Source of the DNA: Fretibacterium sp. OH1220_COT-178
Lineage (GTDB): Bacteria; Synergistota; Synergistia; Synergistales; Aminobacteriaceae
Assembly: GCF_003860125.1 (NCBI RefSeq)
Contig: NZ_RQYL01000002.1
Location: 1-64,000 of the forward strand
DNA: 64,000 nt
Direction: 5' to 3'
Each line of letters starts with the position of its first letter. The first letter of the stretch is position 1. Below are positions 1-64,000 of this stretch, piece by piece. The notes beneath the pieces are model-generated. The model was not told the origin of the DNA, did no database searches, and worked only from the letters and a program-made list of their open reading frames with translations. Position numbers and translations under genes: made by a program.

Positions 1-112
1 ATTCCTCATGCCTCCATTATCCAAGAGGCTCCTGTCCTGAGGGGGGGACATTCTCTCGGTCCCGCTAAGGGATGACATTATCACAGTCCGGCGACAGGAA
101 AATTTCGTTTTG

Positions 113-140
113 TTGACAGACCTCCAAATGCAGCTATAAT
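113..140 (+). promoter_or_regulatory. Sigma70-type promoter for tRNA-Ser
   Basis: A perfect TTGACA (113-118) is separated by 16 bases from a perfect TATAAT (135-140). Transcription would start near 147, about 14 bases before the mature tRNA. Nothing else in the first 110 bases is recognisable. Confidence 0.85.
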
Positions 141-160
141 AACGAGGTTCGAGCAAGCGC

Positions 161-250
161 GGAGAAGTGGCCGAGTGGTCGAAGGCGGTTGACTCGAAAT
201 CAACTGAGCGGCTTGCCGCTCCGTGAGTTCGAATCTCACCTTCTCCGCCA
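161..250 (+). tRNA. tRNA-Ser (anticodon CGA)
   Basis: This is a 90-base class II tRNA. The acceptor stem pairs GGAGAAG with CTTCTCC. The anticodon arm GTTGA-CTCGAAA-TCAAC gives anticodon CGA, reading UCG serine codons. A long variable arm (GCGGCTTGCCGC) is typical of tRNA-Ser, and the T-loop TTCGAAT is present. The 3' CCA is encoded at 248-250. It is flanked by its own promoter and terminator, so it is a single-gene unit. Confidence 0.97.
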
Positions 251-280
251 TTTTTATTTCCGCAGAAATCTGATCAAGCC

Positions 281-308
281 AAAAACCCCGCTCACGAGCG
301 GGGTTTTT
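281..308 (+). terminator. Rho-independent terminator after tRNA-Ser
   Basis: The stem CCCCGCT (286-292) pairs with AGCGGGG (297-303) around a 4-base loop. It is preceded by five A and followed by five T, so it can work in both directions. It lies 35 bases after the tRNA. Confidence 0.85.
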
Positions 309-380
309 GCTTTTCTTCTTGTCTGGTGATATCTACCGGAATATCCCTGAATCAAATCGACTACCGTATAACAAATTGTC

Positions 381-1010
381 CTTCCAGAAAGTGGGGGTTG
401 ATGGCTTTCCCCGCATCCTGAGCGAGGACGGCATCAAGAACCTTCACATGCCCCATCAGGGTGTCCACCTCAACCTCCACAGCACACGCATTGAAGGTGT
501 AGGTCTAATACGGAGCCCCTGCTCCGTCTCCTCCTCCATTTGCGTCGTCTGACCGACATACTCGCCATGAACTCGGATGGCGTTCTCATCCGCGTACCTT
601 GCGGTCAGCTTCTTGAGCCCGATGCATTTTTCGGGAAAAACTTGATAAAGACGGCGGCATCCGCAACCGTCAGCCCCGCCGTGGAATTGAGCCCCAGCTC
701 AATTTTCGCCTTCTCGCACCCGATCCTCACGGCGTTACCTGTATTGTAGGTCTGGCGCGTGGCCACAGCCGTCCCGGAATCGGGCATGCGGGACGTGTCC
801 TCGTTCACCAGGACAAAATGCCTGACATCCGCCTGGAGAACCTCCGCGCCGATTTGAGTAATGACTGTTCGGACTCCCCGCCACCTCCGTCACACCGGTG
901 AAAATCACAATACGTCCGTCCGGAAGCAATTTGACCTTGGCCCGGAATATATCGCAGAACCCGTTGCCATACCTGGTCCCATGAAGCTTCATTCCCAGAC
1001 CAACCTCATG
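381..1010 (-). pseudogene. Decayed xanthine-dehydrogenase-type molybdopterin-binding subunit (C-terminal part)
   Basis: No single frame is open, but pieces in different minus-strand frames match the C-terminal region of the xanthine dehydrogenase/aldehyde oxidase molybdopterin subunit in the correct order. Near 1005-860 the translation reads HEVGLGMKLHG...AKVKLLPDGRIVIFTGVTEV. Near 850-610 it reads NEDTSRMPDSGTAVATRQTY followed by NTGNAV. Near 610-520 comes a region ending GQTTQMEEETEQG. Near 505-381 it reads FNACAVEVEVDTLMGHVKVL and DAGKAINPHFLE. The frame changes at least twice and a stop precedes TYTFNACA. The N-terminal half is absent. Purine-handling genes lie just upstream in the transcription direction, so a purine hydroxylase may once have belonged to this locus. 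Family assignment is confident; substrate is not. Confidence 0.8.
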
Positions 1011-1141
1011 TTTTTTCGTTTCCCTCCTCCCCTTGCACGGACATGTTTTCAGACGCCCCTAAAAATGGACATGGCCAACCCCTCCGTCAAGATCTCAACC
1101 TACCCATCCGTTTTTCCTCAGACACATTCTCGGAATAGAGC

Positions 1142-1837
1142 TTAATCCGCGTCCAACAGGGCAACGGCACGTACAGGTGATCCCGACCCTGCGCGGATTT
1201 TGAGGGGCAACCCAAAATAGAGAAAACGCCTGTTGAGAACTTTGTCCAGATTGCAGAGGTTCTCTGTGTTTGTCATGTTGTAGCGGCCGCAGACCAGATG
1301 TCCCGAGAAGTCCAGATCGTCGGGATGATCGATGGCCGGGGCATCTACGCCCACGTTGACAACACCTTTTTCGGCAAGCCATCGTGCTCCGTCGTAACTG
1401 AGCCCCGTATAGACGGTTTGCCATTTTTCGGTTCCGAAGTTCGCGTCGAAATGTCCCGTGTACAGAAGCACAATATCCCCCTTTCGCAGCTCTTGACCAG
1501 AATCTTTCACGGCTCTTTCCAGATCTGAGGCCTCAATGTAGCGACTGGGAGGGACGAAACTGACGTCGATGCAGATTGCACTGCCCCAGAAATAATTCAG
1601 CGACATCTCGTCTATCGTCTCTCCCTTAGGTTCGAATTCCCATATCGCATCTGTGTGTGTTCCGCAGTGCTCGCTGATTAACAAATTTCTGGCGGAAAAT
1701 CCCAGAGTTTTGCTTCCCGTCTTCCGCATGTTCTCCTCGTGGGTCATGTTTGTCATGATGAAGGTGTTTTGATGCATCGGAAACACGGACATTCCCTGAA
1801 AAATCTCCTGAGAAAGATCGATCAAACGCAAAGCCAT
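1142..1837 (-). CDS. Cyclase-family (KynB/isatin-hydrolase-like) metal-dependent hydrolase
   Basis: The 231-residue protein belongs to the cyclase family (arylformamidase/isatin hydrolase type), which uses a metal to hydrolyse amide or ring bonds. The diagnostic motif is SEHCGTHTDAIWEF, the family's HxGTHxDxPxHF metal site with Ala-Ile where Pro is common. A second motif, GVDAPAIDHPDD, is also typical. The frame is open further upstream, but ATG 1837 is chosen because GGGGG lies 6 bases before it and the protein then starts at MALRLIDLSQE, as relatives do. It is the last intact gene of the minus-strand series and follows the isochorismatase-family gene. Substrate is unknown; an N-formyl or ureido compound is possible. 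Confidence 0.85.
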   Translation of the reverse strand: MALRLIDLSQEIFQGMSVFPMHQNTFIMTNMTHEENMRKTGSKTLGFSARNLLISEHCGTHTDAIWEFEPKGETIDEMSLNYFWGSAICIDVSFVPPSRYIEASDLERAVKDSGQELRKGDIVLLYTGHFDANFGTEKWQTVYTGLSYDGARWLAEKGVVNVGVDAPAIDHPDDLDFSGHLVCGRYNMTNTENLCNLDKVLNRRFLYFGLPLKIRAGSGSPVRAVALLDAD

Positions 1838-2028
1838 AGCGTCCCCCTTACGTCCTTGGACCCCAAATATATTGTGGTGATTATTGACTAGCCTCTTATT
1901 TTCTTGCAACGTCCTTATTGCCATGTATCAAAACGACGCGTGCCTCAGCCTCGGAGTCCGGAACATAGCTTCCTGACAAGACGACATGCATCCTTTGGGT
2001 TCGGACGGATATCTGCTGTCCTATACAG

Positions 2029-2619
2029 TCACTGGACTGTTGTGAGAAGCTCTTTCAAGGTAACAACATCTCCGATGACATAGTCAATGTTCTTCAAAAA
2101 AGCCTCATGCAGTTCAATGCTGGTGCCTGCAACACCATCCGAGATGACAACTGGCTGAATATCACGCTGAATGGCGTCGAGAGCGGTGGCGTATACACAG
2201 ACATTGGTGGCGACCCCCGTGATGATTAAGACTTTTCTGTTGAACGAGCGCATCAAGAGCTCCAAATCTGTCAGATAATAGCCGCTGTAACGCCTTTTAA
2301 GGATGACAAATTCGTCCTCTGCGGGGGTGAGAGCTGAAATGATTTCTACCCCCTCGGTTCCCTCCAGGCAATGTTCCGGTTCGTTTCTGATCAACTCCAG
2401 TCCGAAATCAACTCGTTGTTTACGGTGCATCTCCTGAGTGAAGAAAACGGGGATGTCACAGTCTTTGGCCCACTTTCTCAATATTTCAATGTTGCCAACT
2501 ATCTCAGCTCCACCCGGGCATTCTATTGGAGCACCCTTAGCAATAAAATCATTTTGCATATCTATGATGATCACTGCGCAATCTTCTCTGCGAATACCAA
2601 CGAGATTGTTGATAGACAT
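2029..2619 (-). CDS. Isochorismatase-family cysteine hydrolase
   Basis: The protein has 196 residues, the usual length for this alpha/beta hydrolase family, which cleaves C-N or ether bonds through a cysteine nucleophile. The triad is visible: Asp20 in IIDMQNDF, Lys108 in ILKRRYSGY and Cys141 in TGVATNVCV, with the conserved Val-Ala before the Cys loop. AGGAG lies about 10 bases before ATG 2619. Ureidoacrylate and N-carbamoyl amidohydrolases are close relatives, which would suit a nitrogen-heterocycle pathway shared with the neighbouring cyclase and permease. Specificity is inferred from context only. Confidence 0.85.
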   Translation of the reverse strand: MSINNLVGIRREDCAVIIIDMQNDFIAKGAPIECPGGAEIVGNIEILRKWAKDCDIPVFFTQEMHRKQRVDFGLELIRNEPEHCLEGTEGVEIISALTPAEDEFVILKRRYSGYYLTDLELLMRSFNRKVLIITGVATNVCVYATALDAIQRDIQPVVISDGVAGTSIELHEAFLKNIDYVIGDVVTLKELLTTVQ

Positions 2620-2741
2620 TGCCTGATGACTCCTTTCTGAGACCGATGGCGGCAGCCATCAAATGGAAGTCTGTCGCGCTTGTATTTCTCAGCTAAATTG
2701 CAAATCCAAGTGTTATAAAAAGTGAGGGCTGAAAACAAGTA

Positions 2742-3797
2742 TTAAAAAATTATCGTGAGCGACCGAACTAAGACGCCTGCCACCATACCCAAAAATGGGT
2801 CTGTTGTCGCGGTTATTATCGCTGTAATACTGGATATGATGGGGGCAACGGCAAGGCCTTCTTTGATATTTGCAGGAAAAACTACGACGGCTCCGAGAAC
2901 CAGCAGGAACCCCGCTATTGTTTCACTGGCGACAAAACCAGCTACTTTGGGCAGTAGTCTTGCAAACAAGATTACGGCCATGATCATCATCATGACGACT
3001 CCGGCGACTTGAGGGTCAGGCGCAACGGCAGTTCCTGATATGATCGCCTCTACCGGGCCTCCTCCCCAAAAAGCACTGATCGCGTCACCGACTCCAGAAT
3101 ACAGAGTAACGTAGTCCACGTTAGTGGCTTTATTGGCTAATTTACCGGTGATGCTGGCATATGCAATATTGCCGCCTATCTGCAGTGTGACGAGGGCCAA
3201 AACACTGCGGATGATATTGAAATTGCAGCTCGGCTTGAGGGGAATCAGCTTTTCATTTTCTAAATTGCTGGTATTTTTTATCGAAGCATTGCCCTTTTGC
3301 ATCAGTAACGAGACAAGAGAGCTGACGAAGACGCTTGTGACTATGGTATAAACCAGGTTTTCGCTCATAAAATACACGACAAATGCCGTCAGTATGGAGA
3401 CGCCTCCGACCCACACGTTCTGTCTTGTCATGTCTACCCCCACTTTTGCAAGGGTAATGCCGACGCCGGCCATCATTCCGTTTAAAATTGCTGGACCGAT
3501 AAAGTCAATGGTGGGCTGAAGCAATCCTATTCCACCTATGAGAGCCATTGCGATTCCGGTATAAAAGACGATGTTCAGACGTTCTTCCCTGTTTTTTCCC
3601 ATGCTTCCTGCCAAGACAATGGATTCGGCCTGAAAGGAGATCGGGGCGACTTGAGCGAAAAATAGCATCCCCACAATGCCCGCCAAAAAGGCCAAGGCTG
3701 TTGGAAAAGCGGCAAAACCAAATGAGAGCGCCAATAATCCCTGGGGTAGGCCGTTGACGACTACAGCAATGGCGGCCAAAAAATCCTCAAAACTCAT
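2742..3797 (-). CDS. NCS2-like purine/pyrimidine permease (putative)
   Basis: This 351-residue integral membrane protein has about ten hydrophobic segments and resembles the NCS2/SLC23 nucleobase permease group. It starts with MSFEDFLAAIAVVVNGLPQGLL and contains repeated Gly/Ala-rich helices. It is shorter than classical uracil or xanthine permeases (about 430 residues), so it may be a compact subfamily. ATG 3797 has GGAGGAGG just upstream. Codon use is noticeably more AT-rich than in adenine deaminase or the shell genes, hinting at a different origin. Its position next to two ring-opening-type hydrolases and near adenine deaminase suggests nucleobase import. The family call is moderate and the substrate unproven. 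Confidence 0.6.
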   Translation of the reverse strand: MSFEDFLAAIAVVVNGLPQGLLALSFGFAAFPTALAFLAGIVGMLFFAQVAPISFQAESIVLAGSMGKNREERLNIVFYTGIAMALIGGIGLLQPTIDFIGPAILNGMMAGVGITLAKVGVDMTRQNVWVGGVSILTAFVVYFMSENLVYTIVTSVFVSSLVSLLMQKGNASIKNTSNLENEKLIPLKPSCNFNIIRSVLALVTLQIGGNIAYASITGKLANKATNVDYVTLYSGVGDAISAFWGGGPVEAIISGTAVAPDPQVAGVVMMMIMAVILFARLLPKVAGFVASETIAGFLLVLGAVVVFPANIKEGLAVAPIISSITAIITATTDPFLGMVAGVLVRSLTIIF

Positions 3798-3929
3798 CTT
3801 GCCTCCTCCTTACCTCTTGTTGTGTCGTTTGGGGATACCTAGAAACATCAAGGCATAGTGGAACGCTGTCACTAAAAAACAGCTTAAAGCTGGCTTTGGA
3901 AGTGAAATTTTTAAATTTGATAATTTTTC

Positions 3930-3981
3930 ATTCGTTCTCTGCCGACACGAGAACTCAAGTTTGTGTCGGCGGAGAACGAAT
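3930..3981. repeat. Large inverted repeat, 19-base arms
   Basis: The arms 3930-3948 (ATTCGTTCTCTGCCGACAC) and 3963-3981 are complementary except for one T/G position, around a 14-base loop. It lies between the abgT stop (4054) and the permease start (3797). No clear U-run follows on the minus strand, so it may be a processing or attenuation hairpin rather than a simple terminator. Confidence 0.7.
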
Positions 3982-4012
3982 TTGCCACCAAAAGGTTTTC
4001 CTCAGTGGCAAA
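3981..4012. repeat. Second hairpin downstream of abgT
   Basis: TTTGCCAC (3981-3988) pairs with GTGGCAAA (4005-4012). It abuts the larger inverted repeat, so two stem-loops stand in tandem between abgT and the permease gene. Confidence 0.6.
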
Positions 4013-4053
4013 AAATGAAGCTGTTGCTCTCGAGAGTACGGGGTTGTAACCGA

Positions 4054-5586
4054 TCACATGCCTACAGGGGCGCCAGGACCGAGAGGCAGATTAAGTACAT
4101 AAAAACCTATCAAAAGGAGTATCCAGGAGATTAAAAAGACGATGGCGTAAGGGATCATTATCGAAATGACGGTTCCCAGTCCGGCCCTTTTATCGTAGCG
4201 CTGCGCGCATATGATGATAAAGGGCATGAATGGCTCCAAGGGAGAAATACAGTTCGTGACCGAGTCCGCAACCCGGAATGCCGCTTGAGTCAGGAAGGGA
4301 GAAAAGCCCAGCTTCATGAACATCGGCACGAAGATCGGAGCCAGTATCGCCCATTTTGCCGAAGCGCTGCCGATCAGGAAATTGATGAGGCTCACCAGGA
4401 TGATGAAGGCTACGATGAGAGGAACACCGATGAAGCCGCTACTTTGCAGATAATCGGCCCCCTCGACGGCCAGGAACAGTCCCAAATTAGTGTATGCAAA
4501 GAACTCGACGAATTGGGCGGCGAAGAAGCACAAGACGATGAATCCGGCAAAACCCTTCATGGATTCGGACATGTGTTTTACGACATCGTCCGAGTTCCTG
4601 ATCGTCTTCGCCGTAATGCCGTAGGCCAGAGCCACAAGAACAAACCAGAAGAACAGGATTGCGATCATTGACGAAAGAAGAGGAGAGGGTACGATTGTCC
4701 CAAGCTTCGGATCTCTCAGGATCCCCCCGGGAGGTACGACCAGGGAGGCTATGGCGATAAAGTAAAGCAGGGTTGCAATTCCTGCGTTCCTCAATCCCTT
4801 GCGCTCGAGATCCGTAACCTCCATAAGTGCAGAATCCTCCTCCGTCAAGGGATCCCCATCATTGCTTACATAGGTTCCCAGGCGAGGTTCCACGATTTTT
4901 TCGGTCACGAACACACCCAGGGTAGACAGGAGCAGCGTGGCCAGAAACATGAAGAACCAGTTGACGGCGGGATGCACTGTAAAGCTGGCGTTCAGAATCT
5001 GCGCCGCTTTTTCGGTGATGCCCGCGCAGAGGACATCGGTCGGAGTGATCAGCAGGTTTGCGCTCAATCCTGCCGCAACTCCGGCAAACCCCGCTGCGAT
5101 TCCAGCCAGTGGATGTCGTTTTAAGGCTTTGAAGACCAGGCCTCCCAAGGGTGGGATGACGACAAAGGTGGCACTTCCCGCAATATTCCCCATAACTCCG
5201 GAGAAGATGACGATAAACGTAACCAAGGTCTTGGGCGCACCAACAATGGCTTTTCTCAAAAGGGCCCGAAGCAGCCCCGTCTCCTCGGCCAGTCCCAGGC
5301 CGATCATCATGACGAGAACCATGCCGAGAGGAGGGAACCGGGTGAAGTTGCTGACCAAGTTCTTCAGTATCCATCGGAAGCCGTCAGGGGTTGCCAGACT
5401 CTTCAACACCTCTTCCTTGCCGGTTCCAGGATGGAGAAACTTGATGCCGGCAGTAAAATTGGAAATGACCACCACCGTCAGAGCCAAGATCAGGAAGATA
5501 TAGACGGGGTGAGGCAATTTGTTCCCCAGAACCTCGATTGCACCGAGAATGCCCTTTGGCTTGCGAGGAGACTTCAAATCTACCAT
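4054..5586 (-). CDS. abgT: AbgT-family transporter
   Basis: This 510-residue inner-membrane protein has the length and hydrophobic profile of the AbgT family (p-aminobenzoyl-glutamate uptake in E. coli; some members export antimetabolites). Family-like stretches include FPPLGMVLVMMIGLGLAEETGLL, GNIAGSATFVVIPPL and the C-terminal FIIICAQRYDKRAGLGT. GGAGGG lies 7 bases before ATG 5586. An M20 amidohydrolase of the AbgA/AbgB type is immediately upstream in the transcription direction. This is the classic pairing of a transporter with an enzyme that cleaves the imported acyl- or aroyl-amino acid. The true substrate cannot be read from sequence. Confidence 0.88.
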   Translation of the reverse strand: MVDLKSPRKPKGILGAIEVLGNKLPHPVYIFLILALTVVVISNFTAGIKFLHPGTGKEEVLKSLATPDGFRWILKNLVSNFTRFPPLGMVLVMMIGLGLAEETGLLRALLRKAIVGAPKTLVTFIVIFSGVMGNIAGSATFVVIPPLGGLVFKALKRHPLAGIAAGFAGVAAGLSANLLITPTDVLCAGITEKAAQILNASFTVHPAVNWFFMFLATLLLSTLGVFVTEKIVEPRLGTYVSNDGDPLTEEDSALMEVTDLERKGLRNAGIATLLYFIAIASLVVPPGGILRDPKLGTIVPSPLLSSMIAILFFWFVLVALAYGITAKTIRNSDDVVKHMSESMKGFAGFIVLCFFAAQFVEFFAYTNLGLFLAVEGADYLQSSGFIGVPLIVAFIILVSLINFLIGSASAKWAILAPIFVPMFMKLGFSPFLTQAAFRVADSVTNCISPLEPFMPFIIICAQRYDKRAGLGTVISIMIPYAIVFLISWILLLIGFYVLNLPLGPGAPVGM

Positions 5587-5746
5587 TTAGCAGCCCTCCA
5601 GATAAAATCAGGTTTTATTCGTTCTTTGAATTTGCCCGTCCCGACCAAAATTCGATTCGGCTTCGAAGGATTGCCTGCCGCCTGTCCTGCTAATGGAACT
5701 CGCGGCATCCTTGCGTTAGAGACTTCCGTTAGAGACTTCAAAGACA

Positions 5747-6940
5747 TCAGACACGCATTGCTTTGAACTCGTTTTGAACCTTTTCCCTCAGTGTAGCGTC
5801 GGTCAGGTAGTGTAATCCCGTCAACGCCATGGCTTTGGCCCCTACGATCATTCCCTCGTAGCCATCCGGCGAGTTGCTGGCCTCTCTGAACTCATTCGTA
5901 TGCCCAACAAGACTCTCTGACCCTATCTTAATGTAGGGGGCCAGAGTTGGGCAGACGTGACTGACATTGCCCACATCCCAGCTATAGTTTGCCGCCTCCT
6001 TCTGGATGGAGGAGATCCCAAGGCAATTCAGTGCTTCCTTGAAGGCCAGGCCGAGATGATGATTGGGCAACAAGTCTTCATAAATTCTGTTTCTCAGGGA
6101 TGTCTCAACGGTACAGCCCGTGGCGAGGGCCCCGGCCTGGATACAATCCCCGATCCTCTCCAAGACGGTGTGCAGCGTGTTTCTGTCCGAGGCCCTCACA
6201 GACATGCTCAAGACGCATCTCTCCGGAATCGTATTCTGCATCTTGCTGCTCTCCTGAATGACAGGGTTGACAATGGCTCGCGGAGGCATGTGCTGCCGAT
6301 AGGCGTTAATGTTATTGATGGTCAGAACGCCTGCGCTCAGAGCGTTGATGCCCTCATGAGGAGAACCTCCGGCATGGGCGGCCTTTCCCGTGAACACGCA
6401 CTCCAGAACGGTTGCGGCAGCCAGCTCTCGTTCGATAATCGTTCGGTTTTCGGCATGACACATCATCGCGATATCGGCGTTGTCGAAGGCACCCTGCTCC
6501 AACATCGTGATTTTGCCGCCGGCATTGGGAACCACTCCTTCTTCGGCCGGAGTCCCCAAAACCATCACCGCCCCTCCTGTCCTTTCCAGCACCTCTGCCA
6601 AAGCAAGTGCGCTGCCTACAGCAGCGACGGAAAAGAGATTGTGCCCACACGCATGCCCTTGGTCACCCAGAGAATCGTACTCCGCCAGCAAGGCGATGCA
6701 AGGACCTTGACGGGATGAGCGCAATTGCGCGACGAAAGCGGTATCCATCCCGCAGGCTTTACGTGTAACGTTGAATCCGTTCTCCTCCAAGGTGTCGACC
6801 AAAATTTCACACGCTTTGTATTCCTTGTATCCTATCTCCGGGTTCTCCCATATGAACTTTGATAGGCCTACAAGTTTTTCACGCCGTTTCTCCACCGAAT
6901 CAACTACGATGCGACCAAGTTCACAGTCTTTCAAATCCAC
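5747..6940 (-). CDS. M20-family amidohydrolase (AbgB/HmrA-like)
   Basis: The metallohydrolase has 397 residues. Metal-site motifs are EYDSLGDQGHACGHN and GTPAEEGVVPNAGGK (catalytic/metal Glu pair), followed by the dimerisation domain around AAHAGGSPHEGINAL. The frame is open to 7024, but GTG 6940 is preferred because AGGAGG lies 9 bases before it and relatives start near this point. Paired with abgT (160-base gap), it probably hydrolyses the amide of the compound AbgT brings in, for example an N-acyl or aminobenzoyl amino acid. It is one of three M20 enzymes in the window. Confidence 0.87.
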   Translation of the reverse strand: MDLKDCELGRIVVDSVEKRREKLVGLSKFIWENPEIGYKEYKACEILVDTLEENGFNVTRKACGMDTAFVAQLRSSRQGPCIALLAEYDSLGDQGHACGHNLFSVAAVGSALALAEVLERTGGAVMVLGTPAEEGVVPNAGGKITMLEQGAFDNADIAMMCHAENRTIIERELAAATVLECVFTGKAAHAGGSPHEGINALSAGVLTINNINAYRQHMPPRAIVNPVIQESSKMQNTIPERCVLSMSVRASDRNTLHTVLERIGDCIQAGALATGCTVETSLRNRIYEDLLPNHHLGLAFKEALNCLGISSIQKEAANYSWDVGNVSHVCPTLAPYIKIGSESLVGHTNEFREASNSPDGYEGMIVGAKAMALTGLHYLTDATLREKVQNEFKAMRV

Positions 6941-7086
6941 AATTTTTATCCTCCTCCACACAGGTTTATGCCGGACAGCAAATGCAGACTGCAATTTATA
7001 AATGTTTAATTCAAAATATTCCAACCTTAAATTTTCCTATATCTTACCTAAGCTGCCCAAATGGAGCAACTTCTTTTCGAATCGAG

Positions 7087-7107
7087 CCTGTACATCCTTA
7101 GTACAGG
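7087..7107. repeat. Hairpin in the ade to M20 gap
   Basis: CCTGTAC (7087-7093) pairs with GTACAGG (7101-7107) around a 7-base loop. The surrounding gap (6941-7304) has no gene I can support. On the minus strand the short open stretches just after ade match nothing I recognise. Confidence 0.5.
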
Positions 7108-7304
7108 GGCATTCCCCGACGGTGGCAGTGAAGGCAAAAATTTTAAGAAATGTGCTGCAAGGGGGTTCAGAGCGAAATACGTGCTTCTTTACATCTCCTC
7201 GCAGAACCTAAAGGCCGCAAGTGGATTGAAGATTACATAGGCCATGCCTTGCAGAAAACGCAGTCCGATAAAAGAGCGGCCGCCATACCAAGCTTTGCTC
7301 CCCG

Positions 7305-9122
7305 TTAGTCGATGGGGGGCAGGATCCGAAAATTCTCGACGTCAACTAACCCCTTATCCGTTATTTTCCATTTCGGGCTGGTGGAAAGCGCCAAAAAGGA
7401 CAGATGCATGAAGGGCTCATGAAGCGCGCAGTTAAGCTGTGTCCGAGCGGTCTCCGAAAGACGCCTGATGCTTTCGGCCATCTCGGCACCCGACTGCTCG
7501 TCCGAGATGAGCCCCCCGACGGGCAGACGCAAACTGTCGAGAATCCTCCCCCGGTTGGCCAAGGCGATGCCGCCCCCCATTTCAATCACCCGATTGACCG
7601 CTGTCACCATATCCTCAAGGGAGCCCCCCGCCACGATGATGTTGTGCGTGTCGTGCGCCACGCTCTCCGCTATGGCCCCCTGCTTCATCCCGAAGCCTCG
7701 GACAAAGGCCTTGCCGATGTTGCCGTTGCGCCCGTAACGCTCGATACAGGCGATATACAGCACGTCGTTCTTCGGATCGCAGGAGACGAGCCCGCCCGAG
7801 ACGGGCAGGGAAACTTTCAGGGTATCCGTCAAATTCTGATCCGGAATGGCGACGATGCAGTTTCCCGTGGCCTGGGCGGCGTCGCTGCGGATCTCGAGGT
7901 CGGACCTCGAGAGAGGGGCCCTGCGGACGGAGTTCTTGACGTTATCGGGATAGACGTAGGGCGGAAGATCAACGAGCAGTTTTCCCTTGTGTGCGGTTAG
8001 TTTCCCCTCGATGAAGACGGCCTCGACCGTCATCTCGAAAAGATCGTCCAGGACGACGACATCGGCCAGCTTGCCGGGAGCCAGAGCACCGCGGTCCTCG
8101 AAGCGGAAGTAGGAGGCCGGATTGATCGTCACCATCTGTATAGCCTCAATCGGGTCCACACCCTGCCGGATGGTGCGCCTCACGATCTCATTCATATGCC
8201 CCAGATTACGGAGATCGTCGGCCACCATGTCGTCTGTCGCCAGGATACACCGGCGGGAGTCCAGGCCTTCCTCCGTCACTGCCCGGATGCACTCGGCCAT
8301 ATTCTTCTGCGTAGACCCCTCACGCATGAACACAAATACCCCCTGGCGCAATTTTTCCACACATTCCGCCTTGGTCGTCGTCTCGTGACAGGAGGTTCGG
8401 CCGCCGGTCACAAGGATGTGCGCGGCCAGCTCCGCCCCGAAGAGCTCCGGCGCGTTGCCGTCCACCGTTCCGTTCCGGTCCATGGCGTAGCTGCTGGATG
8501 CCATAAGATCGGTGATGATCTCCGGAGTATTGCGATAGACGTGCTTGGCGTTTGAAAATCCCTGCATCTCTCCAATGCCAATGATTTTGGGGTAATCCAG
8601 AAGAGCCTCGACGTCCTTCGAGGACACGTCGACCCCGGACGTCTCCAAGGCGGGACAGTCGGGGACAAGGCACGGGACCACCAAATAGACGTGGTTCGGC
8701 ACTGTGCCCGCCTCGTCCGCCATGGCCTTCATCCCCGCAGGCCCCAGGGCGTTGCCGATCTCGTGTGGGTCTGCAACGAGAGTCGTCGTCCCAGAGGGGA
8801 TCGAAAGCCGGGAGAACTCCGTGATTGTCAGCATACTGCTCTCAAAGTGCATATGGGAATCGATGAAGCCGGGGGACAGGTAGCGGCCTTCCACGTTGAC
8901 GGAAACCGTCTCCGGACCGACCAATTGACTGCAATCTCCGACCATGAGGATGTAACGCCCCTTGACAGCTACATCTCCGACATAAGTCTCGCGGGTCAGT
9001 GTATTGACAATAGTTCCGCCTACCAGAACCAGATCGGCATACCGGTCCTCGGACATCAGGACATCGACCATGGCGCGGTACTCCATGGTTCTCTTCAGAG
9101 ATTCGATCCTGCTCAAGAACAT
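7305..9122 (-). CDS. ade: Adenine deaminase
   Basis: This 605-residue protein is full length for the AdeC/YicP-type amidohydrolase that converts adenine to hypoxanthine and ammonia. The N-terminal beta-sandwich strand (ADLVLVGGTIVNTLT) leads to the metal motif SPGFIDSHMHFESS. Further conserved motifs are VADPHEIGNALG, IGIGEMQGF, RTSCHETT and TDDMVADDL. The C-terminal adenine-deaminase domain ends in MHLSFLALSTSPKWKITDKGLVD. GAGGAGG stands only 3 bases before ATG 9122; a TTG two codons later is better spaced and is an alternative start. It lies directly downstream of the microcompartment genes (36-base gap to the vertex gene), which suggests co-transcription and a purine link. Confidence 0.95.
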   Translation of the reverse strand: MFLSRIESLKRTMEYRAMVDVLMSEDRYADLVLVGGTIVNTLTRETYVGDVAVKGRYILMVGDCSQLVGPETVSVNVEGRYLSPGFIDSHMHFESSMLTITEFSRLSIPSGTTTLVADPHEIGNALGPAGMKAMADEAGTVPNHVYLVVPCLVPDCPALETSGVDVSSKDVEALLDYPKIIGIGEMQGFSNAKHVYRNTPEIITDLMASSSYAMDRNGTVDGNAPELFGAELAAHILVTGGRTSCHETTTKAECVEKLRQGVFVFMREGSTQKNMAECIRAVTEEGLDSRRCILATDDMVADDLRNLGHMNEIVRRTIRQGVDPIEAIQMVTINPASYFRFEDRGALAPGKLADVVVLDDLFEMTVEAVFIEGKLTAHKGKLLVDLPPYVYPDNVKNSVRRAPLSRSDLEIRSDAAQATGNCIVAIPDQNLTDTLKVSLPVSGGLVSCDPKNDVLYIACIERYGRNGNIGKAFVRGFGMKQGAIAESVAHDTHNIIVAGGSLEDMVTAVNRVIEMGGGIALANRGRILDSLRLPVGGLISDEQSGAEMAESIRRLSETARTQLNCALHEPFMHLSFLALSTSPKWKITDKGLVDVENFRILPPID

Positions 9123-9158
9123 CTTCCTCCTCTAAAAATCACCGAAAAGCCGGGAGCG

Positions 9159-9431
9159 TCAGCTGCCGTTCATGTCGAGGCTGTCCACGATACCGACGAT
9201 GGCTGCATCAATGGAAGCCGAAGTGTTGCACACCGCATTTCGTGAGGCCGCCCCCGAGACACAGAGGACGAGCTCACCCACTCCGGCCCCCACCGTATCG
9301 ACAGCGATTCGGGTATCACCGTAGGATTTGAGGTTCTTCTCCAGAAAACGCACGATCAGCAGCTTATGTCCGACGAGCGTATCGTTTTTTTTCGTCGACA
9401 CCACCGTGCCGACCACCTTAGCTATCTGCAT
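9159..9431 (-). CDS. Microcompartment vertex protein, EutN/CcmL family (BMC-P)
   Basis: The 90-residue protein has the EutN/CcmL fold, whose pentamers cap the vertices of bacterial microcompartments. It starts with the typical MQIAKVVGTVVSTKKNDTLVG and carries AVDTVGAGVGELVLCVSGAASR, the conserved core turn. Its start lies inside the 3' end of the upstream flavoprotein gene (14-base overlap), so the two are translationally coupled. It is the only vertex protein seen, which is enough for a closed shell with the three BMC-H proteins. Confidence 0.93.
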   Translation of the reverse strand: MQIAKVVGTVVSTKKNDTLVGHKLLIVRFLEKNLKSYGDTRIAVDTVGAGVGELVLCVSGAASRNAVCNTSASIDAAIVGIVDSLDMNGS

Positions 9432-10212
9432 GGCGAGGCACTCCCTCCCCGGAACAAACGATCAGCTCTATGCCCATCCTTTCAGCCGTTTCTCTTGCAA
9501 CATCCGTCACGATTGTGCCGTAGGGCAGGCGCCATTCTCCTCCTGGTGCGTGTTCCCGGACGTCCTTTCCCGTAACGACAAACCGCCGTTCCGGGACGGG
9601 AACAACGTCTTCCGCCGCTACAGGGGCAGAAGCACGGCGGAGTTGCTTTCTGAATCGCTCCAAGAGTACGGTGACGTAATTCCCCTGCTCTATGCCGTAA
9701 ACGCCAAGCCGGTCGATGCTTTCCGCATAGCCTTCATAAAGGGCCCTCAATGCCTCGTTTCCGGTCGGGGGGGCCGCCAGGCCCGAAAGATCGGCGTAGA
9801 TGTCGATCCCCCGCCACAGTCCCTCCAGAAATACTTGAGACCCCATATCATCCTGGAGCCCCAGGCAAATTTTTGCGGCGCTCCCGCGGTTGAGGACAGC
9901 TACGATACAGTCCACTCCGTCAAGAAAGGAATCCGGCATATCCTCTGACGCACTGTAGAATCGGCATTTTGCCGCCAGACCTCGAGAAGCCCGTATTTCC
10001 GGGGACGCGACGACATCCAGGCAACAGCCGAAGCGATACAAAACTGAAAGCTCCGCGAGAACCTGCCGTCCTGTCCTTACGGAGGCGGCCAGTACGACCA
10101 CAACCCGATACTTTTCCTGCCTTTCGCTGCGGAGGGGAGAGGAAGGCGACGTTGTACTGTCGTACCCGCTTATCAGATCGGGAATGCTCATCACTCCAGG
10201 AACCGACGGCAC
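9418..10212 (-). CDS. Microcompartment-associated flavoprotein-like protein
   Basis: The protein has 264 residues. Residues 35-190 (YRVVVVLAASVRTGRQVLAEL ... GVYGIEQ) look like a flavoprotein (HFCD/PF02441-like) Rossmann domain. The C-terminal 45 residues (RRFVVTGKDVREHAPGG...LPYGTIVTDVARETAERMGIEL) resemble a small module that I recall in several microcompartment proteins, including EutT-like ones, where it may act in assembly or targeting. GTG 10212 is chosen because GGGAGGG lies 8 bases upstream; a nearby ATG has no usable site. The gene sits between BMC-H and vertex genes. Whether it binds FMN and what it reduces are unknown. Confidence 0.65.
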   Translation of the reverse strand: MPSVPGVMSIPDLISGYDSTTSPSSPLRSERQEKYRVVVVLAASVRTGRQVLAELSVLYRFGCCLDVVASPEIRASRGLAAKCRFYSASEDMPDSFLDGVDCIVAVLNRGSAAKICLGLQDDMGSQVFLEGLWRGIDIYADLSGLAAPPTGNEALRALYEGYAESIDRLGVYGIEQGNYVTVLLERFRKQLRRASAPVAAEDVVPVPERRFVVTGKDVREHAPGGEWRLPYGTIVTDVARETAERMGIELIVCSGEGVPRHADS

Positions 10213-10273
10213 AGTCTCCGCCCTCCCTTCCCCCCATCAAAAAACCCTCTTGGCCGAAACATTCCCTCACACG

Positions 10274-10561
10274 TCAATTCTCCGCCTGACGACCAGCCAA
10301 GATAACGCGCTCCACCTCCGCGTGCGGGCGCGGGATGACGTGGACGGAGTGCAGCTCGCCCACGGCCTTCGCAGCGGCCGCGCCGGCGTCCACCGCCGCC
10401 TTGACCGCACCGACGTCGCCGCGCACCATCACCGTAACCAGCCCAAAGCCGATCTTCTCGTAACCGGCGATCGTCACGCTCGCCGCCTTCACCATCGCGT
10501 CCGCGGCCTCGATAGCCCCAACAAGTCCCTTCGTCTCAATCAATCCCAGAGCTTCCGCCAT
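10274..10561 (-). CDS. BMC-H shell protein 1 (PduA/EutM-like)
   Basis: This 95-residue single-BMC-domain protein forms the hexagonal tiles of microcompartment shells. The sequence follows PduA/EutM closely: [29 protein letters not shown], then [28 protein letters not shown], then [12 protein letters not shown]. The pore loop reads Ile-Gly-Phe-Gly, with Phe39 where PduA has Ser. The pore should therefore be narrower and more hydrophobic. GGAGG precedes ATG 10561. Confidence 0.96.
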
Positions 10562-10615
10562 CTTGCGTTCCTCCTCAGAGAAATATAGGTGAACCTGTCT
10601 TGAAAAATCGCTTCC

Positions 10616-10906
10616 CTACCCCTGGAAACGAGCCCAAAGCCGCTTCAATTCCGCATCGGGCCTTGCGATCACCCGGGCGGAGAACACGGTTCCCACATCC
10701 TTTGCTGCGGCCGACGCGGCGTCGACGGCGGCCTGAACCGCTGCGACCTCCCCCTCGACACGGAGCGTCAGGCTGATCGCCTTGCCCACACCAATCACCT
10801 TCTCGCTGCCCAGGAAGGTCACATCCGCCGCCTTGAGCGCCGCGTCCAAGGCGGTCATGGCCGCCGTAAGTCCTAGCACCTCGATCAAGCCCAGAGCACC
10901 GTTCAT
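10616..10906 (-). CDS. BMC-H shell protein 2 (divergent)
   Basis: This 96-residue BMC-domain protein starts MNGALGLIEVLGLTAAMTALDAALKAADVTFLG and ends ARVIARPDAELKRLW. The pore region GSEKVIGVGKAISLTLRVEGEV has one extra residue and no Ser, so its pore differs from those of the other two tiles. It overlaps the linker gene by 4 bases, a sign of coupled translation. Several BMC-H paralogues with different pores are normal in one shell, each serving different substrates or acting as a structural spacer. Confidence 0.92.
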   Translation of the reverse strand: MNGALGLIEVLGLTAAMTALDAALKAADVTFLGSEKVIGVGKAISLTLRVEGEVAAVQAAVDAASAAAKDVGTVFSARVIARPDAELKRLWARFQG

Positions 10907-11289
10907 TGCCGGCCCTGCCCTTCCAGGCGACTAGCCAGGTCATTCAGATCGATCAGATCGATCGTTTTTTCCCCGCCCAAAGGGATTTTGCGGTTCGGAC
11001 ACCGCAGATTTCGCTCCTCCGGTTTTTCGGAGGGGGCGGGAATCTTGATCTCCCGCGCACCGCCAAAGGGCGGAGTCAGGTTTCGGCCTTCCGGGGAGCG
11101 GCGCACCGCCGCTTTTTCTGGAGGCTCCCCGGTTCTCCCGCCCCTTGCCAGGCGTCGGAGACGCTCCTCCTCGCTCCTGTTGAGATTGCAGAACGAGACT
11201 TCTTCCTCCGTGGAGGACGCCGAAGCACCCCCTGCCCGACGGGCGAGCTCCTTCATGACCTGTATCACCAATTCATTAGCCATCAGCAC
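10903..11289 (-). CDS. Putative disordered linker or cargo-scaffold protein of the microcompartment
   Basis: This 128-residue protein matches no enzyme family I recognise. It opens with an amphipathic helix (MANELVIQVMKELARRAG), which looks like the encapsulation peptides that tether cargo to BMC shells. A second short amphipathic helix closes it (KTIDLIDLNDLASRLEG). The roughly 85 residues between are rich in Glu, Arg, Pro, Gly and Ser and look disordered. Two nearby Cys-poor basic blocks could bind acidic partners. It lies between two BMC-H genes, overlapping one by 4 bases. The start may be GTG 11289 or ATG 11283. The role as a scaffold is inference. Confidence 0.6.
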   Translation of the reverse strand: MLMANELVIQVMKELARRAGGASASSTEEEVSFCNLNRSEEERLRRLARGGRTGEPPEKAAVRRSPEGRNLTPPFGGAREIKIPAPSEKPEERNLRCPNRKIPLGGEKTIDLIDLNDLASRLEGQGRQ

Positions 11290-11305
11290 TCACGCTCCTC
11301 CGCCG

Positions 11306-11575
11306 TCATAAAAGTTCCCGAACCTCGGCGGCCGGGCGCGGGATGACGTGGACGGCAACGACCTCGGCAATCTTGCCCGCTGCTGCTGCGCCGCTCTCCA
11401 CCGCCGCCTTTACGGCGGCCACGTCCCCTTCAACGACCGCGGCGACGATCCCGGAGCCGACGTAGTTTAAGGAGGCGAGCACGACATCCGCCGTCTTCGC
11501 CATGACGTCCGCCGCCTCCAGCGCCCCCACGAGACTGCGGGTCTCAACGCTCCCCAAGGCTCGCTGCCCTCTCAT
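11306..11575 (-). CDS. BMC-H shell protein 3
   Basis: This 89-residue BMC-domain protein carries RALGSVETRSLVGALEAADVMAKTADVVL, then the pore segment NYVGSGIVAAVVEGDVAAVKAAVESG and VHVIPRPAAEVRELL. The pore has the standard Ser (Ser41) in V-G-S-G, so it should form a polar pore like PduA. GTG 11584 is in frame, but GGGAG is only 1 base from it and 8 bases from ATG 11575, so the ATG is preferred. It follows ubiD after a 12-base gap, tying the decarboxylase to the shell genes. Confidence 0.94.
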   Translation of the reverse strand: MRGQRALGSVETRSLVGALEAADVMAKTADVVLASLNYVGSGIVAAVVEGDVAAVKAAVESGAAAAGKIAEVVAVHVIPRPAAEVRELL

Positions 11576-11587
11576 CCGCAACACTCC

Positions 11588-12964
11588 CTATCGGCGGCGG
11601 TCCACGCCGTCGGAAAAGTATCGGTCTATCGAGGACTTGACCTTATCGAATCCCGGAATGACGGCCGCCTCGTAAAGGGCAGCCTTATCCCCCAGGGGTT
11701 TGGTCGCGTCCAGCCCCATCTTGTCCGAGACGCCCCGCTCCATGTGAGAGGCCTCCAGCGGCGAGCCGAGGGCCCCCGATACCACGACCAGGTCCCGCGA
11801 GGCCTGAAAACGGGACGCCACGGCCGCCTCCACCTCCGCCATATTGTAGATATTCACGTCGTCGTCGACCACAACGACGTGCTTGATATCCTTATACGCT
11901 CCAAGCGTGCCCAGGATGGTGCTCTTCCCGTCCCCCTCGGCACGTTTCCTGATGGAGATCACCGCATGCAGCCGACAGCCTCCCCCGAGAGTCAGGTTGA
12001 CGTCTCGAACATCCACCGTATGAGCAAGTGCGGCGAAAATTTCTGCCTCCTTGATCATCCCATAGGCCAAATGCTCCTCCTTGCAGGGAAAGGCATGCTG
12101 AAAAATGGGGGCATTCCGGTGGGTCACCGCGGAGACCTCCATCACCGGGGCGGGAGCGACGGTGCTGTAATAGCCCATCAGCTCGGCGAAAGGCCCCTCG
12201 GGCTCCGCCCTCCCCGGCTCGATCTTGCCCTCAAGGACTATCTCCGCCCAAGCGGGCACCTCCAGATCGACCGTTCGGCACCGCACCAGTTCCAGGGGTT
12301 CGCCGCGCAGCGTGCTGTCTACCTCGTACTTGTCCAGCCCATATTTTCCGGACCCTATCTGGGAAGCCAGCAGAAAAGGTGCGTCGTATCCAAGGACGAC
12401 GGCGCATTCAAGAGGTCTGCCCCTTTCGGCACAACGTCGGATCTCGCCCAACAGGTGAGGAGAGGCCCCCGACACCAGGATATAGAGCTTGTTCCCCCCC
12501 AGCACCTGAATGCGTCTTACCGCCATCTGAATCTTTCCGGTCTCGGTGTCCCGGACCACAAACGCACTGGCACAAAGGTAAGGGGCCGCGTCCCTCTCGT
12601 TGGAGGTGGGGACGGGCAACATCTTGAGAAGATCGATCCCGGTCGTGACGACGTTTTCCTGAACCGGCCCACGCTCCAGCAACCTGGGTTTTGAGGGCAA
12701 TGATATAGCTTCCATCAGCTTGAACAGCCGTTTCTCCGTTGTTGTACCCAGCAAATCCAAAATGATCGAACGGTTCCCATAAACGGCCCCCACTACAGGT
12801 AGGTCCGATCCCTTGACGTTTCGAAACAAGATGGGTTGCTCGTTATTGAAGGCGCTGAGCACAGCGCCGAGCTCGAAGCGAGGATCGACCGGAACAGCAC
12901 ATTCCCGCAAGCGGTCCTGAGCCTTCAGGCGTTCCAACACGGCGCGCAACATCTGTCTCCCCAT
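11588..12964 (-). CDS. UbiD-family prenylated-FMN-dependent decarboxylase
   Basis: The 458-residue protein is of usual UbiD-family length. UbiD enzymes use prenylated FMN to decarboxylate (or carboxylate) aromatic or alpha,beta-unsaturated acids. The catalytic Glu-Arg-Glu set is recognisable: Arg150/151 in MAVRRIQVLGG, and Glu256 and Glu261 in PEGPFAELMGYYS, with the expected five-residue spacing. The C-terminal part contains VVVVDDDVNIYNMAEVEAA, also typical. ATG 12964 has GGAGG 6 bases upstream. An upstream in-frame ATG at 12994 overlaps the ubiX stop but lacks a good site. No separate encapsulation peptide is evident. Direct linkage to BMC-H genes is unusual. The substrate cannot be told. 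Confidence 0.9.
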   Translation of the reverse strand: MGRQMLRAVLERLKAQDRLRECAVPVDPRFELGAVLSAFNNEQPILFRNVKGSDLPVVGAVYGNRSIILDLLGTTTEKRLFKLMEAISLPSKPRLLERGPVQENVVTTGIDLLKMLPVPTSNERDAAPYLCASAFVVRDTETGKIQMAVRRIQVLGGNKLYILVSGASPHLLGEIRRCAERGRPLECAVVLGYDAPFLLASQIGSGKYGLDKYEVDSTLRGEPLELVRCRTVDLEVPAWAEIVLEGKIEPGRAEPEGPFAELMGYYSTVAPAPVMEVSAVTHRNAPIFQHAFPCKEEHLAYGMIKEAEIFAALAHTVDVRDVNLTLGGGCRLHAVISIRKRAEGDGKSTILGTLGAYKDIKHVVVVDDDVNIYNMAEVEAAVASRFQASRDLVVVSGALGSPLEASHMERGVSDKMGLDATKPLGDKAALYEAAVIPGFDKVKSSIDRYFSDGVDRRR

Positions 12965-12990
12965 GAAAACCCTCCGGTTTTTCCGTTCGT

Positions 12991-13569
12991 TCATTGTCTC
13001 TGGACGCCATGCCAGCGCCGGATCAGGTTATGCTCGATGCCCAGTGCGTCCAGAATTCGACCGGAGAAGTCGGTGATCATCTCCGCGATGCTTCCAGGAC
13101 CATGGTAGAAACCCGGAGACGCCGGCATCACCACGGCACCACTATGGGTAGCCCTGAGCATGTTCTCCAGGTGAACGGCACTCAGTGGAGACTCTCGGGT
13201 CACCAGCACCAGCGACCGACGCTCTTTCAGGGTCACGTCAGCCGCACGTGTGAGCAGCCCCTCCGAAAATCCCTGCGCGATCGAGGCGAGTGTCTTCATG
13301 GAACAGGGCACAACTACCATGCCGAAAGTCCTGAAAGAACCACCCGATATGGGAGCAGCAAGGTCGTCGTTCTCATAAAAACGGTCGGCATAATCCCTCA
13401 ATTCCTCCAGAGAGACCCCGCACTCATGATCCATCACGTAAGCCCCCATCCTGGAGACCACGACATGGGATTCGCACCCCAGAATGCGGAGCTGACGCAG
13501 CAACGCGAGAGCATAAACCGCGCCACTCCCCCCGGATATTCCAACCACAACCCTCAGATGATCTTTCAT
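12991..13569 (-). CDS. ubiX: UbiX-like flavin prenyltransferase
   Basis: This 192-residue HFCD-fold protein would make prenylated FMN from FMN and dimethylallyl phosphate, the cofactor UbiD needs. Conserved motifs are VVVGISGGSGAVYA (flavin phosphate loop), VVVPCSMKTLASIA, RAADVTLKERRSLVLVTRESPLS and HLENML. All fit UbiX/Pad1. It is the first gene of the ubiX-ubiD-BMC series and ends where ubiD begins, so enzyme and cofactor maker are co-expressed. GGGG precedes ATG 13569 at short distance. Confidence 0.95.
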   Translation of the reverse strand: MKDHLRVVVGISGGSGAVYALALLRQLRILGCESHVVVSRMGAYVMDHECGVSLEELRDYADRFYENDDLAAPISGGSFRTFGMVVVPCSMKTLASIAQGFSEGLLTRAADVTLKERRSLVLVTRESPLSAVHLENMLRATHSGAVVMPASPGFYHGPGSIAEMITDFSGRILDALGIEHNLIRRWHGVQRQ

Positions 13570-14000
13570 GAGCCCCTAATTTCCCCTCGCATTGAAGCCC
13601 CCGTAGTTTCCGGCTATGAAGGTAGGATGACAAATAAGATGTAAGACGGTCAAGAGTTATTTACAAAATCCTGCACGAAAATACGCATTGCGCATTGTAA
13701 CCACCAAGAACGGAAAGGCTCCGTTTCCGGTTACTGTCCAGAAAATCATAGCTCATCGAACAGGAGGCATTACGCTCTTCAACTTACAAGAAAATTCGAA
13801 CATGCCGTAGCCATATGTGATGACTGCGATGAATCTCCTCCTGTCGCTAAGGAGTCAAATTCGCACGTTTGTGGGTGTTCGTTTTGCGATGTTATTTCAC
13901 GGGCTTTTTTCTCCTCCCGGCTTACCTAGATTGCGAACAACCCTGTTATAAAAAACAACATAACATACACTTAATCATTCAAGACAATTTGATAGTCATA

Positions 14001-14014
14001 TTGATTTAAATCAA
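14001..14014. promoter_or_regulatory. FNR/CRP-type palindrome upstream of the ubiX-BMC series
   Basis: TTGATTTAAATCAA is a perfect palindrome and matches the FNR consensus TTGAT-N4-ATCAA exactly. It lies in the 511-base gene-free gap between the TRAP permease stop (14081) and ubiX (13569). A TATGTT at 13962-13967 and a TATAAC at 13945-13950 are possible -10 elements for minus-strand transcription. The rest of the gap is AT-rich and holds no gene I can support. Regulation by an FNR-family protein is inference. Confidence 0.45.
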
Positions 14015-14080
14015 CACGCTCCTAAGTGTATCACCAACCTACTCTCTCGAAGATACCTTATGATAACACTGTCGATTTTC

Positions 14081-15367
14081 TTAGAGCCGTCTTCCATAGA
14101 CCAATTGAGGAAGAAAGAGCGAAATAGACGGTACATAGGTGATGATGATAAGAGCAATAACGCTAATAATTACAAACGGCATAACCCCCTTAATGATAGT
14201 AACCATTGTATTGTTGGTAATAGGTTGAGCCACAAACAGGTTCATACCAAAAGGAGGAGTAAACATCCCTATGGCGGCATTGGCAACCATGATCACGCCA
14301 TAGTGGATCGGGCTGATCCCCAAGCCAATAGCAAGCGGATATAAAAGCGGTGCCATGATAACAATGGCGGAGGAGCCATCGATAAACATGCCGGCAACCA
14401 ATAAAATAACATTCGTGAGCAATAAAAACGTCACTTTTGTCACACTGGCGTGAATCAAACATTTGCTAAGGGCTTGAGGAACCTGCCCTACGGTCAGAAT
14501 CCAGCCAAAGGCAGAAGCCGCGGCTAGGAGCATCATGACCTGTGCCGTGGTTTCGGCGGAATCAATACAGGTTTTGACGAGTTTTTTCAAGTCCATTTCT
14601 TTGTATACAAACATGGAAACAAGGATGGCATAGACAGCTGAAACACCGGAAGCTTCCGTGGGGGTAAAGATGCCTCCGTAGATACCTCCCATAATGATAA
14701 TAGGAATGCCTAAAGCCCATGCAGCCTCTTTGGTAGCCTTGACACGCTCCTTCCATGACGTTTTCTGGTCTTGATAAATTCCTTTTTTATGAGCGTACCA
14801 AACAGAATATAACAGGTAGAGTAGGCCATAGAGGAGGCCTGCTCCGACCCCAGCCATAAATAGAGCTCCAACGGAGGCGCCGGTGACGGCGCCATAGATG
14901 ATCGCACTGATGCTAGGAGGGATGAGCAAAGCTACCGAACCTGAAGAAGTGATAAGCCCCGTGGTAAAACCGTTATCATAACCGCTTTTCAGCAGAGCGG
15001 GATACATTAAACCACCAATGGCCACTACTGTGGCAGGGGAGGAACCGGATACAGCACCGAAGAACATACATGCAGCTTCGGTAGAGAGAGCTAGTCCCCC
15101 TTTCAAATGCCCTACCCAAACTTGGACCCAAATCAAAATACGATTGGCGATACCACCGTTTTTCATAACATTGGCGCCTAAGATAAAGAAAGGTACCGAT
15201 ATTAGAGAAAACTTGTCGATGCCGCCAAGCATGCGTTGGACGATAGCCATCAAATTCATATTAGAAAACAAACCAAAAGACGATAAAGACGAGAAACTGA
15301 GAGCGACAAAAACTGGTGCTGCAAAAAACAGCATTAAAAAAAGAAGAAGAAATAACGCGGCTATCAA
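14081..15367 (-). CDS. dctM: TRAP transporter large permease (DctM family)
   Basis: The 428-residue protein has about 12 membrane segments and is the transport subunit of a tripartite ATP-independent periplasmic transporter. Family features are the N-terminal LFLMLFFAAPVFVAL, the central SGSSPATVVAIGGLMYPALLKSGYDNGFTTGLI, GGIYGGIFTPTEASGVSAVYA, and the C-terminal PFGMNLFVAQP. It starts at TTG 15367 after GGAAGGGGG. It is last of three genes in the order P-Q-M. The operon is much more AT-rich than its neighbours. TRAP systems carry organic acids; the exact one is unknown. Confidence 0.95.
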   Translation of the reverse strand: MIAALFLLLFLMLFFAAPVFVALSFSSLSSFGLFSNMNLMAIVQRMLGGIDKFSLISVPFFILGANVMKNGGIANRILIWVQVWVGHLKGGLALSTEAACMFFGAVSGSSPATVVAIGGLMYPALLKSGYDNGFTTGLITSSGSVALLIPPSISAIIYGAVTGASVGALFMAGVGAGLLYGLLYLLYSVWYAHKKGIYQDQKTSWKERVKATKEAAWALGIPIIIMGGIYGGIFTPTEASGVSAVYAILVSMFVYKEMDLKKLVKTCIDSAETTAQVMMLLAAASAFGWILTVGQVPQALSKCLIHASVTKVTFLLLTNVILLVAGMFIDGSSAIVIMAPLLYPLAIGLGISPIHYGVIMVANAAIGMFTPPFGMNLFVAQPITNNTMVTIIKGVMPFVIISVIALIIITYVPSISLFLPQLVYGRRL

Positions 15368-15382
15368 GGTGACACCCCCTTC

Positions 15383-15910
15383 CTAATTGACCCGCGATAA
15401 ATCTATTTCGTCCATAGCCTGGGGTTCTACCGGATCCGCAGTATTTGTAAGAGCTCGTATTCCAGCGATAACAAACTGAATGGCAGAAAGCGAAAAGCCA
15501 AGAGGCATGGCAAAATAAACGATAGACATTGGCATAAGCAAAGCGGGACTCTTTTGGCCAGTACTGCTGACAAGCATAAACATTTTCCAGCTATAAAAAA
15601 CACAGAAAAACATGGAAATAGCTGAAATAAATTGTCCCGAGGCCAGAATGATTTTTTTGCCCCGCATGGGCATCATCTGTGCGAAAATATCAATCCCTAC
15701 ATGGGAACCTCTACGGGCGCAAATGCTACTACCGATAAAAGTCACCCAAATGAGAGCGTAACGTATAGCCTCCTCTGCCCATGTGGTAGAACTACGAAAA
15801 ACATAGCGCAGGAACACGTTCACAAACAGCAACAACGTGGACCCCAGCAGAAGCAACCCTGTCAGGTACTCCTCAAAGTTGGACAAAAGCCTGTCTATTT
15901 TCTTCCACAC
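15383..15910 (-). CDS. dctQ: TRAP transporter small permease (DctQ family)
   Basis: The 175-residue protein has four membrane segments. It starts with a family-like stretch (LSNFEEYLTGLLLLGSTLLLFVNVFLRYVF) and has TTWAEEAIRYALIWVTFIGSS, the conserved WAEE...R region. GTG 15910 is the start, after GGAGGGG. It lies 15 bases before dctM and supports its assembly with the large subunit. Confidence 0.94.
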   Translation of the reverse strand: MWKKIDRLLSNFEEYLTGLLLLGSTLLLFVNVFLRYVFRSSTTWAEEAIRYALIWVTFIGSSICARRGSHVGIDIFAQMMPMRGKKIILASGQFISAISMFFCVFYSWKMFMLVSSTGQKSPALLMPMSIVYFAMPLGFSLSAIQFVIAGIRALTNTADPVEPQAMDEIDLSRVN

Positions 15911-15998
15911 TTTGACGGCCCCTCCTTAAGCTACGCATTTGGCAGATGAAAAGCGGCTGGCTATCTCTATGTCAGGGACTTGAAGAGCGACACTACGT

Positions 15999-17003
15999 TT
16001 AATGACGATATTTTGTTGCTGTTTCAAGAGCTAAATCTAACAACTCGTCACCAAACATACTTCGATATTTATCATACAAAGGTTGAACGGCATCAATCCA
16101 AGGCTTTTTTTCTTCTTCGTCCAAATAGATAACTTTGGTTCCAAAATCTATGATATTTTTTAAATATTTTTTATTTGCTTCTTCCATCTGCCCTTTATGG
16201 TATTGGGCACCATCCAGACCTGCTTGCCAAACAATCTTTTGCAGGTCCTCAGGCAAGCTGTCAAACCAGATCTTGCTGTAACTGAGGAAATACGAGAGAT
16301 AAGCGTGTTGGAGCTGAATCATATATTTCTGTACTTCAAAAAATTTCATATCGTGAATGGAAATGATGGGATTTTCATGGCCATCCACAACCTTTTGTTG
16401 CAGGGAATTGTAAACTTCAGAAAAATCGATAGGGACAGGATTAGCTCCCCAGGCGGAAAACGTATCCATTACAATGGGAGCTTCCATAGAGCGCATTTTT
16501 AAGCCTTTCATGTCCTTTGGATGGCGCATTTCCTTATCTGCAGTGAGAAAATGCCAACCTTCAGCAAAATACTGCACTCCGTAGATCCCTATGCTTGGGA
16601 GCCCGGCTTTGGCCAATTCTCCTACCTTGCCTTCCAGCATAGCCCAAAGGGCTTCTTCGTTTGGAAAAAGGTAGGGCATGTCAAATATGTTCATTTTCGG
16701 ATCAAATCCACTAAATTTTGTAGTGGGCACCAAAACAGCTTCGATAGCGCCCATTTGCATGGCTTCTATCATCTCGCGGTTGTTACCTAATTGCTGGGCC
16801 GGATAGATCTCGACTACAATACGACCATTGGATTTCGTTTCGATTTCTTTTTTGATCCACTCGGCTGATTTCTGGTAGGGGGAGCTTACCATGTGATCGT
16901 GGGCAAATTTCATCACATATTTTGCAGGAGAGGCATTGCTACAGCCGACAAAAAACAAACTTGCTACGAGCGCGAGAAGCAGACGCGATTTCGTACGGTT
17001 CAT
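15999..17003 (-). CDS. dctP: TRAP transporter solute-binding lipoprotein (DctP family)
   Basis: This 334-residue extracytoplasmic receptor has a lipoprotein signal (RLLLALVASLFFVGCSN), then the DctP fold: KYVMKFAHDHMVSSPYQKSAEWIKKEIE, YPAQQLGNNREMIEAMQMGAIEAV, and GLKMRSMEAPIVMDTFSAWGANPVPIDFSEVYNSLQQKVVDGHENP. The last part contains the Arg that usually binds a substrate carboxylate. ATG 17003 follows GGAGG by 8 bases; a longer frame upstream is ignored. It leads the TRAP operon. Confidence 0.94.
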   Translation of the reverse strand: MNRTKSRLLLALVASLFFVGCSNASPAKYVMKFAHDHMVSSPYQKSAEWIKKEIETKSNGRIVVEIYPAQQLGNNREMIEAMQMGAIEAVLVPTTKFSGFDPKMNIFDMPYLFPNEEALWAMLEGKVGELAKAGLPSIGIYGVQYFAEGWHFLTADKEMRHPKDMKGLKMRSMEAPIVMDTFSAWGANPVPIDFSEVYNSLQQKVVDGHENPIISIHDMKFFEVQKYMIQLQHAYLSYFLSYSKIWFDSLPEDLQKIVWQAGLDGAQYHKGQMEEANKKYLKNIIDFGTKVIYLDEEEKKPWIDAVQPLYDKYRSMFGDELLDLALETATKYRH

Positions 17004-17133
17004 TTTCCTTCCTCCTTTTCGTTGTTGCTTCGGATTTTGTCTAACTTGAGCACACAAATTCCGTAAAAATTTTAATTTTATATATAATTTATTTCAATTA
17101 AATAATTTGCTTGGAATGGTAGATTTTTATTTG

Positions 17134-18078
17134 CTACATTTCCTCTTCCAGCATCAGCATGTTATGCTCCAACAGCTGATGCTCCTGAAAGTCCAGCAGA
17201 TGCAGATAGTGATCGGCACACCGGAGCAGGACCTTGGTGGGGAAGACCCCGCTCATCTGGACACCCTTCACGGAGACACCAAAATAGGCTGCTTCGGAAC
17301 GGATCAGCTCCACCACACGGTAGAGCGGCGTGCTGTCCGTGTCGAACATGTTCATGGAGACCGCCGCCTCCTCGTATCCATCCGGGGTGAAGGCCACCGC
17401 CCGGATGGTGCTGAACCCGCCCGAGGGGCCGCGGACCATCTTGGCAATCTTCTTGGCGATCTCCAAGTCGGTCGTGTTCAGAATCACGTTGACGGCCACC
17501 AGGTTCCGCTCCCCGGCGCTCACGATCGTGGCGCCGCTCTTCTCGGAGAGTAGCCCCTTGCCTAGGTCGGGCGCTCGTGCCTCGAGGAGCGCGGGGTTGT
17601 CCTGATTCTCCTCCAGGAGCTTTTTCAGCCCCTCGTACTGGCCCTGGCGGATGAAGGAGATCTCACGCCGCTCCTCGGACCGCGCGTTGACGCCGGCGAA
17701 GTAGATCGGTACGCCGTACTTTTCCCACAGCTCCTGCCCGATGCGGAAGGCCAGGTCCTTGACTTCGTCCAGGCCAATGTTGCGCAGTGGGAAAAGCGGG
17801 ATGGTGTCCTGAGCGCCGATACGGGGGTGCTTGCCCTTCTGTTTTCGCATATCGATAAGCTCGTAGGCCCTGCCGGCCAGTGCCACCAAAGCCTTTGCCA
17901 ACGGTTCGGGTTCGCCGATGAGCTCGACGGGAGTACGGTCGAAATCCGCGTCCGGGTAGCAGTCGATGAGACGGACACCGGGAATGCCCCGAACCGATTC
18001 GACGATGGCGTCCACGACCGCACGGTCGCGTCCGGCACTGACGTTGGGAGCGGAATGCACATATTGCTTGCTGGCCAT
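17134..18078 (-). CDS. ftcD: Glutamate formimidoyltransferase
   Basis: This 314-residue single-domain formiminotransferase moves the formimino group of formiminoglutamate (or, in purine fermenters, formiminoglycine) to tetrahydrofolate. Conserved segments are HSAPNVSAGRDRAVVDAIVE, DADFDRTPVELIG, KGKHPRIGAQDTIPLFPL and GARNLVAVNVILNT-like AGERNLVAVNVILNT. It lacks the cyclodeaminase half found in the fused animal enzyme. GGAG precedes ATG 18078. It lies among purine- and amide-degrading genes, so histidine or purine breakdown are both possible. Confidence 0.92.
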   Translation of the reverse strand: MASKQYVHSAPNVSAGRDRAVVDAIVESVRGIPGVRLIDCYPDADFDRTPVELIGEPEPLAKALVALAGRAYELIDMRKQKGKHPRIGAQDTIPLFPLRNIGLDEVKDLAFRIGQELWEKYGVPIYFAGVNARSEERREISFIRQGQYEGLKKLLEENQDNPALLEARAPDLGKGLLSEKSGATIVSAGERNLVAVNVILNTTDLEIAKKIAKMVRGPSGGFSTIRAVAFTPDGYEEAAVSMNMFDTDSTPLYRVVELIRSEAAYFGVSVKGVQMSGVFPTKVLLRCADHYLHLLDFQEHQLLEHNMLMLEEEM

Positions 18079-18190
18079 CTTTTTCTCCTTCCGAATGACT
18101 TCAAGATTGGTTTTACGAAAATTCCCTCGCTCACCCCAACCCCTGCACCTGCGAGGAAAAACACGAACTACCTTTTACCGTCAAATGCGG

Positions 18191-19342
18191 TTACCCGGGA
18201 ATCGTCTCGATGTACTTTCTGAGAATCCTCGCCGACTCGAGCACCGACCTGATGGAGACGTACTCATCGGCCTGATGGAAGAAACGTTCCTCTCCGGGCC
18301 CGATAACCACAAAGGGGACCCCTAATTTGGGGACAAACACGGAGGCATCCGTGAAGTAGGAAATTCCGGTCATTTCCCACGGGAGACCCAGATCCTTGAA
18401 AATGTGTGCAAAACGGCGCACCAGGGGTGCGTCCTCATCCATTCCCAAAGCCTGGCGATCCAAATAAGGAACGATCTCCAAAACAAGAGGTGGGTTCTTC
18501 TGCATCTGGACTCGGGCGAGCTCGTGAATTTGTTCCATGAGCCCCACGTGCGCGATTCCCGGAGAGGTTCTTATATCGAAGGTCGCCTCCGCCCTGTCGG
18601 GGACGACATTGGAACTGATGGAACCATGCAGCCCCGTTATGACGCAGGTAGACAACCCGAGAAGCGGGTATCGTCCTCTTTTGCGGAGCATGATGGATAT
18701 GGAACGGGCCAAAGCCGATATCTGCTCTACAGCATTGACGCCCTGATCCGGCCGGGAGGCATGAGCGCTCAGTCCCCTGGCTTTCACCGAAAGGCCCAAG
18801 GCCCCCTTACCAGCCAACCCTATTCGACCGTTAGTGGGTTTGACGATGACCATCTCCATCACTCGGTCAAGCTTACCGCTGTTGCACAAGGCCTGAGCCC
18901 CCATCCCTCCATACTCCTCATCGGCGGTAAAACAAAAATGGACGTCCATCGACGGCTCAAACCCCTTTTGCAGGAGCTCAAGCGCCACCAGAACGATGCT
19001 GGTCACCCCACCCTTCATATCCGCAGCACCGCGCCCATAGAGGCAGTCTCCATCGCAAAAGGCGGAGAAGGGGGCATGGGTCCACGACTCCTCGGAGTCC
19101 ACATTGACGGTATCCAGGTGCCCAGCCACGGCGACGGCCCGACTGCGGTCCCGCCCCGGCAAGGTGAGCATCATGGAGGCTCTGTTGGCCCCATGATCGA
19201 TGATTGTGATATCGGAGGTGAGACCGCCCAACAGCTCTTTCAGAAAGAGGACGGCATCCTTCTCATCTCCTGCAGGCTGAGGGGTACGGATACGGATCAG
19301 CTGCCCCAGAATCTCTCTGGCGCATTGCTCGGGCTCAAACAA
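18191..19342 (-). CDS. M20-family peptidase/deacylase (ArgE/DapE-like) with altered metal ligand
   Basis: The 383-residue protein has the M20 di-zinc layout: GHLDTVN, LYGRGAADMKGG, FTADEEYGGMGA and a C-terminal ERFFHQADEYV. However, the segment that is normally EPT (Glu is a zinc ligand) reads VIVKPTNGRIG, with Lys from an AAA codon. One G-to-A change from GAA would explain this. The enzyme may therefore be impaired or bind one metal. TTG 19342 is the likely start because GGAGG lies 8 bases before it; ATG 19369 has no site. The PucR/CdaR-type regulator gene lies upstream. Confidence 0.85.
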   Translation of the reverse strand: MFEPEQCAREILGQLIRIRTPQPAGDEKDAVLFLKELLGGLTSDITIIDHGANRASMMLTLPGRDRSRAVAVAGHLDTVNVDSEESWTHAPFSAFCDGDCLYGRGAADMKGGVTSIVLVALELLQKGFEPSMDVHFCFTADEEYGGMGAQALCNSGKLDRVMEMVIVKPTNGRIGLAGKGALGLSVKARGLSAHASRPDQGVNAVEQISALARSISIMLRKRGRYPLLGLSTCVITGLHGSISSNVVPDRAEATFDIRTSPGIAHVGLMEQIHELARVQMQKNPPLVLEIVPYLDRQALGMDEDAPLVRRFAHIFKDLGLPWEMTGISYFTDASVFVPKLGVPFVVIGPGEERFFHQADEYVSIRSVLESARILRKYIETIPG

Positions 19343-19471
19343 TCTAGTCTCCTCCCTTAAGACTGACATCTAAGGTCTCGAAGAAAAGACTGACCGTGTT
19401 CCATATTAAGAGAGGTAAAGGATAAAAGCACTGACTCGATCCATAAAATAATCGAGATATTTTTGTTTTTT

Positions 19472-19486
19472 TTGACAAAAAGTCAA
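19472..19486. promoter_or_regulatory. Inverted repeat upstream of the ArgE/DapE-like gene
   Basis: TTGAC-AAAAA-GTCAA is a perfect 5-base inverted repeat in an A/T-rich stretch between the regulator stop and the M20 gene. On the minus strand its first half (TTGACT) can serve as a -35 with AAAATA 17 bases on. It may be a promoter with an operator. The regulator stop at 19577 lies inside another hairpin (19567-19598). Confidence 0.4.
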
Positions 19487-19576
19487 GAAAAATTAAAGTC
19501 CTTGGCGAGACAGTTTTTACGTTCCAATGAGCTCCAGAAAAGCACGGGATGAAACGGGATCAAGGGGAGCAAAAAA

Positions 19577-20764
19577 TCACGTTTTCTGATTTTTGCTCAG
19601 GACCCTATGAATGCGCAACGCAAGGGAAAGGTTAAAGCGACGTTCTCCATCGTGCGCGGAGAGATCCAGAATTTCATGAATCCGCTTCAGACGATAACGC
19701 AGGGTATTGTAGTGCAAAGAAAGGATTTTTGCGGCCCGCCCCAGATCTCCACCGCACTCCTCTACACAGAGTAACGTGTGGATAAGTTCCTCTCCATCCC
19801 TGGATTCCCTCAGCAAAGGCCCAAGGGTCTCCCGGCAAAATTCCCGGGCCGGCTCCATGTCCGCCAATATGGCAATCATGCGAGATCCTCCAAGTTGTTC
19901 CCAAAAGACAAAGTCTTGCGGGGAAAGTCCACTTCGGAGAATCATCTGAGCCTGGTAGGCCTCCTGATAACTTTGATGGGCCTCAATGAGCTTTGCATGC
20001 CATCTCCCGGCCGAGGCAAAAAATTTTGTCCCGTAGCGGTCTCCGGCATCGTAGAGGGCGTCTTCCAGGACCTCCCTCAAAGCGTTTCTGAAGTCCCGGA
20101 GACATGCCTCCCGTCCCCGCACTTCCGGAAGGGGAAGGGACAGCAAAACGATGAGGGAATCCGGAAGACGAGCATAAATGGACTTGGGGAAGAAAGCCAG
20201 AACCCGGGACTGGATCAGATTAAAGCTGCCCAACAAGGCTTCATCCGACACTGATCCGCTAGCCTTGTCCACGTTGGACGAAACGATGAGGCATACGATG
20301 CCCCCGTCCAGTCTCCAATGGAAGGCCCGGGCACGGTTTCGAATTTCCTCCTCGTGGAAAATCCGACCATAGATGAGGTCCTGCACAAGCTCATTACGAT
20401 AGCGGGTCTTCAAGCGACTCTCTGCCAGCCGCTGTCCGTAGAAAAGCCGCAGGACCGACAGGCAGTCCCCCAAACGGCCCTGAGGGGCTCCCGAAAGGCC
20501 ATTCGGACAATCCAGTACCAGGCGACCGATGACATTTCCAGAGACATCGACTTCGTACGATGTGTAGATTCGAACGATCTCTCGGAGGGGAAAAGAGAGC
20601 ATTCGTTCCTCGAAGGCAGGGTCCCCGCAGCAAATGACTTTTCCCGTATCCAACTCTCGCCAAGCGACACCGACGGAGAGTTCGTTTCGAATCTCCTCAA
20701 GGATTTCAGGAAGCCCTTCATCACCCAGCAGAAGTGGGACAAAGTCGGAAAGTGAGCGTCTCAT
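19577..20764 (-). CDS. PucR/CdaR-type transcriptional regulator
   Basis: The 395-residue protein ends in the PucR-type helix-turn-helix: LIHTLLCVEECGGDLGRAAKILSLHYNTLRYRLKRIHEILDL (about residues 330-373). The middle region (about 150-310) looks like the GGDEF-like CdaR domain, with RYGTKFFASAGRW and SYQEAYQA. The N-terminal 100 residues look like a sensory domain and keep ICCGDPAFEERML. Relatives control purine, diacid or amino-acid catabolism. It precedes the M20 and ftcD genes on the same strand. No good ribosome-binding site lies before ATG 20764; coupling to the tiny gene just upstream is possible. Confidence 0.85.
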   Translation of the reverse strand: MRRSLSDFVPLLLGDEGLPEILEEIRNELSVGVAWRELDTGKVICCGDPAFEERMLSFPLREIVRIYTSYEVDVSGNVIGRLVLDCPNGLSGAPQGRLGDCLSVLRLFYGQRLAESRLKTRYRNELVQDLIYGRIFHEEEIRNRARAFHWRLDGGIVCLIVSSNVDKASGSVSDEALLGSFNLIQSRVLAFFPKSIYARLPDSLIVLLSLPLPEVRGREACLRDFRNALREVLEDALYDAGDRYGTKFFASAGRWHAKLIEAHQSYQEAYQAQMILRSGLSPQDFVFWEQLGGSRMIAILADMEPAREFCRETLGPLLRESRDGEELIHTLLCVEECGGDLGRAAKILSLHYNTLRYRLKRIHEILDLSAHDGERRFNLSLALRIHRVLSKNQKT

Positions 20765-20770
20765 AGGGCT

Positions 20771-20887
20771 TTAAGGGAACACAGCTCCGCACGGATCGGG
20801 ACAGGCCACACACCGCCCGCCTCCGGCATCAGCAAAAAACCGAAGCCCCATACAGAGCAGGGCTCCAAGGACAAACGCACAACTCAT
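20771..20887 (-). CDS. Small 38-residue Cys-rich hydrophobic peptide
   Basis: This open frame has ATG 20887 preceded by GGAG at 8 bases. It encodes a peptide with a hydrophobic N-terminal half (MSCAFVLGALLCMGLRFF) and a Cys-containing tail (CVACPDPCG). It ends 6 bases before the regulator gene starts, so it may be a leader peptide that couples translation, or a small membrane protein. I recognise no family. The four Cys and the spacing could also be chance. Confidence 0.35.
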   Translation of the reverse strand: MSCAFVLGALLCMGLRFFADAGGGRCVACPDPCGAVFP

Positions 20888-21044
20888 GGTTCAGGACTCC
20901 TTTTTACTCAGGAGATCGAGAGAGAGAGAGAGGGGAGGACGGCAGTTTTCTACAAACTCAACATTTGCAATTCTCTCTCTGCGTTATCGTGGGCTCATAC
21001 ACCGAAAAGGGAGGGGGAAATCACTTTCAGATAGAATTGGTCCC

Positions 21045-21323
21045 TCAGGACCGCACCCAACAGAACTTCCGTCCTCCAAGACATCCGATCTCGACTTCGA
21101 GGCCGTAAATCGCAGACAGCAGCTCGCCGTCGATCACATCGGCCGACGGGCCCCATACGGCCAGCCACCCTTTTCGCAGAACCGCCATGGTTCGTCCCAC
21201 ACCAAGCGCATGGTCAGGAAAATGTGTCGTCATGATAGTCCCCGTCCCTTGATCTTTCAAGCTTACTACCAAGCAATCGTTACTCAGTGATAATTGTAGC
21301 TCAACTAAATCTTCGCCTCGCAC
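21045..21323 (-). pseudogene. C-terminal fragment of an iron-siderophore-type ABC ATPase
   Basis: The last 60 residues of this 92-codon frame match the C-terminus of FecE/FepC-like ATPases: TTHFPDHALGVGRTMAVLRKGWLAVWGPSADVIDGELLSAIYGLEVEIG. It contains the switch His region, the D-loop-following PDHAL, and LYG-like AIYG. Walker A, the signature motif and Walker B are all missing and are not found upstream. The piece is a remnant, at the edge of the AT-rich spacer. Confidence 0.7.
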
Positions 21324-21780
21324 AATGAAGCGTGATATTTTTTCAATTTACCTGCTTATTTATCTCAACAATCTGACTACTATTTGCAGAAATTTATCGT
21401 TCGGTACATCCCATAAGTCAAATTTCCTAGGCCAAAAACGCGCGTTCGTGTTCATAAAAACTAAGCAACCGACACAGTTGATAGCGAAACTCAGTGATCG
21501 ACACAACTTGCTATACTCGTTGGTCGCCTGCTTATCACTCGGTTTGCTGGTTATCTGCTTATTATGTACGTTTTTATCTCATTCGAAACTTCCTGTTACG
21601 TTTAGGTTGTAAATGCGAGCACCTATTTGCCCTGCATTTTACGCTATTTTTATATTTATTATAAAATATTATTTTATACGCATTATTCTTTCGACAGCCA
21701 GAGCTGAAGTCCACCCAGGCTCCCGCTTTTTCGTGTGTTCTCAAGCCCGGCACGAGTCGCTCCGCTTCCGTTGGAACTCG
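21324..21780. other. AT-rich spacer without supportable genes
   Basis: This stretch is far more AT-rich than its surroundings and holds only short chance frames. It contains the first copy of a 19-base sequence (21518-21536) that recurs at 50878-50896. It follows the ABC-ATPase remnant, so it may be a decayed insertion or deletion scar. Confidence 0.5.
21518..21536 (+). repeat. 19-base repeat, copy 1
   Basis: CGTTGGTCGCCTGCTTATC occurs here and again at 50878-50896 in the same orientation, both in gene-free spacers next to degenerate sequence. It could be the edge of a dispersed intergenic element. Confidence 0.55.
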
Positions 21781-21838
21781 CTTGGCCACTGGAGAACAAC
21801 TCCTGCATGCGCTGAGGCTTCTTCCCCGAACCGTCGGA

Positions 21839-22510
21839 TCAGCCGATCAGTTCCCGAACGGCATGAGCGGCGATCCCCCGCCCCGAAATGGCCGGAACCC
21901 CTGCTATTCTGCGCGCCAGCGCCTTCATGGACTCGGTGTACCCGATGCAGTCGAGGATCAGAAGCTCCGCGCCCCATCGTTTGAGCTCCATGGCGGCTCG
22001 CCCCACGGCCTCGTCGGCGCCGGCGTAGGGGGAGGCCGGTACGGCCCGGACCGCCCCCCCGAGCGCACTCCATCGCCGCTCGGCCTGAGGAACCTGCTCC
22101 GGGGATGGGATGAGGATCCCCAGCCGTCTTCCCTCCGCAACCGCGCTCACCGTGTGGAAGAGGAGCCTCTGCGGCCGAATCAGCAGTCCGCTCTCCTCGA
22201 GCTCCGCAAATTCGCCGGTGCAGAGCAGCAGCACCAGGGAGACCCCGGCGCCGAAGTGCTCCTTGATCCGCTCGACGACCCTAGGGGTGATATGGCGTTC
22301 GGCGACCTGTACGGACGCCCCATCCGCCAAACGGGTCACGAGGACATAGTCGTCCCCCTTTGGAGCCAAGTCCGCAATCTCCTCCCGAGAAAGCCCGTCC
22401 AGAGCCCCGGACTCCTTCAGGACGACATCGCCCAGGATGGCGGAGATCTCCGGGACCACGTCCGTTCGCGGGGACTGGCCGATCGTCACCGTGCCGACAA
22501 TGCGTTCCAT
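21839..22510 (-). CDS. AroM-family protein
   Basis: The 223-residue protein belongs to the AroM family (racemase-like fold, function unproven). It starts MERIVGTVTIGQSPRTDVVPEI, the family hallmark, and contains LVTRLADGASVQVAERHI and ILDCIGYTESMK with a conserved Cys. ATG 22510 has GGAGG about 9 bases upstream; the frame is open further up but has no site. It is the last gene of the ten-gene Dpp/OPT operon, after DUF1177. Confidence 0.88.
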   Translation of the reverse strand: MERIVGTVTIGQSPRTDVVPEISAILGDVVLKESGALDGLSREEIADLAPKGDDYVLVTRLADGASVQVAERHITPRVVERIKEHFGAGVSLVLLLCTGEFAELEESGLLIRPQRLLFHTVSAVAEGRRLGILIPSPEQVPQAERRWSALGGAVRAVPASPYAGADEAVGRAAMELKRWGAELLILDCIGYTESMKALARRIAGVPAISGRGIAAHAVRELIG

Positions 22511-22586
22511 CAAAGGATCCCTCCTCGACCGGAGCGGCTCCGTCTTTTCCCGGCAGTTCCGGGAAAAGACGGACGACCGCACATCT

Positions 22587-23528
22587 TCAGTTCCTTCCCA
22601 GCGTCTGCAGGTGCTTCATCGGCCCGTACAGTTTGAGGAGCCGTTCAAATTCCAGGGGATCGTAAAAACGCAGTTTTCCCTCCCCGAAGGCCTTGCCCAC
22701 CTCGATGGCAAACCGCACGACCGCCTCGATATCCGACACCTGGGAGGCCCCCGTCGCACACCCCGGTACGGCTGTCTCCGCGGTCAGAGCCACCCCCACG
22801 ACCGGCGCTCCGGTCGCCGTACAGGGCTGCAGGATGCTGTTCAGATGATAGAGACCGTTTCCGTAGGGCGTGATGTCCTGGGTGGTGATCGGAAAGACCA
22901 CCGGTGCCTTGCCCGTCACGTAGCTCATGACGTCGAGCAGATCCTCGGCGGTCCGCAGAATGTAGCCCTCCTTTACCGTAGGAGAGATGGCGAAACCCCG
23001 GTGGTTGATCACCCTGTTGCCGCGCGTCGTGTCGATCGAGAGCACCGCGTCGAGGTCCGGGTTCATCTCCTCCGCGTTCGCGATCTGCATGTTGATCGGA
23101 GAATCCATGAAGGGGACGGGGTCGTGCGGCCGCGTCGGGGCGTCGGGGCATATATGCGTGGAGACGAAGACGTCTCCCTCCAACAGATCCCCCAGTTTTG
23201 CCATCGCGCCAAGCTTCAGGGCGACCGCAACAGCGGCCACGGCTCCGTCCGCGTCAGAGACAAGCCCGATCCTTTCCGGACGTGCCCCTATGCCGCCCAG
23301 ACGGCCGACAATCCCCAGAGTGGGAGCCGCACCGCCGCCGCGTTTTCCCTTTTTCCCCTCAAACCACACCTTGACAAAATCCGTGTGCCCATTGGGCCCC
23401 TCGACGGTCTTGACCTCGATCGCCTCGGCCCCAATCCCGACCTCCATCAACGCCCTTCGGACGTCCTTCCCGCACACCGAGGGGCTGTCCAGCAATTCAT
23501 AGGACTCCATCACATATTTTATGGACAT
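22587..23528 (-). CDS. DUF1177-family protein
   Basis: The 313-residue protein matches the DUF1177 family by layout. It shows VMESYELLDSPSVCGKDV, EGPNGHTDFVKVWFEG, FVSTHICPDAPTRPHDPVPFMDSP and SIDTTRGNRVINHRGFAISPTVKEGYIL. The His and Asp residues in the middle could bind a metal. Function is not known. It sits between DUF917 and AroM genes, with GGAGG 6 bases before ATG 23528. Confidence 0.88.
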   Translation of the reverse strand: MSIKYVMESYELLDSPSVCGKDVRRALMEVGIGAEAIEVKTVEGPNGHTDFVKVWFEGKKGKRGGGAAPTLGIVGRLGGIGARPERIGLVSDADGAVAAVAVALKLGAMAKLGDLLEGDVFVSTHICPDAPTRPHDPVPFMDSPINMQIANAEEMNPDLDAVLSIDTTRGNRVINHRGFAISPTVKEGYILRTAEDLLDVMSYVTGKAPVVFPITTQDITPYGNGLYHLNSILQPCTATGAPVVGVALTAETAVPGCATGASQVSDIEAVVRFAIEVGKAFGEGKLRFYDPLEFERLLKLYGPMKHLQTLGRN

Positions 23529-23543
23529 CGTTTGCCTCCCGAA

Positions 23544-24608
23544 TCACACAATAGTCTTTCCCACAATGGGCTCGACGGCGCGCAGCAGCTCCTCGCAGCG
23601 CATCCCCTCCCCCAGGATCAGCCGGTCCGCGGGGACGTGGATCACGAACACGCGGTCCCCTTTCTGCAGCTCCGCAGTCGCGACGGGCAGACCATCATCC
23701 TCACGGAGCGTCGCGATGAGGTCCGGGAAGGTTCCGATCCGTCTCCCGCAGACTTCCAAGGTCATGTACTCGTTCCAAAACGTCGCTTCACAGGTCCCGA
23801 GAAGAACCCGACCGACATCGAAGCCTCCCCGGGTCTCCAGGGTCACCTCCGTAACCTCCGAACGCAATACCACCGAACCGTCCAGGAACCCCACGACCGA
23901 ACGCGCCACAGCCTCTCCCCCATCCGCCCGAGCGTCCATCATGCGCCCCCCGAGCGCAATGGCCTGCCTCAGAGCACCGGGGGCACCGAACTGTCTTGCG
24001 TAGGAGGCCTTGACGGGATTCCGGGCGACGGCTACGAGCCCTCCGGCCTTCTCGGCCGCAATCCGCACCATGGAGGCCGCCGTCTCGAGTCTTCCCGCAA
24101 CGAAGGTCTCAAGATACAGCCCCCGCTCCGGATTTCCTCCCACGGCGGCCTGGCGGGACAGGTAATCGGGGTCTCGGTGCAGCCCCATGGAGCCCATGAT
24201 CCCCGTCGGATGAGCCCTGCCGTTGCACAGGGCGTCGACCACGGGCAGTCCCATCAGAGCGGCGGACAGCCAGCCGTTCGTGATGGAGCTTCCCCCGCAC
24301 TCGTTCGGGATGAACCCTCCGGGACGCGGACAGCCGTTCTCCATAAGCAGCTCCACGGCCCGAACGTAGTCCTGTGGGAGGGCCTGCGCCTCCTTGGCCG
24401 CAGGGGCGCCGACCGCCGAGCCCGTCACAAGAATCGTATCGGGGTCTACTTCGTCCGCATCCAATAGCCGGACCTCCCCCAGAGACAGGGCACGTTCCGC
24501 GTTCAATCGTCCCTTCGACAGGCTCCCTCCTCCCCCGCCGCCCAAAACGGCGCCGCCGAGCAATGCGGCCTCGGCCACCTCCCTGGTGAGCGTCGTCACC
24601 GGCTTCAT
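23544..24608 (-). CDS. DUF917-family protein
   Basis: The 354-residue protein is of the DUF917 family, related to the C-terminal parts of hydantoinase-type proteins and to S-methyl-thiohydantoin desulfurase. Motifs are LLGGAVLGGGGGGSLSKG, GFIPNECGGSSITNGWLSAALMGLPVVDA, CNGRAHPTGIMGSMGL and VHVPADRLILG. It overlaps the OPT gene by 4 bases. It could act on a hydantoin, lactam or cyclic amide brought in by the transporters. This is inferred from context. Confidence 0.88.
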   Translation of the reverse strand: MKPVTTLTREVAEAALLGGAVLGGGGGGSLSKGRLNAERALSLGEVRLLDADEVDPDTILVTGSAVGAPAAKEAQALPQDYVRAVELLMENGCPRPGGFIPNECGGSSITNGWLSAALMGLPVVDALCNGRAHPTGIMGSMGLHRDPDYLSRQAAVGGNPERGLYLETFVAGRLETAASMVRIAAEKAGGLVAVARNPVKASYARQFGAPGALRQAIALGGRMMDARADGGEAVARSVVGFLDGSVVLRSEVTEVTLETRGGFDVGRVLLGTCEATFWNEYMTLEVCGRRIGTFPDLIATLREDDGLPVATAELQKGDRVFVIHVPADRLILGEGMRCEELLRAVEPIVGKTIV

Positions 24609-26251
24609 CCTCCGAAGCTCCTGAAGAGGGCGTTGACAAACCCGTAGATCCCGTCACCGGCGACGAAGCCGCCTCCATAGATCTCGAGTTCCGGCTTGAA
24701 CTTCTTCTCCAGGGGCCAGCGAATCAGCAGGGCCACGAGCAGCCCCACGCCATATACCGGATTGTTGATCAGAAGCCCCGTAGCGAACAGGATCCCCAGG
24801 GCCTTTTTGGCCCCGCCCAGGAACTGGAGCAGTCCTCCAAAAACAGCGGCACAGAGCAGCTGCCTGAGAATATCCTCGTTGAGCCCCGCCTTGATGGTGG
24901 CGGCAAACACCTTGCTGACGGGGGGAATCATGTTGAGACGGAAATGCAGGTTCATCAGGAGCCCCGTAACCCCCAGAGCGACCACGCCGCCCAGGAGCTC
25001 CGCGATCATCTGCTGCCTCCGTCCGTCCCTCTCGTAGACCGGATCCGCCCCTTTGCCCCTGATGATCCAGCCCGTCTTGAGGTCGTAGCCCATATCGGCG
25101 AAACAGGGGCCCGTGCTGGCCACATAGCCCGTCAGGAGAACCAGGGCATGGGGCGGAAACCCCATGAAGATCCCGAGGCTCAGGAAGATGATGGAGACGG
25201 CGAAGCCCGGAAACCATCCCGAGTGCATGGCCGAGAGCCCCACGAGCACCGGAGCGACGGAGGCCGAGAAGGCGCACCACAGGACCCAGAGGACGAGCTT
25301 GTCCGCAGGCATCTCGCTCCAAAGCCCACCCAGAACCGACAGGCACACCGCCCCTGCGGCAAACAAGAAAACATGGAGCACGAGCGTCCGTTTGAGGGCC
25401 GGAGCGGACACCGAGGAGTCCGCTACATCCGCTCGGGCTTCGGGACGGGCAAAGATGATCCTCAGCGCCTGGACGAGGGATACGAGTCCGGCCCCGATCA
25501 TGAAGCCATGGGGAATATAGGTCTTGCCCAGATCCGCAGGGAGGTTCTCCAGCCCGAAGAGCGGGGCGAGGGGCCCAAGGAAGGGCGCGAAATGAGCGAA
25601 GTAGCCGCGCACGATCAACCCCAGAGCCAGGGCGATCATCGCAAAGACGTTGGCGATGAAGGCAATGCCGATGCCCGCCATGGGCAATCCCTTGATGCCC
25701 AGGGACGGAAAGGCGAACAGCCGGCTGCTGCCGAGCGCTCCGATCAGGATTCCGAACAGCAGGTCGCGTCCCTTCTTTCCCCCTTCGTCGCCGGCGATCA
25801 GCGCCTGAGCCGTGGCAATCCCGGGAGGCCAGGAACCGGCCGCGGGAAAGAGTTCCGAATCGAAGGCCCGGTAGACGAAGTGCATTCCGATCAGGGTCGC
25901 GATGCCCGAGCCCAGCAACATGGGAAGCAGCAGAGCGAGGTCCCCATAGGCGTAAAAGATGGACACCGCGAGTAGCGTGCAGTTGGCCGCCGCAAACCCA
26001 GCCCCCGAGGTCATGGTCTGCACGAGGTTCTGGCGGTCCAAGGAACGGAATCGCCTCATCCCCTCCATGGGAAGCCGAGCCAACGACATCGCTATCAGGG
26101 CCCCGATAATCGAGGTGTTCGGCGTAAAGCCGATTCTGGAGATGATCTGCATGCAGATCACGGCCGATGCCGCGGATACGAGGACGCTCAACAGAAGCGT
26201 GCCTCCCTCCAGGGCCTTGACGTGTGGGGTCCCTTTGTTCCTGCTTTCCAT
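24605..26251 (-). CDS. OPT-family oligopeptide transporter
   Basis: The 548-residue integral membrane protein has 14 or more hydrophobic segments in the OPT family pattern, including NTSIIGALIAMSLARLPMEGMRRF, FDSELFPAAGSWPPGIATAQALIAGDEGGKKGRDLLFG and the C-terminal RWPLEKKF...GGGFVAGDGIYGFVNALF. The frame is open far upstream, but ATG 26251 has GAGGAG 7 bases before it and follows the ABC gene by 50 bases. It probably uses the proton gradient to import peptides or related amides. A second, ATP-driven peptide system is encoded just upstream. Confidence 0.88.
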   Translation of the reverse strand: MESRNKGTPHVKALEGGTLLLSVLVSAASAVICMQIISRIGFTPNTSIIGALIAMSLARLPMEGMRRFRSLDRQNLVQTMTSGAGFAAANCTLLAVSIFYAYGDLALLLPMLLGSGIATLIGMHFVYRAFDSELFPAAGSWPPGIATAQALIAGDEGGKKGRDLLFGILIGALGSSRLFAFPSLGIKGLPMAGIGIAFIANVFAMIALALGLIVRGYFAHFAPFLGPLAPLFGLENLPADLGKTYIPHGFMIGAGLVSLVQALRIIFARPEARADVADSSVSAPALKRTLVLHVFLFAAGAVCLSVLGGLWSEMPADKLVLWVLWCAFSASVAPVLVGLSAMHSGWFPGFAVSIIFLSLGIFMGFPPHALVLLTGYVASTGPCFADMGYDLKTGWIIRGKGADPVYERDGRRQQMIAELLGGVVALGVTGLLMNLHFRLNMIPPVSKVFAATIKAGLNEDILRQLLCAAVFGGLLQFLGGAKKALGILFATGLLINNPVYGVGLLVALLIRWPLEKKFKPELEIYGGGFVAGDGIYGFVNALFRSFGG

Positions 26252-26300
26252 ACTAAAACTCCTCTCTGCGATTTGAATTTCCGAATCCATTGCAGCTCCA

Positions 26301-27236
26301 TCAGAGCGAAAGGTGACAGAGCACGCGTTTTCGGGCCTCCGTTCGATATACGGGTTCGATAAGGCAGCGCTCCTCCGCATGGGGACAACGCGTGCGGAAG
26401 GCACAGCCCGAGGGCGGCGACAGGGGGCTCGGGATCTCCCCGCGGATGGGCTCGCGCAGGAGGGGCTTGTCGAGCTCCGGAACCGAGTTCAACAGTGCCC
26501 GCGTGTAGGGATGCGAGGGACGGTCGACGACGTCCGCCACCGGCCCCTCCTCCACAACGCGTCCCAGGTACAGGACCGCGATGTCGTCCGCAACGTGACT
26601 GACCATCTTGAGATCGTGCGTTATGAAAAGGTAGGTCAGCTCGAAATCGCGCTGCAGGTCCATGAAGAGGTTCAGGATCTGCGCCTGAACCGATACGTCG
26701 AGAGCGCTCGTGGGCTCGTCGAGAATCAGGAGCTCCGGACGGAGGATCAGGGCCCGCGCCACGGCGACGCGCTGTTTCTGCCCCCCGGAGAGCTCGTGGG
26801 GATATTTGGGCAGCACGTCCCGCCTCAGCCCCACGGCATCCAGCATGGCGCACACCTTTTTCTCCCTCTCGGGAGCCGTCGATCCGCCCTGAAGCATCAG
26901 TCCCTCGGCGATTTGAAAACGCACGGTCCTTCGTGGATCCAGGGAGGTCTCGGGATCCTGGAATACCATCTGGATCGATCGGGTCCCCCTCGAACCCCGC
27001 GGAATGGGGCTTCCCTTGAAGCGAATCTCCCCACCGCTGGGAGGATAGACCCCGGCGACGAGATTCGCGATCGTCGACTTGCCGCTTCCGCTCTCCCCCA
27101 CAAACCCGAACACGCTGCCCGTCCGTACCGAGAAGTCCACTCCCCTGACCGCGTGCAGCCAGCGGGAGGGGGCGAAGAACAGGCGTTCCCCAACGGGAAA
27201 TCGCTTAGACAGGTTCCGGACCTCAAGCAGCGTCAC
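26301..27236 (-). CDS. dppF: Peptide ABC transporter ATP-binding protein (DppF/OppF type)
   Basis: This 311-residue ATPase has Walker A GESGSGKST, signature LSGGQKQRVAVARAL, Walker B ELLILDEPTSALD and the switch His in LFITHDLKMV. The C-terminal oligopeptide-type extension has CAFRTRCPHAEERC. It overlaps dppD by 4 bases. Confidence 0.95.
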   Translation of the reverse strand: MTLLEVRNLSKRFPVGERLFFAPSRWLHAVRGVDFSVRTGSVFGFVGESGSGKSTIANLVAGVYPPSGGEIRFKGSPIPRGSRGTRSIQMVFQDPETSLDPRRTVRFQIAEGLMLQGGSTAPEREKKVCAMLDAVGLRRDVLPKYPHELSGGQKQRVAVARALILRPELLILDEPTSALDVSVQAQILNLFMDLQRDFELTYLFITHDLKMVSHVADDIAVLYLGRVVEEGPVADVVDRPSHPYTRALLNSVPELDKPLLREPIRGEIPSPLSPPSGCAFRTRCPHAEERCLIEPVYRTEARKRVLCHLSL

Positions 27237-28219
27237 GACAATGCTCCCCCCTCCTCATAAAGCCAGCAGCAGACGATCCTATTCCCCACATGTAAGGCTT
27301 TGGGAGCCCTTAAGGCACATTTCTCTACGGCCCGAGGACAGCGCGGAAGAAAACGGCACCCCTCGGGAGGGTCGATCAGACTGGGGATCGCCCCGGGAAT
27401 GGAGGCCAAGGGTTTCTTGCGCTCGGCCAGGAGAAGACGGGGCAGCGAGGCCACCAGCCCCCGGGTATAGGGATGCAGGGGGTCGCGGAACAGGCTTTCG
27501 GACGGCCCGACCTCCATCACGGAGCCGGCGTACATCACCATCACGCGGTGAGCGATCTGCGAGACGACGCTCAAATCGTGGGAGATAAAGATCAGGGAGG
27601 TCCCGAACCGCTCCTGAAGCTCCCGAAAAAGATGTAGGATCTGCGCCTGATTGGTCACGTCCAGAGCCGTGGTGGGCTCGTCGGCGATCAGAAGGGAGGG
27701 CTCGCACAACATGGCCATGGCAATCATGACCCTCTGCCTCATGCCGCCGCTGTACTCGAACGGATAGCGCCTCATCAGGCTCTCGGGCTCGGGGACGGCC
27801 AGGCGCTCCATGACGGAGAGGACACGCCGTTCGGCCTCCCGCTCCGTCAGGCCGAGATGCTCGGTCAGCACCTCCGTCAACTGTCTCCCGATCCTCATCG
27901 ATGGGTTCAGGGAGTTCAGCGGGTTCTGAAAGACCATCGCGACGTCCCTCCCGCGCAACGAGGAAAGGTCCTCCATCGGATTTCCCTTGAAACGGAGGAC
28001 TCCCTCCTTATGGCCTCGCATGAGCCCCATGATCGAGAGCATGGTCACGCTCTTACCGCTGCCGCTCTCCCCTACGACGCCCAACGCCTCCCCGGGCTCG
28101 ACGGTAAAGGAGACGTCCTCGCAGGCCCGAAGCTCTCCATAGGGCAACCGGAGCCGGACGGAAAAGCCCTCGACGCTCAGCAACGATGCCGCACCGCCGG
28201 GGGGCATGCCGCCCTTCAT
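27233..28219 (-). CDS. dppD: Peptide ABC transporter ATP-binding protein (DppD/OppD type)
   Basis: This 328-residue ATPase has Walker A GESGSGKSV, signature YSGGMRQRVMIAMAM, Walker B SLLIADEPTTALD and FISHDLSVV. The C-terminal oligopeptide domain has the CRFLPRCPRAVEKC motif, which binds a 4Fe-4S cluster in some relatives. Its ATG shares one base with the stop of the upstream amidohydrolase gene (TGATG). Confidence 0.95.
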   Translation of the reverse strand: MKGGMPPGGAASLLSVEGFSVRLRLPYGELRACEDVSFTVEPGEALGVVGESGSGKSVTMLSIMGLMRGHKEGVLRFKGNPMEDLSSLRGRDVAMVFQNPLNSLNPSMRIGRQLTEVLTEHLGLTEREAERRVLSVMERLAVPEPESLMRRYPFEYSGGMRQRVMIAMAMLCEPSLLIADEPTTALDVTNQAQILHLFRELQERFGTSLIFISHDLSVVSQIAHRVMVMYAGSVMEVGPSESLFRDPLHPYTRGLVASLPRLLLAERKKPLASIPGAIPSLIDPPEGCRFLPRCPRAVEKCALRAPKALHVGNRIVCCWLYEEGGALS

Positions 28220-29394
28220 CAGAAATCCCTTCTCCTCTCCCTGAAATACTGCCGGACCTCGTCGAGCAGGACGGGGTCCGCGAAAAGATCGAAGGCCGTT
28301 AGAGCCAGCGCCTTCGTGGCCCGGATCATCGCGTCGTACCCATAATCCGAGTTCGCAGCGGCGGCGAACTCCCTGGAATGCGTCGGAACCGGGGCCCCGT
28401 CGGTGATGTCAATGTATCCCTGAATACCGGGGACCTTCTGGGTCACGATGCCGACGTCCGTGGAGCCGACGCCCTGTCCGTAGGTCCTCATGGTGGTCCT
28501 TTCCCCGACCAACGCGTAATTCGCGTCCAGGGTGCGCGCAAGGGGGACATTGACGTAAACCTCGGGCTGAGGGGCCTCCGCCTGGGTGACCTTCGCCGTG
28601 CAGCCGGCCGCTCGGGCCGCTCCCTCCGCGACCGCGGCAAGCCTCTCCTCGAGTTCGAGGACCTCCTCCATGCGCAGGGCGCGAATGCCCATCTCGGCCT
28701 TCGTGTAGTCCGGGATCGTATTGAAGGACTGCCCTCCGTTCAGGATGATGCCGTGTATCCGCGTGCGCTCCGTCGTCTGCTGGCGCATCAGCGCAACGCC
28801 ATTGAAGAACGCGATCATGGCATCCAGCGCGTTGATCCCCTTGTGCGGAGCCGCAGCGGCGTGGGCCGCCCTGCCGAAGAACTCGACGTAGAGGCGCTTG
28901 ATCGCAAAAGATATGTCGTAGCCGGTGCTGATGCTCGTGGGGTGGACGATCATGGCCGCATCCAAACCGTCGAACACTCCGGCCTCGGCAAGCAAAACCT
29001 TGCCCCCTCCATGCTCCTCCGCGGGACAACCGAGGAAGAGGATCGTCCCCTCCCGCCCCTCCAGGCAGCCGCTCGCCTTTACGGCCGCAGCCGCTCCGGC
29101 CGATATCGTCCCGATCATGTTGTGCCCGCAGGCGTGTCCCACCTCGGGAAGGGCATCGTACTCCCCCATCAGGCCGATGTGGGGTCGTCCGCGGCCAAAC
29201 TTCGCCACAAAGGCCGTCTCTAGGCCTGCCGGCCCCCATTCCACCTCGAAACCGGCCCGCCGAAGATAATCGGCCAGAGCCTTAGACGAGCGTTTTTCCT
29301 GAAAAGCGGTCTCCTCGTAAGAGAATATGGCTCTGGCCAGGTCCTTCAGATCATTGGCATGAGCGTCGATTGCAGCGACAATTTTGTCTTTCAC
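28219..29394 (-). CDS. M20-family amidohydrolase inside the Dpp operon
   Basis: The 391-residue amidohydrolase has MGEYDALPEVGHACGHN and GCPAEEHGGGK (metal and catalytic Glu), a dimerisation region AAHAAAAPHKGINALDAM, and VPTHSREFAAAANSDYG. It starts at GTG 29394 after GAGGAG. It stands between dppC and dppD, so it likely hydrolyses the peptide or N-acyl amino acid carried by this ABC system. All usual metal ligands are present, unlike in the M20 gene at 18191. Confidence 0.9.
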   Translation of the reverse strand: MKDKIVAAIDAHANDLKDLARAIFSYEETAFQEKRSSKALADYLRRAGFEVEWGPAGLETAFVAKFGRGRPHIGLMGEYDALPEVGHACGHNMIGTISAGAAAAVKASGCLEGREGTILFLGCPAEEHGGGKVLLAEAGVFDGLDAAMIVHPTSISTGYDISFAIKRLYVEFFGRAAHAAAAPHKGINALDAMIAFFNGVALMRQQTTERTRIHGIILNGGQSFNTIPDYTKAEMGIRALRMEEVLELEERLAAVAEGAARAAGCTAKVTQAEAPQPEVYVNVPLARTLDANYALVGERTTMRTYGQGVGSTDVGIVTQKVPGIQGYIDITDGAPVPTHSREFAAAANSDYGYDAMIRATKALALTAFDLFADPVLLDEVRQYFRERRRDF

Positions 29395-29439
29395 GGCAGC
29401 GAACTCCTCTCTTTCGGGAAATGAATTTTTGCGGCCCCT

Positions 29440-30285
29440 CTATCGGATACGCAGACGCGGGTCCAGGACATCGCGCAGCCCATCGCCCAGCAGGTTGAAC
29501 CCCAGACAGGTGACGAGGATGGCCAGTCCCGGGAAGACCGCAAGGGAAGGGGCTTGGTCCATATAGGGCATCGCCTCGCTGAGCATGCTTCCCCAGGAGG
29601 GCGTGGGGGGCTGGATTCCCAGCCCCAGGAAACTCAGCGTCGCCTCGCTGATGATGGCCCCGGCAAAGCTGAGGGAAGCGTAGACGATAATGGGCGGTAG
29701 AACGTTCACCAGGACGTGGCGGCCCAGTATCCAGAGGTGGGAGGCCCCCATGATGCGGACTCCGGTGATGAAATCCTCGTTTTTGACGTTGAGAACGGCG
29801 CTTCTGACGACCCTGGCAAAACTGGGAACCATGACGAGACCGATCGCGAGCATCGCGTTGAAAAGCCCCGCTCCCAGCGCCGCCATCATCGCTATGGCCA
29901 GCAGGATGTAGGGAAAGGAGAGCAGGGCATCCATCAGGCGCATCAGGAGCGCATCCATAAAGCCGCCGAAGTACCCGGAGACCAGGCCCAGAATCGTGCC
30001 GAGGCAGGCGCCGATCGAGACGGCGACGATCCCCACCATCAGAGAAACGCGCGAACCGTAGACCAGCCGCGTCAGTACATCCCTTCCCATGTCGTCCGTG
30101 CCGAAAGCATGCCCCTCAGCCCCCGGCTCCGCCAACATGGCGCCAAAATCCATCTCGTCGAAATCGTAGGGGGCGATCCGAGGCGCGAAGCAGGCCAATC
30201 CGATGTTCAGCAGAACGATCAGGAGACCGGCCATCCCCTGCTTGCTGCGCAAGAAGCGTCTCCAAAAAGGAAGCTGTTCCGACAT
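29440..30285 (-). CDS. dppC: Peptide ABC transporter permease (DppC type)
   Basis: This 281-residue permease starts with the N-terminal FWRRFLRSKQGMAGL typical of DppC, then GTDDMGRDVLTRLVYGSRVSL and the EAA loop GASHLWILGRHVLVNVLPPI. ATG 30285 has GAGG 8 bases upstream and follows the dppB stop directly. It pairs with DppB to form the membrane channel. Confidence 0.94.
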   Translation of the reverse strand: MSEQLPFWRRFLRSKQGMAGLLIVLLNIGLACFAPRIAPYDFDEMDFGAMLAEPGAEGHAFGTDDMGRDVLTRLVYGSRVSLMVGIVAVSIGACLGTILGLVSGYFGGFMDALLMRLMDALLSFPYILLAIAMMAALGAGLFNAMLAIGLVMVPSFARVVRSAVLNVKNEDFITGVRIMGASHLWILGRHVLVNVLPPIIVYASLSFAGAIISEATLSFLGLGIQPPTPSWGSMLSEAMPYMDQAPSLAVFPGLAILVTCLGFNLLGDGLRDVLDPRLRIR

Positions 30286-30286
30286 C

Positions 30287-31243
30287 TCAGGCGCCTCCAA
30301 ACGATTTGCGGATTTTGGGGTTCAAGAGGGCATAGAGCAGGTCGACAAGAAAATTGACAAGAAGATAAAGGAGCGCGATGACCAGCACTTCCCCCTGCAC
30401 CAGCAGGAAGTCGCGCCGCATGATCGCGTCGACCATTAGCTTACCGAGCCCCGGAAGGGCGAAGATGGACTCGGTGAGGACCGCTCCGGCCAGAAGGTGC
30501 CCCAATTGCAGTCCCGCCACGGTGACCACGGGGATAAGGGCGTTGCGCAGGGCGTGGCGCTCCAGGATGAGCCGCGACCGCAGCCCCTTCGCGTGTGCCG
30601 TCCGTATGTAATCCTGTCTCAGGACCTCCAGCATGCTGGAACGCGTGAATCGGGCGATCGTCCCCACGGATTGGAAGGCCAGGGCACAGGAGGGCAGAAT
30701 GAAGTGGCTGACGACGTTCCAGAGCCCCTTGTCCCAGCTCCCCAAGCCCACGGAGGGGAGCAGTCCCAGATTCAGAACGAAGACGACGATCAGCAGCATC
30801 CCCACCCAGAAGATCGGGACCGAGACCCCCAGAAGGGCCAGGACCGTGATAAGCATGTCCCAGAACCCGTTGTGATGGATCGAGGCGAAGATCCCCAGGG
30901 GAACGCCCAAAAGGATGGCGATGGAAAGGGCGCACAGGCTCAGGACGAGCGTCGTGGGCAGACGCTCCGCGATGAGGGTGAGGACGTCCGTCCGATAGAT
31001 CAGCGAACGTCCCAGGTCTCCGCGGGCCACGTTGCGCAGGTAGGTCAGGAACTGGACCGGAAGCGGCTTGTTCAGCCCCAGTTCCTCCCTGAAGGCGGCG
31101 ACATCCGAAGGACTGGCCTCCGGCCCCAGCAGGGTAAGGGCAGGATCCCCGGGAATCAGCTTCATCAGGGAGAAGATTACGAGCAGGACGAAGAAAAGCG
31201 TGGGGATCATCTGAAGAAAACGCTTGAGAGCGAACCGACCCAA
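30287..31243 (-). CDS. dppB: Peptide ABC transporter permease (DppB type)
   Basis: This 318-residue permease has LKRFLQMIPTLFFVLLVIFSLMKLIPGDPA, the typical PGDPA N-terminal region, and the EAA loop AKGLRSRLILERHALRNALIPVVTV. TTG 31243 is preferred because GGAGG lies 8 bases before it. The open frame extends to 31294 without a site. Confidence 0.94.
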   Translation of the reverse strand: MGRFALKRFLQMIPTLFFVLLVIFSLMKLIPGDPALTLLGPEASPSDVAAFREELGLNKPLPVQFLTYLRNVARGDLGRSLIYRTDVLTLIAERLPTTLVLSLCALSIAILLGVPLGIFASIHHNGFWDMLITVLALLGVSVPIFWVGMLLIVVFVLNLGLLPSVGLGSWDKGLWNVVSHFILPSCALAFQSVGTIARFTRSSMLEVLRQDYIRTAHAKGLRSRLILERHALRNALIPVVTVAGLQLGHLLAGAVLTESIFALPGLGKLMVDAIMRRDFLLVQGEVLVIALLYLLVNFLVDLLYALLNPKIRKSFGGA

Positions 31244-31321
31244 GGGGCATGCCTCCTTTTCGGGGATTCTCCCCTCCGTTTCGAGACAGCTCAAAAACCG
31301 CTGCCAACACGCAATAACGAA

Positions 31322-31368
31322 CGGCCCCGACCGACAGAGGGGGGTGAGGTCCTCCGTCCTCGGGGCCG
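31322..31368 (-). repeat. Hairpin between dppA and dppB
   Basis: CGGCCCCGA (31322-31330) pairs perfectly with TCGGGGCCG (31360-31368). It lies in the 167-base gap between the binding-protein gene and the permease genes. No T-run follows. Such hairpins commonly protect the binding-protein mRNA end and lower downstream expression; that role is inferred here. Confidence 0.6.
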
Positions 31369-31410
31369 CCCGATTCGCGAACTACGACTGCAGAATAGCC
31401 GAGGAGGGGA

Positions 31411-32988
31411 TCAGGAATCGGGGTTGAGGTACGAGCTGAAGTCCGGGCCGAAAAGACGTACGCTCCCCTGGGGGGTCGGATGGAAATCGGCGATCCGGTT
31501 GTCCACCCCGTTCATCGCATACATGTGGTAAAGCGGGAAGTAGTACCGATCTCCCATGATCAGCTCCTCGGCCTTGCGATAGTGCCCGGTGCGTGCCTGC
31601 TGGTCGCCGACGCTTGCCCCCAGGTCGATAAGTTTGTCCACCTCGGGATTGTTGTAGGCGCCGCCGTTCCCGTAGCTGCCCTTTTTCTCGGAGTGGAACA
31701 TGTAATAGACGTAGAAGAACGGGTCGGGATACCAGGTCCACCCGATGGCATAAATGTCCGCCTCGGCCTTGGAGGCCACCCCCATGAAGCTGCCCCATTC
31801 CAGGCTCTGGACCTCGACCTCCACCCCCACCTTCTTCAGCATGGCCTGGGCGATGATGGCGGCCTTTTTCCGGCGCTCGTCCTCGGACGTCGTGATCCGA
31901 AGTTTCAGCTCGCCGGGCTTCTTGCCCAATTCCGCGAGGAGCTCCTTGGCCCGAGCAGGATCGTAGGCCGTGTAGAACGACCGGACGTCCGGATTGTACC
32001 CCCAGCTCCCTGGAGGGATGGGACCGTACGCAGCCTCGCCCGATCCATTGGGGAACAGCGCCTTTGCGATCTGGGAGACGTCCACCGCACGGAAGAAGAG
32101 TTCTCTCACCTTCGGATCGGTGGTCGGCCCCCGGGTGGCGTTCATATAGAACGCGTACACGTTGCAGGGCGCCCCTTTGACCACACGGTGCCCCGCGTTG
32201 TCGGAGATCTTCTTGACATCCTGGTCCAGCACCTCCCGGGTGATGTGGACCTGGCCGCTGAGAAGCGCCGTGGTCATGGCCGTCTTGTTGACGATGTAGC
32301 GGTACGTGACCTTCAGGGGATGGGGCAGCCATTCCCTGTTCCAGTAATCGTTGTAGCGCTCGAAGGTCATGTGCGAGTCCTTCACCCACTCCGTCATCCT
32401 GTAGGGCCCCGTTCCTACGGGATGCTGACTGAAATCGCCCCCCCATTTCTCGGCGTCCTCCTTGGGGATGACGGCGCTGCCGACATCGGTCAGCACGGCC
32501 AAAAGCGCCGCAAAGGGCTGGTTCAGCACCAGCTTCGCCGTGTAAGGATCGACGACCTCCACGTGGTCCAGCATAAAGAGCCGCTTCATTGGAGAGATCT
32601 TCAAGGTCCTCTCGAAACTGTATTTGACGTCCTCGGCCGTCATCTCACGCCCCGGCTGATTCTCGGTTTTATGGAAACGGACGCCCTTCCGCAGGCGGAA
32701 CGTCCACTCCCTGAGATCGTCGGTGTGGGACCAGGACTCCGCGAGGTAGGGAATGATATCCTTATACTCCGCGTCGTAGATGACCAGGGTTTCGTACACG
32801 TTGATCATGGTCTGCGAGGAGGCGGCATCCTGGTACATGGCAGGATCCATGGTCGTCGTGTTCTGGTCCGTCCCGACGACGATCTCCCCTCCCTTCGAAG
32901 GTTCGGCGGCAGCAAGGCCCGCAAAGGAAAAACCGAGCCAAAGCAAGCAGAACAGGAACACAAAGCGTCTCTTCTTCAAAGCCCTCAC
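31411..32988 (-). CDS. dppA: Peptide ABC transporter substrate-binding protein (DppA/OppA type)
   Basis: This protein of about 525 residues belongs to solute-binding family 5. It has a signal peptide (KKRRFVFLFCLLWLGFSFAGLAAAEP), then GGEIVVGTDQNTTTMDPAMYQDAAS and YLAESWSHTDDLREWTFRLRKGVRFH, and ends FHPTPQGSVRLFGPDFSSYLNPD. The start is uncertain: GTG 32988 or a TTG three codons later gives a normal signal peptide, while the longer frame to 33033 has no site. First gene of the ten-gene operon; a promoter lies at 33054-33081. Confidence 0.9.
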   Translation of the reverse strand: MRALKKRRFVFLFCLLWLGFSFAGLAAAEPSKGGEIVVGTDQNTTTMDPAMYQDAASSQTMINVYETLVIYDAEYKDIIPYLAESWSHTDDLREWTFRLRKGVRFHKTENQPGREMTAEDVKYSFERTLKISPMKRLFMLDHVEVVDPYTAKLVLNQPFAALLAVLTDVGSAVIPKEDAEKWGGDFSQHPVGTGPYRMTEWVKDSHMTFERYNDYWNREWLPHPLKVTYRYIVNKTAMTTALLSGQVHITREVLDQDVKKISDNAGHRVVKGAPCNVYAFYMNATRGPTTDPKVRELFFRAVDVSQIAKALFPNGSGEAAYGPIPPGSWGYNPDVRSFYTAYDPARAKELLAELGKKPGELKLRITTSEDERRKKAAIIAQAMLKKVGVEVEVQSLEWGSFMGVASKAEADIYAIGWTWYPDPFFYVYYMFHSEKKGSYGNGGAYNNPEVDKLIDLGASVGDQQARTGHYRKAEELIMGDRYYFPLYHMYAMNGVDNRIADFHPTPQGSVRLFGPDFSSYLNPDS

Positions 32989-33053
32989 CGTCCAATCGTT
33001 GTTTTGCCCCGCCCATCCATTGCACATCGGCAAAGGAATGAAGCGCGCAACCT

Positions 33054-33081
33054 ATTATACCGATATCGCGAATTTTGACGA
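33054..33081 (-). promoter_or_regulatory. Probable promoter of the Dpp/OPT operon
   Basis: TATAAT (33054-33059, minus strand) stands 16 bases from TCGTCA (33076-33081), a weak -35. Transcription would begin near 33047, about 60 bases before the dppA start. Confidence 0.55.
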
Positions 33082-33093
33082 GGAAGAAAGTCC

Positions 33094-33143
33094 CGAAAAA
33101 ATAAAAACGTGCGCATCGGGAATTCTCCTCAATGCACACGTTT
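33094..33143 (-). terminator. Rho-independent terminator of the coaX-dus unit
   Basis: On the minus strand AAACGTGTGCAT (33143-33132) pairs with ATGCGCACGTTT (33116-33105) with one G-U pair, followed by TTATTTTTT. It lies 120 bases after the dus stop and just before the dppA promoter. Confidence 0.85.
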
Positions 33144-33264
33144 CAAATACGAGATTTTCAGGATTGCTTCGGAGAGCGAAGAAGATCGTGACCATAAGCA
33201 AGCCCCTTCTTACGTCGAAAACTGCATCCGCCAATTTTCCCGTAGCCCCGGCCGGCCAGCTGCG

Positions 33265-34272
33265 TCAGGATTCCGAGGCCATCCCCAGACGGAAAACCTC
33301 CAGCAGCTCCTCCAAATCGGTGGCACAGCCCGCACGGCGACGCAGCTCCGCCGCTCCGTTCATCCCCTTGAGTATTCCCCCCATCAGCCGCTTGAGTAAC
33401 ACCACGGCCTGGCGAGCTCCGCACAGCTCCCGAGCCCGTTCTCCCAGCCGGCACAACTCCGCCCCTCTGAGTTCCGGCGAGGGGTCGAGAAGTTCCTCGG
33501 AGACGGCAAACCCCAAAGCCCGAAGCGACTCGGGAAACAGCCACGGATTCGCCAGGGCTCCGCGCGCCAGCATCACGACGACACACCCTGCATCGAGGTA
33601 TTCCCGGACGTCCTCTGGAGTACGGACATCCCCGCTCGCCGCAATTTTGCCGGGAAAACACCGCGCGGCCTTCGCCACGATCTCCCGGTCGGCACGTCCT
33701 TCGTAGCGCTGCGCAGCCGTACGGCCGTGTATACAGACGTTGTCGGCCCCCGCCTCGATCAGGCCCTCGACAAAGAGAATCGTGTCCTCCTCCCCTCCCT
33801 CGGAGGCCCTGCGGATCTTCACCCAGACCGGAAGGCCAAGACGCTTCAGCCGCCGCGTCATCTCGAAGGCCTCGGACGCGTTTTGCATCAGTGCCGCACC
33901 GGCCCCCCGACGCGTCACCTTGGGCATGGGACAGGCCATGTTGATCCCCAGCCCTGCAAAGGCCGGATCCCCCCGTCTGCGGTTGTGTTCCAGGGCCACC
34001 TCGGCTCCCCTCGCCATCGCATCGGCATCCCCTCCGAAAAGCTGAAGGACCACGGGCCCCTCTCCGGCCAAAACTTCAAGCATATTGGAGGTCTTGCGGT
34101 TTGCCCGCACCAGCCCCGCACAACTCACCATTTCCGTGTGGGTCAGGGCGGCCCCCAGCCTCGAGAAGAACTCCCGCATCGGGGCACTCGTAACTCCGGC
34201 CAGAGGGGCCAGACAAAGCGGATTGGACAGCGTCAGGCCTCCGACAAGCGAGGCGTCGGCGATCGAACTCAT
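33265..34272 (-). CDS. dus: tRNA-dihydrouridine synthase (DusB-like)
   Basis: The 335-residue FMN enzyme reduces uridine to dihydrouridine in tRNA D-loops. Motifs are LAPLAGVTSAPMREF, LQLFGGDA, GINMACPMPKVTRRGAGAAL (catalytic Cys in NMACP), VKIR, IHGRTAAQRYEGRAD and IAASGDVRTPED. It overlaps coaX by 4 bases. The assignment to a Dus subgroup is not certain. Confidence 0.93.
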   Translation of the reverse strand: MSSIADASLVGGLTLSNPLCLAPLAGVTSAPMREFFSRLGAALTHTEMVSCAGLVRANRKTSNMLEVLAGEGPVVLQLFGGDADAMARGAEVALEHNRRRGDPAFAGLGINMACPMPKVTRRGAGAALMQNASEAFEMTRRLKRLGLPVWVKIRRASEGGEEDTILFVEGLIEAGADNVCIHGRTAAQRYEGRADREIVAKAARCFPGKIAASGDVRTPEDVREYLDAGCVVVMLARGALANPWLFPESLRALGFAVSEELLDPSPELRGAELCRLGERARELCGARQAVVLLKRLMGGILKGMNGAAELRRRAGCATDLEELLEVFRLGMASES

Positions 34273-35057
34273 CTCTTGCTCACGGTACCCCGTGCGTCCC
34301 GGTTGCGTTCGTGAATCAGGCGCAGGCCATCCAGCGTAAGCCAGGGGTCCACATGGTCTATGGTCCGAGACAGCTCGGCCATGAGCTCCGCATGCCCGCC
34401 GGTGGCCACCACACTGGCCCGGACGTCCAACTCGGAGCGAATCATCTCCACGAGCCGGTCGGTGAGTCCCGCATTGCCGAAAAGGATGCCGGACTGGATG
34501 GACTCGTTGGTGTTGCGGCCAATCACCGACGGGGGGAGCTCCACTCCGACCTGAGGCAGTTTGGCGGTACGACCGAAGAGCGCCGAAATACCGGACACCA
34601 GACCCGGCGCAATCACTCCGCCCAGGTAGGCGCCATCCTTGGAAACGACGTCCAGAGTGATGGCCGTCCCGTAGTCGACGACAATGAGCGGCGCACCGTA
34701 CTTCATCATCCCGCCCAGGGCATTGACGATCCGGTCCGCCCCCACCTCCCGCGGCGACGCGTAGCGGATCTCCATTCCGACGTCCGTGAACGCGTCCACC
34801 CTTAAGGCTTCGACGCCCAGGAAATTCCGTATCGCCTCGCTCACCGGCAGGTCCAACGAGGGAACGACGCTCGCGAACACGGCACCGTCAATCCGATCCA
34901 CCGTCACGCCCTTGGTCCCCAGGAGCGTGAGCAGGTAAACGCCAAGCTCGTCGGACGTATGCAGGATGGAGGAAAGCCGCCAGTGCGCCGCCAGTTTCTC
35001 TCCATCGAAAATTCCCACGACCGTCGTGGTGTTGCCCACATCCATCACAAGGAGCAT
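34269..35057 (-). CDS. coaX: Type III pantothenate kinase
   Basis: The 262-residue protein is CoaX, the first enzyme of coenzyme A synthesis in many bacteria. It has the ASKHA phosphate motif MDVGNTTTVVGIFDG, VGADRIVNALGG, VVDYGTAITLDVV, GGVIAPG and ATGGHAEL. ATG 35057 has GGAGG 8 bases upstream. It is coupled with dus. Confidence 0.96.
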   Translation of the reverse strand: MLLVMDVGNTTTVVGIFDGEKLAAHWRLSSILHTSDELGVYLLTLLGTKGVTVDRIDGAVFASVVPSLDLPVSEAIRNFLGVEALRVDAFTDVGMEIRYASPREVGADRIVNALGGMMKYGAPLIVVDYGTAITLDVVSKDGAYLGGVIAPGLVSGISALFGRTAKLPQVGVELPPSVIGRNTNESIQSGILFGNAGLTDRLVEMIRSELDVRASVVATGGHAELMAELSRTIDHVDPWLTLDGLRLIHERNRDARGTVSKR

Positions 35058-35169
35058 CACGACAACCTCCCGACAAAAAATAGAGGCATCCTCAAGGACA
35101 GAATCCCTATCCCGGCGGGAGCCCTCAAGCCCAGTATAACAGCAGCCCTCATGCTCTTGGGTGAAATTT

Positions 35170-36588
35170 CTACAAAAAGATCAGAAATGCCGTAAGCGAC
35201 CCCAAAAGCATGAGCCAGAGGGTCCGCAACCAAGGCAGACGCATCGCCCGGCAGAGGCACAGGAACACGAAACCTGTACCGCACCAGGATAGGAAAGGCC
35301 CCCAGGCGACCGACCAGGGAATGATCCCCAGCAAGAGGTCCGCCAGCTTTTCCCAGAGAATGAAGGCTCCCTCCACGGCTTCCAACAGCCAAGGGGCCCA
35401 AGGAAGTCCCATCAGGTACAAAACGACGACGAGGGATGCCAGAGGCAGCGCAAAGGCAAAAAATCCGGGCGCGAAGAGATTCAGCAGCAAACCCGCCAGA
35501 GGCACGCCCTCAAAAACATAGGCCGCCTGGGGAAAGGTGGCGAGCCAGACCGCAGGACTGAGCCCCAGCCAGAACCACGTCCTCTTCAGGCTTCCTTCCT
35601 CATGCATCGCGGCGATGACGAGGGCCGCCAGGACCGACAGACGCCAACCCACGTTCCAGAAGAGGCGAGGGGAAAAACACAGCAGACATACGGCGGCGAG
35701 AGCGACGGAGTTTACGGAGCTCGAAGGCCTTCCGAGAAGCTCCCCCAACAAGGCCGCCTGAATCATCAAACCGGCTCTAAGCGCGCTCGGAGCGCCCCCC
35801 GTCAGCAACACGTAGCCCCATAGGAGCAGAGAGATCCATAGGGGCCGAAGGCGGGCACGCCTTAAAAGAGACGAGGCGCAGAGCACGACGATCCCGACAT
35901 GGAATCCCGAGACTGCAAGGAGATGAGCCGTGCCCCAGGCACGGTGCGCCTCGTTAAGGGCCTCGTCGCGCTGGCCCGTCCAGGCCGCCCGAAGATAGGC
36001 CCCGGTCCGGTCGGGCAAATGTATGACCAGGAAGCGGGAGACCTCGAAGCGAAGGCGGTGGATGTTCCAGGGCTGCTCCAACGTGGGCTCGAGCCTCGAC
36101 GGAGACAGCCACGCAACAACCCCGTAGGCCCCCCAGAACCGTTCCTCGTCGAACCCCTCGCCGCGCGCCGACCGGCGCAACGGACGTGAAACCCCTTCGG
36201 CCGCGAGACGGGTTCCCTCGGTCAAGGAGGCAAACGGCAGGCGCAGAAGCAATCCGCCGTGGGGCGTGTCGAGGACCGCCACATGGGCCCGACCCCAGGG
36301 GCGGACCTCCGTGACCGTGCCCTCTGCCCGGACATGCAACGGGCAGGAAAGGGGGCGTTTCAAAACAAAGGTTATTCTGGCCGATGCCGACAGGACAAGG
36401 CAGAGCACCAGGATAAAAAGGGGCCATTGTCCTCCTCGCTCCCGAATAAAGGAACAGAGCAGGATCCCTGCGGTCACGAAAAGGGCAAGGAGCGTCATGC
36501 CAAAGGCTCCAGCCCGTTCCTCCACCCCCATCGCCACGACGAGGCCGGCCAGGACGGCCAAAAAAGGGGCACGGGCCAGAACCGTCAT
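35170..36588 (-). CDS. comEC: ComEC/Rec2-type competence protein, short form
   Basis: The 472-residue membrane protein includes the ComEC core: a DUF4131-like N-terminal part (LKRPLSCPLHVRAEGTVTEV), then AHLLAVSGFHVGIVVLCASSLLR, GGAPSALRAGLMIQAALL and the membrane helices through FPQAAYVFEGVPLAGLLLNLFAPG. The C-terminal beta-lactamase-like domain of long ComEC proteins (about 700-800 residues) is absent, and none is encoded next to it. It probably forms the inner-membrane DNA channel. comEA lies directly upstream with a 12-base gap. Confidence 0.9.
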   Translation of the reverse strand: MTVLARAPFLAVLAGLVVAMGVEERAGAFGMTLLALFVTAGILLCSFIRERGGQWPLFILVLCLVLSASARITFVLKRPLSCPLHVRAEGTVTEVRPWGRAHVAVLDTPHGGLLLRLPFASLTEGTRLAAEGVSRPLRRSARGEGFDEERFWGAYGVVAWLSPSRLEPTLEQPWNIHRLRFEVSRFLVIHLPDRTGAYLRAAWTGQRDEALNEAHRAWGTAHLLAVSGFHVGIVVLCASSLLRRARLRPLWISLLLWGYVLLTGGAPSALRAGLMIQAALLGELLGRPSSSVNSVALAAVCLLCFSPRLFWNVGWRLSVLAALVIAAMHEEGSLKRTWFWLGLSPAVWLATFPQAAYVFEGVPLAGLLLNLFAPGFFAFALPLASLVVVLYLMGLPWAPWLLEAVEGAFILWEKLADLLLGIIPWSVAWGPFLSWCGTGFVFLCLCRAMRLPWLRTLWLMLLGSLTAFLIFL

Positions 36589-36600
36589 GCCCTCAAGAAC

Positions 36601-37290
36601 TCAGGGACCAACGGTCGCCTGACCACGAAACCCTTCGAGCTTGGCGGCACCGACCCCCTTGACCCGAACGAGATCCTCCAGCGTTTGAAAGGGGCCGTTC
36701 GCCTCGCGGTACTCCACGATCCGCCTGGCCAGGGTGGGGCCGATCCCGCGCAACGCCGTCAGCTCCGCCTCCGAAGCACGATTGACGTCGATCAGCCGTC
36801 CCTCCCCGTGCCCCGGTATACGGGCCCGAACCGTCGGGGCCACGGCGACAAGGGGCGCTTGGGGCGAACGCTCCCCCTTGCGCGGAACATGGACGTGCAT
36901 CCCGTCGGCCAGGGGCTCCGCCAGATTGACGGCTATCGGATCCGCAAAGCCATCGAGCCCTCCCGCCGCTTCGACGAGATGGACCGTTCGTGCGCCTGGA
37001 GGCAGGCGATAGACTCCCGGACGGCGGACGCTGCCCGTCACATAGAGAAACCACTCGGACTCCAGATCCGAAGCGGCGGGCGATACGCCCTTTCGCTCCG
37101 CTGCCTTGGAGAGCCTCTTGGTCATCTCCTCCGACGCCGATTCCGAGCTTCGCGGAGCGGGGGCGGACATTCCGAGATTCTCCCGTACCGAGGGCAGAGC
37201 ACGCACCAGAAGCCCCGCGAGGAGAAAACAGGCCATGCCCACCGCAACGCAGAACGCCCCTCTGTGCCTCTCCCACAGGTCCTGCCACAC
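36601..37290 (-). CDS. comEA: ComEA-type DNA-binding competence protein
   Basis: The 229-residue protein has an N-terminal membrane anchor (GAFCVAVGMACFLLAGLLVRAL), a SLBB domain (VTGSVRRPGVYRLPPGARTVHLVEAAGG) and a C-terminal pair of helix-hairpin-helix motifs (LIDVNRASEAELTALRGIGPTLARRIVEYREANGPF, then VKGVGAAKLEGFRG). This is the full ComEA layout for binding incoming double-stranded DNA. GTG 37290 has GGAGGGG 6 bases before it and is the likely start; ATG 37308 overlaps that site. Confidence 0.92.
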   Translation of the reverse strand: MWQDLWERHRGAFCVAVGMACFLLAGLLVRALPSVRENLGMSAPAPRSSESASEEMTKRLSKAAERKGVSPAASDLESEWFLYVTGSVRRPGVYRLPPGARTVHLVEAAGGLDGFADPIAVNLAEPLADGMHVHVPRKGERSPQAPLVAVAPTVRARIPGHGEGRLIDVNRASEAELTALRGIGPTLARRIVEYREANGPFQTLEDLVRVKGVGAAKLEGFRGQATVGP

Positions 37291-37438
37291 AACGATCCCC
37301 TCCCCCATCTGACGACACGATGTTTTCTTTATTATTGTACAGCCTGAACCCCCTGCCCTCATCAAGCGGGATGCAGGAGGGCAAGGCCGTCGGAGGCGCG
37401 CCCCCCTCAACGGGATGAACGCCTAGCCTTGGAACTCC

Positions 37439-37488
37439 CGACAAGAACACAGGGCGTGGAGATCCCCCCACGCCCTGTGTTCTTGTCG
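37439..37488 (-). repeat. Perfect 21-base-pair hairpin after the flavodoxin gene
   Basis: Arms 37439-37459 and 37468-37488 pair perfectly around an 8-base loop. The hairpin starts 14 bases after the flavodoxin stop, so it likely ends or protects that transcript, though no T-run follows on the minus strand. Confidence 0.75.
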
Positions 37489-37502
37489 CAGCCTCGAGAA
37501 AA

Positions 37503-37937
37503 TCAGAACGACGCCAGCTTGCCTCCCCAAGCGGTGCACTCCGCGACTGCGGCATTGTCCGGTGCCTCGTGAACCGCCAGGCCATCGTCGAAAAGCGTGG
37601 CGCCCCCGCCTCGGACCCGATCGGCCCAGGTCCTCAGCCATTCCCCATCGCCCCATCCGTAGGACCCGAAGATCGCGACCTTCTTTCCCTTCAGCCCCGG
37701 AAGCGCCTCGGCGAAGAACGGCTCCATCTCCCCTTCCTCGATGACCTCGACGCCCATCGACGGAGATCCGAACGCCACGACGTCGTACCCCGCAAGATCG
37801 GCAACGGAGACACTGGCGACATTCTTGCACTCCACCGAGGCTCCGGCGCCCTCGGCTCCCTTGGCGATAGACTCCGCCATCTTCTCGGTATTCCCCGTCC
37901 CCGACCAATAGACCACCAAAATCTTGGACATCAACAT
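37503..37937 (-). CDS. Flavodoxin
   Basis: The 144-residue FMN protein has the phosphate loop VVYWSGTGNTEKMAESI, the FMN-stacking loop FGSPSMGVEVIEEGEMEPF and FGSYGWGDGEWLRTW. GGAGG lies 9 bases before the internal ATG 37931; ATG 37937 is the alternative. It serves as a low-potential electron carrier. It is followed by a strong hairpin and preceded by the DUF3793 gene. Confidence 0.95.
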   Translation of the reverse strand: MLMSKILVVYWSGTGNTEKMAESIAKGAEGAGASVECKNVASVSVADLAGYDVVAFGSPSMGVEVIEEGEMEPFFAEALPGLKGKKVAIFGSYGWGDGEWLRTWADRVRGGGATLFDDGLAVHEAPDNAAVAECTAWGGKLASF

Positions 37938-37977
37938 ACGCCTCCTTCTATTCTCCTGCCACGGGATAATTCCTCAA

Positions 37978-38604
37978 TCAGGACGCAAAGGTCCTCGCAG
38001 GAAATTTGAACCCGCTCAGCAGCGATCTTGCCGCCTCGTTCTCCGCACGACGAAAACGTCTGAAGGCCCTGCGGGCCCTGCCGACGTCCCCGTAAACCTT
38101 CCAATACCCCACGGCCAGGCTCCCGGCCCCCTTGTTCCGTATGAACCCGCGGACATCCTCCGGGGGATAATCCAAAAACAGGCCGATCTCGTGAGGGAAG
38201 CCGTCGATAAAACGCTCCCGAAGACGCTCCAGGCAGGCTTCTACATCCCATGAAGCGGAATAGCCCAGGGGGGAGAGAATCTCCCTCGCTCCATCCGAGT
38301 TCAGAATACGGGACAGCAATTCCCTGCGATAAAGCAATACGAGCAGACCACCGCGCGCTCCCCTCCCCAACTCGGCATCGGAGAAGGAGAACGTCTCGAC
38401 CCCCCTGGAGCGGAGCCACGCTTTCCCACGCTCCTCCCACAGGGCACACAAGTCCGTCCCCTCGCGCCTGAGGTTGAGCAGGGACCCCGCCTTGAGCCCC
38501 ATTATTGTTGGCGCCCCAAAACAAAACAATATTGCCCTGAGGTATTCCTCGTCCCCGGACTCTCTTATCGAGAGCATGAGATCTCGTATGACCGTTCTCT
38601 TCAT
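37978..38604 (-). CDS. DUF3793-family protein
   Basis: The 208-residue protein fits DUF3793, a family of unknown function. The hallmark is FPHEIGLFLDYPPEDVRGFIRNKG, preceded by LRAILFCFGAPTIMGLKAGSLLNL. ATG 38604 is chosen because GGATG stands 7 bases upstream and the family starts there. It lies 40 bases before the flavodoxin gene, a pairing I recall from other anaerobes, which hints at a redox or metal role. Confidence 0.85.
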   Translation of the reverse strand: MKRTVIRDLMLSIRESGDEEYLRAILFCFGAPTIMGLKAGSLLNLRREGTDLCALWEERGKAWLRSRGVETFSFSDAELGRGARGGLLVLLYRRELLSRILNSDGAREILSPLGYSASWDVEACLERLRERFIDGFPHEIGLFLDYPPEDVRGFIRNKGAGSLAVGYWKVYGDVGRARRAFRRFRRAENEAARSLLSGFKFPARTFAS

Positions 38605-38874
38605 AATCACACATCCGTCGTTATCGTTTTCGTTGAGCGACAGCGTTCGACCTCTGGATCGGAGCACCATAAAGCAAGAAGCAAGGAAGTCTTTTGTTTG
38701 CTACACAAAACTATATCGAGATGGCTTTTTTGTCAAGCAGAAAGGACGACATCGAAACGACGGAGCGCCTTTCGGAGGGACATCGGCGATTTTCCGCTGG
38801 TGCGGCGTCCGAAATTCCGCTACTCTATCCCTGCACGTTTTCTGCACTCACCTCACAGCAGGAGGGCTTTATCG

Positions 38875-39891
38875 ATGAAAATTTCGCTTCTGACCACCGG
38901 GGGGACCATCGCATCCGTCGCCTCGGAAAAGGGCCTTCAGCCCGGCCTGGCCGGAGAGCAGCTGCTTCAGGCTTGCCCCGAACTGATGGGATTCGAGCAC
39001 GAGGTCTCCATCGTCGATCTGATGTCGAAGGACAGCTCCAACATGCACCCTTCCGACTGGATCGCCATGGCCGAATGCATCCGCCAAAACGCTCCGCTCT
39101 CGGATGCGCTCGTGATGCTCCACGGCACGGACACCATGGCCTGGACCGCCTCCGCACTCTCCTACCTACTGAACGATCTTCCCGTCCCCATTGTTCTCAC
39201 CGGCTCCATGCTCTCCGCCGACGCGCCCGGCAGCGACGTCTCGGAGAACATCTACTCGGCCTTCCAGTTCGCCCTTCAACTCGCGATGTACAAGCGCCGG
39301 GGGGTGTCCGTCGCCTTCGCCGGATCGCTCATCCACGGCCCCAAGGTCACCAAAATCGACAGCCACAGGAAGAGGGCCTTCGTCAGCGTTGACTACCCGC
39401 TCCTCGGCGAGATGAAGGATCGAGGAACCCACAAGGTCGCCTGGCTGACGCCCCAGACCCCCAAGCTCTCCGGAGAGCGTCCCTGGGGCACCTCCCCCGA
39501 GTTCGAGTCCAAGATCGCTCTTGTGCCGATCTTTCCGGGGATCGAAACCCGCTTCCTCGACTCGGTGGCGGACATGGGCCCCAGAGCCGTCGTCCTCGAG
39601 GGATACGGCCTGGGCGGAGTTCCCTTCATGGGCGAGGATCTCCTGCCCGCCATCGGGAGGGGCATCTCCAGGGGAATTCCCTTCGTGCTCCGCGGACAGG
39701 CCGCCTTCGGCGGAACCGATCCTGCGGTATACGAGGTCGGCCAGCGGGCTCTGGACCTGGGGGTCCTGTCGGCCCGGGACATGACACGAGAGGCCTTGAT
39801 GACCAAGCTCATGCTGCTTCTTCCCGTCTGTGCCCCATCGGATCTCGAACGCCATCTGAGCGTCAACCTGTGCGACGATGTCCTGCAATGA
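38875..39891 (+). CDS. ansA: L-asparaginase (type I, AnsA-like)
   Basis: The 338-residue protein hydrolyses asparagine to aspartate and ammonia. It has the first catalytic Thr in LLTTGGTIAS and the second in VMLHGTDTMAWTASALSYLL, followed by PIVLTGSML. ATG 38875 has AGGAGG 9 bases upstream; the frame is open further up without a site. No signal peptide, so cytoplasmic. It overlaps selD by 14 bases. It is transcribed divergently from the DUF3793-flavodoxin pair. Confidence 0.94.
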   Translation: MKISLLTTGGTIASVASEKGLQPGLAGEQLLQACPELMGFEHEVSIVDLMSKDSSNMHPSDWIAMAECIRQNAPLSDALVMLHGTDTMAWTASALSYLLNDLPVPIVLTGSMLSADAPGSDVSENIYSAFQFALQLAMYKRRGVSVAFAGSLIHGPKVTKIDSHRKRAFVSVDYPLLGEMKDRGTHKVAWLTPQTPKLSGERPWGTSPEFESKIALVPIFPGIETRFLDSVADMGPRAVVLEGYGLGGVPFMGEDLLPAIGRGISRGIPFVLRGQAAFGGTDPAVYEVGQRALDLGVLSARDMTREALMTKLMLLLPVCAPSDLERHLSVNLCDDVLQ

Positions 39892-40969
39892 CCGCTCCCC
39901 CGCCTGTGGAGAGAAACAGGCCGCCCTGCGGCGTCTGACGGAGATGTCTCGAACCAGCGGGTGAGCCGCCAAAATAGGTCCGGCGGACCTGGCTCAAGTT
40001 TTGGCGGGGATCCCGCAGGTCGAAAGCGACCGCGTCCTCGCAACCTGGAGCGGCGGGGAGGACGCGGCCCTGTGGACGCTCGACGAGCGTCGGCTGGGGA
40101 TCCTCACCGTCGATTTCATCACCCCGGTCGCCGACGATCCTTACGTCTGGGGACAGGTGGCCGCGGCCAACTCCATCAGCGACGTCTTCGCCATGGGGGG
40201 GCGGCCGATCGTGGCCCTGAATATCGTGGGGTTCCCCTCGAAGGAACTGGGGCTCGACGTCCTGAAGCGGATTCTCGAAGGAGGCTTCGAACGAACCCGA
40301 GCCTCGGGGGCCTTTCTCGTCGGCGGACACAGCGTTCAGGACGAGGAGCCCAAATACGGGCTGGTCGTCTACGGAGAAGTGGAACGGGACAGGATATGGC
40401 GTACCGTTGGCGGTCGGCCCGGAGATCGGTTGCTCCTCACCAAACCCATCGGCACGGGGATTGCGGTCACAGCCATAAAGGCCGGTATGGTCGAGGACCC
40501 GCGGACGGCCGAGGAGGCCGTCCGGTGGATGACCACTCTGAACGACCTCCCCCTCAGACTTCCGGAGGCTCTGCACCGGAGCATCCATGCGGGAACCGAC
40601 ATCACGGGTTTTGGACTCGCAGGACACATTCTGGACATGCTCAGCGAGGGGAGCGTGGACTGTGAACTCGTTCTCCCTCGAATTCCCGTCATCTCCGGCG
40701 TCAAGGAGCTCGCAGACATGGGGCTGGTCCCGGAGGGAGCCTACAGGAACCGGGAGGCCTACGAGGAACGCGTGGACGCCATGGGGGACTTTTCTCTTTC
40801 CGCACTGGACATGCTCTATGATGCACAGACCTCCGGCGGCCTTCTGCTGGCCGTAGCTCCAAGCCAGGCGGAAGATCTGTTGCAGTTTTGCCGCGAGAAC
40901 GGTTTCGAGCGTTCCGCCATCATTGGAACCCTGACCGAGGGAGAGGGACGGATCCGGGCCGTGCCCTGA
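39878..40969 (+). CDS. selD: Selenide, water dikinase with in-frame selenocysteine codon
   Basis: The gene makes selenophosphate from selenide and ATP, the selenium donor for selenoprotein synthesis. Read through TGA 39962-39964, the 363-residue product starts MSCNDRSP and runs LTEMSRTSG-Sec-AAKIGPADLAQVL, matching SelD where this residue is Cys or Sec and is followed by a conserved Lys. Further motifs are TVDFITPVADDPYVWGQVAAANSISDVFAMGG, GGHSVQDEEPKYG, LTKPIGTG, DITGFGLAGH and DAQTSGGLLLAV. Conventional gene calling would start at 40001 and lose the active-site segment. The ATG at 39878 lies inside ansA. A SECIS-like hairpin directly follows the TGA. Confidence 0.93.
39962..39995 (+). promoter_or_regulatory. 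Bacterial SECIS element and Sec TGA codon of selD
   Basis: Just after the TGA, GAGCC (39963-39967) pairs with GGCTC (39991-39995). An upper stem AGGTCC (39976-39981) pairs perfectly with GGACCT (39985-39990) around the loop GGC. The loop begins with GG, and the hairpin lies within the distance used by bacterial SECIS elements for SelB. The unpaired side is an 8-base bulge. Confidence 0.8.
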
Positions 40970-40991
40970 CAAACCCAGTTCTGCGTTTTTA

Positions 40992-41021
40992 AATGGCCGG
41001 CGAAGAATTCCGCCGGCCATT
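40992..41021. terminator. Hairpin between convergent selD and aminotransferase genes
   Basis: AATGGCCGGCG (40992-41002) pairs perfectly with CGCCGGCCATT (41011-41021) around an 8-base loop. It lies 22 bases after the selD stop and 16 bases after the convergent aminotransferase gene, so it probably ends both. T-runs are weak. Confidence 0.7.
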
Positions 41022-41037
41022 CCTTGTCCTTACGAAG

Positions 41038-42189
41038 CTACAGAGTGTCGATAAACTTTTCTATCGCGTCCATCGCCCTCATCAGCGTATCCTGCGACTG
41101 CGTGCAGGCAATACGGATATAGCCCTTCCCACTCCTCCCGAAGGGGCTTCCGGGGACCGTCGCAACCTTGGCCTCCTCAAGCAGCCTCCAGGAGAAATCC
41201 TCGCTGGAAAGCCCCGAGCCCGAGATATTGGGAAACAGGTAGAAGGCCCCATCCGCAGGGGGACAGCGAACCCCCTTCATCGCGTTGAGCCGTTCGGCCA
41301 CGCTCGCCACCCGCTCCGCGAAGATGGCGCGCCGCTCCAGGACCTTGGCGTCCTGAGTGTCCAAGGCGTAAAGAGCGGCCTTCTGAGCAAGCGAGTTCAG
41401 CCCGTAGGTCTGGCTGGACGCGATGACGGTCATGGTGCGGGCGAGAGCTTCCGGGGCGATGCCATATCCCAGCCTCCAGCCCGTCATGCAGTGGCTCTTC
41501 GACAGGCCTGCCATGGTGACGGTCCGCTCGCGCATCCCGGGAAAGGTCGCCAGGCAGACGTGCTCCCCATGGAAAACCAGAGATTCGTAAATCTCGTCGC
41601 TGAGGACGAACAGGTCATGTTCCCCTACGAACTCGGCGATCTCCTCGAGCTGTCGGCGCGGTACCACACGCCCCGAGGGGTTGCAGGGGGAGTTCAGCAG
41701 CAATCCCCGAGTCCTGGACGTGACGGCGCGTTTCAGGTCCTCCACCGTAGGGGCAAAGCCGTTCTCCTCTCGGGTGGGAACCGCGACGGGCACGCCGCCG
41801 TTGGCCTCCACCTGGCTGACGTAGGGCGGGAAATAGGGCTCCACGAGCAATACCTCGTCGCCGGGATCGAGCAGTGCCGCAAAGGCCAGGTGCGCAACCT
41901 GGATACCCCCGACGGCCATATAGACCTCCCCGGGGTCGGCTCTCAACCCATGATGGCGCTCCCAATAGCGGCACACGGCCTCCCGGACATCCAGAAACCC
42001 CTGCAGGGGCGGATAGTGGGTAAACCCGTCATAGCCGGCCTTCGCCGCAGCCTCGACGATATCCGGCTCGGTATCGAAGTCCGGCTCCCCGATGCTGAGA
42101 TTCAGCACCCCCTCCATCCTCTCGATCGTCTGAAACATGCGGACCATCTCCGGGGGGCGCATCTCCCGATAACGCTTCGCCAACCTCAT
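41038..42189 (-). CDS. Class I/II pyridoxal-phosphate aminotransferase (AspAT-like)
   Basis: The 383-residue fold-type I aminotransferase has LNLSIGEPDFDTEPDI, MAVGGIQVAHLAFAALLDPGDEVLL, LNSPCNPSGRVV, VLSDEIYESLVF, the PLP lysine in AGLSKSHCMTGWRLGYG and the carboxylate-binding IRIACTQS near the end. ATG 42189 is preferred because GGAAGGA stands just upstream; the upstream frame is chance. It would transaminate an amino acid (aspartate, alanine or aromatic), a key step in amino-acid fermentation. Confidence 0.9.
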   Translation of the reverse strand: MRLAKRYREMRPPEMVRMFQTIERMEGVLNLSIGEPDFDTEPDIVEAAAKAGYDGFTHYPPLQGFLDVREAVCRYWERHHGLRADPGEVYMAVGGIQVAHLAFAALLDPGDEVLLVEPYFPPYVSQVEANGGVPVAVPTREENGFAPTVEDLKRAVTSRTRGLLLNSPCNPSGRVVPRRQLEEIAEFVGEHDLFVLSDEIYESLVFHGEHVCLATFPGMRERTVTMAGLSKSHCMTGWRLGYGIAPEALARTMTVIASSQTYGLNSLAQKAALYALDTQDAKVLERRAIFAERVASVAERLNAMKGVRCPPADGAFYLFPNISGSGLSSEDFSWRLLEEAKVATVPGSPFGRSGKGYIRIACTQSQDTLMRAMDAIEKFIDTL

Positions 42190-42256
42190 TCCTTCCACTT
42201 CCCTTCCCTGCAAGCCTGTGGCGGCCCCAGATTTCCCCGTATTGTACCGCATGAAA

Positions 42257-42290
42257 CGCGGGAGGCCGAGGAAAACCCCGGCCTCCCGCG
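42257..42290 (-). terminator. Terminator after nfnB
   Basis: CGCGGGAGGCCG (42257-42268) pairs perfectly with CGGCCTCCCGCG (42279-42290). On the minus strand it is followed by TTT. It lies between the nfnB stop (42329) and the aminotransferase start (42189). Confidence 0.75.
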
Positions 42291-42328
42291 AACATTCCTT
42301 CCTCAAAAGGACGGAACAACGGGCTGCT

Positions 42329-43825
42329 CTACTTGTTTCCGAGACCTGCCAGGTACTCGTTGATGCTCGCGGCGGCCTTACGCCCCTCGCCCATGGCCAG
42401 GATGACGGTGGCGGCACCGAGGACGATATCGCCTCCAGCCCAGACCCGGGCCAGGCTCGTCCTCTGTTTTTCGTCGACGATGATGTTGCCCTTTTTCGTG
42501 ACGTCCAGCCCCTGGGTCGTCTTCGCCATCAGAGGGTTGGAATCGTTCCCCAGGGCGACGACCACGGCATCAACCTCGATCTGATGCTCCGTGCCCGGTT
42601 TGGCGACGGGGCTGCGGCGCCCGGAGGCATCCGGCTCACCCAGCTCGTAGTCCAGGACCTCGACCGCGCAGACCTTGCCGTCCTTGTCGCCGATGAAACG
42701 CGTGGGGTTCTGCAGGAAGCAGAACTCGACGCCTTCCTCGAAGGCGTGCTCGACCTCCTCGGCACGGGCGGGCATCTCCGACCGGGTGCGGCGGTAGATG
42801 CAATAGACCTTCTCCGCCCCCAGACGGTAGCCCATGCGCGCGGAGTCCATCGCGACGTTGCCTCCGCCCAGAACGGCAACGCGCTTGGCCTTGAACAGAG
42901 GGGTGTCCGCATGCTCGAAGTCGTAGGCCTTCATCATGTTCGCGCGGGTCAGGTACTCGTTGGCGCTGAAAACGCCAATGAGGTTCTCCCCCTCGATGCC
43001 CATGAACTTGGGCAACCCGGCTCCGGTCCCGATGAAGGCGGCGTCGAAGCCCTCCCGATCCAGCAGGCCGGTCAGGGTCTCCGTGCGTCCGACCAGGAAA
43101 TTGGTGTGGAAGGTGACCCCCATCTTTTTGAGGTTCTCCACTTCTTTGGCGACAATTTCCTTGGGAAGACGGAACTCGGGAATCCCGTAGACCATGACGC
43201 CGCCCGTCTTCTGGAAGGCCTCGAACACCACGACCTCGTGCCCCGCCCTGCGGACGTCGGCCGCAACGGTAAGGCCCGCAGGCCCCGATCCGATGATCGC
43301 GACCTTCCGGCCCGTGTCCGGCGCAGGGGTCGGGACGCTGATCTTGTTGTTGGCCCGCTCCCAGTCCGCGACGAAGCGCTCCAGGCGTCCGATGGCCACG
43401 GCCTTTTCGACGGACTTCAGCATCTTGCCCACGGTGCAGTAGCTCTGGCACTGCTTCTCCTGAGGGCAGACCCTGCCGCAGATGGCGGGCAGAAGGTTCG
43501 TCCGCTTTATGGTGTCGACGGCCTCCTTGAAGTCGCCCTTCTGGATGCAGGAGATGAACTCCGGAATGGGGACCGCCACCGGGCATCCCTTGACGCAGGG
43601 TGCACCTTTGCAGTTCAGGCAACGCTCCGCCTCCACCCGCGCCTGGGTCTCCGTGTACCCCAGGGCCACCTCTCCCATCTCCCGCGCCCTCTGATGCGGG
43701 TCCCGGGACGGCATCTCCTGAGGCGGTATCGCTGCACGGTCCTTCGGGGTGAGTTCCTTGCCATGAATGTCGTTCCAGATCGCCTCGGCCTCCTTGGCCA
43801 ACATCTCGGTCGTCTTGTGCTCCAT
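42329..43825 (-). CDS. nfnB: NfnB: large subunit of NADH-dependent ferredoxin:NADP oxidoreductase (GltD-like)
   Basis: The 498-residue protein has an N-terminal 4Fe-4S region (RCLNCKGAPCVKGCPV and ICGRVCPQEKQCQSYC), an FAD-binding GSGPAGLTVAADVRRAGHEVVVFE and an NADP-binding VAVLGGGNVAMDSARMGYRLG. It ends AAASINEYLAGL. It could be mistaken for the glutamate synthase small subunit. The NfnA gene directly upstream (2-base gap) and the absence of GltB favour Nfn, a flavin-bifurcating transhydrogenase that balances NADH, NADPH and ferredoxin. Confidence 0.92.
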   Translation of the reverse strand: MEHKTTEMLAKEAEAIWNDIHGKELTPKDRAAIPPQEMPSRDPHQRAREMGEVALGYTETQARVEAERCLNCKGAPCVKGCPVAVPIPEFISCIQKGDFKEAVDTIKRTNLLPAICGRVCPQEKQCQSYCTVGKMLKSVEKAVAIGRLERFVADWERANNKISVPTPAPDTGRKVAIIGSGPAGLTVAADVRRAGHEVVVFEAFQKTGGVMVYGIPEFRLPKEIVAKEVENLKKMGVTFHTNFLVGRTETLTGLLDREGFDAAFIGTGAGLPKFMGIEGENLIGVFSANEYLTRANMMKAYDFEHADTPLFKAKRVAVLGGGNVAMDSARMGYRLGAEKVYCIYRRTRSEMPARAEEVEHAFEEGVEFCFLQNPTRFIGDKDGKVCAVEVLDYELGEPDASGRRSPVAKPGTEHQIEVDAVVVALGNDSNPLMAKTTQGLDVTKKGNIIVDEKQRTSLARVWAGGDIVLGAATVILAMGEGRKAAASINEYLAGLGNK

Positions 43826-43827
43826 GG

Positions 43828-44673
43828 CTACGCTCCTGTCTTGTCAAGTCCCATGCGGCACTTGTGATTGGCTTCCTGCTCCGGCTCCTTGAAGGCCTTC
43901 ATGCGCATCATCATGTTGTCGAAGTCCACCTTGTGCCCGTCGAACTCCGGTCCGTCGACACAGACGAACTTGGTCTCGCCGCCCACGGTGACGCGGCACC
44001 CGCCGCACATTCCGGTGCCGTCGATCATGATGGTGTTGAGGGACACCATGGTGTGAATCCCGAAAGGACGGGTCGTCTCCGCGCAGAACTTCATCATGAT
44101 GGGGGGCCCGATGGCGATGACCTCGTTGGGCGGCTCGGGGCTCTCGCAGAGCTCCTTCAGCGGAACGGTGACGAGGGCCTTGCGCCCGTAGGATCCGTCG
44201 TCCGTGACGACGATGAGCTCGTCGGCGATGGCGCGCATCTCGTCCTCGAAGATGACCAGGTCCTTGGTGCGTGCTCCGATGATGACGATGACCTTGTTGC
44301 CCGCCTTTTTATAGGCCTGGGCGATGGGGTGCATGGGCGCGACCCCGATGCCGCCGCCCACGCAGACGACGGTGCCGACCTTCTCGATGTGGGTGGGGCT
44401 GCCCAAGGGCCCCAGAATGGCGGCGATCTCGTCCCCGACGTTCAGCTTGGAGAGCTTGTAGGTCGTCGCCCCCACCGCCTGGGCGACCAGGGCGATCCAG
44501 CCCTCCTCCGCGTTGGCGTCCGCTATGGTCAGCGGAACCCTCTCCCCGAAATTTTCGTCCAGCTGGAAGATGATGAACTGCCCTGCCTTCCGATTCCGCG
44601 CAATCTCGGGAGCCTTCACCCTGAAATAGAACACGTCCTGTGAGAGCTGCCTCTTCTCCAAAATCGTATGCAA
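43828..44673 (-). CDS. nfnA: NfnA: small subunit of NADH-dependent ferredoxin:NADP oxidoreductase
   Basis: The 281-residue ferredoxin-NADP reductase-like protein has an FAD site (GERVPLTIADAN), an NAD site (VVCVGGGIGVAPMHPIAQAYKKAGNKV) and a C-terminal 2Fe-2S motif (GTGMCGGCRVTVGGETKFVCVDGPEFDGH). TTG 44673 is the start, after GGGGGAAGG. It resembles dihydroorotate dehydrogenase electron-transfer subunits, but the NfnB partner decides the call. Confidence 0.92.
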   Translation of the reverse strand: MHTILEKRQLSQDVFYFRVKAPEIARNRKAGQFIIFQLDENFGERVPLTIADANAEEGWIALVAQAVGATTYKLSKLNVGDEIAAILGPLGSPTHIEKVGTVVCVGGGIGVAPMHPIAQAYKKAGNKVIVIIGARTKDLVIFEDEMRAIADELIVVTDDGSYGRKALVTVPLKELCESPEPPNEVIAIGPPIMMKFCAETTRPFGIHTMVSLNTIMIDGTGMCGGCRVTVGGETKFVCVDGPEFDGHKVDFDNMMMRMKAFKEPEQEANHKCRMGLDKTGA

Positions 44674-45249
44674 ATAACCTTCCCCCTCGCAAAATTAAAG
44701 TAAAGGAATCCGAACGGCAATCAAAAAATGACGGTGACATCCAAGCCTCAAAAGCCGGGGAAAAAACCAATTTTATAGACATAAAATCATTTTTCAACAA
44801 AAAAGCCATCAAAACCCACAAAAACCGTCAATTTAGGACCCCAACCCCGAATTTATGCGATGCCCCTCCAAGCCGTTACTGTAATGATAAGCCTTTTTCC
44901 CGAATAAGACAAGGACGGCCCATGCCCCCAGTCCTCCTCCGGCGACCCGACAATCGATTATGGAGACGAATCGGTACTGCGGCGGAATGCCGTTTGCCTC
45001 TTTCATTTTCGATCGGACTTGGAGCGAAATCAATTTGTGCGCGCTTCGATCAAAGCCGTGTTTTTTCAGCGCGCCATAAAAAAAGCCAATGCGATAAAAT
45101 ACAATCTCTTCGAAGCTCTCCCATTCTCCCGGAAAAAACTCGTTGCGGCTGCTTTTCAACCCCGCCTGTGCTAAGATACGGACAACGAAGAGGCATCCCG
45201 GCACGTTCAGGGGAAATTCGAAATTCGACACCGTCAGGAGGGGGTCCAA
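44674..45249. other. Divergent promoter region between nfnA and pgi
   Basis: This 576-base gap is AT-rich near nfnA. On the minus strand TTGATT and TACTTT, 16 bases apart, could drive nfnAB. I see no gene in it. Short frames here match nothing recognisable. Confidence 0.5.
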
Positions 45250-46635
45250 GTGCAGGAAAAATCCTTGTTGTCGCTTGCTTACGGCGCGGCCTTCACGGGA
45301 GGGAACAGCAACGTGGCATTCACGGAGCTCGACGCTCTGACGCCCAGGCTGCAGGCTGCAGACGCCTGGCTGCGCTCGAACGCAGCCCAGGGCAAAGAGG
45401 GATTCGGCTGGATGGACCTCCCCCGGCGAAACGTCGACAACGTACAGGCGATGGCCCGATGGCTGGCCACTCGCGAGTCCATCGTCCAAGTGGGCATAGG
45501 CGGGTCCGCCCTGGGAAATCTGATGCTCCACAGTGCCCTTCTTCCCCCCTGCTGGAACGAGCTGCCCTCTTCGAAGCGCAACGCGCCGCGATTCTTCATG
45601 GCCGACAACGTCGATTCCGCGGAAAACCGCGCGATCTGGAGCCTCATCAACCCGGAGAGCACCGCCATCGTGGTCGTCAGCAAGTCCGGGAGTACGGCGG
45701 AGACGGCTGCAAACTTCCTTTTCTTCTGGGAAAAGCTGCGGGACACCTTGGGCGAGGCACCGGCCCGAGAGCGGGTCGTCGTCGTCACGGACAAGGAAAA
45801 GGGGATTCTGCGTCCATTCGTCGAGGAGATCGGTTGCAAGAGCCTGATCCTGCCCGAGGACGTCGGAGGCCGTTTCTCGGTCCTCTCCTGTGTGGGGCTC
45901 CTCTCCGCCTGGGCCCTGGGCATCGACTGCAAGGAGCTGCTGCAGGGCGCCAACGAACTGGACGTTCTTCTCGGCCGGACCCCATCCATCCTGGAGAACC
46001 CTGCATGGATCCTGGCCGGGCTCAATTTCCTGCATATGAACAAGGGGCGCAACATAAACGTTCTGATGCCCTATGCCGATCCCCTGGAACGGTTCGGCGA
46101 GTGGTTTGCCCAGCTCTGGGGGGAATCTCTGGGCAAGGGGGGCAAGGGCTCCACGCCCGTGCGCGCCCTGGGAGCCGTCGACCAGCATTCCCAGATCCAG
46201 CTCTACACCTCGGGCCCGGACGACAAATTCTACACCATCCTGACCGTAGAGCAGGGCAAGGGGGACATCGCCATGCCGGCGGCGCCCGAGAGGGCCTTCG
46301 AGAAGCTCTCCTACCTGTACGGCAAGTCGATGGACGCTCTGAGAAACTTCGAGGCCGAGGCCACCGCTGCGGCCCTGCACAAGGTCGGCCGCCCCGTCGT
46401 CTCGCTCTCCATCCCTACCCTGGACCCGCACCGCTTGGGAGCGCTCATTCAGTTCTACGAATACGTCACAGCCGTGACGGGCTACCTGATGAACATCAAT
46501 CCGTTCGATCAGCCGGGGGTAGAGCAGGGCAAAAACTACACGTACGGGCTTATGGGGCGTTCCGGCTTCGAGTCGGATGCCCAGGAGGTGCGTGCGTTGT
46601 CCGCCAAGATAGGCGAACGCATCGCCTCCTTCTGA
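45250..46635 (+). CDS. pgi: Glucose-6-phosphate isomerase
   Basis: The 461-residue protein interconverts glucose-6-phosphate and fructose-6-phosphate. It has VQVGIGGSALGNLMLHSAL, the SIS phosphate motif VVVSKSGSTAETAANFLFFWEKL, LPEDVGGRFSVLSCVGLLSAWALG, QLWGESLGKGG, and the C-terminal PFDQPGVEQGKNYTYGLM (PGI signature). GTG 45250 follows AGGAGG closely. A large antisense frame over this gene is chance. Confidence 0.95.
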   Translation: MQEKSLLSLAYGAAFTGGNSNVAFTELDALTPRLQAADAWLRSNAAQGKEGFGWMDLPRRNVDNVQAMARWLATRESIVQVGIGGSALGNLMLHSALLPPCWNELPSSKRNAPRFFMADNVDSAENRAIWSLINPESTAIVVVSKSGSTAETAANFLFFWEKLRDTLGEAPARERVVVVTDKEKGILRPFVEEIGCKSLILPEDVGGRFSVLSCVGLLSAWALGIDCKELLQGANELDVLLGRTPSILENPAWILAGLNFLHMNKGRNINVLMPYADPLERFGEWFAQLWGESLGKGGKGSTPVRALGAVDQHSQIQLYTSGPDDKFYTILTVEQGKGDIAMPAAPERAFEKLSYLYGKSMDALRNFEAEATAAALHKVGRPVVSLSIPTLDPHRLGALIQFYEYVTAVTGYLMNINPFDQPGVEQGKNYTYGLMGRSGFESDAQEVRALSAKIGERIASF

Positions 46636-46652
46636 GCCTTGTCCATACCCAT

Positions 46653-46689
46653 AAAGGAGGGAGGACGTAGGAGTCGTCCCCCCTCTTTT
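46653..46689 (+). terminator. Terminator after pgi
   Basis: AAAGGAGGGAGGACG pairs imperfectly with CGTCCCCCCTCTTTT around a 7-base loop, ending in TTTT. It lies 18 bases after the pgi stop. Confidence 0.65.
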
Positions 46690-46766
46690 GTGAGCCGACG
46701 TACGGAGCCCAGCCATTCAGAATGATTCCCGGAGCTGGAGAGCAAAAGAATGGAGGACCATGGAAT

Positions 46767-47051
46767 ATGGAAGAAAACAGGGACCGAGATCTCGATACCA
46801 TGAGACGTGAGGATCTTGTTCTTGAGGTGCGAAAGCTCAGAGACGGCATTCGAAAGCACCGGGATTGCAGTGGTCATGATCTTTGCTGGTATCACCCGGA
46901 ACTTTGGGGGCTCCTGCCGGAAAAGACCGATCCTCTTCCCGAGGTCCCGGAATGGCCTAAGTTTATGGAAGGGTGCATTTGTTACCGAAAGTCGTTGGAC
47001 GATCAAGCTGCTTCCGCCAAGCGGACAAAGGAATCCTACAGTCCTTCATGA
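46767..47051 (+). CDS. Uncharacterised 94-residue Cys/His-containing protein
   Basis: The protein starts MEENRDRDLDTMRREDLVLEVRKLRDGIRKHRD and continues CSGHDLCWYHPELWGLLPE and FMEGCICYRKS. The pattern (helix, then HRD-x3-GHD-x-CW, LLPE, C-x-C-Y) looks like a small conserved family seen in several bacteria, whose function I do not know. GGAGG lies 10 bases before ATG 46767. The Cys and His residues could bind a metal. It lies convergent to the kinase-like gene. Confidence 0.6.
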   Translation: MEENRDRDLDTMRREDLVLEVRKLRDGIRKHRDCSGHDLCWYHPELWGLLPEKTDPLPEVPEWPKFMEGCICYRKSLDDQAASAKRTKESYSPS

Positions 47052-47092
47052 ACGACAAATTGGGAGCGGTCCAAAGGCTCGCTCCCATTGCA

Positions 47093-47737
47093 TCAGAAAT
47101 GGTCTCCCTCCAATCGCTCCGCTCCCTGCTTTTTCTCCGCCGCCAGACGGATGAGCCGTACCGCCAAATCCACCCCCAGGGCCGTCGTATTCACGACAAG
47201 GTCGAAGTCGTGAACCGCCCCCCATTTCGAGGTCGTGTAGTGCTCGTAATAGTTGGCACGTCCGCGGTCCATCCGGCTCAGCAGTTCCTCGGCCTCCTCC
47301 TCCGGGACCCCGTACTGCCCAACGATTCGGCGCAGTCGATCCTCCCTTTCTCCATGGACAAAGACCTTCAGGCAATCGGGGTTGCGGCGCAGCAAATAAG
47401 CTGCGCACCGGCCGACGATAACGCAGCCGCCTCGTTCGGCCAGACGCTCTATCGCTTTGGACTGTGCAATGAAGACACGGTCGCCGACTGGCGGTTCCAC
47501 CCAGAACAGGCCGTCCCGAACGACGCTACTCCCCATGGACAGGTTGAAGAGCAGCTTGTTCGCGGCATCGCACTCGGCCTCCTCGAAGGCCTCGGGGGCC
47601 AAACCGCTCTCCCGCGCGGCAAGGGCGATCAGAGCCTTGTCGTAGAATCGAAGGTCCAGCTCCCGTGCAAGCCGTTCGCCGATCAAACGCCCGCCGCTTC
47701 CGAACTCCCGACTGATGGCAACTATGAGACGCCCCAT
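47093..47737 (-). CDS. Cytidylate-kinase-like P-loop protein
   Basis: The 214-residue protein belongs to the cytidylate-kinase-like (Cytidylate_kin2) family. It has the N-terminal P-loop variant IVAISREFGSGGRLIGERLA, FYDKALIALAARESGL, the central CVIVGRCAAYLLRR and RMDRGRANYYEHYTTSKWGAVHDFDLVVNT. ATG 47737 follows GAGGAGG by 6 bases. The phosphate acceptor is unknown; true Cmk proteins have a different CMP-binding domain. It follows queH. Confidence 0.85.
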   Translation of the reverse strand: MGRLIVAISREFGSGGRLIGERLARELDLRFYDKALIALAARESGLAPEAFEEAECDAANKLLFNLSMGSSVVRDGLFWVEPPVGDRVFIAQSKAIERLAERGGCVIVGRCAAYLLRRNPDCLKVFVHGEREDRLRRIVGQYGVPEEEAEELLSRMDRGRANYYEHYTTSKWGAVHDFDLVVNTTALGVDLAVRLIRLAAEKKQGAERLEGDHF

Positions 47738-47751
47738 CGCTCCGCCTCCTC

Positions 47752-48342
47752 TCAAGCCCCTTTCATGAGAGGGGCCGCCTCGACTTCTCCGGAGAGCTCA
47801 CGTCCCGACAGGCTCGGAAGACAACCGCAGTAATTTTGCCGGTACAACCCCAGCTCTCCGGACAGCTTCAACGAGCGCAAAAAGCCGTCCCGTTTCCGCC
47901 AGACGCGCGGGTCCCAGCGCAGTCCATGACGGGTACAGACCTCATCTCCCAGACGGAGGATCCTTGGGACATCCTTGTGCGGACTGATCGTCAGGCTGGA
48001 ACACAGATGCCCGCACCCCGCCATCCGGGCGGCGACGGCTGCCGCCTCCAACTGAAGGAGAAAGCAGGCCGTGCAACGTGCCCCGCCCTCCGGCTCCTCC
48101 AAGAGCCCCCGCATCCGGCCAAACCAATCCTGAGGACGATAGGGGGCTGCAATGAGGGGAAAGGACGCGTGGTCCCGCAGGACGTGCAACGCGTCGAGGC
48201 GCCGCCGGTACTCCTCGCCCGGATGGATATTGGAGCCATAGAAGAAACCCGTGACCTCCCATCCCTCCGCCCCAAGCTCACGCACCGGTACGGTGGCGTC
48301 AGGCGCGCAGCAGATGTGGAGCATCATGCGCCCTCGCGTCAT
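47752..48342 (-). CDS. queH: Epoxyqueuosine reductase QueH
   Basis: The 196-residue QueH (DUF208) performs the last step of queuosine synthesis in tRNA in organisms without QueG. Conserved Cys motifs are LHICCAPDA, EGGARCTACFLLQLE and RQNYCGC, which hold the metal and cluster, plus GFFYGSNIHPGEEYRRR. ATG 48342 follows GAGGGGG by 10 bases; an in-frame ATG at 48369 has no site. Confidence 0.93.
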   Translation of the reverse strand: MTRGRMMLHICCAPDATVPVRELGAEGWEVTGFFYGSNIHPGEEYRRRLDALHVLRDHASFPLIAAPYRPQDWFGRMRGLLEEPEGGARCTACFLLQLEAAAVAARMAGCGHLCSSLTISPHKDVPRILRLGDEVCTRHGLRWDPRVWRKRDGFLRSLKLSGELGLYRQNYCGCLPSLSGRELSGEVEAAPLMKGA

Positions 48343-48381
48343 GCCGGTTTCGCCCCCTCGCAGCATCACGATCGCGTTGCC

Positions 48382-50313
48382 TCAGCTCCTCAGGCGGCCG
48401 AAGGCCTGGGCAATTCCCTCGGCATTCAGGCCCATTGCGGCATAGACGTCCGCAGCCGTCCCCGAATCCCCGTAGCGGGTCACCCCCAAAGCCTCAAAGC
48501 GCGCCGAAAGCCCCAGGCGCATCATCTCCAGGGCCATCAGAGACCCCATGCCGCTCCCCGCGTGATGATCCTCGACGGTGAGGATGTGTCCTGTGGCACA
48601 GCCCTCCTCCAGAGCGGCCCGATCCACCTCCAGAGGACAGGAGACGCTCCAGACCGAGACCTCAAGGCCCCGTTCGGCCAGCAAACGAGCAGCCGCAAGG
48701 GTGGGCTGAGTCATCGCCCCCAGGGCGAAGATCGCCCCATCCGCACCCTTCCGCACCCGAATTGCCCGACCGTACTCGAAACGATAGCTCCCTGCAAAAA
48801 CCGGAGCTCCACTCTCATCGGCCACGATATCGATCTTGCTGCGTCCCATCGCCAGGCAGATGGACCCCGGCGTACCCAGCATCCAACGCGTCGCACGATC
48901 CGTCTGGTTGGGATCGGCCGGGACCACAAGCTTCCAGCCGAAGGTGTTGCGCAACAGGCCCACATAATCGATGCACTGGTGCGTCTTGCCGTCCTCGCCG
49001 ACGTCCAGGCCCACGTGGGTCAGCACGGTCTTTCCTCCCGCGTGGTTGATATCGTTCAGACGCTGCTGGTTGTAGACCTCGTCGATTCCGAAAACCCCGA
49101 AATCCGCCCAGACGGCTACGACCCCGGCGGCGGCGGCGGCCCCGGAGGCCGTGGCCGTGGAGTGCTCCTGGATGCCGCACTGCACAAAATACGATGGGCA
49201 TTCCTTCCTGAACCCATTTGTCATGACGGAGGGAGCAAGATCGCAGTCGAACACCAGAAGGGGCGTCCTCCCCTCCCGGCCGCAGTTCAGGCGCCCCACA
49301 TCGACCAAAGCCCTGCTGAATGCCCCGCGGTTGTCCGCCTTCGTCTCACCGTACGTCTGGGGCTCCCCCAAATCCAGGACGGGAACGGGCAATGCGACTT
49401 TTCTGCCTGTAAAGGAGGCGGGAGTTTTTCGTCGCGCAAGCGCCATCTCCAGGAGCCTGGGATCCCCCTCCAAACCTTTGACGACGGCCTCGTACACCTC
49501 GCCCTGAGGAGCCTTCCCGTGGTAGTCGTGAGTGCCCTCCATGATCCCCCCCTGCCAGCCCATCACGGTCCGGCAAAGCAGCACCGTGGGACGCCCTCGG
49601 GACCCGGCGCCGCGCAGCGCCTCGTAGAGCGCGGGGAAGGAGTGTCCGTCGCACTCCACGACCTCCCAGCCATCCGCCTCCCAGAGAGCCCTCAGGTCAA
49701 AGGGCATGACCTCGTCGAGCTGCCCCGATATCTGAATCCCATTCCAGTCCACCAGGGCCACGAGGTTCCTGAGCCCTTCTTTGGCCGCCGTACGCCTCGC
49801 CTCGGCAAGCTGTCCCTTCGTCTGGCCACCGTCCCCCATCAGGACGTAGACCCGCCCGTCATGCCCGCGCGCCCTCTGGGCCAGGGCAAAGCCCACTCCC
49901 GCGGAGAGCCCCTGCCCAAGATTCCCCGTTCCCCAGTCGACGCCCGGGACGTCGCGTTCCACATGTCCCTGAAAGACGCTTCCGCAACGCCGAAAGTGGG
50001 CGACCGCCTCCTCCGCGTCGAAAAAACCCCATGCGGCAAGGGCGGCATAAACGCCGGCCGACGTGTGTCCATGCGAGACGACGACATAGTCTCTGTCCAG
50101 TCCGCTGCAGTTCTCCGGAGTGAGGTCGGCGACGCCGTAGACGGTCAGGAACATCTCCATGCTGGAAAAGGCTCCCCCAGGATGCCCGCTGTTGGCGGCC
50201 GCCACCATGGTCACGGCGTTGATCCGCGCCAAGCGCGCCGCCGTCTCCAGGGAAGCAGTTTGCTCTGCGGACAGCGAGGGGACCGAAAAACGATGCAGGT
50301 GGGGCAGGGACAT
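48382..50313 (-). CDS. tkt: Transketolase
   Basis: The 643-residue single-chain transketolase has the thiamine-diphosphate motif GDGGQTKGQLAEA...NLVALVDWN, a substrate-site His in ANSGHPGGAFSSME, GHTSAGVYAALA, the second-half catalytic Glu in VQCGIQEHSTATASGAAAA, and HQCIDYVGLLRN. Sequence around the GDG motif differs from classical TktA, so it may be a divergent group. It feeds the non-oxidative pentose phosphate route together with pgi. Confidence 0.92.
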   Translation of the reverse strand: MSLPHLHRFSVPSLSAEQTASLETAARLARINAVTMVAAANSGHPGGAFSSMEMFLTVYGVADLTPENCSGLDRDYVVVSHGHTSAGVYAALAAWGFFDAEEAVAHFRRCGSVFQGHVERDVPGVDWGTGNLGQGLSAGVGFALAQRARGHDGRVYVLMGDGGQTKGQLAEARRTAAKEGLRNLVALVDWNGIQISGQLDEVMPFDLRALWEADGWEVVECDGHSFPALYEALRGAGSRGRPTVLLCRTVMGWQGGIMEGTHDYHGKAPQGEVYEAVVKGLEGDPRLLEMALARRKTPASFTGRKVALPVPVLDLGEPQTYGETKADNRGAFSRALVDVGRLNCGREGRTPLLVFDCDLAPSVMTNGFRKECPSYFVQCGIQEHSTATASGAAAAAGVVAVWADFGVFGIDEVYNQQRLNDINHAGGKTVLTHVGLDVGEDGKTHQCIDYVGLLRNTFGWKLVVPADPNQTDRATRWMLGTPGSICLAMGRSKIDIVADESGAPVFAGSYRFEYGRAIRVRKGADGAIFALGAMTQPTLAAARLLAERGLEVSVWSVSCPLEVDRAALEEGCATGHILTVEDHHAGSGMGSLMALEMMRLGLSARFEALGVTRYGDSGTAADVYAAMGLNAEGIAQAFGRLRS

Positions 50314-50456
50314 TGCACTTCACTCCTTTTCATGTCGCTCGGGAGGAGGGTTCGTGCAGCTCCAATTCCGGGAAGGAATCAGGAGAAAACGAGCTCCCGA
50401 AGAAAGCGGCTCCCGACAAAAACACGGGCCGTTGAACGAATTCAATTATAACAAAG

Positions 50457-50492
50457 AAAAAAAGGGCCCTCCGAAAACCCGGAAAAGGCCCC
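50457..50492 (-). terminator. Terminator of tRNA-Pro
   Basis: On the minus strand GGGGCC...CCG pairs with CGG...GGGCCC around TTTT-containing loops, followed by seven T. It lies 14 bases after the tRNA. Confidence 0.7.
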
Positions 50493-50506
50493 AATTTCCT
50501 TAAATA

Positions 50507-50584
50507 TGGTCGGGACGAGAGGATTCGAACCTCCGACCCCCTGCACCCCATGCAGATGCGCTAGCCAGGCTGCGCTACGTCCCG
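50507..50584 (-). tRNA. tRNA-Pro (anticodon GGG)
   Basis: The 78-base tRNA reads CGGGACGTAGCGCAGCCTGG at its 5' end, has anticodon GGG in CATGGGGTG and a T arm GGAGGTTCGAATCCTC. The acceptor stem is CGGGACG/CGTCCCG, and the 3' CCA is encoded. It closely resembles E. coli tRNA-Pro(GGG). Confidence 0.97.
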
Positions 50585-50597
50585 AACACGGAAACAT

Positions 50598-50625
50598 ATT
50601 CTAGCGTATTTTTGAAAAAGATCAA
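50598..50625 (-). promoter_or_regulatory. Promoter of tRNA-Pro
   Basis: On the minus strand TTGATC (50620-50625) is followed after 16 bases by TAGAAT (50598-50603). Transcription would start about 7 bases before the tRNA. Confidence 0.7.
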
Positions 50626-50963
50626 GGTGTTTTTTTACCGGTGTGTGATTTTACGATGAAATCTCCATCCGGAAGTCCCCCGGACGCGGACAGGAACGGC
50701 ACCTCCCCGCCCCCTGAATACGGTCAAACCGAACCCTTTCATGCATTATGCAGGCGATAAACAACAAAGCAAGCTGTGCGAATCCGTTTCCAGCTACATC
50801 AGCATGCTTCTCGGCCAGCCACAGCTGCGCAGAGCGTTACACCATTAAGTATAGGGAATGGACAGAACGCGCTTCGTCGTTGGTCGCCTGCTTATCTCCA
50901 TGATTGCCGCCCGTCTGCTTGCGGCTGTCGCTCATCGCCCGCAAAATATTTAGAAGGAATCAC
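50626..50963. other. Gene-free spacer
   Basis: No supportable gene. It holds the second copy of the 19-base repeat at 50878-50896, close to the VOC gene end. Confidence 0.5.
50878..50896 (+). repeat. 19-base repeat, copy 2
   Basis: Identical to 21518-21536. Flanks differ except for a few bases. Confidence 0.55.
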
Positions 50964-51362
50964 CTACGGCATCTCCTGAGAAAAATGGAGAAGGTAGCCG
51001 TCCGGATCCTGGACGAGGAACTCCCTCTCACGGACGAATTCGTCGCCGACCCTGTATGAACTCACCCTGGGCTCTCGAAACAGGGGAACGCATGCTTGAT
51101 TCAGCCGGCACAGAATCGGCTCGAGATCATCCACGCTGATCTGAAAGTTCACGCCCCTCCCGAGAGGATAGTCGAGAACCCCCGTATCCCAGTGGCCGTT
51201 GACCTCCTCCAGCATGATCTGGGCCTCGCCCAGAGACAGAAATAAAAATTTATCCTCCGCGCGCCCGTACTCCACCCGAAACCCAAGAAGGCCGACGTAA
51301 AAGCCCTTGGAACGGTCAAGGTCCCGTACGGACAGCTCCGGAATCAGGGCACAGAATCTCAT
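50964..51362 (-). CDS. VOC-family (glyoxalase/bleomycin-resistance-like) protein
   Basis: The 132-residue protein has the two beta-alpha-beta-beta-beta units of the VOC family: IPELSVRDLDRSKGFYVGLLGFRVEYGR and VNFQISVDDLEPILCRL, ending REFLVQDPDGYLLHFSQ. The arrangement resembles bleomycin-resistance proteins. It overlaps the TfoX-C gene by 4 bases. Substrate unknown. Confidence 0.88.
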   Translation of the reverse strand: MRFCALIPELSVRDLDRSKGFYVGLLGFRVEYGRAEDKFLFLSLGEAQIMLEEVNGHWDTGVLDYPLGRGVNFQISVDDLEPILCRLNQACVPLFREPRVSSYRVGDEFVREREFLVQDPDGYLLHFSQEMP

Positions 51363-51631
51363 TTCGCCCCGCTTATCCGATACGCCTCGAAAAAAGTCCG
51401 CAGCTCGTTCTTGGCCGACTCGGGAAGTTCATTTTTCCGGACGCCGCGGACCGCTCCCTCCAAGGCCTGAAGCTTGTGCAGGCAGGCCGTGGGGTCGATG
51501 TCCCGGATCCTCAGCCAGGCCTCGCGGCTCCCGAGGCGTCTCAGCGTCTCCGGCGTCCGCACTCCCACACGATTCAGCTGTTCCTCCAGCACCGCTCCGA
51601 TATTGGGCAGAGCGGAAAGTGATTCGCTCAT
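51359..51631 (-). CDS. TfoX C-terminal-domain protein
   Basis: This 90-residue stand-alone TfoX C-terminal domain carries LSALPNIGAVLEEQLNRVGVRTPETLRRLGSREAWLRI, then CLHKLQALEGAVRGV and ESAKNELRTFFEAY. In Proteobacteria this domain is part of competence regulators; the isolated domain has no proven job. ATG 51631 has GGGAGG 7 bases before it. Confidence 0.88.
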   Translation of the reverse strand: MSESLSALPNIGAVLEEQLNRVGVRTPETLRRLGSREAWLRIRDIDPTACLHKLQALEGAVRGVRKNELPESAKNELRTFFEAYRISGAK

Positions 51632-51673
51632 CTCCATTCCTCCCGTTCTCTCTCGGCGTACATGTTTCTTGTT

Positions 51674-52255
51674 TCAACCGCCTGCCCGGAGATCCGAACG
51701 CGAGCCTAGAGCTGCTCCGAGCTCTCGGATGGAATCGAAGACGTAGTCGGCCGGGTTCAAGAGCCAGCAATCGACCAGCAGGCCGCATACGACCGCCGGA
51801 TCCAGAGCCTTCATCCTCATAATGCTTCTGTGATTGAAGGAGGAGACGATGATGCGGTCCCTCAGGCCGAACTCCCGAATCAGCCCATACACCCGATCCT
51901 CGATTCCCTCGTACCAGTACACGCCCGTCTTGAGCTCCACATTGGTTACGACGTCCCGGTCGCGGACGAACCCGAAATAATCCCTCAAGGTGGGAACCCT
52001 CTGGGGCGACAGCTCGGGGTACAGTGCCGCGGCGTTCAGAGCGGCCAATTCGCGGGAGGTATGGTCCTGGACGCGTCCCGTACCGTTCGTAGTCCGGTCC
52101 ACCCGCTCGTCGTGGATGATGACGACCTCGCCATCCCTCGCGAGGTGGACGTCAAACTCGATGCCGTCCGCTCCTGCCTCGAGGGCCTTCTCGAAGGCGA
52201 GCATCGTATTCTCGGGGAAGCTCCCCTTGAAGCCACGATGCGCGATGTTCAGCAA
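51674..52255 (-). CDS. Glycerophosphodiester phosphodiesterase, C-terminally short
   Basis: The 193-residue protein has the GDPD active site: AHRGFKGSFPENTMLAFEKALEAGADGIEFDVHLARDGEVVIIHDERVDRTTNG and VELK. TTG 52255 follows GGAGG by 6 bases. Family members are usually about 240 residues and end with a WTVN...G-D-GIITDYP strand. Here the frame stops after LLVDCWLLNPADYVFDSI and that last part is missing, nor could I find it in the other frames. It may be truncated or a compact form. Confidence 0.82.
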   Translation of the reverse strand: MLNIAHRGFKGSFPENTMLAFEKALEAGADGIEFDVHLARDGEVVIIHDERVDRTTNGTGRVQDHTSRELAALNAAALYPELSPQRVPTLRDYFGFVRDRDVVTNVELKTGVYWYEGIEDRVYGLIREFGLRDRIIVSSFNHRSIMRMKALDPAVVCGLLVDCWLLNPADYVFDSIRELGAALGSRSDLRAGG

Positions 52256-52375
52256 ACGCTCCCCTCCTCCCGACGGGCGGAGGACCGCCATTTACGGTCC
52301 CCTTCCTCAAGTCCCTTATCGACCCTCAGCAGTATAGCATGGGGAGGGGCCGAAAAAGGCGAACGGTTTTGTCGT

Positions 52376-53329
52376 TCACTCCGTAAACCAGTTGCGCCAC
52401 CGCCGGATCTCGCCGTCCTGCACGTCCTCCCGCCCCAGGAGCTCGATGGCACGGTCCATCCGCCGCAGCAGGCGGTCCCTGTGCTCCGGCAGCCTCCCCT
52501 TGATCGGGAAGGCGTTGGTCTTGTGAGTGCCGTCGTATACGGTCGGAATCTCCAGCAGGGAGAGAAGGCGCCGCCCCTCCATCAGCGACTCGAGAGGCCG
52601 CAGGCGCTTGAACTCCCCCGCCCGCACACGGCTCGCCAGTCCCGCTCCCTTGAACAGCACCAAGGTCACCACTGTGAGCTCGAAGGGGCGGGCGGCGTTC
52701 AACAGCCTCGCCGTCTCCTCGATATGCTCCTCCGAAAGCGCGCGCCCTCCCAGCCCCAGCATGACGTAGACGGAATAGCGCATACCGGCGCAGTCGAGGG
52801 CCCTCATGGCCGAAGCGTTCTCCAAACGTCCCACGCCCTTCTCCTGGTAGCGAAGCACCCGATCCGAGCCGGACTCGATTCCGAGGCAAAGGCGGTCGTA
52901 TCCAGCCGCGGAGAGCGACCGGAGCTCCGCCTCCGTCTTCGCCAGGACGTCATCCGCTCGGGCAAAGCCGGAGATGTATCCGACCTCGGGAAACGCGGAA
53001 CGGATTTTCTCGGCAATCCGCAGCAGCTTTTCCGTCGTCAGGGACAGGGGATTTCCTCCGGCCAGGAGGCAGCGCCGCACGGGCCTGCGGTCGCGTCCGT
53101 GGATGAAGCGCAGCTTTTCCACGTTGTCGAAGACCTCCGCCAGGGGGATCTCCCGATACCTCATGCCCTGGTTGAGGTCGCAGAAGAGGCAGCGTCCGTA
53201 ACTGCATCCCACGGTCACGGGAACCTGTACGGCGCGAGACTCGGCCATGGGAACGTAGTAAAAGGGGCCGTACTCCCCGTAAAGCTCTTGCCTGAGCTGT
53301 GCCGCCCTCTCGGCGAACCCGCGGTCCAC
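52376..53329 (-). CDS. Radical SAM protein
   Basis: This 317-residue enzyme has the cluster motif TVGCSYGRCLFCDL (C-x4-C-x2-C), a spacing used by a YgiQ/oxidase-like radical SAM subgroup. It is followed by LAGGNPLSL (SAM GG), GIESGSDRVLRYQEKG and VMLGLGG. GTG 53329 follows GGAGGG by 6 bases. The reaction is unknown. It is close to, but divergent from, the flavodiiron gene. Confidence 0.88.
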   Translation of the reverse strand: MDRGFAERAAQLRQELYGEYGPFYYVPMAESRAVQVPVTVGCSYGRCLFCDLNQGMRYREIPLAEVFDNVEKLRFIHGRDRRPVRRCLLAGGNPLSLTTEKLLRIAEKIRSAFPEVGYISGFARADDVLAKTEAELRSLSAAGYDRLCLGIESGSDRVLRYQEKGVGRLENASAMRALDCAGMRYSVYVMLGLGGRALSEEHIEETARLLNAARPFELTVVTLVLFKGAGLASRVRAGEFKRLRPLESLMEGRRLLSLLEIPTVYDGTHKTNAFPIKGRLPEHRDRLLRRMDRAIELLGREDVQDGEIRRWRNWFTE

Positions 53330-53539
53330 AATGATCCCTCCCCCGTTCCCTCATGATCCTGCTCCCGGTATTTTAACGTTTTTAACCGCCAAAACGAAGA
53401 ACGTCGACCAACTTGGGTCAACTTGGAGTAAAATAGGCGGAGACATCAGGAACGCCTCTCCCCGGTCGGGCCCCTTCGGCAAGAACGCCGGTTTGCGAGG
53501 GTCGTTTTTGTGCTTTTTATTTTCGAAAGGAGACCGACC

Positions 53540-54748
53540 ATGCATAAAGCCGTACCGGTCAACAGGGATACCTGGTGGGTGGGCGTCAACGACTATGAAA
53601 CGGACCTCTTCGAGTCCCTGTGGGACCTGCCCCAGGGCGTCGCCTACAACGCATACGTCGTGATGGGGGAGAAGACCGCCGCTATCGACACGGTCAAGGG
53701 CCCGTGGGTCGACGAGTACATCCAAAAGTTGGAGGAGGTTCTGAACGGACGTCCTCTCGACTATCTGATCATCAACCACATGGAACCCGACCACGCGGGG
53801 CTGATCTCCCAGCTGCGGGCGCGCCACCCCGACCTGAAGTTCGTCGGCAACGTCAAGACCATGCCCCTCCTGAAGGGCTATCACGGCATCGACTCCAACA
53901 CCGTACAGGTGAAGGACGGGGACACTCTCGACCTCGGGGGACACGTGCTGCGGTTTGCGACCGTTCCCATGGTGCACTGGCCGGAGAGCATGGTGACCTT
54001 CGACACGACGACGGGCGTCCTGTTCTCCAACGACTCATTCGGCGGCTACGGCGCCCACGAGGGGGGCCTCTTCGACGACGCCAAGACGCGGGAGCGGTGG
54101 GAGGACGAGATGCTGCGCTACTACGCGACCATCGTCGGCCGCTACTCCAACGTCGTCCAGGTCGCCCTCAAGAAACTCGCCCCCCTGCCCGTCAAGTTCA
54201 TCTTCCCCGCCCACGGAACCCTGTTCCGCGACGACGTCGAGCAGGTCATCGAGCTGTACGACCGCTGGAGCCGCTATGAGGCCGAATGCGGCGCCGTCGT
54301 CGTCTACGGCTCCATGTACGGCAACACCAGGAGAATGGCCGAGGCCGTCTGTAGCGGACTTTCCGAGAGCGGGGTCAAGAACGTCCGCCTCTACGACGCC
54401 GCAAGGAACGGACACTCGTACATCCTGCGCGACATCTGGCGCTACAAGGGATTTGCCCTGCTGGGCTGCACCTACAACACCCTGCTCTTCCCGCCGATGG
54501 AGGCCCTCTGCTCGAAACTGCTCAACCGCATGCCCAAGAACCGCCTTTTGGGCATCGCGGGCAGCTACAGCTGGAGCCGCGGTGCGCTGGACGCGCTTCG
54601 GGAGTTTGCCGAGAAGATCAAGCTGGAGAAGATCGGCCCCGAAATCGAGGTGTTCACCTCCCCCACCCCCGAGGACCTGGAGCAGTGCGTGGAACTGGGG
54701 AAAAACCTGGGACAGCAGGTGGGGGGACCCTGCGGGCTTCGAGGATAA
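53540..54748 (+). CDS. fprA: Flavodiiron protein (A-type flavoprotein, FprA/ROO)
   Basis: This 402-residue enzyme reduces oxygen or nitric oxide with a diiron site and FMN. It has the metallo-beta-lactamase core with ligands His, Glu, Asp, His in NHMEPDHAG, His in PMVHWPESM, Asp in FSNDSFGGYG and His in FPAHGTLF, then a flavodoxin domain (VVVYGSMYGNTRRMAEAVCSGL, GCTYNTLLFPPME, GSYSWSRGA). No rubredoxin domain. ATG 53540 follows GGAG by 8 bases. It protects an anaerobe from oxygen. Confidence 0.95.
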   Translation: MHKAVPVNRDTWWVGVNDYETDLFESLWDLPQGVAYNAYVVMGEKTAAIDTVKGPWVDEYIQKLEEVLNGRPLDYLIINHMEPDHAGLISQLRARHPDLKFVGNVKTMPLLKGYHGIDSNTVQVKDGDTLDLGGHVLRFATVPMVHWPESMVTFDTTTGVLFSNDSFGGYGAHEGGLFDDAKTRERWEDEMLRYYATIVGRYSNVVQVALKKLAPLPVKFIFPAHGTLFRDDVEQVIELYDRWSRYEAECGAVVVYGSMYGNTRRMAEAVCSGLSESGVKNVRLYDAARNGHSYILRDIWRYKGFALLGCTYNTLLFPPMEALCSKLLNRMPKNRLLGIAGSYSWSRGALDALREFAEKIKLEKIGPEIEVFTSPTPEDLEQCVELGKNLGQQVGGPCGLRG

Positions 54749-54788
54749 CCTAGGTTCTCGCTAAAACGCCGGAGGCATCGATCGTTGG

Positions 54789-54816
54789 ACGCTCCGTCGA
54801 CGGCGGAGCGTTTTTT
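54789..54816 (+). terminator. Terminator after the flavodiiron gene
   Basis: ACGCTCCG (54789-54796) pairs with CGGAGCGT (54804-54811) around a 7-base loop, followed by a run of six T including the last stem base. Confidence 0.85.
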
Positions 54817-54872
54817 CTGAGTTTTGCTATCCATTGAAGGGGTTTTCCTCTTCAACCAGGGAGGGAAAGATT

Positions 54873-55775
54873 TTGCCCAATTGGCTGAAGGGCTCCGCAC
54901 TCGTTCTGTTCGGCGCGTTTCTCTGGGGAACGCTCGCCGCGTTCTCCAAGGAGGCGTCGTCCCTGCACCCCGTGACGGGAGCCGTCGTCAGGGCGGCATT
55001 GGCGGCCCTGGGCTGTTTCGTCTGGTTCGGGGTGAGAAGTCCGGACGTCCTCAAGGTGGGGCTCAGGGATCTGGTGCTCCTTTGCATTTACGGAGGGGTT
55101 TCGGCAGGCTTCATTTATGGAGGATTCATGACCGCCTTGACCTACCTTTCCGTGGCCGCAACCGAAGTGATCTATTACACGTTCCCGCTCTTCACCACCT
55201 TCTTCGGCGCGCTGCTCCTGAGGGAACGCCCGACCGCCATGCAAATCCTCTCCGGAATCCTGATCCTGGCCGGCGTGCTCTGCATGGCACTCCTGACGGA
55301 CTCCGGGGCCGAGACCTCCTTTCCCCTGCCCGGGCTGATCGCCGCCATGCTCTCCGTCCTGGGCATGACGGTCCAGTCCCTGACCATGCGCTGGAACGGG
55401 AGGTCCGGTTGGCTGCGCCCCTGGACTCTTTTCAGCTGGGCACAGTTCTTTGCCTTCGTCTGGCTGGCCCTGTACAAAACCCTGACGCTCGGCTGGGCGG
55501 ACCTCCCCTCGCTCTCCGGCGCCTCCTGGGGATTGCTGCTCTACCTGGGATTCGTCGTCACCCTGCTGGGCTACGGAGCCTACAACCTGGGGCTCCGCCA
55601 CGTCCGGGCCTCTACGGGCAGCATGCTGGCCTCCTTCGAGCTGGTCACCGCGGTCGTCCTGTCGGCGCTTCTGTTCCATGCGATCCCCTCGACGGGCGAG
55701 ATCTTGGGGTGCATCATCATCCTGATCGCCCTAGTGATGAGCGCTCGGGGCGCCCAATCCAACGCATCCGCATGA
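54873..55775 (+). CDS. EamA/DMT-family transporter
   Basis: The 300-residue protein has ten membrane segments made of two EamA repeats: LVLFGAFLWGTLAAFSKEA in the first, and GLIAAMLSVLGMTVQSLTMRW in the second. TTG 54873 follows GGAGGG by 7 bases and is preferred to ATG 54834. It likely exports a metabolite. Its stop overlaps the start of the next gene (ATGA). Confidence 0.9.
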   Translation: MPNWLKGSALVLFGAFLWGTLAAFSKEASSLHPVTGAVVRAALAALGCFVWFGVRSPDVLKVGLRDLVLLCIYGGVSAGFIYGGFMTALTYLSVAATEVIYYTFPLFTTFFGALLLRERPTAMQILSGILILAGVLCMALLTDSGAETSFPLPGLIAAMLSVLGMTVQSLTMRWNGRSGWLRPWTLFSWAQFFAFVWLALYKTLTLGWADLPSLSGASWGLLLYLGFVVTLLGYGAYNLGLRHVRASTGSMLASFELVTAVVLSALLFHAIPSTGEILGCIIILIALVMSARGAQSNASA

Positions 55776-56731
55776 AGCGCGCTCTCCCCGTCCTGCTCAA
55801 ATACGGGATATCTCTTTTGTGCCTGATCTACGCCTTCCGGGGCGTCCCGCTGAGGGACCTTTGGGGCGCTTTGCGTCGCTTTCCCGTCCCCCCCATGTTC
55901 ACCGCGGTCGCGGTGTCCTTCGTGGCCTACGCCGTCATGGGGGGGCGGCTCACTCGCATGAACGTTCCCACGCTTTCGTTCCGCTCCTGCTTTTGTGCCG
56001 TCCTGGCAGGACTGGCCTTGAACAACGTGCTGCCCGCCAAGGCCGGGGAGGTGGCCAAGGCCGTCTGGATCGGGCGCAGCAACCGCCTGCCCCTGGACAC
56101 CGCTCTCGGGATCGTCTTCATGGAGCGCTTCTTCGACGTCAACGTCCTGGCGCTGCTGAGCCTGTGGTTCGTCTGGCACATGGGACAGCGCAACGCCGGC
56201 CTCCTCCTTCTGCTCTGCCTGGCCGTGGGCTGGTTCGTCCTTTTTCTTCTGCGCCGCAGGCCGGAGCGAGCCGCCTTTTTGGCGCGCCTGCCTCTGCCCC
56301 CCAAAATTTCGGAATTTCTCCAGCATTTTCTGTCCGCTCTCGCAAGACACATGTCCGCAGGACGGCTCGCATGGATGACCGCCACCTCCCTGCTGGTGTG
56401 GGTCCTCTATTCCCTGGAGATGTACGTCGTGCTCAACGGCGTCGCCGGGCTGGACCTGAACCGGAAGGCCGCCCTGAGCGTCTTTGCCGTCAGCAGCCTG
56501 GGGATGCTCCTGCCCTCCTCCCCCGGGGCGATCGGCGTCTACGAGGCCGTCGCCGTCGCGGCCCTGCGGGCCCACGACGTTCCGCACGACCAGGCCCTGG
56601 CCGCGGCGCTCTTCGCCCACATGACGCAGTTCGTCCCCGTCACCCTGGCGGGCGGCCTCGCAATGTTGTGTTTTCCCTCGGGGAGGGCGGAGGAGGGAGA
56701 GGAGCACGAATCGCCTCTCTCCAAGGAGTGA
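55772..56731 (+). CDS. YbhN/LPG-synthase-type membrane protein
   Basis: The 319-residue protein has about eight membrane segments typical of the lysylphosphatidylglycerol-synthase membrane domain family: FCAVLAGLALNNVLPAKAGEVAKAVWIGR, VFMERFFDVNVLALLS, and AVSSLGMLLPSSPGAIGVYEAVAVAAL (the conserved PSSPG-x-G-x-YE). There is no cytoplasmic aminoacyltransferase domain, so it is likely a YbhN-like lipid or envelope protein. Translation is coupled to the EamA gene. Confidence 0.87.
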   Translation: MKRALPVLLKYGISLLCLIYAFRGVPLRDLWGALRRFPVPPMFTAVAVSFVAYAVMGGRLTRMNVPTLSFRSCFCAVLAGLALNNVLPAKAGEVAKAVWIGRSNRLPLDTALGIVFMERFFDVNVLALLSLWFVWHMGQRNAGLLLLLCLAVGWFVLFLLRRRPERAAFLARLPLPPKISEFLQHFLSALARHMSAGRLAWMTATSLLVWVLYSLEMYVVLNGVAGLDLNRKAALSVFAVSSLGMLLPSSPGAIGVYEAVAVAALRAHDVPHDQALAAALFAHMTQFVPVTLAGGLAMLCFPSGRAEEGEEHESPLSKE

Positions 56732-56749
56732 GGCGGCCCTTACGGGCGA

Positions 56750-56789
56750 GGGCCGGACCTTCGCAACTGCCGTTGCGAGAGCCCGGCCC
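56750..56789. terminator. Two-tier hairpin between convergent genes
   Basis: GGGCCGG (56750-56756) pairs with CCGGCCC (56783-56789), and inside it TCGCAAC (56761-56767) pairs with GTTGCGA (56772-56778). It lies between the YbhN-like gene and the lipoprotein gene and may end both. Confidence 0.6.
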
Positions 56790-56799
56790 AGGAAACGGA

Positions 56800-57363
56800 C
56801 TACTGCCTCGTGATGGAGAAGACGACGTCGAATTCGTAAAGTCGGCTGCCGTCCCGGCGCTGTCCCTTGACCGTGACCTCGCCCTCATTGGCGCTCGTCA
56901 GATGCACGGAAAGCGTCTGCGTTCCTCCGGGCAGAGCGAACTCGTAACGGTCGCCGCCGACCGACACCGGGGCGAACATCCTGCCGTTGAACTCGTCCCC
57001 GACATCGTAGCTCTTGCCCGGAGCCCTGAACTTGCTCCAGAAGCCGAAGATCACCTCTCCGGCATGTTCGAGCCCCGCTTCGACGACGCCCATCCTGAGA
57101 TAGCCGGCCTCCATAACGGCCTCCGTCTCTCGTCCTCCCTCGATGAAACTGCCGCTCCCGTCGTGGACGTCCCAGGCTCCGTCGAGGGCCGCCGTCGCAC
57201 CGGGCGCCGGATTCGGCTTGGGAGAGACCCCAGGTCCGGGCTCCGGATTGGGCGCGGGCCTCGCGCCGCTTCCGCCTCCGCCTCCACCGCAGCCGCCCAG
57301 GGACAGCAGCGCCACGCACAGCAGTACGATCAGGACACGAGACCAATTGAAACGACGCATCAT
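56800..57363 (-). CDS. Putative lipoprotein with Pro/Gly-rich linker
   Basis: The 187-residue protein has a lipoprotein signal (LIVLLCVALLSLGGC) followed by a poly-Gly and Pro/Asn-rich linker (about residues 26-58) and a beta-rich C-terminal domain (LDGAWDVHDGSGSFIEGG ... GDRYEFALPGGTQTLSVHL). I recognise no family. The domain resembles a small sensor or binding domain of the calycin type, but this is only an impression. The layout suggests surface exposure. Confidence 0.75.
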   Translation of the reverse strand: MMRRFNWSRVLIVLLCVALLSLGGCGGGGGGSGARPAPNPEPGPGVSPKPNPAPGATAALDGAWDVHDGSGSFIEGGRETEAVMEAGYLRMGVVEAGLEHAGEVIFGFWSKFRAPGKSYDVGDEFNGRMFAPVSVGGDRYEFALPGGTQTLSVHLTSANEGEVTVKGQRRDGSRLYEFDVVFSITRQ

Positions 57364-57576
57364 ACATCTCCTCCTTTGAGATCGGACCTTACGTTTTTAT
57401 GCCTTTTACGTCGTCGATGGATCGGGCTCCGCGGCGCCTCGACAGGAACGGAAACGCCAGAACTCCGGACAAGGAACCGGAAAGGGAGAAGGCCCAAAAT
57501 ATCCCTTGCCCGAACCGGGCGCCCCGTCGGCCGCAAGGACGGCTTTCGCCCAAACGCCCTTGCCGAGTTCTCCCCC

Positions 57577-57864
57577 TCAGCGCAGCCCCATTCCCAGGAG
57601 GAGCAGCTGGAACGACGGCGACATCAACAGGGACACGACGGCGATCAGAATCCCGACGATGCCCAGCGCCGTCTGTTTTTTGGCGACCGCGATCCCCCCG
57701 AGCAGAAGGCCCAGGGGCGCGAAGAGGAGCGCCAGAAAAAAGATGCTGACGATGCTGCAGATGACGCTGGATATCCCCAGGGTATTGCTCTGGCCCTGCA
57801 CCACGACCACGTTCTTCCCCTTCTCCTCGCTGCCTGCGCCCTGACGAACTTCCTTCTCCGACAT
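57577..57864 (-). CDS. Small two-helix membrane protein
   Basis: The 95-residue protein has a charged N-terminal 30 residues and two membrane helices (ISSVICSIVSIFFLALLFAPLGLLLGGIAVA and GIVGILIAVVSLLM). It starts at ATG 57864 with GGAG upstream. It carries the repeated operator-promoter (57950) in front, so it belongs to the local regulon. Function unknown; the layout is like DUF4190-type proteins. Confidence 0.65.
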   Translation of the reverse strand: MSEKEVRQGAGSEEKGKNVVVVQGQSNTLGISSVICSIVSIFFLALLFAPLGLLLGGIAVAKKQTALGIVGILIAVVSLLMSPSFQLLLLGMGLR

Positions 57865-57949
57865 GAAAAACTCTCCTTTCGTTTTTGCGGGATCCGGCCG
57901 GCTCCTCGCTCTTGGAATACGCTTAATTTACTGTTGCAGTTCCCAAAAT

Positions 57950-57966
57950 TCAAATGCGTTTGATCG
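57950..57966 (-). promoter_or_regulatory. Operator A with promoter for the 57577-57864 gene
   Basis: TCAAATGCGTTTGATCG holds the palindrome TCAAA-TGCG-TTTGA. On the minus strand the end of the site forms a -35 (TTGAAT) followed after 17 bases by TAAATT (-10). The same layout recurs at 60087 and, with a one-base change, 63849. Confidence 0.7.
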
Positions 57967-58097
57967 AAGGCGGGAGCGTTGTGTCTCAATCCGAATCTTC
58001 GGGGCCGTCTTTACGAGGCTACTTTACCCAGCCGATTCCCCACACTGAGCCTTCGCTGAAAAACATGAGGCACGAACGGGCCTGCAGAAAAATGCCT

Positions 58098-59300
58098 CTA
58101 GCTTCTGGCCCCGGCCTTCAGCAAGAGTTTTTCGACCCTTTGGCTGTCCTCCAAACGACGCTTCGTCTCCCTCTGCCACTCGCGGTCATTCTCCTTGCCT
58201 TCACGGAGGGCGGCCTGCAAATACCGTTGACGGGCGCGGATCAGGGAAAGCGGGGTATCGCCAACCGCGTTTTTGGCGTTGGGGTCGGCACCGACCTGCA
58301 GCAAAGCTTGGATGCCCTCGTAAGGCATGTACCCCTCCCTCAGCGCCATGAGGAGAGGCGTGAATCCGCTCCTGCCTCCTCTATTGGGGTCGGCCCCCGC
58401 AGCCACAAGTTCCCTGACGAGGCCGATGTCTCTCCGGACCGTCTCCTTCGTCGGCTCGTTGCTGTCGTCATCGTCCCCGGCAGACCGTCCGAGAACGGCC
58501 AGAATCGGGGTCGTCCTCCGGATGGGATCCCTGGCGTTCGGGTCGACCCCGGCACGGAGCAGGCGCCGAACCTTGCCGAGATCACCGGCATAACAGGCTC
58601 TGATCAATGCCTGCTCCTGCTTGGAAAGAGGTTTTCCCTGCATCTCCTCGAGGCCCTTAGCCCCAGCCTTCAGCAGCAGTTCCTTGACCTCGGCACTTGC
58701 GCGGGAGACCTCCATCATGCCAAATTCTTTATAGGCACTCTCGCCGATGACGGCATAGTACAGCGGCGTATCGCCCAGGGGATCGAAAACGTTGACGTCG
58801 GCCCCCGCCTCGATGAGCAGACGGACGACCTCCGGATCGACCGCCTTTCCGGCACCATCCCGGACGTAGAAGAGCGCCGCTATCAGGGGCGTGTGCCCTT
58901 CCTTATCCCTGAAATTAGCATCGGCCCCCGCCTCGATGAGCGCTCGGACCTTGGCGGCGGAGGGGACGGAGAAGCTATGCCGCGAGGTACTGCACGCGAG
59001 GAACAGAGCCGAATGCCCGGACGAACCCAACCCGTCCACCCTGGCGCCGGACTCGAGAAGAAACGCCACAACCCGATCATCCGGGTTCTCCAGGGAGCGT
59101 ATCAGCGCAGTATCCCCGTTCGGCTGCTTCCCATTGGGGTTCGCGCCCGAACGAACCGCAGCCTGGACCTTCGCCAGATCTCCCTGAGCGCAAAGCTCAA
59201 AAAAATCCCCCTGCGCCGCCTGGGACATTCTGACCGCACACGCCGCCATCAGAAAAGAAAACGCGGCAAAACCGATCAAACGACGAGAAAACTCTCCCAT
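58098..59300 (-). CDS. Exported ankyrin-repeat protein 1
   Basis: The 400-residue protein has an N-terminal signal (GFAAFSFLMAAC, perhaps a lipobox) followed by about eight ankyrin repeats. Examples are AAVRSGANPNGKQPNGDTALIRSL, ALIEAGADANFRDKEGHTPLIAAL, LLIEAGADVNVFDPLGDTPLYYAV and ALLQVGADPNAKNAVGDTPLSLIRA. ATG 59300 follows GGAGG by 8 bases. It lies 53 bases downstream of the helix-turn-helix gene, with which it is probably co-transcribed. Ankyrin repeats bind proteins; the partner is unknown. Confidence 0.9.
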   Translation of the reverse strand: MGEFSRRLIGFAAFSFLMAACAVRMSQAAQGDFFELCAQGDLAKVQAAVRSGANPNGKQPNGDTALIRSLENPDDRVVAFLLESGARVDGLGSSGHSALFLACSTSRHSFSVPSAAKVRALIEAGADANFRDKEGHTPLIAALFYVRDGAGKAVDPEVVRLLIEAGADVNVFDPLGDTPLYYAVIGESAYKEFGMMEVSRASAEVKELLLKAGAKGLEEMQGKPLSKQEQALIRACYAGDLGKVRRLLRAGVDPNARDPIRRTTPILAVLGRSAGDDDDSNEPTKETVRRDIGLVRELVAAGADPNRGGRSGFTPLLMALREGYMPYEGIQALLQVGADPNAKNAVGDTPLSLIRARQRYLQAALREGKENDREWQRETKRRLEDSQRVEKLLLKAGARS

Positions 59301-59353
59301 GAACGATCCTCCTCTCCGAACGTCAGCCAACTTTCGGCATGAACACGAAAACC

Positions 59354-60013
59354 CTAATCCTCCCCGGAAGACTCCTCCCAAGTCCCCTCCAGAGCTCGCC
59401 GCATCTGCCCCCAGGAGGTTCGAAGCGCTTGCGCCTTCTCATCGGAAAGCCCCTTACCCCGTCTTGGACGAATCAGGCGCTCCAAATACTCCTCTTCGCA
59501 AAAATCCAAAATCAGCGCAAAAATCCCATCGTCATAGCTCTCCCTTCTACCACTCCTCCGGTAAAGGGGGTCCAGCCTGGCAGCCCAAGTCTCATTCTGC
59601 TTCATGCGACGAAACAGGCGGCTGACGTTCGACTGATCCCTTCCCATGACAATCGCAATTTCATTCTGCCCCCAGTAGAATTTATTGGCCAACCTCCTCC
59701 TCTCCATTTTTAAACGGGCAAAGTGTGGAATGGGGATCCGCTCGTCCAGAAAAGCTTCGATCCTTTCCAGGACACTTGCCTCCGTATCCTTCAAGCCCAA
59801 TTCCATCTGAACGCAATACTGATGCGCAAAAAGCCTCATCCTCTTCTGTACGGCCCTACGCTGTAGAACAAAATTGCGGCACGCCAGGAAAAGCCGCCGA
59901 CGGCGCTCCCCGTTCAGCCAGTGAGGGACCTCGATCCTCTCGCATACTTCCGGCGAGGTGCTTGAATACGAGTTGGCCTTCGGCATCGATGGTCTTCTCT
60001 CCTCTTCGCTCAT
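59354..60013 (-). CDS. Putative helix-turn-helix DNA-binding protein
   Basis: This 219-residue basic protein has an N-terminal Arg-rich helix region (LNGERRRRLFLACRNFVLQRRAVQKRMRLF) and a likely helix-turn-helix around residues 113-136 (FYWGQNEIAIVMGRDQSNVSRLFRRM). The C-terminal region carries more acidic residues. I do not recognise a named family. ATG 60013 follows GGAGG by 7 bases. The gene has the repeated operator at its promoter and a half-site next to its ribosome-binding site, which fits an autoregulated repressor. Confidence 0.65.
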   Translation of the reverse strand: MSEEERRPSMPKANSYSSTSPEVCERIEVPHWLNGERRRRLFLACRNFVLQRRAVQKRMRLFAHQYCVQMELGLKDTEASVLERIEAFLDERIPIPHFARLKMERRRLANKFYWGQNEIAIVMGRDQSNVSRLFRRMKQNETWAARLDPLYRRSGRRESYDDGIFALILDFCEEEYLERLIRPRRGKGLSDEKAQALRTSWGQMRRALEGTWEESSGED

Positions 60014-60028
60014 TCCCCGACCTCCTCA

Positions 60029-60038
60029 ATCAAACGCA
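60029..60038 (-). promoter_or_regulatory. Operator half-site at the ribosome-binding site
   Basis: ATCAAACGCA on the plus strand equals one half of the repeated operator and ends a few bases upstream of GGAGG of the helix-turn-helix gene. Confidence 0.45.
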
Positions 60039-60086
60039 CGCCTCAGACTCACTACATTGATAATTTATACTGAAACGATGTGTAAC

Positions 60087-60103
60087 TCAAATGCGTTTGA
60101 TCG
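60087..60103 (-). promoter_or_regulatory. Operator B with promoter for the HTH-ankyrin unit
   Basis: TCAAATGCGTTTGATCG is identical to operator A. On the minus strand TTGAGT (-35) is followed after 17 bases by TAAATT, the same spacing and -10 as in operator A. Confidence 0.72.
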
Positions 60104-60141
60104 CTTTTCTACATTATTCACATTGGACCAAAGGCGAAATA

Positions 60142-60180
60142 TATCAGCGCCCCTCCCACAAATTCGGAGGGGCGCTGATA
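60142..60180 (-). terminator. Hairpin downstream of lemA
   Basis: Arms 60142-60156 and 60166-60180 pair perfectly over 15 bases around a 9-base loop. It stands 127 bases after the lemA stop; a short T-rich stretch follows on the minus strand. The gap between 60104 and 60306 holds no gene I can support. Confidence 0.65.
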
Positions 60181-60306
60181 CGTTCTTGTACAGCATCTTT
60201 CGAAATCTTGAGTGTGCACTTCGATTCTTAAGGAATCCGTTTACATATAAAATCAGGGCAAGGCATTGAGGCTCTGTCATGAGCCGTCACTTACGTTGCT
60301 AAAAAC

Positions 60307-61110
60307 TCAGTCCCCCTCATCTTCCATCGGGGGATGGGTCATTCCGGTTTCCTCATCCTTTTGCGTCGAAAAGCCCTTCGCATAGCGTTCCTTCAGGTCA
60401 CCGACGGCATCCAATCCCCTGCGAACGGTTGAGGCCGTTGCCGACGCGGCTTGGGAAAAGGCGTTTTTCAACGGCTCCTTGTGCTGAGCTGCAAATTCTC
60501 CGACGCTTGTCATTCCCTTTTTAAACATGGACTTCAACAGTTCACCGTCGGCGGTCTGAAAATCGTGGATGACGCCAAGATTCTCGGCACTGAAATAAGG
60601 GGCCTCCCTGAAGCCGAGGTTGGAGGCATATAGGACGTGCGGAATCTGTGAGCGGAGTGCATTGTAGTTTTTGCAGGCTGCGTTGTACCGCTCGCGTCTC
60701 GTCTGGATATCGCCCTCGAGGTCGCGCAGTTCGTTCATCAGCTGCCGGTAAGTGGTGTTCGCTTTCAGATCAGGAAAGCGTTCTGCACAGGCATTGATGG
60801 AGATAAGAGCTTCATTGGTTGCCGCAACGTTCTCGTTCAAACTTCCTGAGACGGTGATGTGCGTAAGCTTCTCGTGCTCTCCATAGGATCGGGCGATATC
60901 CATCAGACGGTTCGCCAGATCCGCCCGTTTCTGTACGGACGCCATAATGTTGGCGTTGCACTGTTTGACCTCCTGTGCCATACGGGACAACGAATTGTAC
61001 CCCAAGACAAAGAATATGATCACTCCAACAACAATCACCAGCAACAGCATTCCGAACATACGGATCACCCTCTTCAAAAATCTGACCATACAAATATTCA
61101 ACGCAAACAA
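60307..61110 (-). CDS. LemA-family membrane protein
   Basis: The 267-residue protein has one N-terminal membrane helix (MLLLVIVVGVIIFFVLGYNSL) and the LemA coiled domain: VKQCNANIMASVQKRADLANRLMDIARSYGEHE, LKANTTYRQLMNELRDLEGDIQTRRERYNAACKNYN, and ASNLGFREAPYFS. LemA proteins are envelope proteins whose role is not settled. TTG 61110 follows GAGGGG; ATG 61089 is an alternative. The tail is charged and may be disordered. Confidence 0.9.
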   Translation of the reverse strand: MFALNICMVRFLKRVIRMFGMLLLVIVVGVIIFFVLGYNSLSRMAQEVKQCNANIMASVQKRADLANRLMDIARSYGEHEKLTHITVSGSLNENVAATNEALISINACAERFPDLKANTTYRQLMNELRDLEGDIQTRRERYNAACKNYNALRSQIPHVLYASNLGFREAPYFSAENLGVIHDFQTADGELLKSMFKKGMTSVGEFAAQHKEPLKNAFSQAASATASTVRRGLDAVGDLKERYAKGFSTQKDEETGMTHPPMEDEGD

Positions 61111-61195
61111 GAAGGCCCCTCTACGCCAAGAATTCTTGAACCAGCAACTGTCGGCTCCTCCAATATCGGATCTTGTCCACTCAAGAGAAATCAGT

Positions 61196-62773
61196 CTAAA
61201 ACTTACCCCACCTCCGCCTCATCGTCAAGGCCGCCCCCAGGGCCGCGCAACCCCACCCCAGCCCCGCATCGCATCCGCTGCCGCCCTCCCCTTCGATCGG
61301 GACGGAGGGAGGCGTCGGCTCCGGATTCCATGGGAGATTGGGGTTCGGGCCCGGAAGGGGGAAGGGATCGGCCGGAGGTTCGACGTCGGGCGTACCCGGA
61401 ACGCCGGGATCCGGAGTATCCGGAGCATCGGGGTTCCCGGGCCCCGCGGGATCGATGCCCGCAGCTTTCGCCAAAGAGGGAGTGCCGTACTTGGACAGAG
61501 GCTCTCCGTTGCTCTTCATGGCTGGAGCGGCCTTGGTGGAACGAGTCATCTTTTCGATGATCGCCGCGGCTCCGAGCCCGGGATCCTTTGCGGACAAAGC
61601 CGCGACCATTCCGGCGATGTGAGGAGAGGACATGGACGTTCCTTTGCCGAAAAGAACCAGCTCATCGAAACCGCCGCGGGACGTACCGGAGCCGTACCCG
61701 ACAATCCCCTTCCCCGGCGCCTGGAAATGGACGAACTCTCCGCTGTAGTTCGAGAAATCGGAGGCGGAGCCGTCCTTATTGACGCTCCCTACGGTAATGA
61801 GCCCCTTCAAGCCGATGTAGCTTCCGGGGTAGACGTACTCGCCCGCATCCCAACCGTCGCCACCCCTCTCGACCGGTTTGCCGACGGGCAAATTCTCGTT
61901 CCCAGCCGACGTGACGAAGACGAACCTGTCCTGCTTATCCATGGCCTCAAGGGCAAAATATACGGGATCGTAGCCTCCGCCCGCCATTCGCCCCGCAGCG
62001 ATCTCCTCGGGCGTGTTGGGGAAAAAATATCCCAAGGACATATTGATGGCACGAACGCCCTCGAACTGGTGTCCCGCGATGTCGTTCAGAGCATCCACAA
62101 TAAAATTGGTACTTCCCTTCTTGTTGACGCCCATAACCTTCATGGCCGCTACCCTCGCCCCCGGCGTCACTCCGGTGACATCCAATTTTCCGTCGGCGAC
62201 GGCCACACTGGAAACGAACGTTCCGTGTCCGTTGTAGTCCTGCCACTCGGGCATTCCAGCATCCCCGGGCTCATCGAGATAAGCGCGGCTGAGGGAGTAG
62301 TCGATCAGATGCCCGAGAGGCCCCTGGGAATCGATCCCCGTGTCGAGCACGTAAACGACCTGTCCGCTCACGTCGACATCGGCAAGAGGAGCATCGATCA
62401 TTTCCGTATTGAAGTTGTTGGCCCTCTTGGCGGCAATCTCCGCCCCCGTCCCGTAGATGGGCCGGTCGAAGGCCACGCCGCCGACATTCGCGTCCTTGGC
62501 CAACGCCTCGGCAAACGCCTTCTCGTCGCCCACGGGCCGCATCAGGGCGAGGACCTCGCCGTCCAGAACCAAATTCTCGTACACCTTGACGACCATGCCC
62601 CCGGCGCCCGCCGCCGTCATGGTCGCGGCCATCGTGCGGGCCGACTCCGCGCCGGCCGTGCTCACCGTTCCGGGCACGACCTTCGGAGCCTTCATACGGA
62701 CGATGACGTCCCCGAACGCCGCGGATACGAACAGCACCGACAAGAGGAAACCCAAGCCCAACAAACGTTTCAT
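61196..62773 (-). CDS. Subtilisin-like S8 protease with Synergist-CTERM sorting signal
   Basis: The 525-residue exported serine protease has a signal peptide (MKRLLGLGFLLSVLFVSAAFG) and an S8 propeptide-like region. Its triad is Asp in VVYVLDTGID, His in DYNGHGTFVSSVAVAD and Ser in GKGTSMSSPHIAGMVAAL; the oxyanion region is VTSAGNEN. A Pro/Gly/Asp-rich linker follows. The final 30 residues (EGGSGCDAGLGWGCAALGAALTMRRRWGKF) have the Gly-Cys, hydrophobic and Arg-cluster layout of the Synergist-CTERM sorting domain. ATG 62773 follows GGAGGAGG. Likely a cell-surface protease feeding peptide uptake. Confidence 0.93.
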   Translation of the reverse strand: MKRLLGLGFLLSVLFVSAAFGDVIVRMKAPKVVPGTVSTAGAESARTMAATMTAAGAGGMVVKVYENLVLDGEVLALMRPVGDEKAFAEALAKDANVGGVAFDRPIYGTGAEIAAKRANNFNTEMIDAPLADVDVSGQVVYVLDTGIDSQGPLGHLIDYSLSRAYLDEPGDAGMPEWQDYNGHGTFVSSVAVADGKLDVTGVTPGARVAAMKVMGVNKKGSTNFIVDALNDIAGHQFEGVRAINMSLGYFFPNTPEEIAAGRMAGGGYDPVYFALEAMDKQDRFVFVTSAGNENLPVGKPVERGGDGWDAGEYVYPGSYIGLKGLITVGSVNKDGSASDFSNYSGEFVHFQAPGKGIVGYGSGTSRGGFDELVLFGKGTSMSSPHIAGMVAALSAKDPGLGAAAIIEKMTRSTKAAPAMKSNGEPLSKYGTPSLAKAAGIDPAGPGNPDAPDTPDPGVPGTPDVEPPADPFPLPGPNPNLPWNPEPTPPSVPIEGEGGSGCDAGLGWGCAALGAALTMRRRWGKF

Positions 62774-62885
62774 GAAAAATCCTCCTCCTCGCACCAGCAG
62801 AATAAAATGTGCCGCCATGGAAGCAAAACCCATCAACAGCCCTCGACGCGAACCGCTCCGTGTCTCCCCCGGCGGCCCCCCACCC

Positions 62886-63758
62886 TCAGCGGGAGCTCAA
62901 CCGTTTCAGCACCCTTTTCAGCGCCGGGACGTCCTTGGCGTAGTCCAGCGGCGTCTGGCCGAACTGGTCCTTGATCCGTGGGTCGGCCCCCGCGTCCAGC
63001 AGGACCTCGACCATCGCGGGGGACTGCGACCGAAGCGCCGCGCAGCTCAGGGCCGTCATGCCCATGTCGTTCTGGGCGTCCACCCTGGCCCCGGCCCGGA
63101 TCAGCTCCGTCACGATCTCCAGATTGGAGGACGCGGAGGCGGCCAGCATCAAAGCCGTCATCGACATCGCAAAATCGCCCTTCAGCTTCAGCGCCTTCAG
63201 CGACTCGACCTTGGAGAGGTCTATCGGCATGCGCACGGCGGCATTGGGGTTGGCGCCGGCCTTCAGCAGGGCACGGACAACCGAGGGCTCGCCGTTCTTG
63301 ATGATCGCCCCGATGAGGATGGAGACGGGAGATATCTCCTCCGTTATGCCGACGCTGGCGTTGGGGTCGGCTCCCGCCTCCAGCAAGAGCGTCACATGGC
63401 GGGGGTCCCGCTGCATCACAGCCGCGAGAAACAGCGCCGTAATTCCCTTGTTCGCCACGGCATTGACGTCCGCACCGCGCTTCAGCAGCAGGGAGAGGAC
63501 CTGGGGGGACGAGTTCCTGCCGGCGGCCACCATCAGCGCGGTCATCCCGTTGGACGCCCTCGAGTTGGGGTCCGCGCCGCCATCCAGAGCCCGCTCCACG
63601 TCCGCCGCGGAGCCCCTCTGGCAGACGTTCAGAAACGTCGTGTCCGCCCGCGCAGGCCCGACGCAGGACAGAAGCAACAGCGCCAGAACCCACAGGCCAT
63701 TCCTCAATCCCGTCCGCATGAAACCTTGCCGCCGCTTCGCCGCTCCCAACGACCTCAT
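62886..63758 (-). CDS. Exported ankyrin-repeat protein 2
   Basis: The 290-residue protein has a signal peptide (GLWVLALLLLSCVGPARA) and about six ankyrin repeats: RALDGGADPNSRASNGMTALMVAA, LLLKRGADVNAVANKGITALFLAA, LLLEAGADPNASVGITEEISP, and LLDAGADPRIKDQFGQTPLDYAKD. ATG 63758 has GGGAGGG 8 bases upstream. It has operator C in front, like ankyrin protein 1, but is transcribed alone. The protease gene lies 112 bases downstream. Confidence 0.9.
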   Translation of the reverse strand: MRSLGAAKRRQGFMRTGLRNGLWVLALLLLSCVGPARADTTFLNVCQRGSAADVERALDGGADPNSRASNGMTALMVAAGRNSSPQVLSLLLKRGADVNAVANKGITALFLAAVMQRDPRHVTLLLEAGADPNASVGITEEISPVSILIGAIIKNGEPSVVRALLKAGANPNAAVRMPIDLSKVESLKALKLKGDFAMSMTALMLAASASSNLEIVTELIRAGARVDAQNDMGMTALSCAALRSQSPAMVEVLLDAGADPRIKDQFGQTPLDYAKDVPALKRVLKRLSSR

Positions 63759-63848
63759 TTCCGCATCCCTCCCGACAGATTTGTACTCCAAAAGGGGCGT
63801 CGCATCCCCCTCTTATCGCCTGCTATTTTAGGAGCGGCATAAAATTTT

Positions 63849-63865
63849 TCAAATGCGTCTGATCG
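63849..63865 (-). promoter_or_regulatory. Operator C with promoter for ankyrin protein 2
   Basis: TCAAATGCGTCTGATCG differs from operators A and B by one base. On the minus strand TTGAAA (-35) is followed after 16 bases by TAAAAT (-10). Confidence 0.68.
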
Positions 63866-63980
63866 GATTCTTTCGCCGGCTCCCCCCGCATGCGCCCGCC
63901 CGCTTGTAAAAATGCGCGGCCCGGTATATTCTGAATTGCACGCGGGAAACACGCCAACCCCGAATCGAGGAGGCCTGGAG

Positions 63981-64000
63981 ATGTCGGACATTCACCCCTT
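63981..64000 (+). CDS. Start of a gene cut by the window end
   Basis: ATG 63981 is preceded by GAGGAGG at suitable distance and begins MSDIHP. A possible promoter (CTTGTA, TATATT at 16 bases) lies upstream near 63904. Only six codons are visible, so no product can be named. Confidence 0.5.

Follow-up and report, generated by a model that had tools for sequence, protein, structure and literature searches.

LINK, a family of short three-motif proteins encoded in Xau/BUF1 microcompartment loci and putative core-to-shell adaptors

Between two shell genes of a bacterial microcompartment (BMC) operon lies a short gene, here named LINK, whose product belongs to a protein family that is near-universal in, and specific to, the Xau/BUF1 loci examined. 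We favour, with modest confidence, the reading that LINK is a cargo-free structural adaptor that tethers the core of the Xau (BUF1) compartment to its shell, with shell proteins and UbiD as putative binding partners. The compartment type is already known, and the LINK family is a previously unnamed part of that organelle. The family was not found described in the literature or databases searched, and the main texts of the Xau/BUF papers searched make no mention of a scaffold protein. The window referred to throughout is the whole stretch of 64,000 nucleotides that was analysed.

Locus organization and compartment type

The operon runs from UbiX to AdeC with close gene packing on the − strand of the window and comprises the following features:

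12991..13569 (− strand): UbiX flavin prenyltransferase (TIGR00421)
11588..12994 (− strand): UbiD-family decarboxylase, predicted XauD (TIGR00148; pathway role predicted in PMC6620236)
11306..11584 (− strand): BMC-H1 shell hexamer protein (PF00936; syntenic in ~70 loci)
10903..11283 (− strand): LINK, CDS with stop codon, 126 aa
10616..10906 (− strand): BMC-H2 shell hexamer protein (PF00936)
10274..10561 (− strand): BMC-H3 shell hexamer protein (PF00936)
9418..10212 (− strand): P264, flavoprotein (UbiX/CoaC-fold) homologue of 264 codons
9159..9431 (− strand): BMC-P (EutN/CcmL) pentamer (PF03319)
7305..9122 (− strand): AdeC, adenine-deaminase-like amidohydrolase (PF13382, PF01979)

An earlier sequence-only reading had placed the LINK protein between two BMC-H genes, and both neighbours do match PF00936; the LINK stop codon and the BMC-H2 start overlap by 4 bases. 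Around the operon lie two M20 hydrolases, FtcD, transporters, and a CdaR-type regulator. The gene content of the locus is that of the BUF locus of Axen 2014 (PMC4207490). A locus of the BUF type was predicted to encode a xanthine utilization (Xau) compartment by Ravcheev 2019 (PMC6620236), who assigned the decarboxylase as XauD and included a formimidoyltransferase, and BUF1 and Xau have been equated (PMC8156839). The Xau/BUF1 type is defined by BMC shell genes together with a UbiD-type decarboxylase, amidohydrolases/deaminase, and a formiminotransferase, in the absence of an aldehyde dehydrogenase (Axen 2014; Ravcheev 2019). The window holds three BMC-H genes, BMC-P, UbiD, AdeC, the two M20 genes, and FtcD, and no aldehyde dehydrogenase was found among the operon proteins scanned. 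The compartment is thought to serve in the breakdown of xanthine.

Matches of a UbiD alignment across 84,980 species genomes yielded 74 loci, in ~70 of which the gene order UbiX, UbiD, BMC-H1, (LINK), BMC-H2, BMC-H3, flavoprotein, BMC-P, AdeC is repeated. The taxa carrying the locus are mostly Clostridia and Tissierellia, with Synergistales and two Deltaproteobacteria MAGs also represented.

The LINK gene and its predicted structure

The LINK open reading frame (10903..11289, − strand) could start at ATG 11283 or GTG 11289, of which ATG 11283 is the likely start because the N-terminus of the family is conserved as M-[AV]-N-x-L. The following elements were delineated:

11295..11301 (− strand): Shine-Dalgarno-like GGAGGAG upstream of LINK, read from the sequence
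11236..11283 (− strand): motif I, residues 1–16, MANELVIQVMKELARR, N-terminal helix resembling an encapsulation peptide (EP) (conserved columns; AF2 helix 4–16)
11140..11187 (− strand): motif II, residues 33–48, NLNRSEEERLRRLARG, middle helix (conserved columns; AF2 helix 36–46)
10954..11139 (− strand): spacer, residues 49–110, polar, variable, of low hydrophobicity, and predicted to be coil
10915..10953 (− strand): motif III and C-terminal helix, residues 111–123, IDLNDLASRLEGQ (conserved columns; AF2 helix 113–123)

When modelled as a single chain with the family alignment in AlphaFold2 (AF2), LINK forms three helices, at residues 4–16 (block pLDDT ~90), 36–46 (79), and 113–123 (88), and is coil elsewhere, the coil that follows helix 4–16 being of low confidence; the pTM is 0.19, and a globular domain is absent from the model. 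The helices that the sequence-only reading had proposed at both ends are thus recovered. The ~85 disordered residues that it had placed between them are coil as supposed but not uninterrupted, and since the third helix falls within them they are better described as a conserved middle motif flanked by two spacers.

Encapsulation peptides consist of a terminal helix of ~16 residues (range ~15–20) on a flexible linker, and LINK has a layout of this type, with a terminal helix (AF2 helix 4–16) followed by low-confidence coil. Encapsulation peptides sit on a cargo enzyme, however, whereas the LINK helix has no cargo enzyme attached, and no cargo-enzyme domain was detected in LINK by Pfam, NCBIfam, or AF2. 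The hydrophobic moment (muH) of the window motif I helix is 0.63, a value reached by 6% of shuffles; across the family the median P is 0.37 and most members do not rise above shuffles. The known PduP peptide does not do so either, and the moment is uninformative as a mark of encapsulation peptides.

A protein family recovered by synteny

BLAST and tblastn searches with LINK alone, against its own genome and 83 genomes of its taxonomic family, returned only noise; relatives were found through synteny. Except in Carboxydothermus, every complete locus has a short ORF of 70–255 residues between BMC-H1 and BMC-H2, and three motifs are common to the 70 members aligned: motif I at the N-terminus (M-[AV]-N-P-L-[AT]-[RK]-x-[IV]-M-n-N-[IVL]), motif II in the middle (N-L-x-x-[KR]-E-E-x-[LI]-[LI]-x-[DE]-[IL]-I), and motif III near the C-terminus ([IVM]-[TS]-L-[DE]-[ED]-L-A). 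Identity of members to the window LINK is 31–33% in the motifs versus 8–12% in the spacers, which are polar (hydrophobic content 19%, versus 40% in the motifs), and mean column identity over the whole family is 13%. The window LINK scored 25.7 bits (E 6.7e-10, Z = 1) with a family HMM from which it had been left out, compared with 6.8 bits for the best of 2000 shuffles and 2.3 bits for the next of 505 window ORFs. The motifs of the window LINK likewise stood out from shuffles in two comparisons with the member left out, the first with position-specific scoring matrices (PSSMs) (P 0.0002 and 0.002 for motif I, 0.006 and 0.03 for motif II, and 0.028 and 0.03 for motif III). Lying in the slot between BMC-H1 and BMC-H2 and carrying motifs I, II, and III, by which the family is defined, the window LINK is by its sequence a true, though divergent, member.

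None of the 70 members could be placed in a Pfam, NCBIfam, or PDB family, which bears out the earlier impression that no described family has this sequence, and the family alignment contains no conserved catalytic residues. Scattered Pfam and NCBIfam matches of single members, and a possible homology to coiled coils (PDB profile matches at E ≥ 0.25), were dismissed as helical low-complexity noise.

The two end helices put forward in the sequence-only reading proved to be conserved, with motifs I and III kept across the family, including three divergent members (L131, L132, L195) in which motif II is undetectable; the two ends therefore form the irreducible core of the LINK design. Motif I is divergent in the Caloramator members. 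Profile comparison of motif I with motifs II and III gave no convincing relation, and no clear copy of motif II or motif III was found in the subset of operon proteins scanned. A second copy of motif III is present in 10 of the 70 members. Two LINKs are unusually long, with 203 aa (L197:6177-6788) and 255 aa (L076:5361-6125), and hold several copies of motif III (by eye in L197); the existence of long members with a repeated motif III suggests a tunable valency.

Occurrence and locus specificity

A survey of 249 genomes from a single Firmicutes order gave LINK profile matches in 43 and Xau-type UbiD matches in 46, and all 43 genomes with a LINK match also carry Xau-type UbiD. Two genomes with Xau-type UbiD and no profile match (G107, G325) nonetheless have a divergent LINK in the correct slot, and G224 (locus L196) has UbiD and UbiX homologues, no BMC genes nearby, and no LINK. 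LINK is present in 45/45 genomes of this order with a Xau locus versus 0/204 without one, a contrast for which a formal P value would exaggerate independence because the genomes are related. Of 188 genomes from the phylum to which the window belongs, three contain the LINK family, and all three have a Xau locus; BMC genes are present in 17 of 83 genomes of its taxonomic family.

The profile search proposed with the sequence-only reading tied the homologues to BMC loci, at least two BMC-H genes lying beside LINK in all 55 loci fetched by the profile. The possibility that homologues would also lie away from BMC genes found no support in 32 locus-carrying genomes, each of which had one significant LINK region, always at the locus, except those of L132 (divergent) and L134 (replaced), where there was no significant match. 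LINK is no singleton: virtually all Xau loci examined contain a member of the family.

A motif shared with the operon flavoprotein

P264 is a flavoprotein of the UbiX/EpiD/CoaC fold (PF02441 in 33/40 orthologues; Foldseek), and its orthologues have a flexible helix at the N-terminus, arranged as in encapsulated cargo proteins. The motif I profile matched the P264 N-terminal profile in hhalign with a score of 15.3 (P 1.6e-4), which none of 200 column-permuted profiles reached (maximum 11.6). The same profile did not match the N-termini of UbiD, UbiX, AdeC, EutN, FtcD, or BMC-H in hhalign, and motifs II and III showed no convincing relation to the P264 N-terminus. Unlike the profile comparison, pairwise comparison of LINK and P264 within genomes was mostly not significant (P < 0.05 in 10 of 43). 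The two N-termini are almost identical in L100 (MANPLAKSILGNISERL and MSRPLVKEILTDITNRI), and such pairs occur in a few genomes. Most P264 orthologues carry a motif-I-type N-terminal helix; the P264 of the window has no such helix. P264 may act in the lumen as a carrier that supplies UbiD with FMN or prFMN. Some P264 proteins have a PduM-like C-terminal tail, with a weak match to PF15953 ('PDU_like') in 7 of 40 members.

Replacement in Carboxydothermus

In Carboxydothermus islandicus (L134) the LINK family is absent genome-wide, and the slot is occupied by another protein:

11642-12613 (L134): LINK-slot protein with the N-helix MENLVDKIVSEVLNRQG, a linker of ~110 residues, and two BMC domains (BMC-T)

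In layout this shell protein resembles PduB, its N-terminal helix being joined to the body through a long linker. The similarity of its N-helix to the motif I model is weak, 7 of 819 shuffles being as good. LINK and a PduB-type tether appear to have been swapped in Carboxydothermus, and since the slot there holds a shell-embedded BMC-T with such a helix, a shell link is suggested for LINK. The same locus has an extra gene (13342-14151) that is EutJ/chaperone-like by eye.

A proposed tether, its alternatives, and known systems

As proposed, LINK would act as a disordered chain that has no catalytic domain and bears an EP-type N-helix, a middle helix, and a short C-terminal helical motif. One end would join the enzyme core and the other end or the middle would join shell hexamers, so that core and shell would be tethered during assembly; the N-helix may bind the flavoprotein-enzyme core, or the site used by the flavoprotein's own helix, or the direction may be the reverse. 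From the sequences and the model we infer the assignment of motifs to partners, the function of the N-helix as an encapsulation peptide, and a tethering role beyond nucleation. A separate adaptor would be needed because the UbiD, UbiX, and AdeC orthologues have no obvious encapsulation-peptide or other targeting extension. The tether reading is supported by the three conserved motifs and variable polar spacers of 70 syntenic members, by the AF2 model of three helices in coil with no domain or known family, by the confinement of LINK to Xau loci and its near-universality there, by the match of the motif I profile to the N-terminus of the operon flavoprotein, by the PduB-layout protein in the L134 slot, and by the duplication of motif III, as in multivalent scaffolds. 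Against it stand the hydrophobic moment of motif I, which in most members is no higher than that of shuffles (though PduP fails likewise), the weak resemblance between motif I and the N-helix of L134, the lack of the shared helix in the window flavoprotein, and the divergent motif I of Caloramator.

The strongest alternative is that LINK nucleates the core: its helices would bundle with one another and with the flavoprotein helix and condense the enzymes before shell formation, with no contact with the shell. The presence of motif I in both LINK and the flavoprotein N-terminus is compatible with this, as is the report of encapsulation peptides as trimeric bundles that drive condensates (PMC12339742), but the shell-embedded BMC-T in Carboxydothermus suggests a shell link and motif I is unlike motifs II and III, and we regard nucleation alone as unlikely. 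Less probable still is an assembly factor acting solely on BMC-H1/BMC-H2 sheets, as in edge or curvature control, with no enzyme contact: LINK does always lie between these two genes, overlapping BMC-H2 in the window, but the motif common to the flavoprotein would be left unexplained. We give little credence to a non-structural accessory of the decarboxylase that would aid, for example, the transfer of prenylated FMN from UbiX to UbiD; both genes co-occur with LINK in every locus and the LINK operon encodes a UbiX-fold flavoprotein, yet G224 retains UbiD and UbiX homologues without BMC genes nearby and without LINK, and LINK has neither a domain nor conserved catalytic residues. That LINK is a spurious or non-functional intergenic ORF, which its low overall identity and lack of BLAST homologues might have indicated, is refuted by motifs kept across phyla in a single slot, by an HMM score far above those of shuffles, and by the perfect co-occurrence of LINK and the locus.

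The tether reading has parallels in known systems. PduB binds the core with its N-terminus and the shell with its body (PMC12108088); its N-terminal extension resembles LINK in having a terminal helix and a flexible linker, but PduB carries BMC domains, whereas LINK has no PF00936 domain and would bind the shell, if at all, only via short motifs. CsoS2 binds Rubisco with its N-terminal helices and the shell with other repeats (PMC11365436). It is disordered with short repeated motifs, and the counterpart in LINK is a set of three motifs, of which the C-terminal one is doubled in some members; CsoS2 is nevertheless ~90 kDa with VTG/Y repeats, while LINK has 70-255 aa, other motifs, and an unrelated sequence, with no Pfam match to CsoS2 among the 70 members. 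CcmM/CcmN form an adaptor in which a terminal encapsulation peptide recruits the shell to the condensed core (PMC12339742), and LINK, though similarly an adaptor with a terminal helix, has no folded domain at all. Lacking a BMC domain, a CsoS2 match, and a folded domain, LINK falls outside the PduB, CsoS2, and CcmN families. PduM, a structural protein of low abundance whose N-terminus carries a signal helix, occurs only in its own BMC type and is needed for the core-shell connection (PMC12108088); LINK does not have its PF15953 domain, which the operon flavoprotein matches weakly instead.

More tentatively, and with doubt outweighing conviction, LINK may be the first of a class of dedicated scaffolds in catabolic BMCs that are disordered, carry several motifs, and have no cargo. 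In this it would be convergent with CsoS2, core and shell having helices of their own and valency being tuned by motif III duplication. The lack of an aldehyde core has led to the proposal that Xau/BUF1 represents a third functional paradigm among microcompartments. If the tether reading is true, the retention of such a core in its shell would be accounted for by a dedicated three-motif adaptor, LINK would represent an evolutionary alternative to PduB-type tethering, and its separable core- and shell-binding motifs would offer a compact natural toolkit for engineering; the adaptor reading also opens a cryptic compartment to direct testing.

Other features of the window and related loci

The UbiD proteins of Xau loci end in a common tail, IPG[YF][ED]k.iDI.KYF (window 11588-11640), a possible docking tail. 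In many Firmicutes Xau loci (such as L075, L085, L090, and L110) BMC-H2 has a lysine/glutamate-rich C-terminal tail of 20–45 residues; the BMC-H2 of the window has no such tail. A BMC-H3 query against viral contigs matched one contig (L062). The source genome has at least two more BMC loci, with other BMC-domain genes (G000:C1:170042-178856 and G000:C46:3354-6265), and a 676-aa ORF in the window (22437-24467, + strand) has no Pfam or NCBIfam match.
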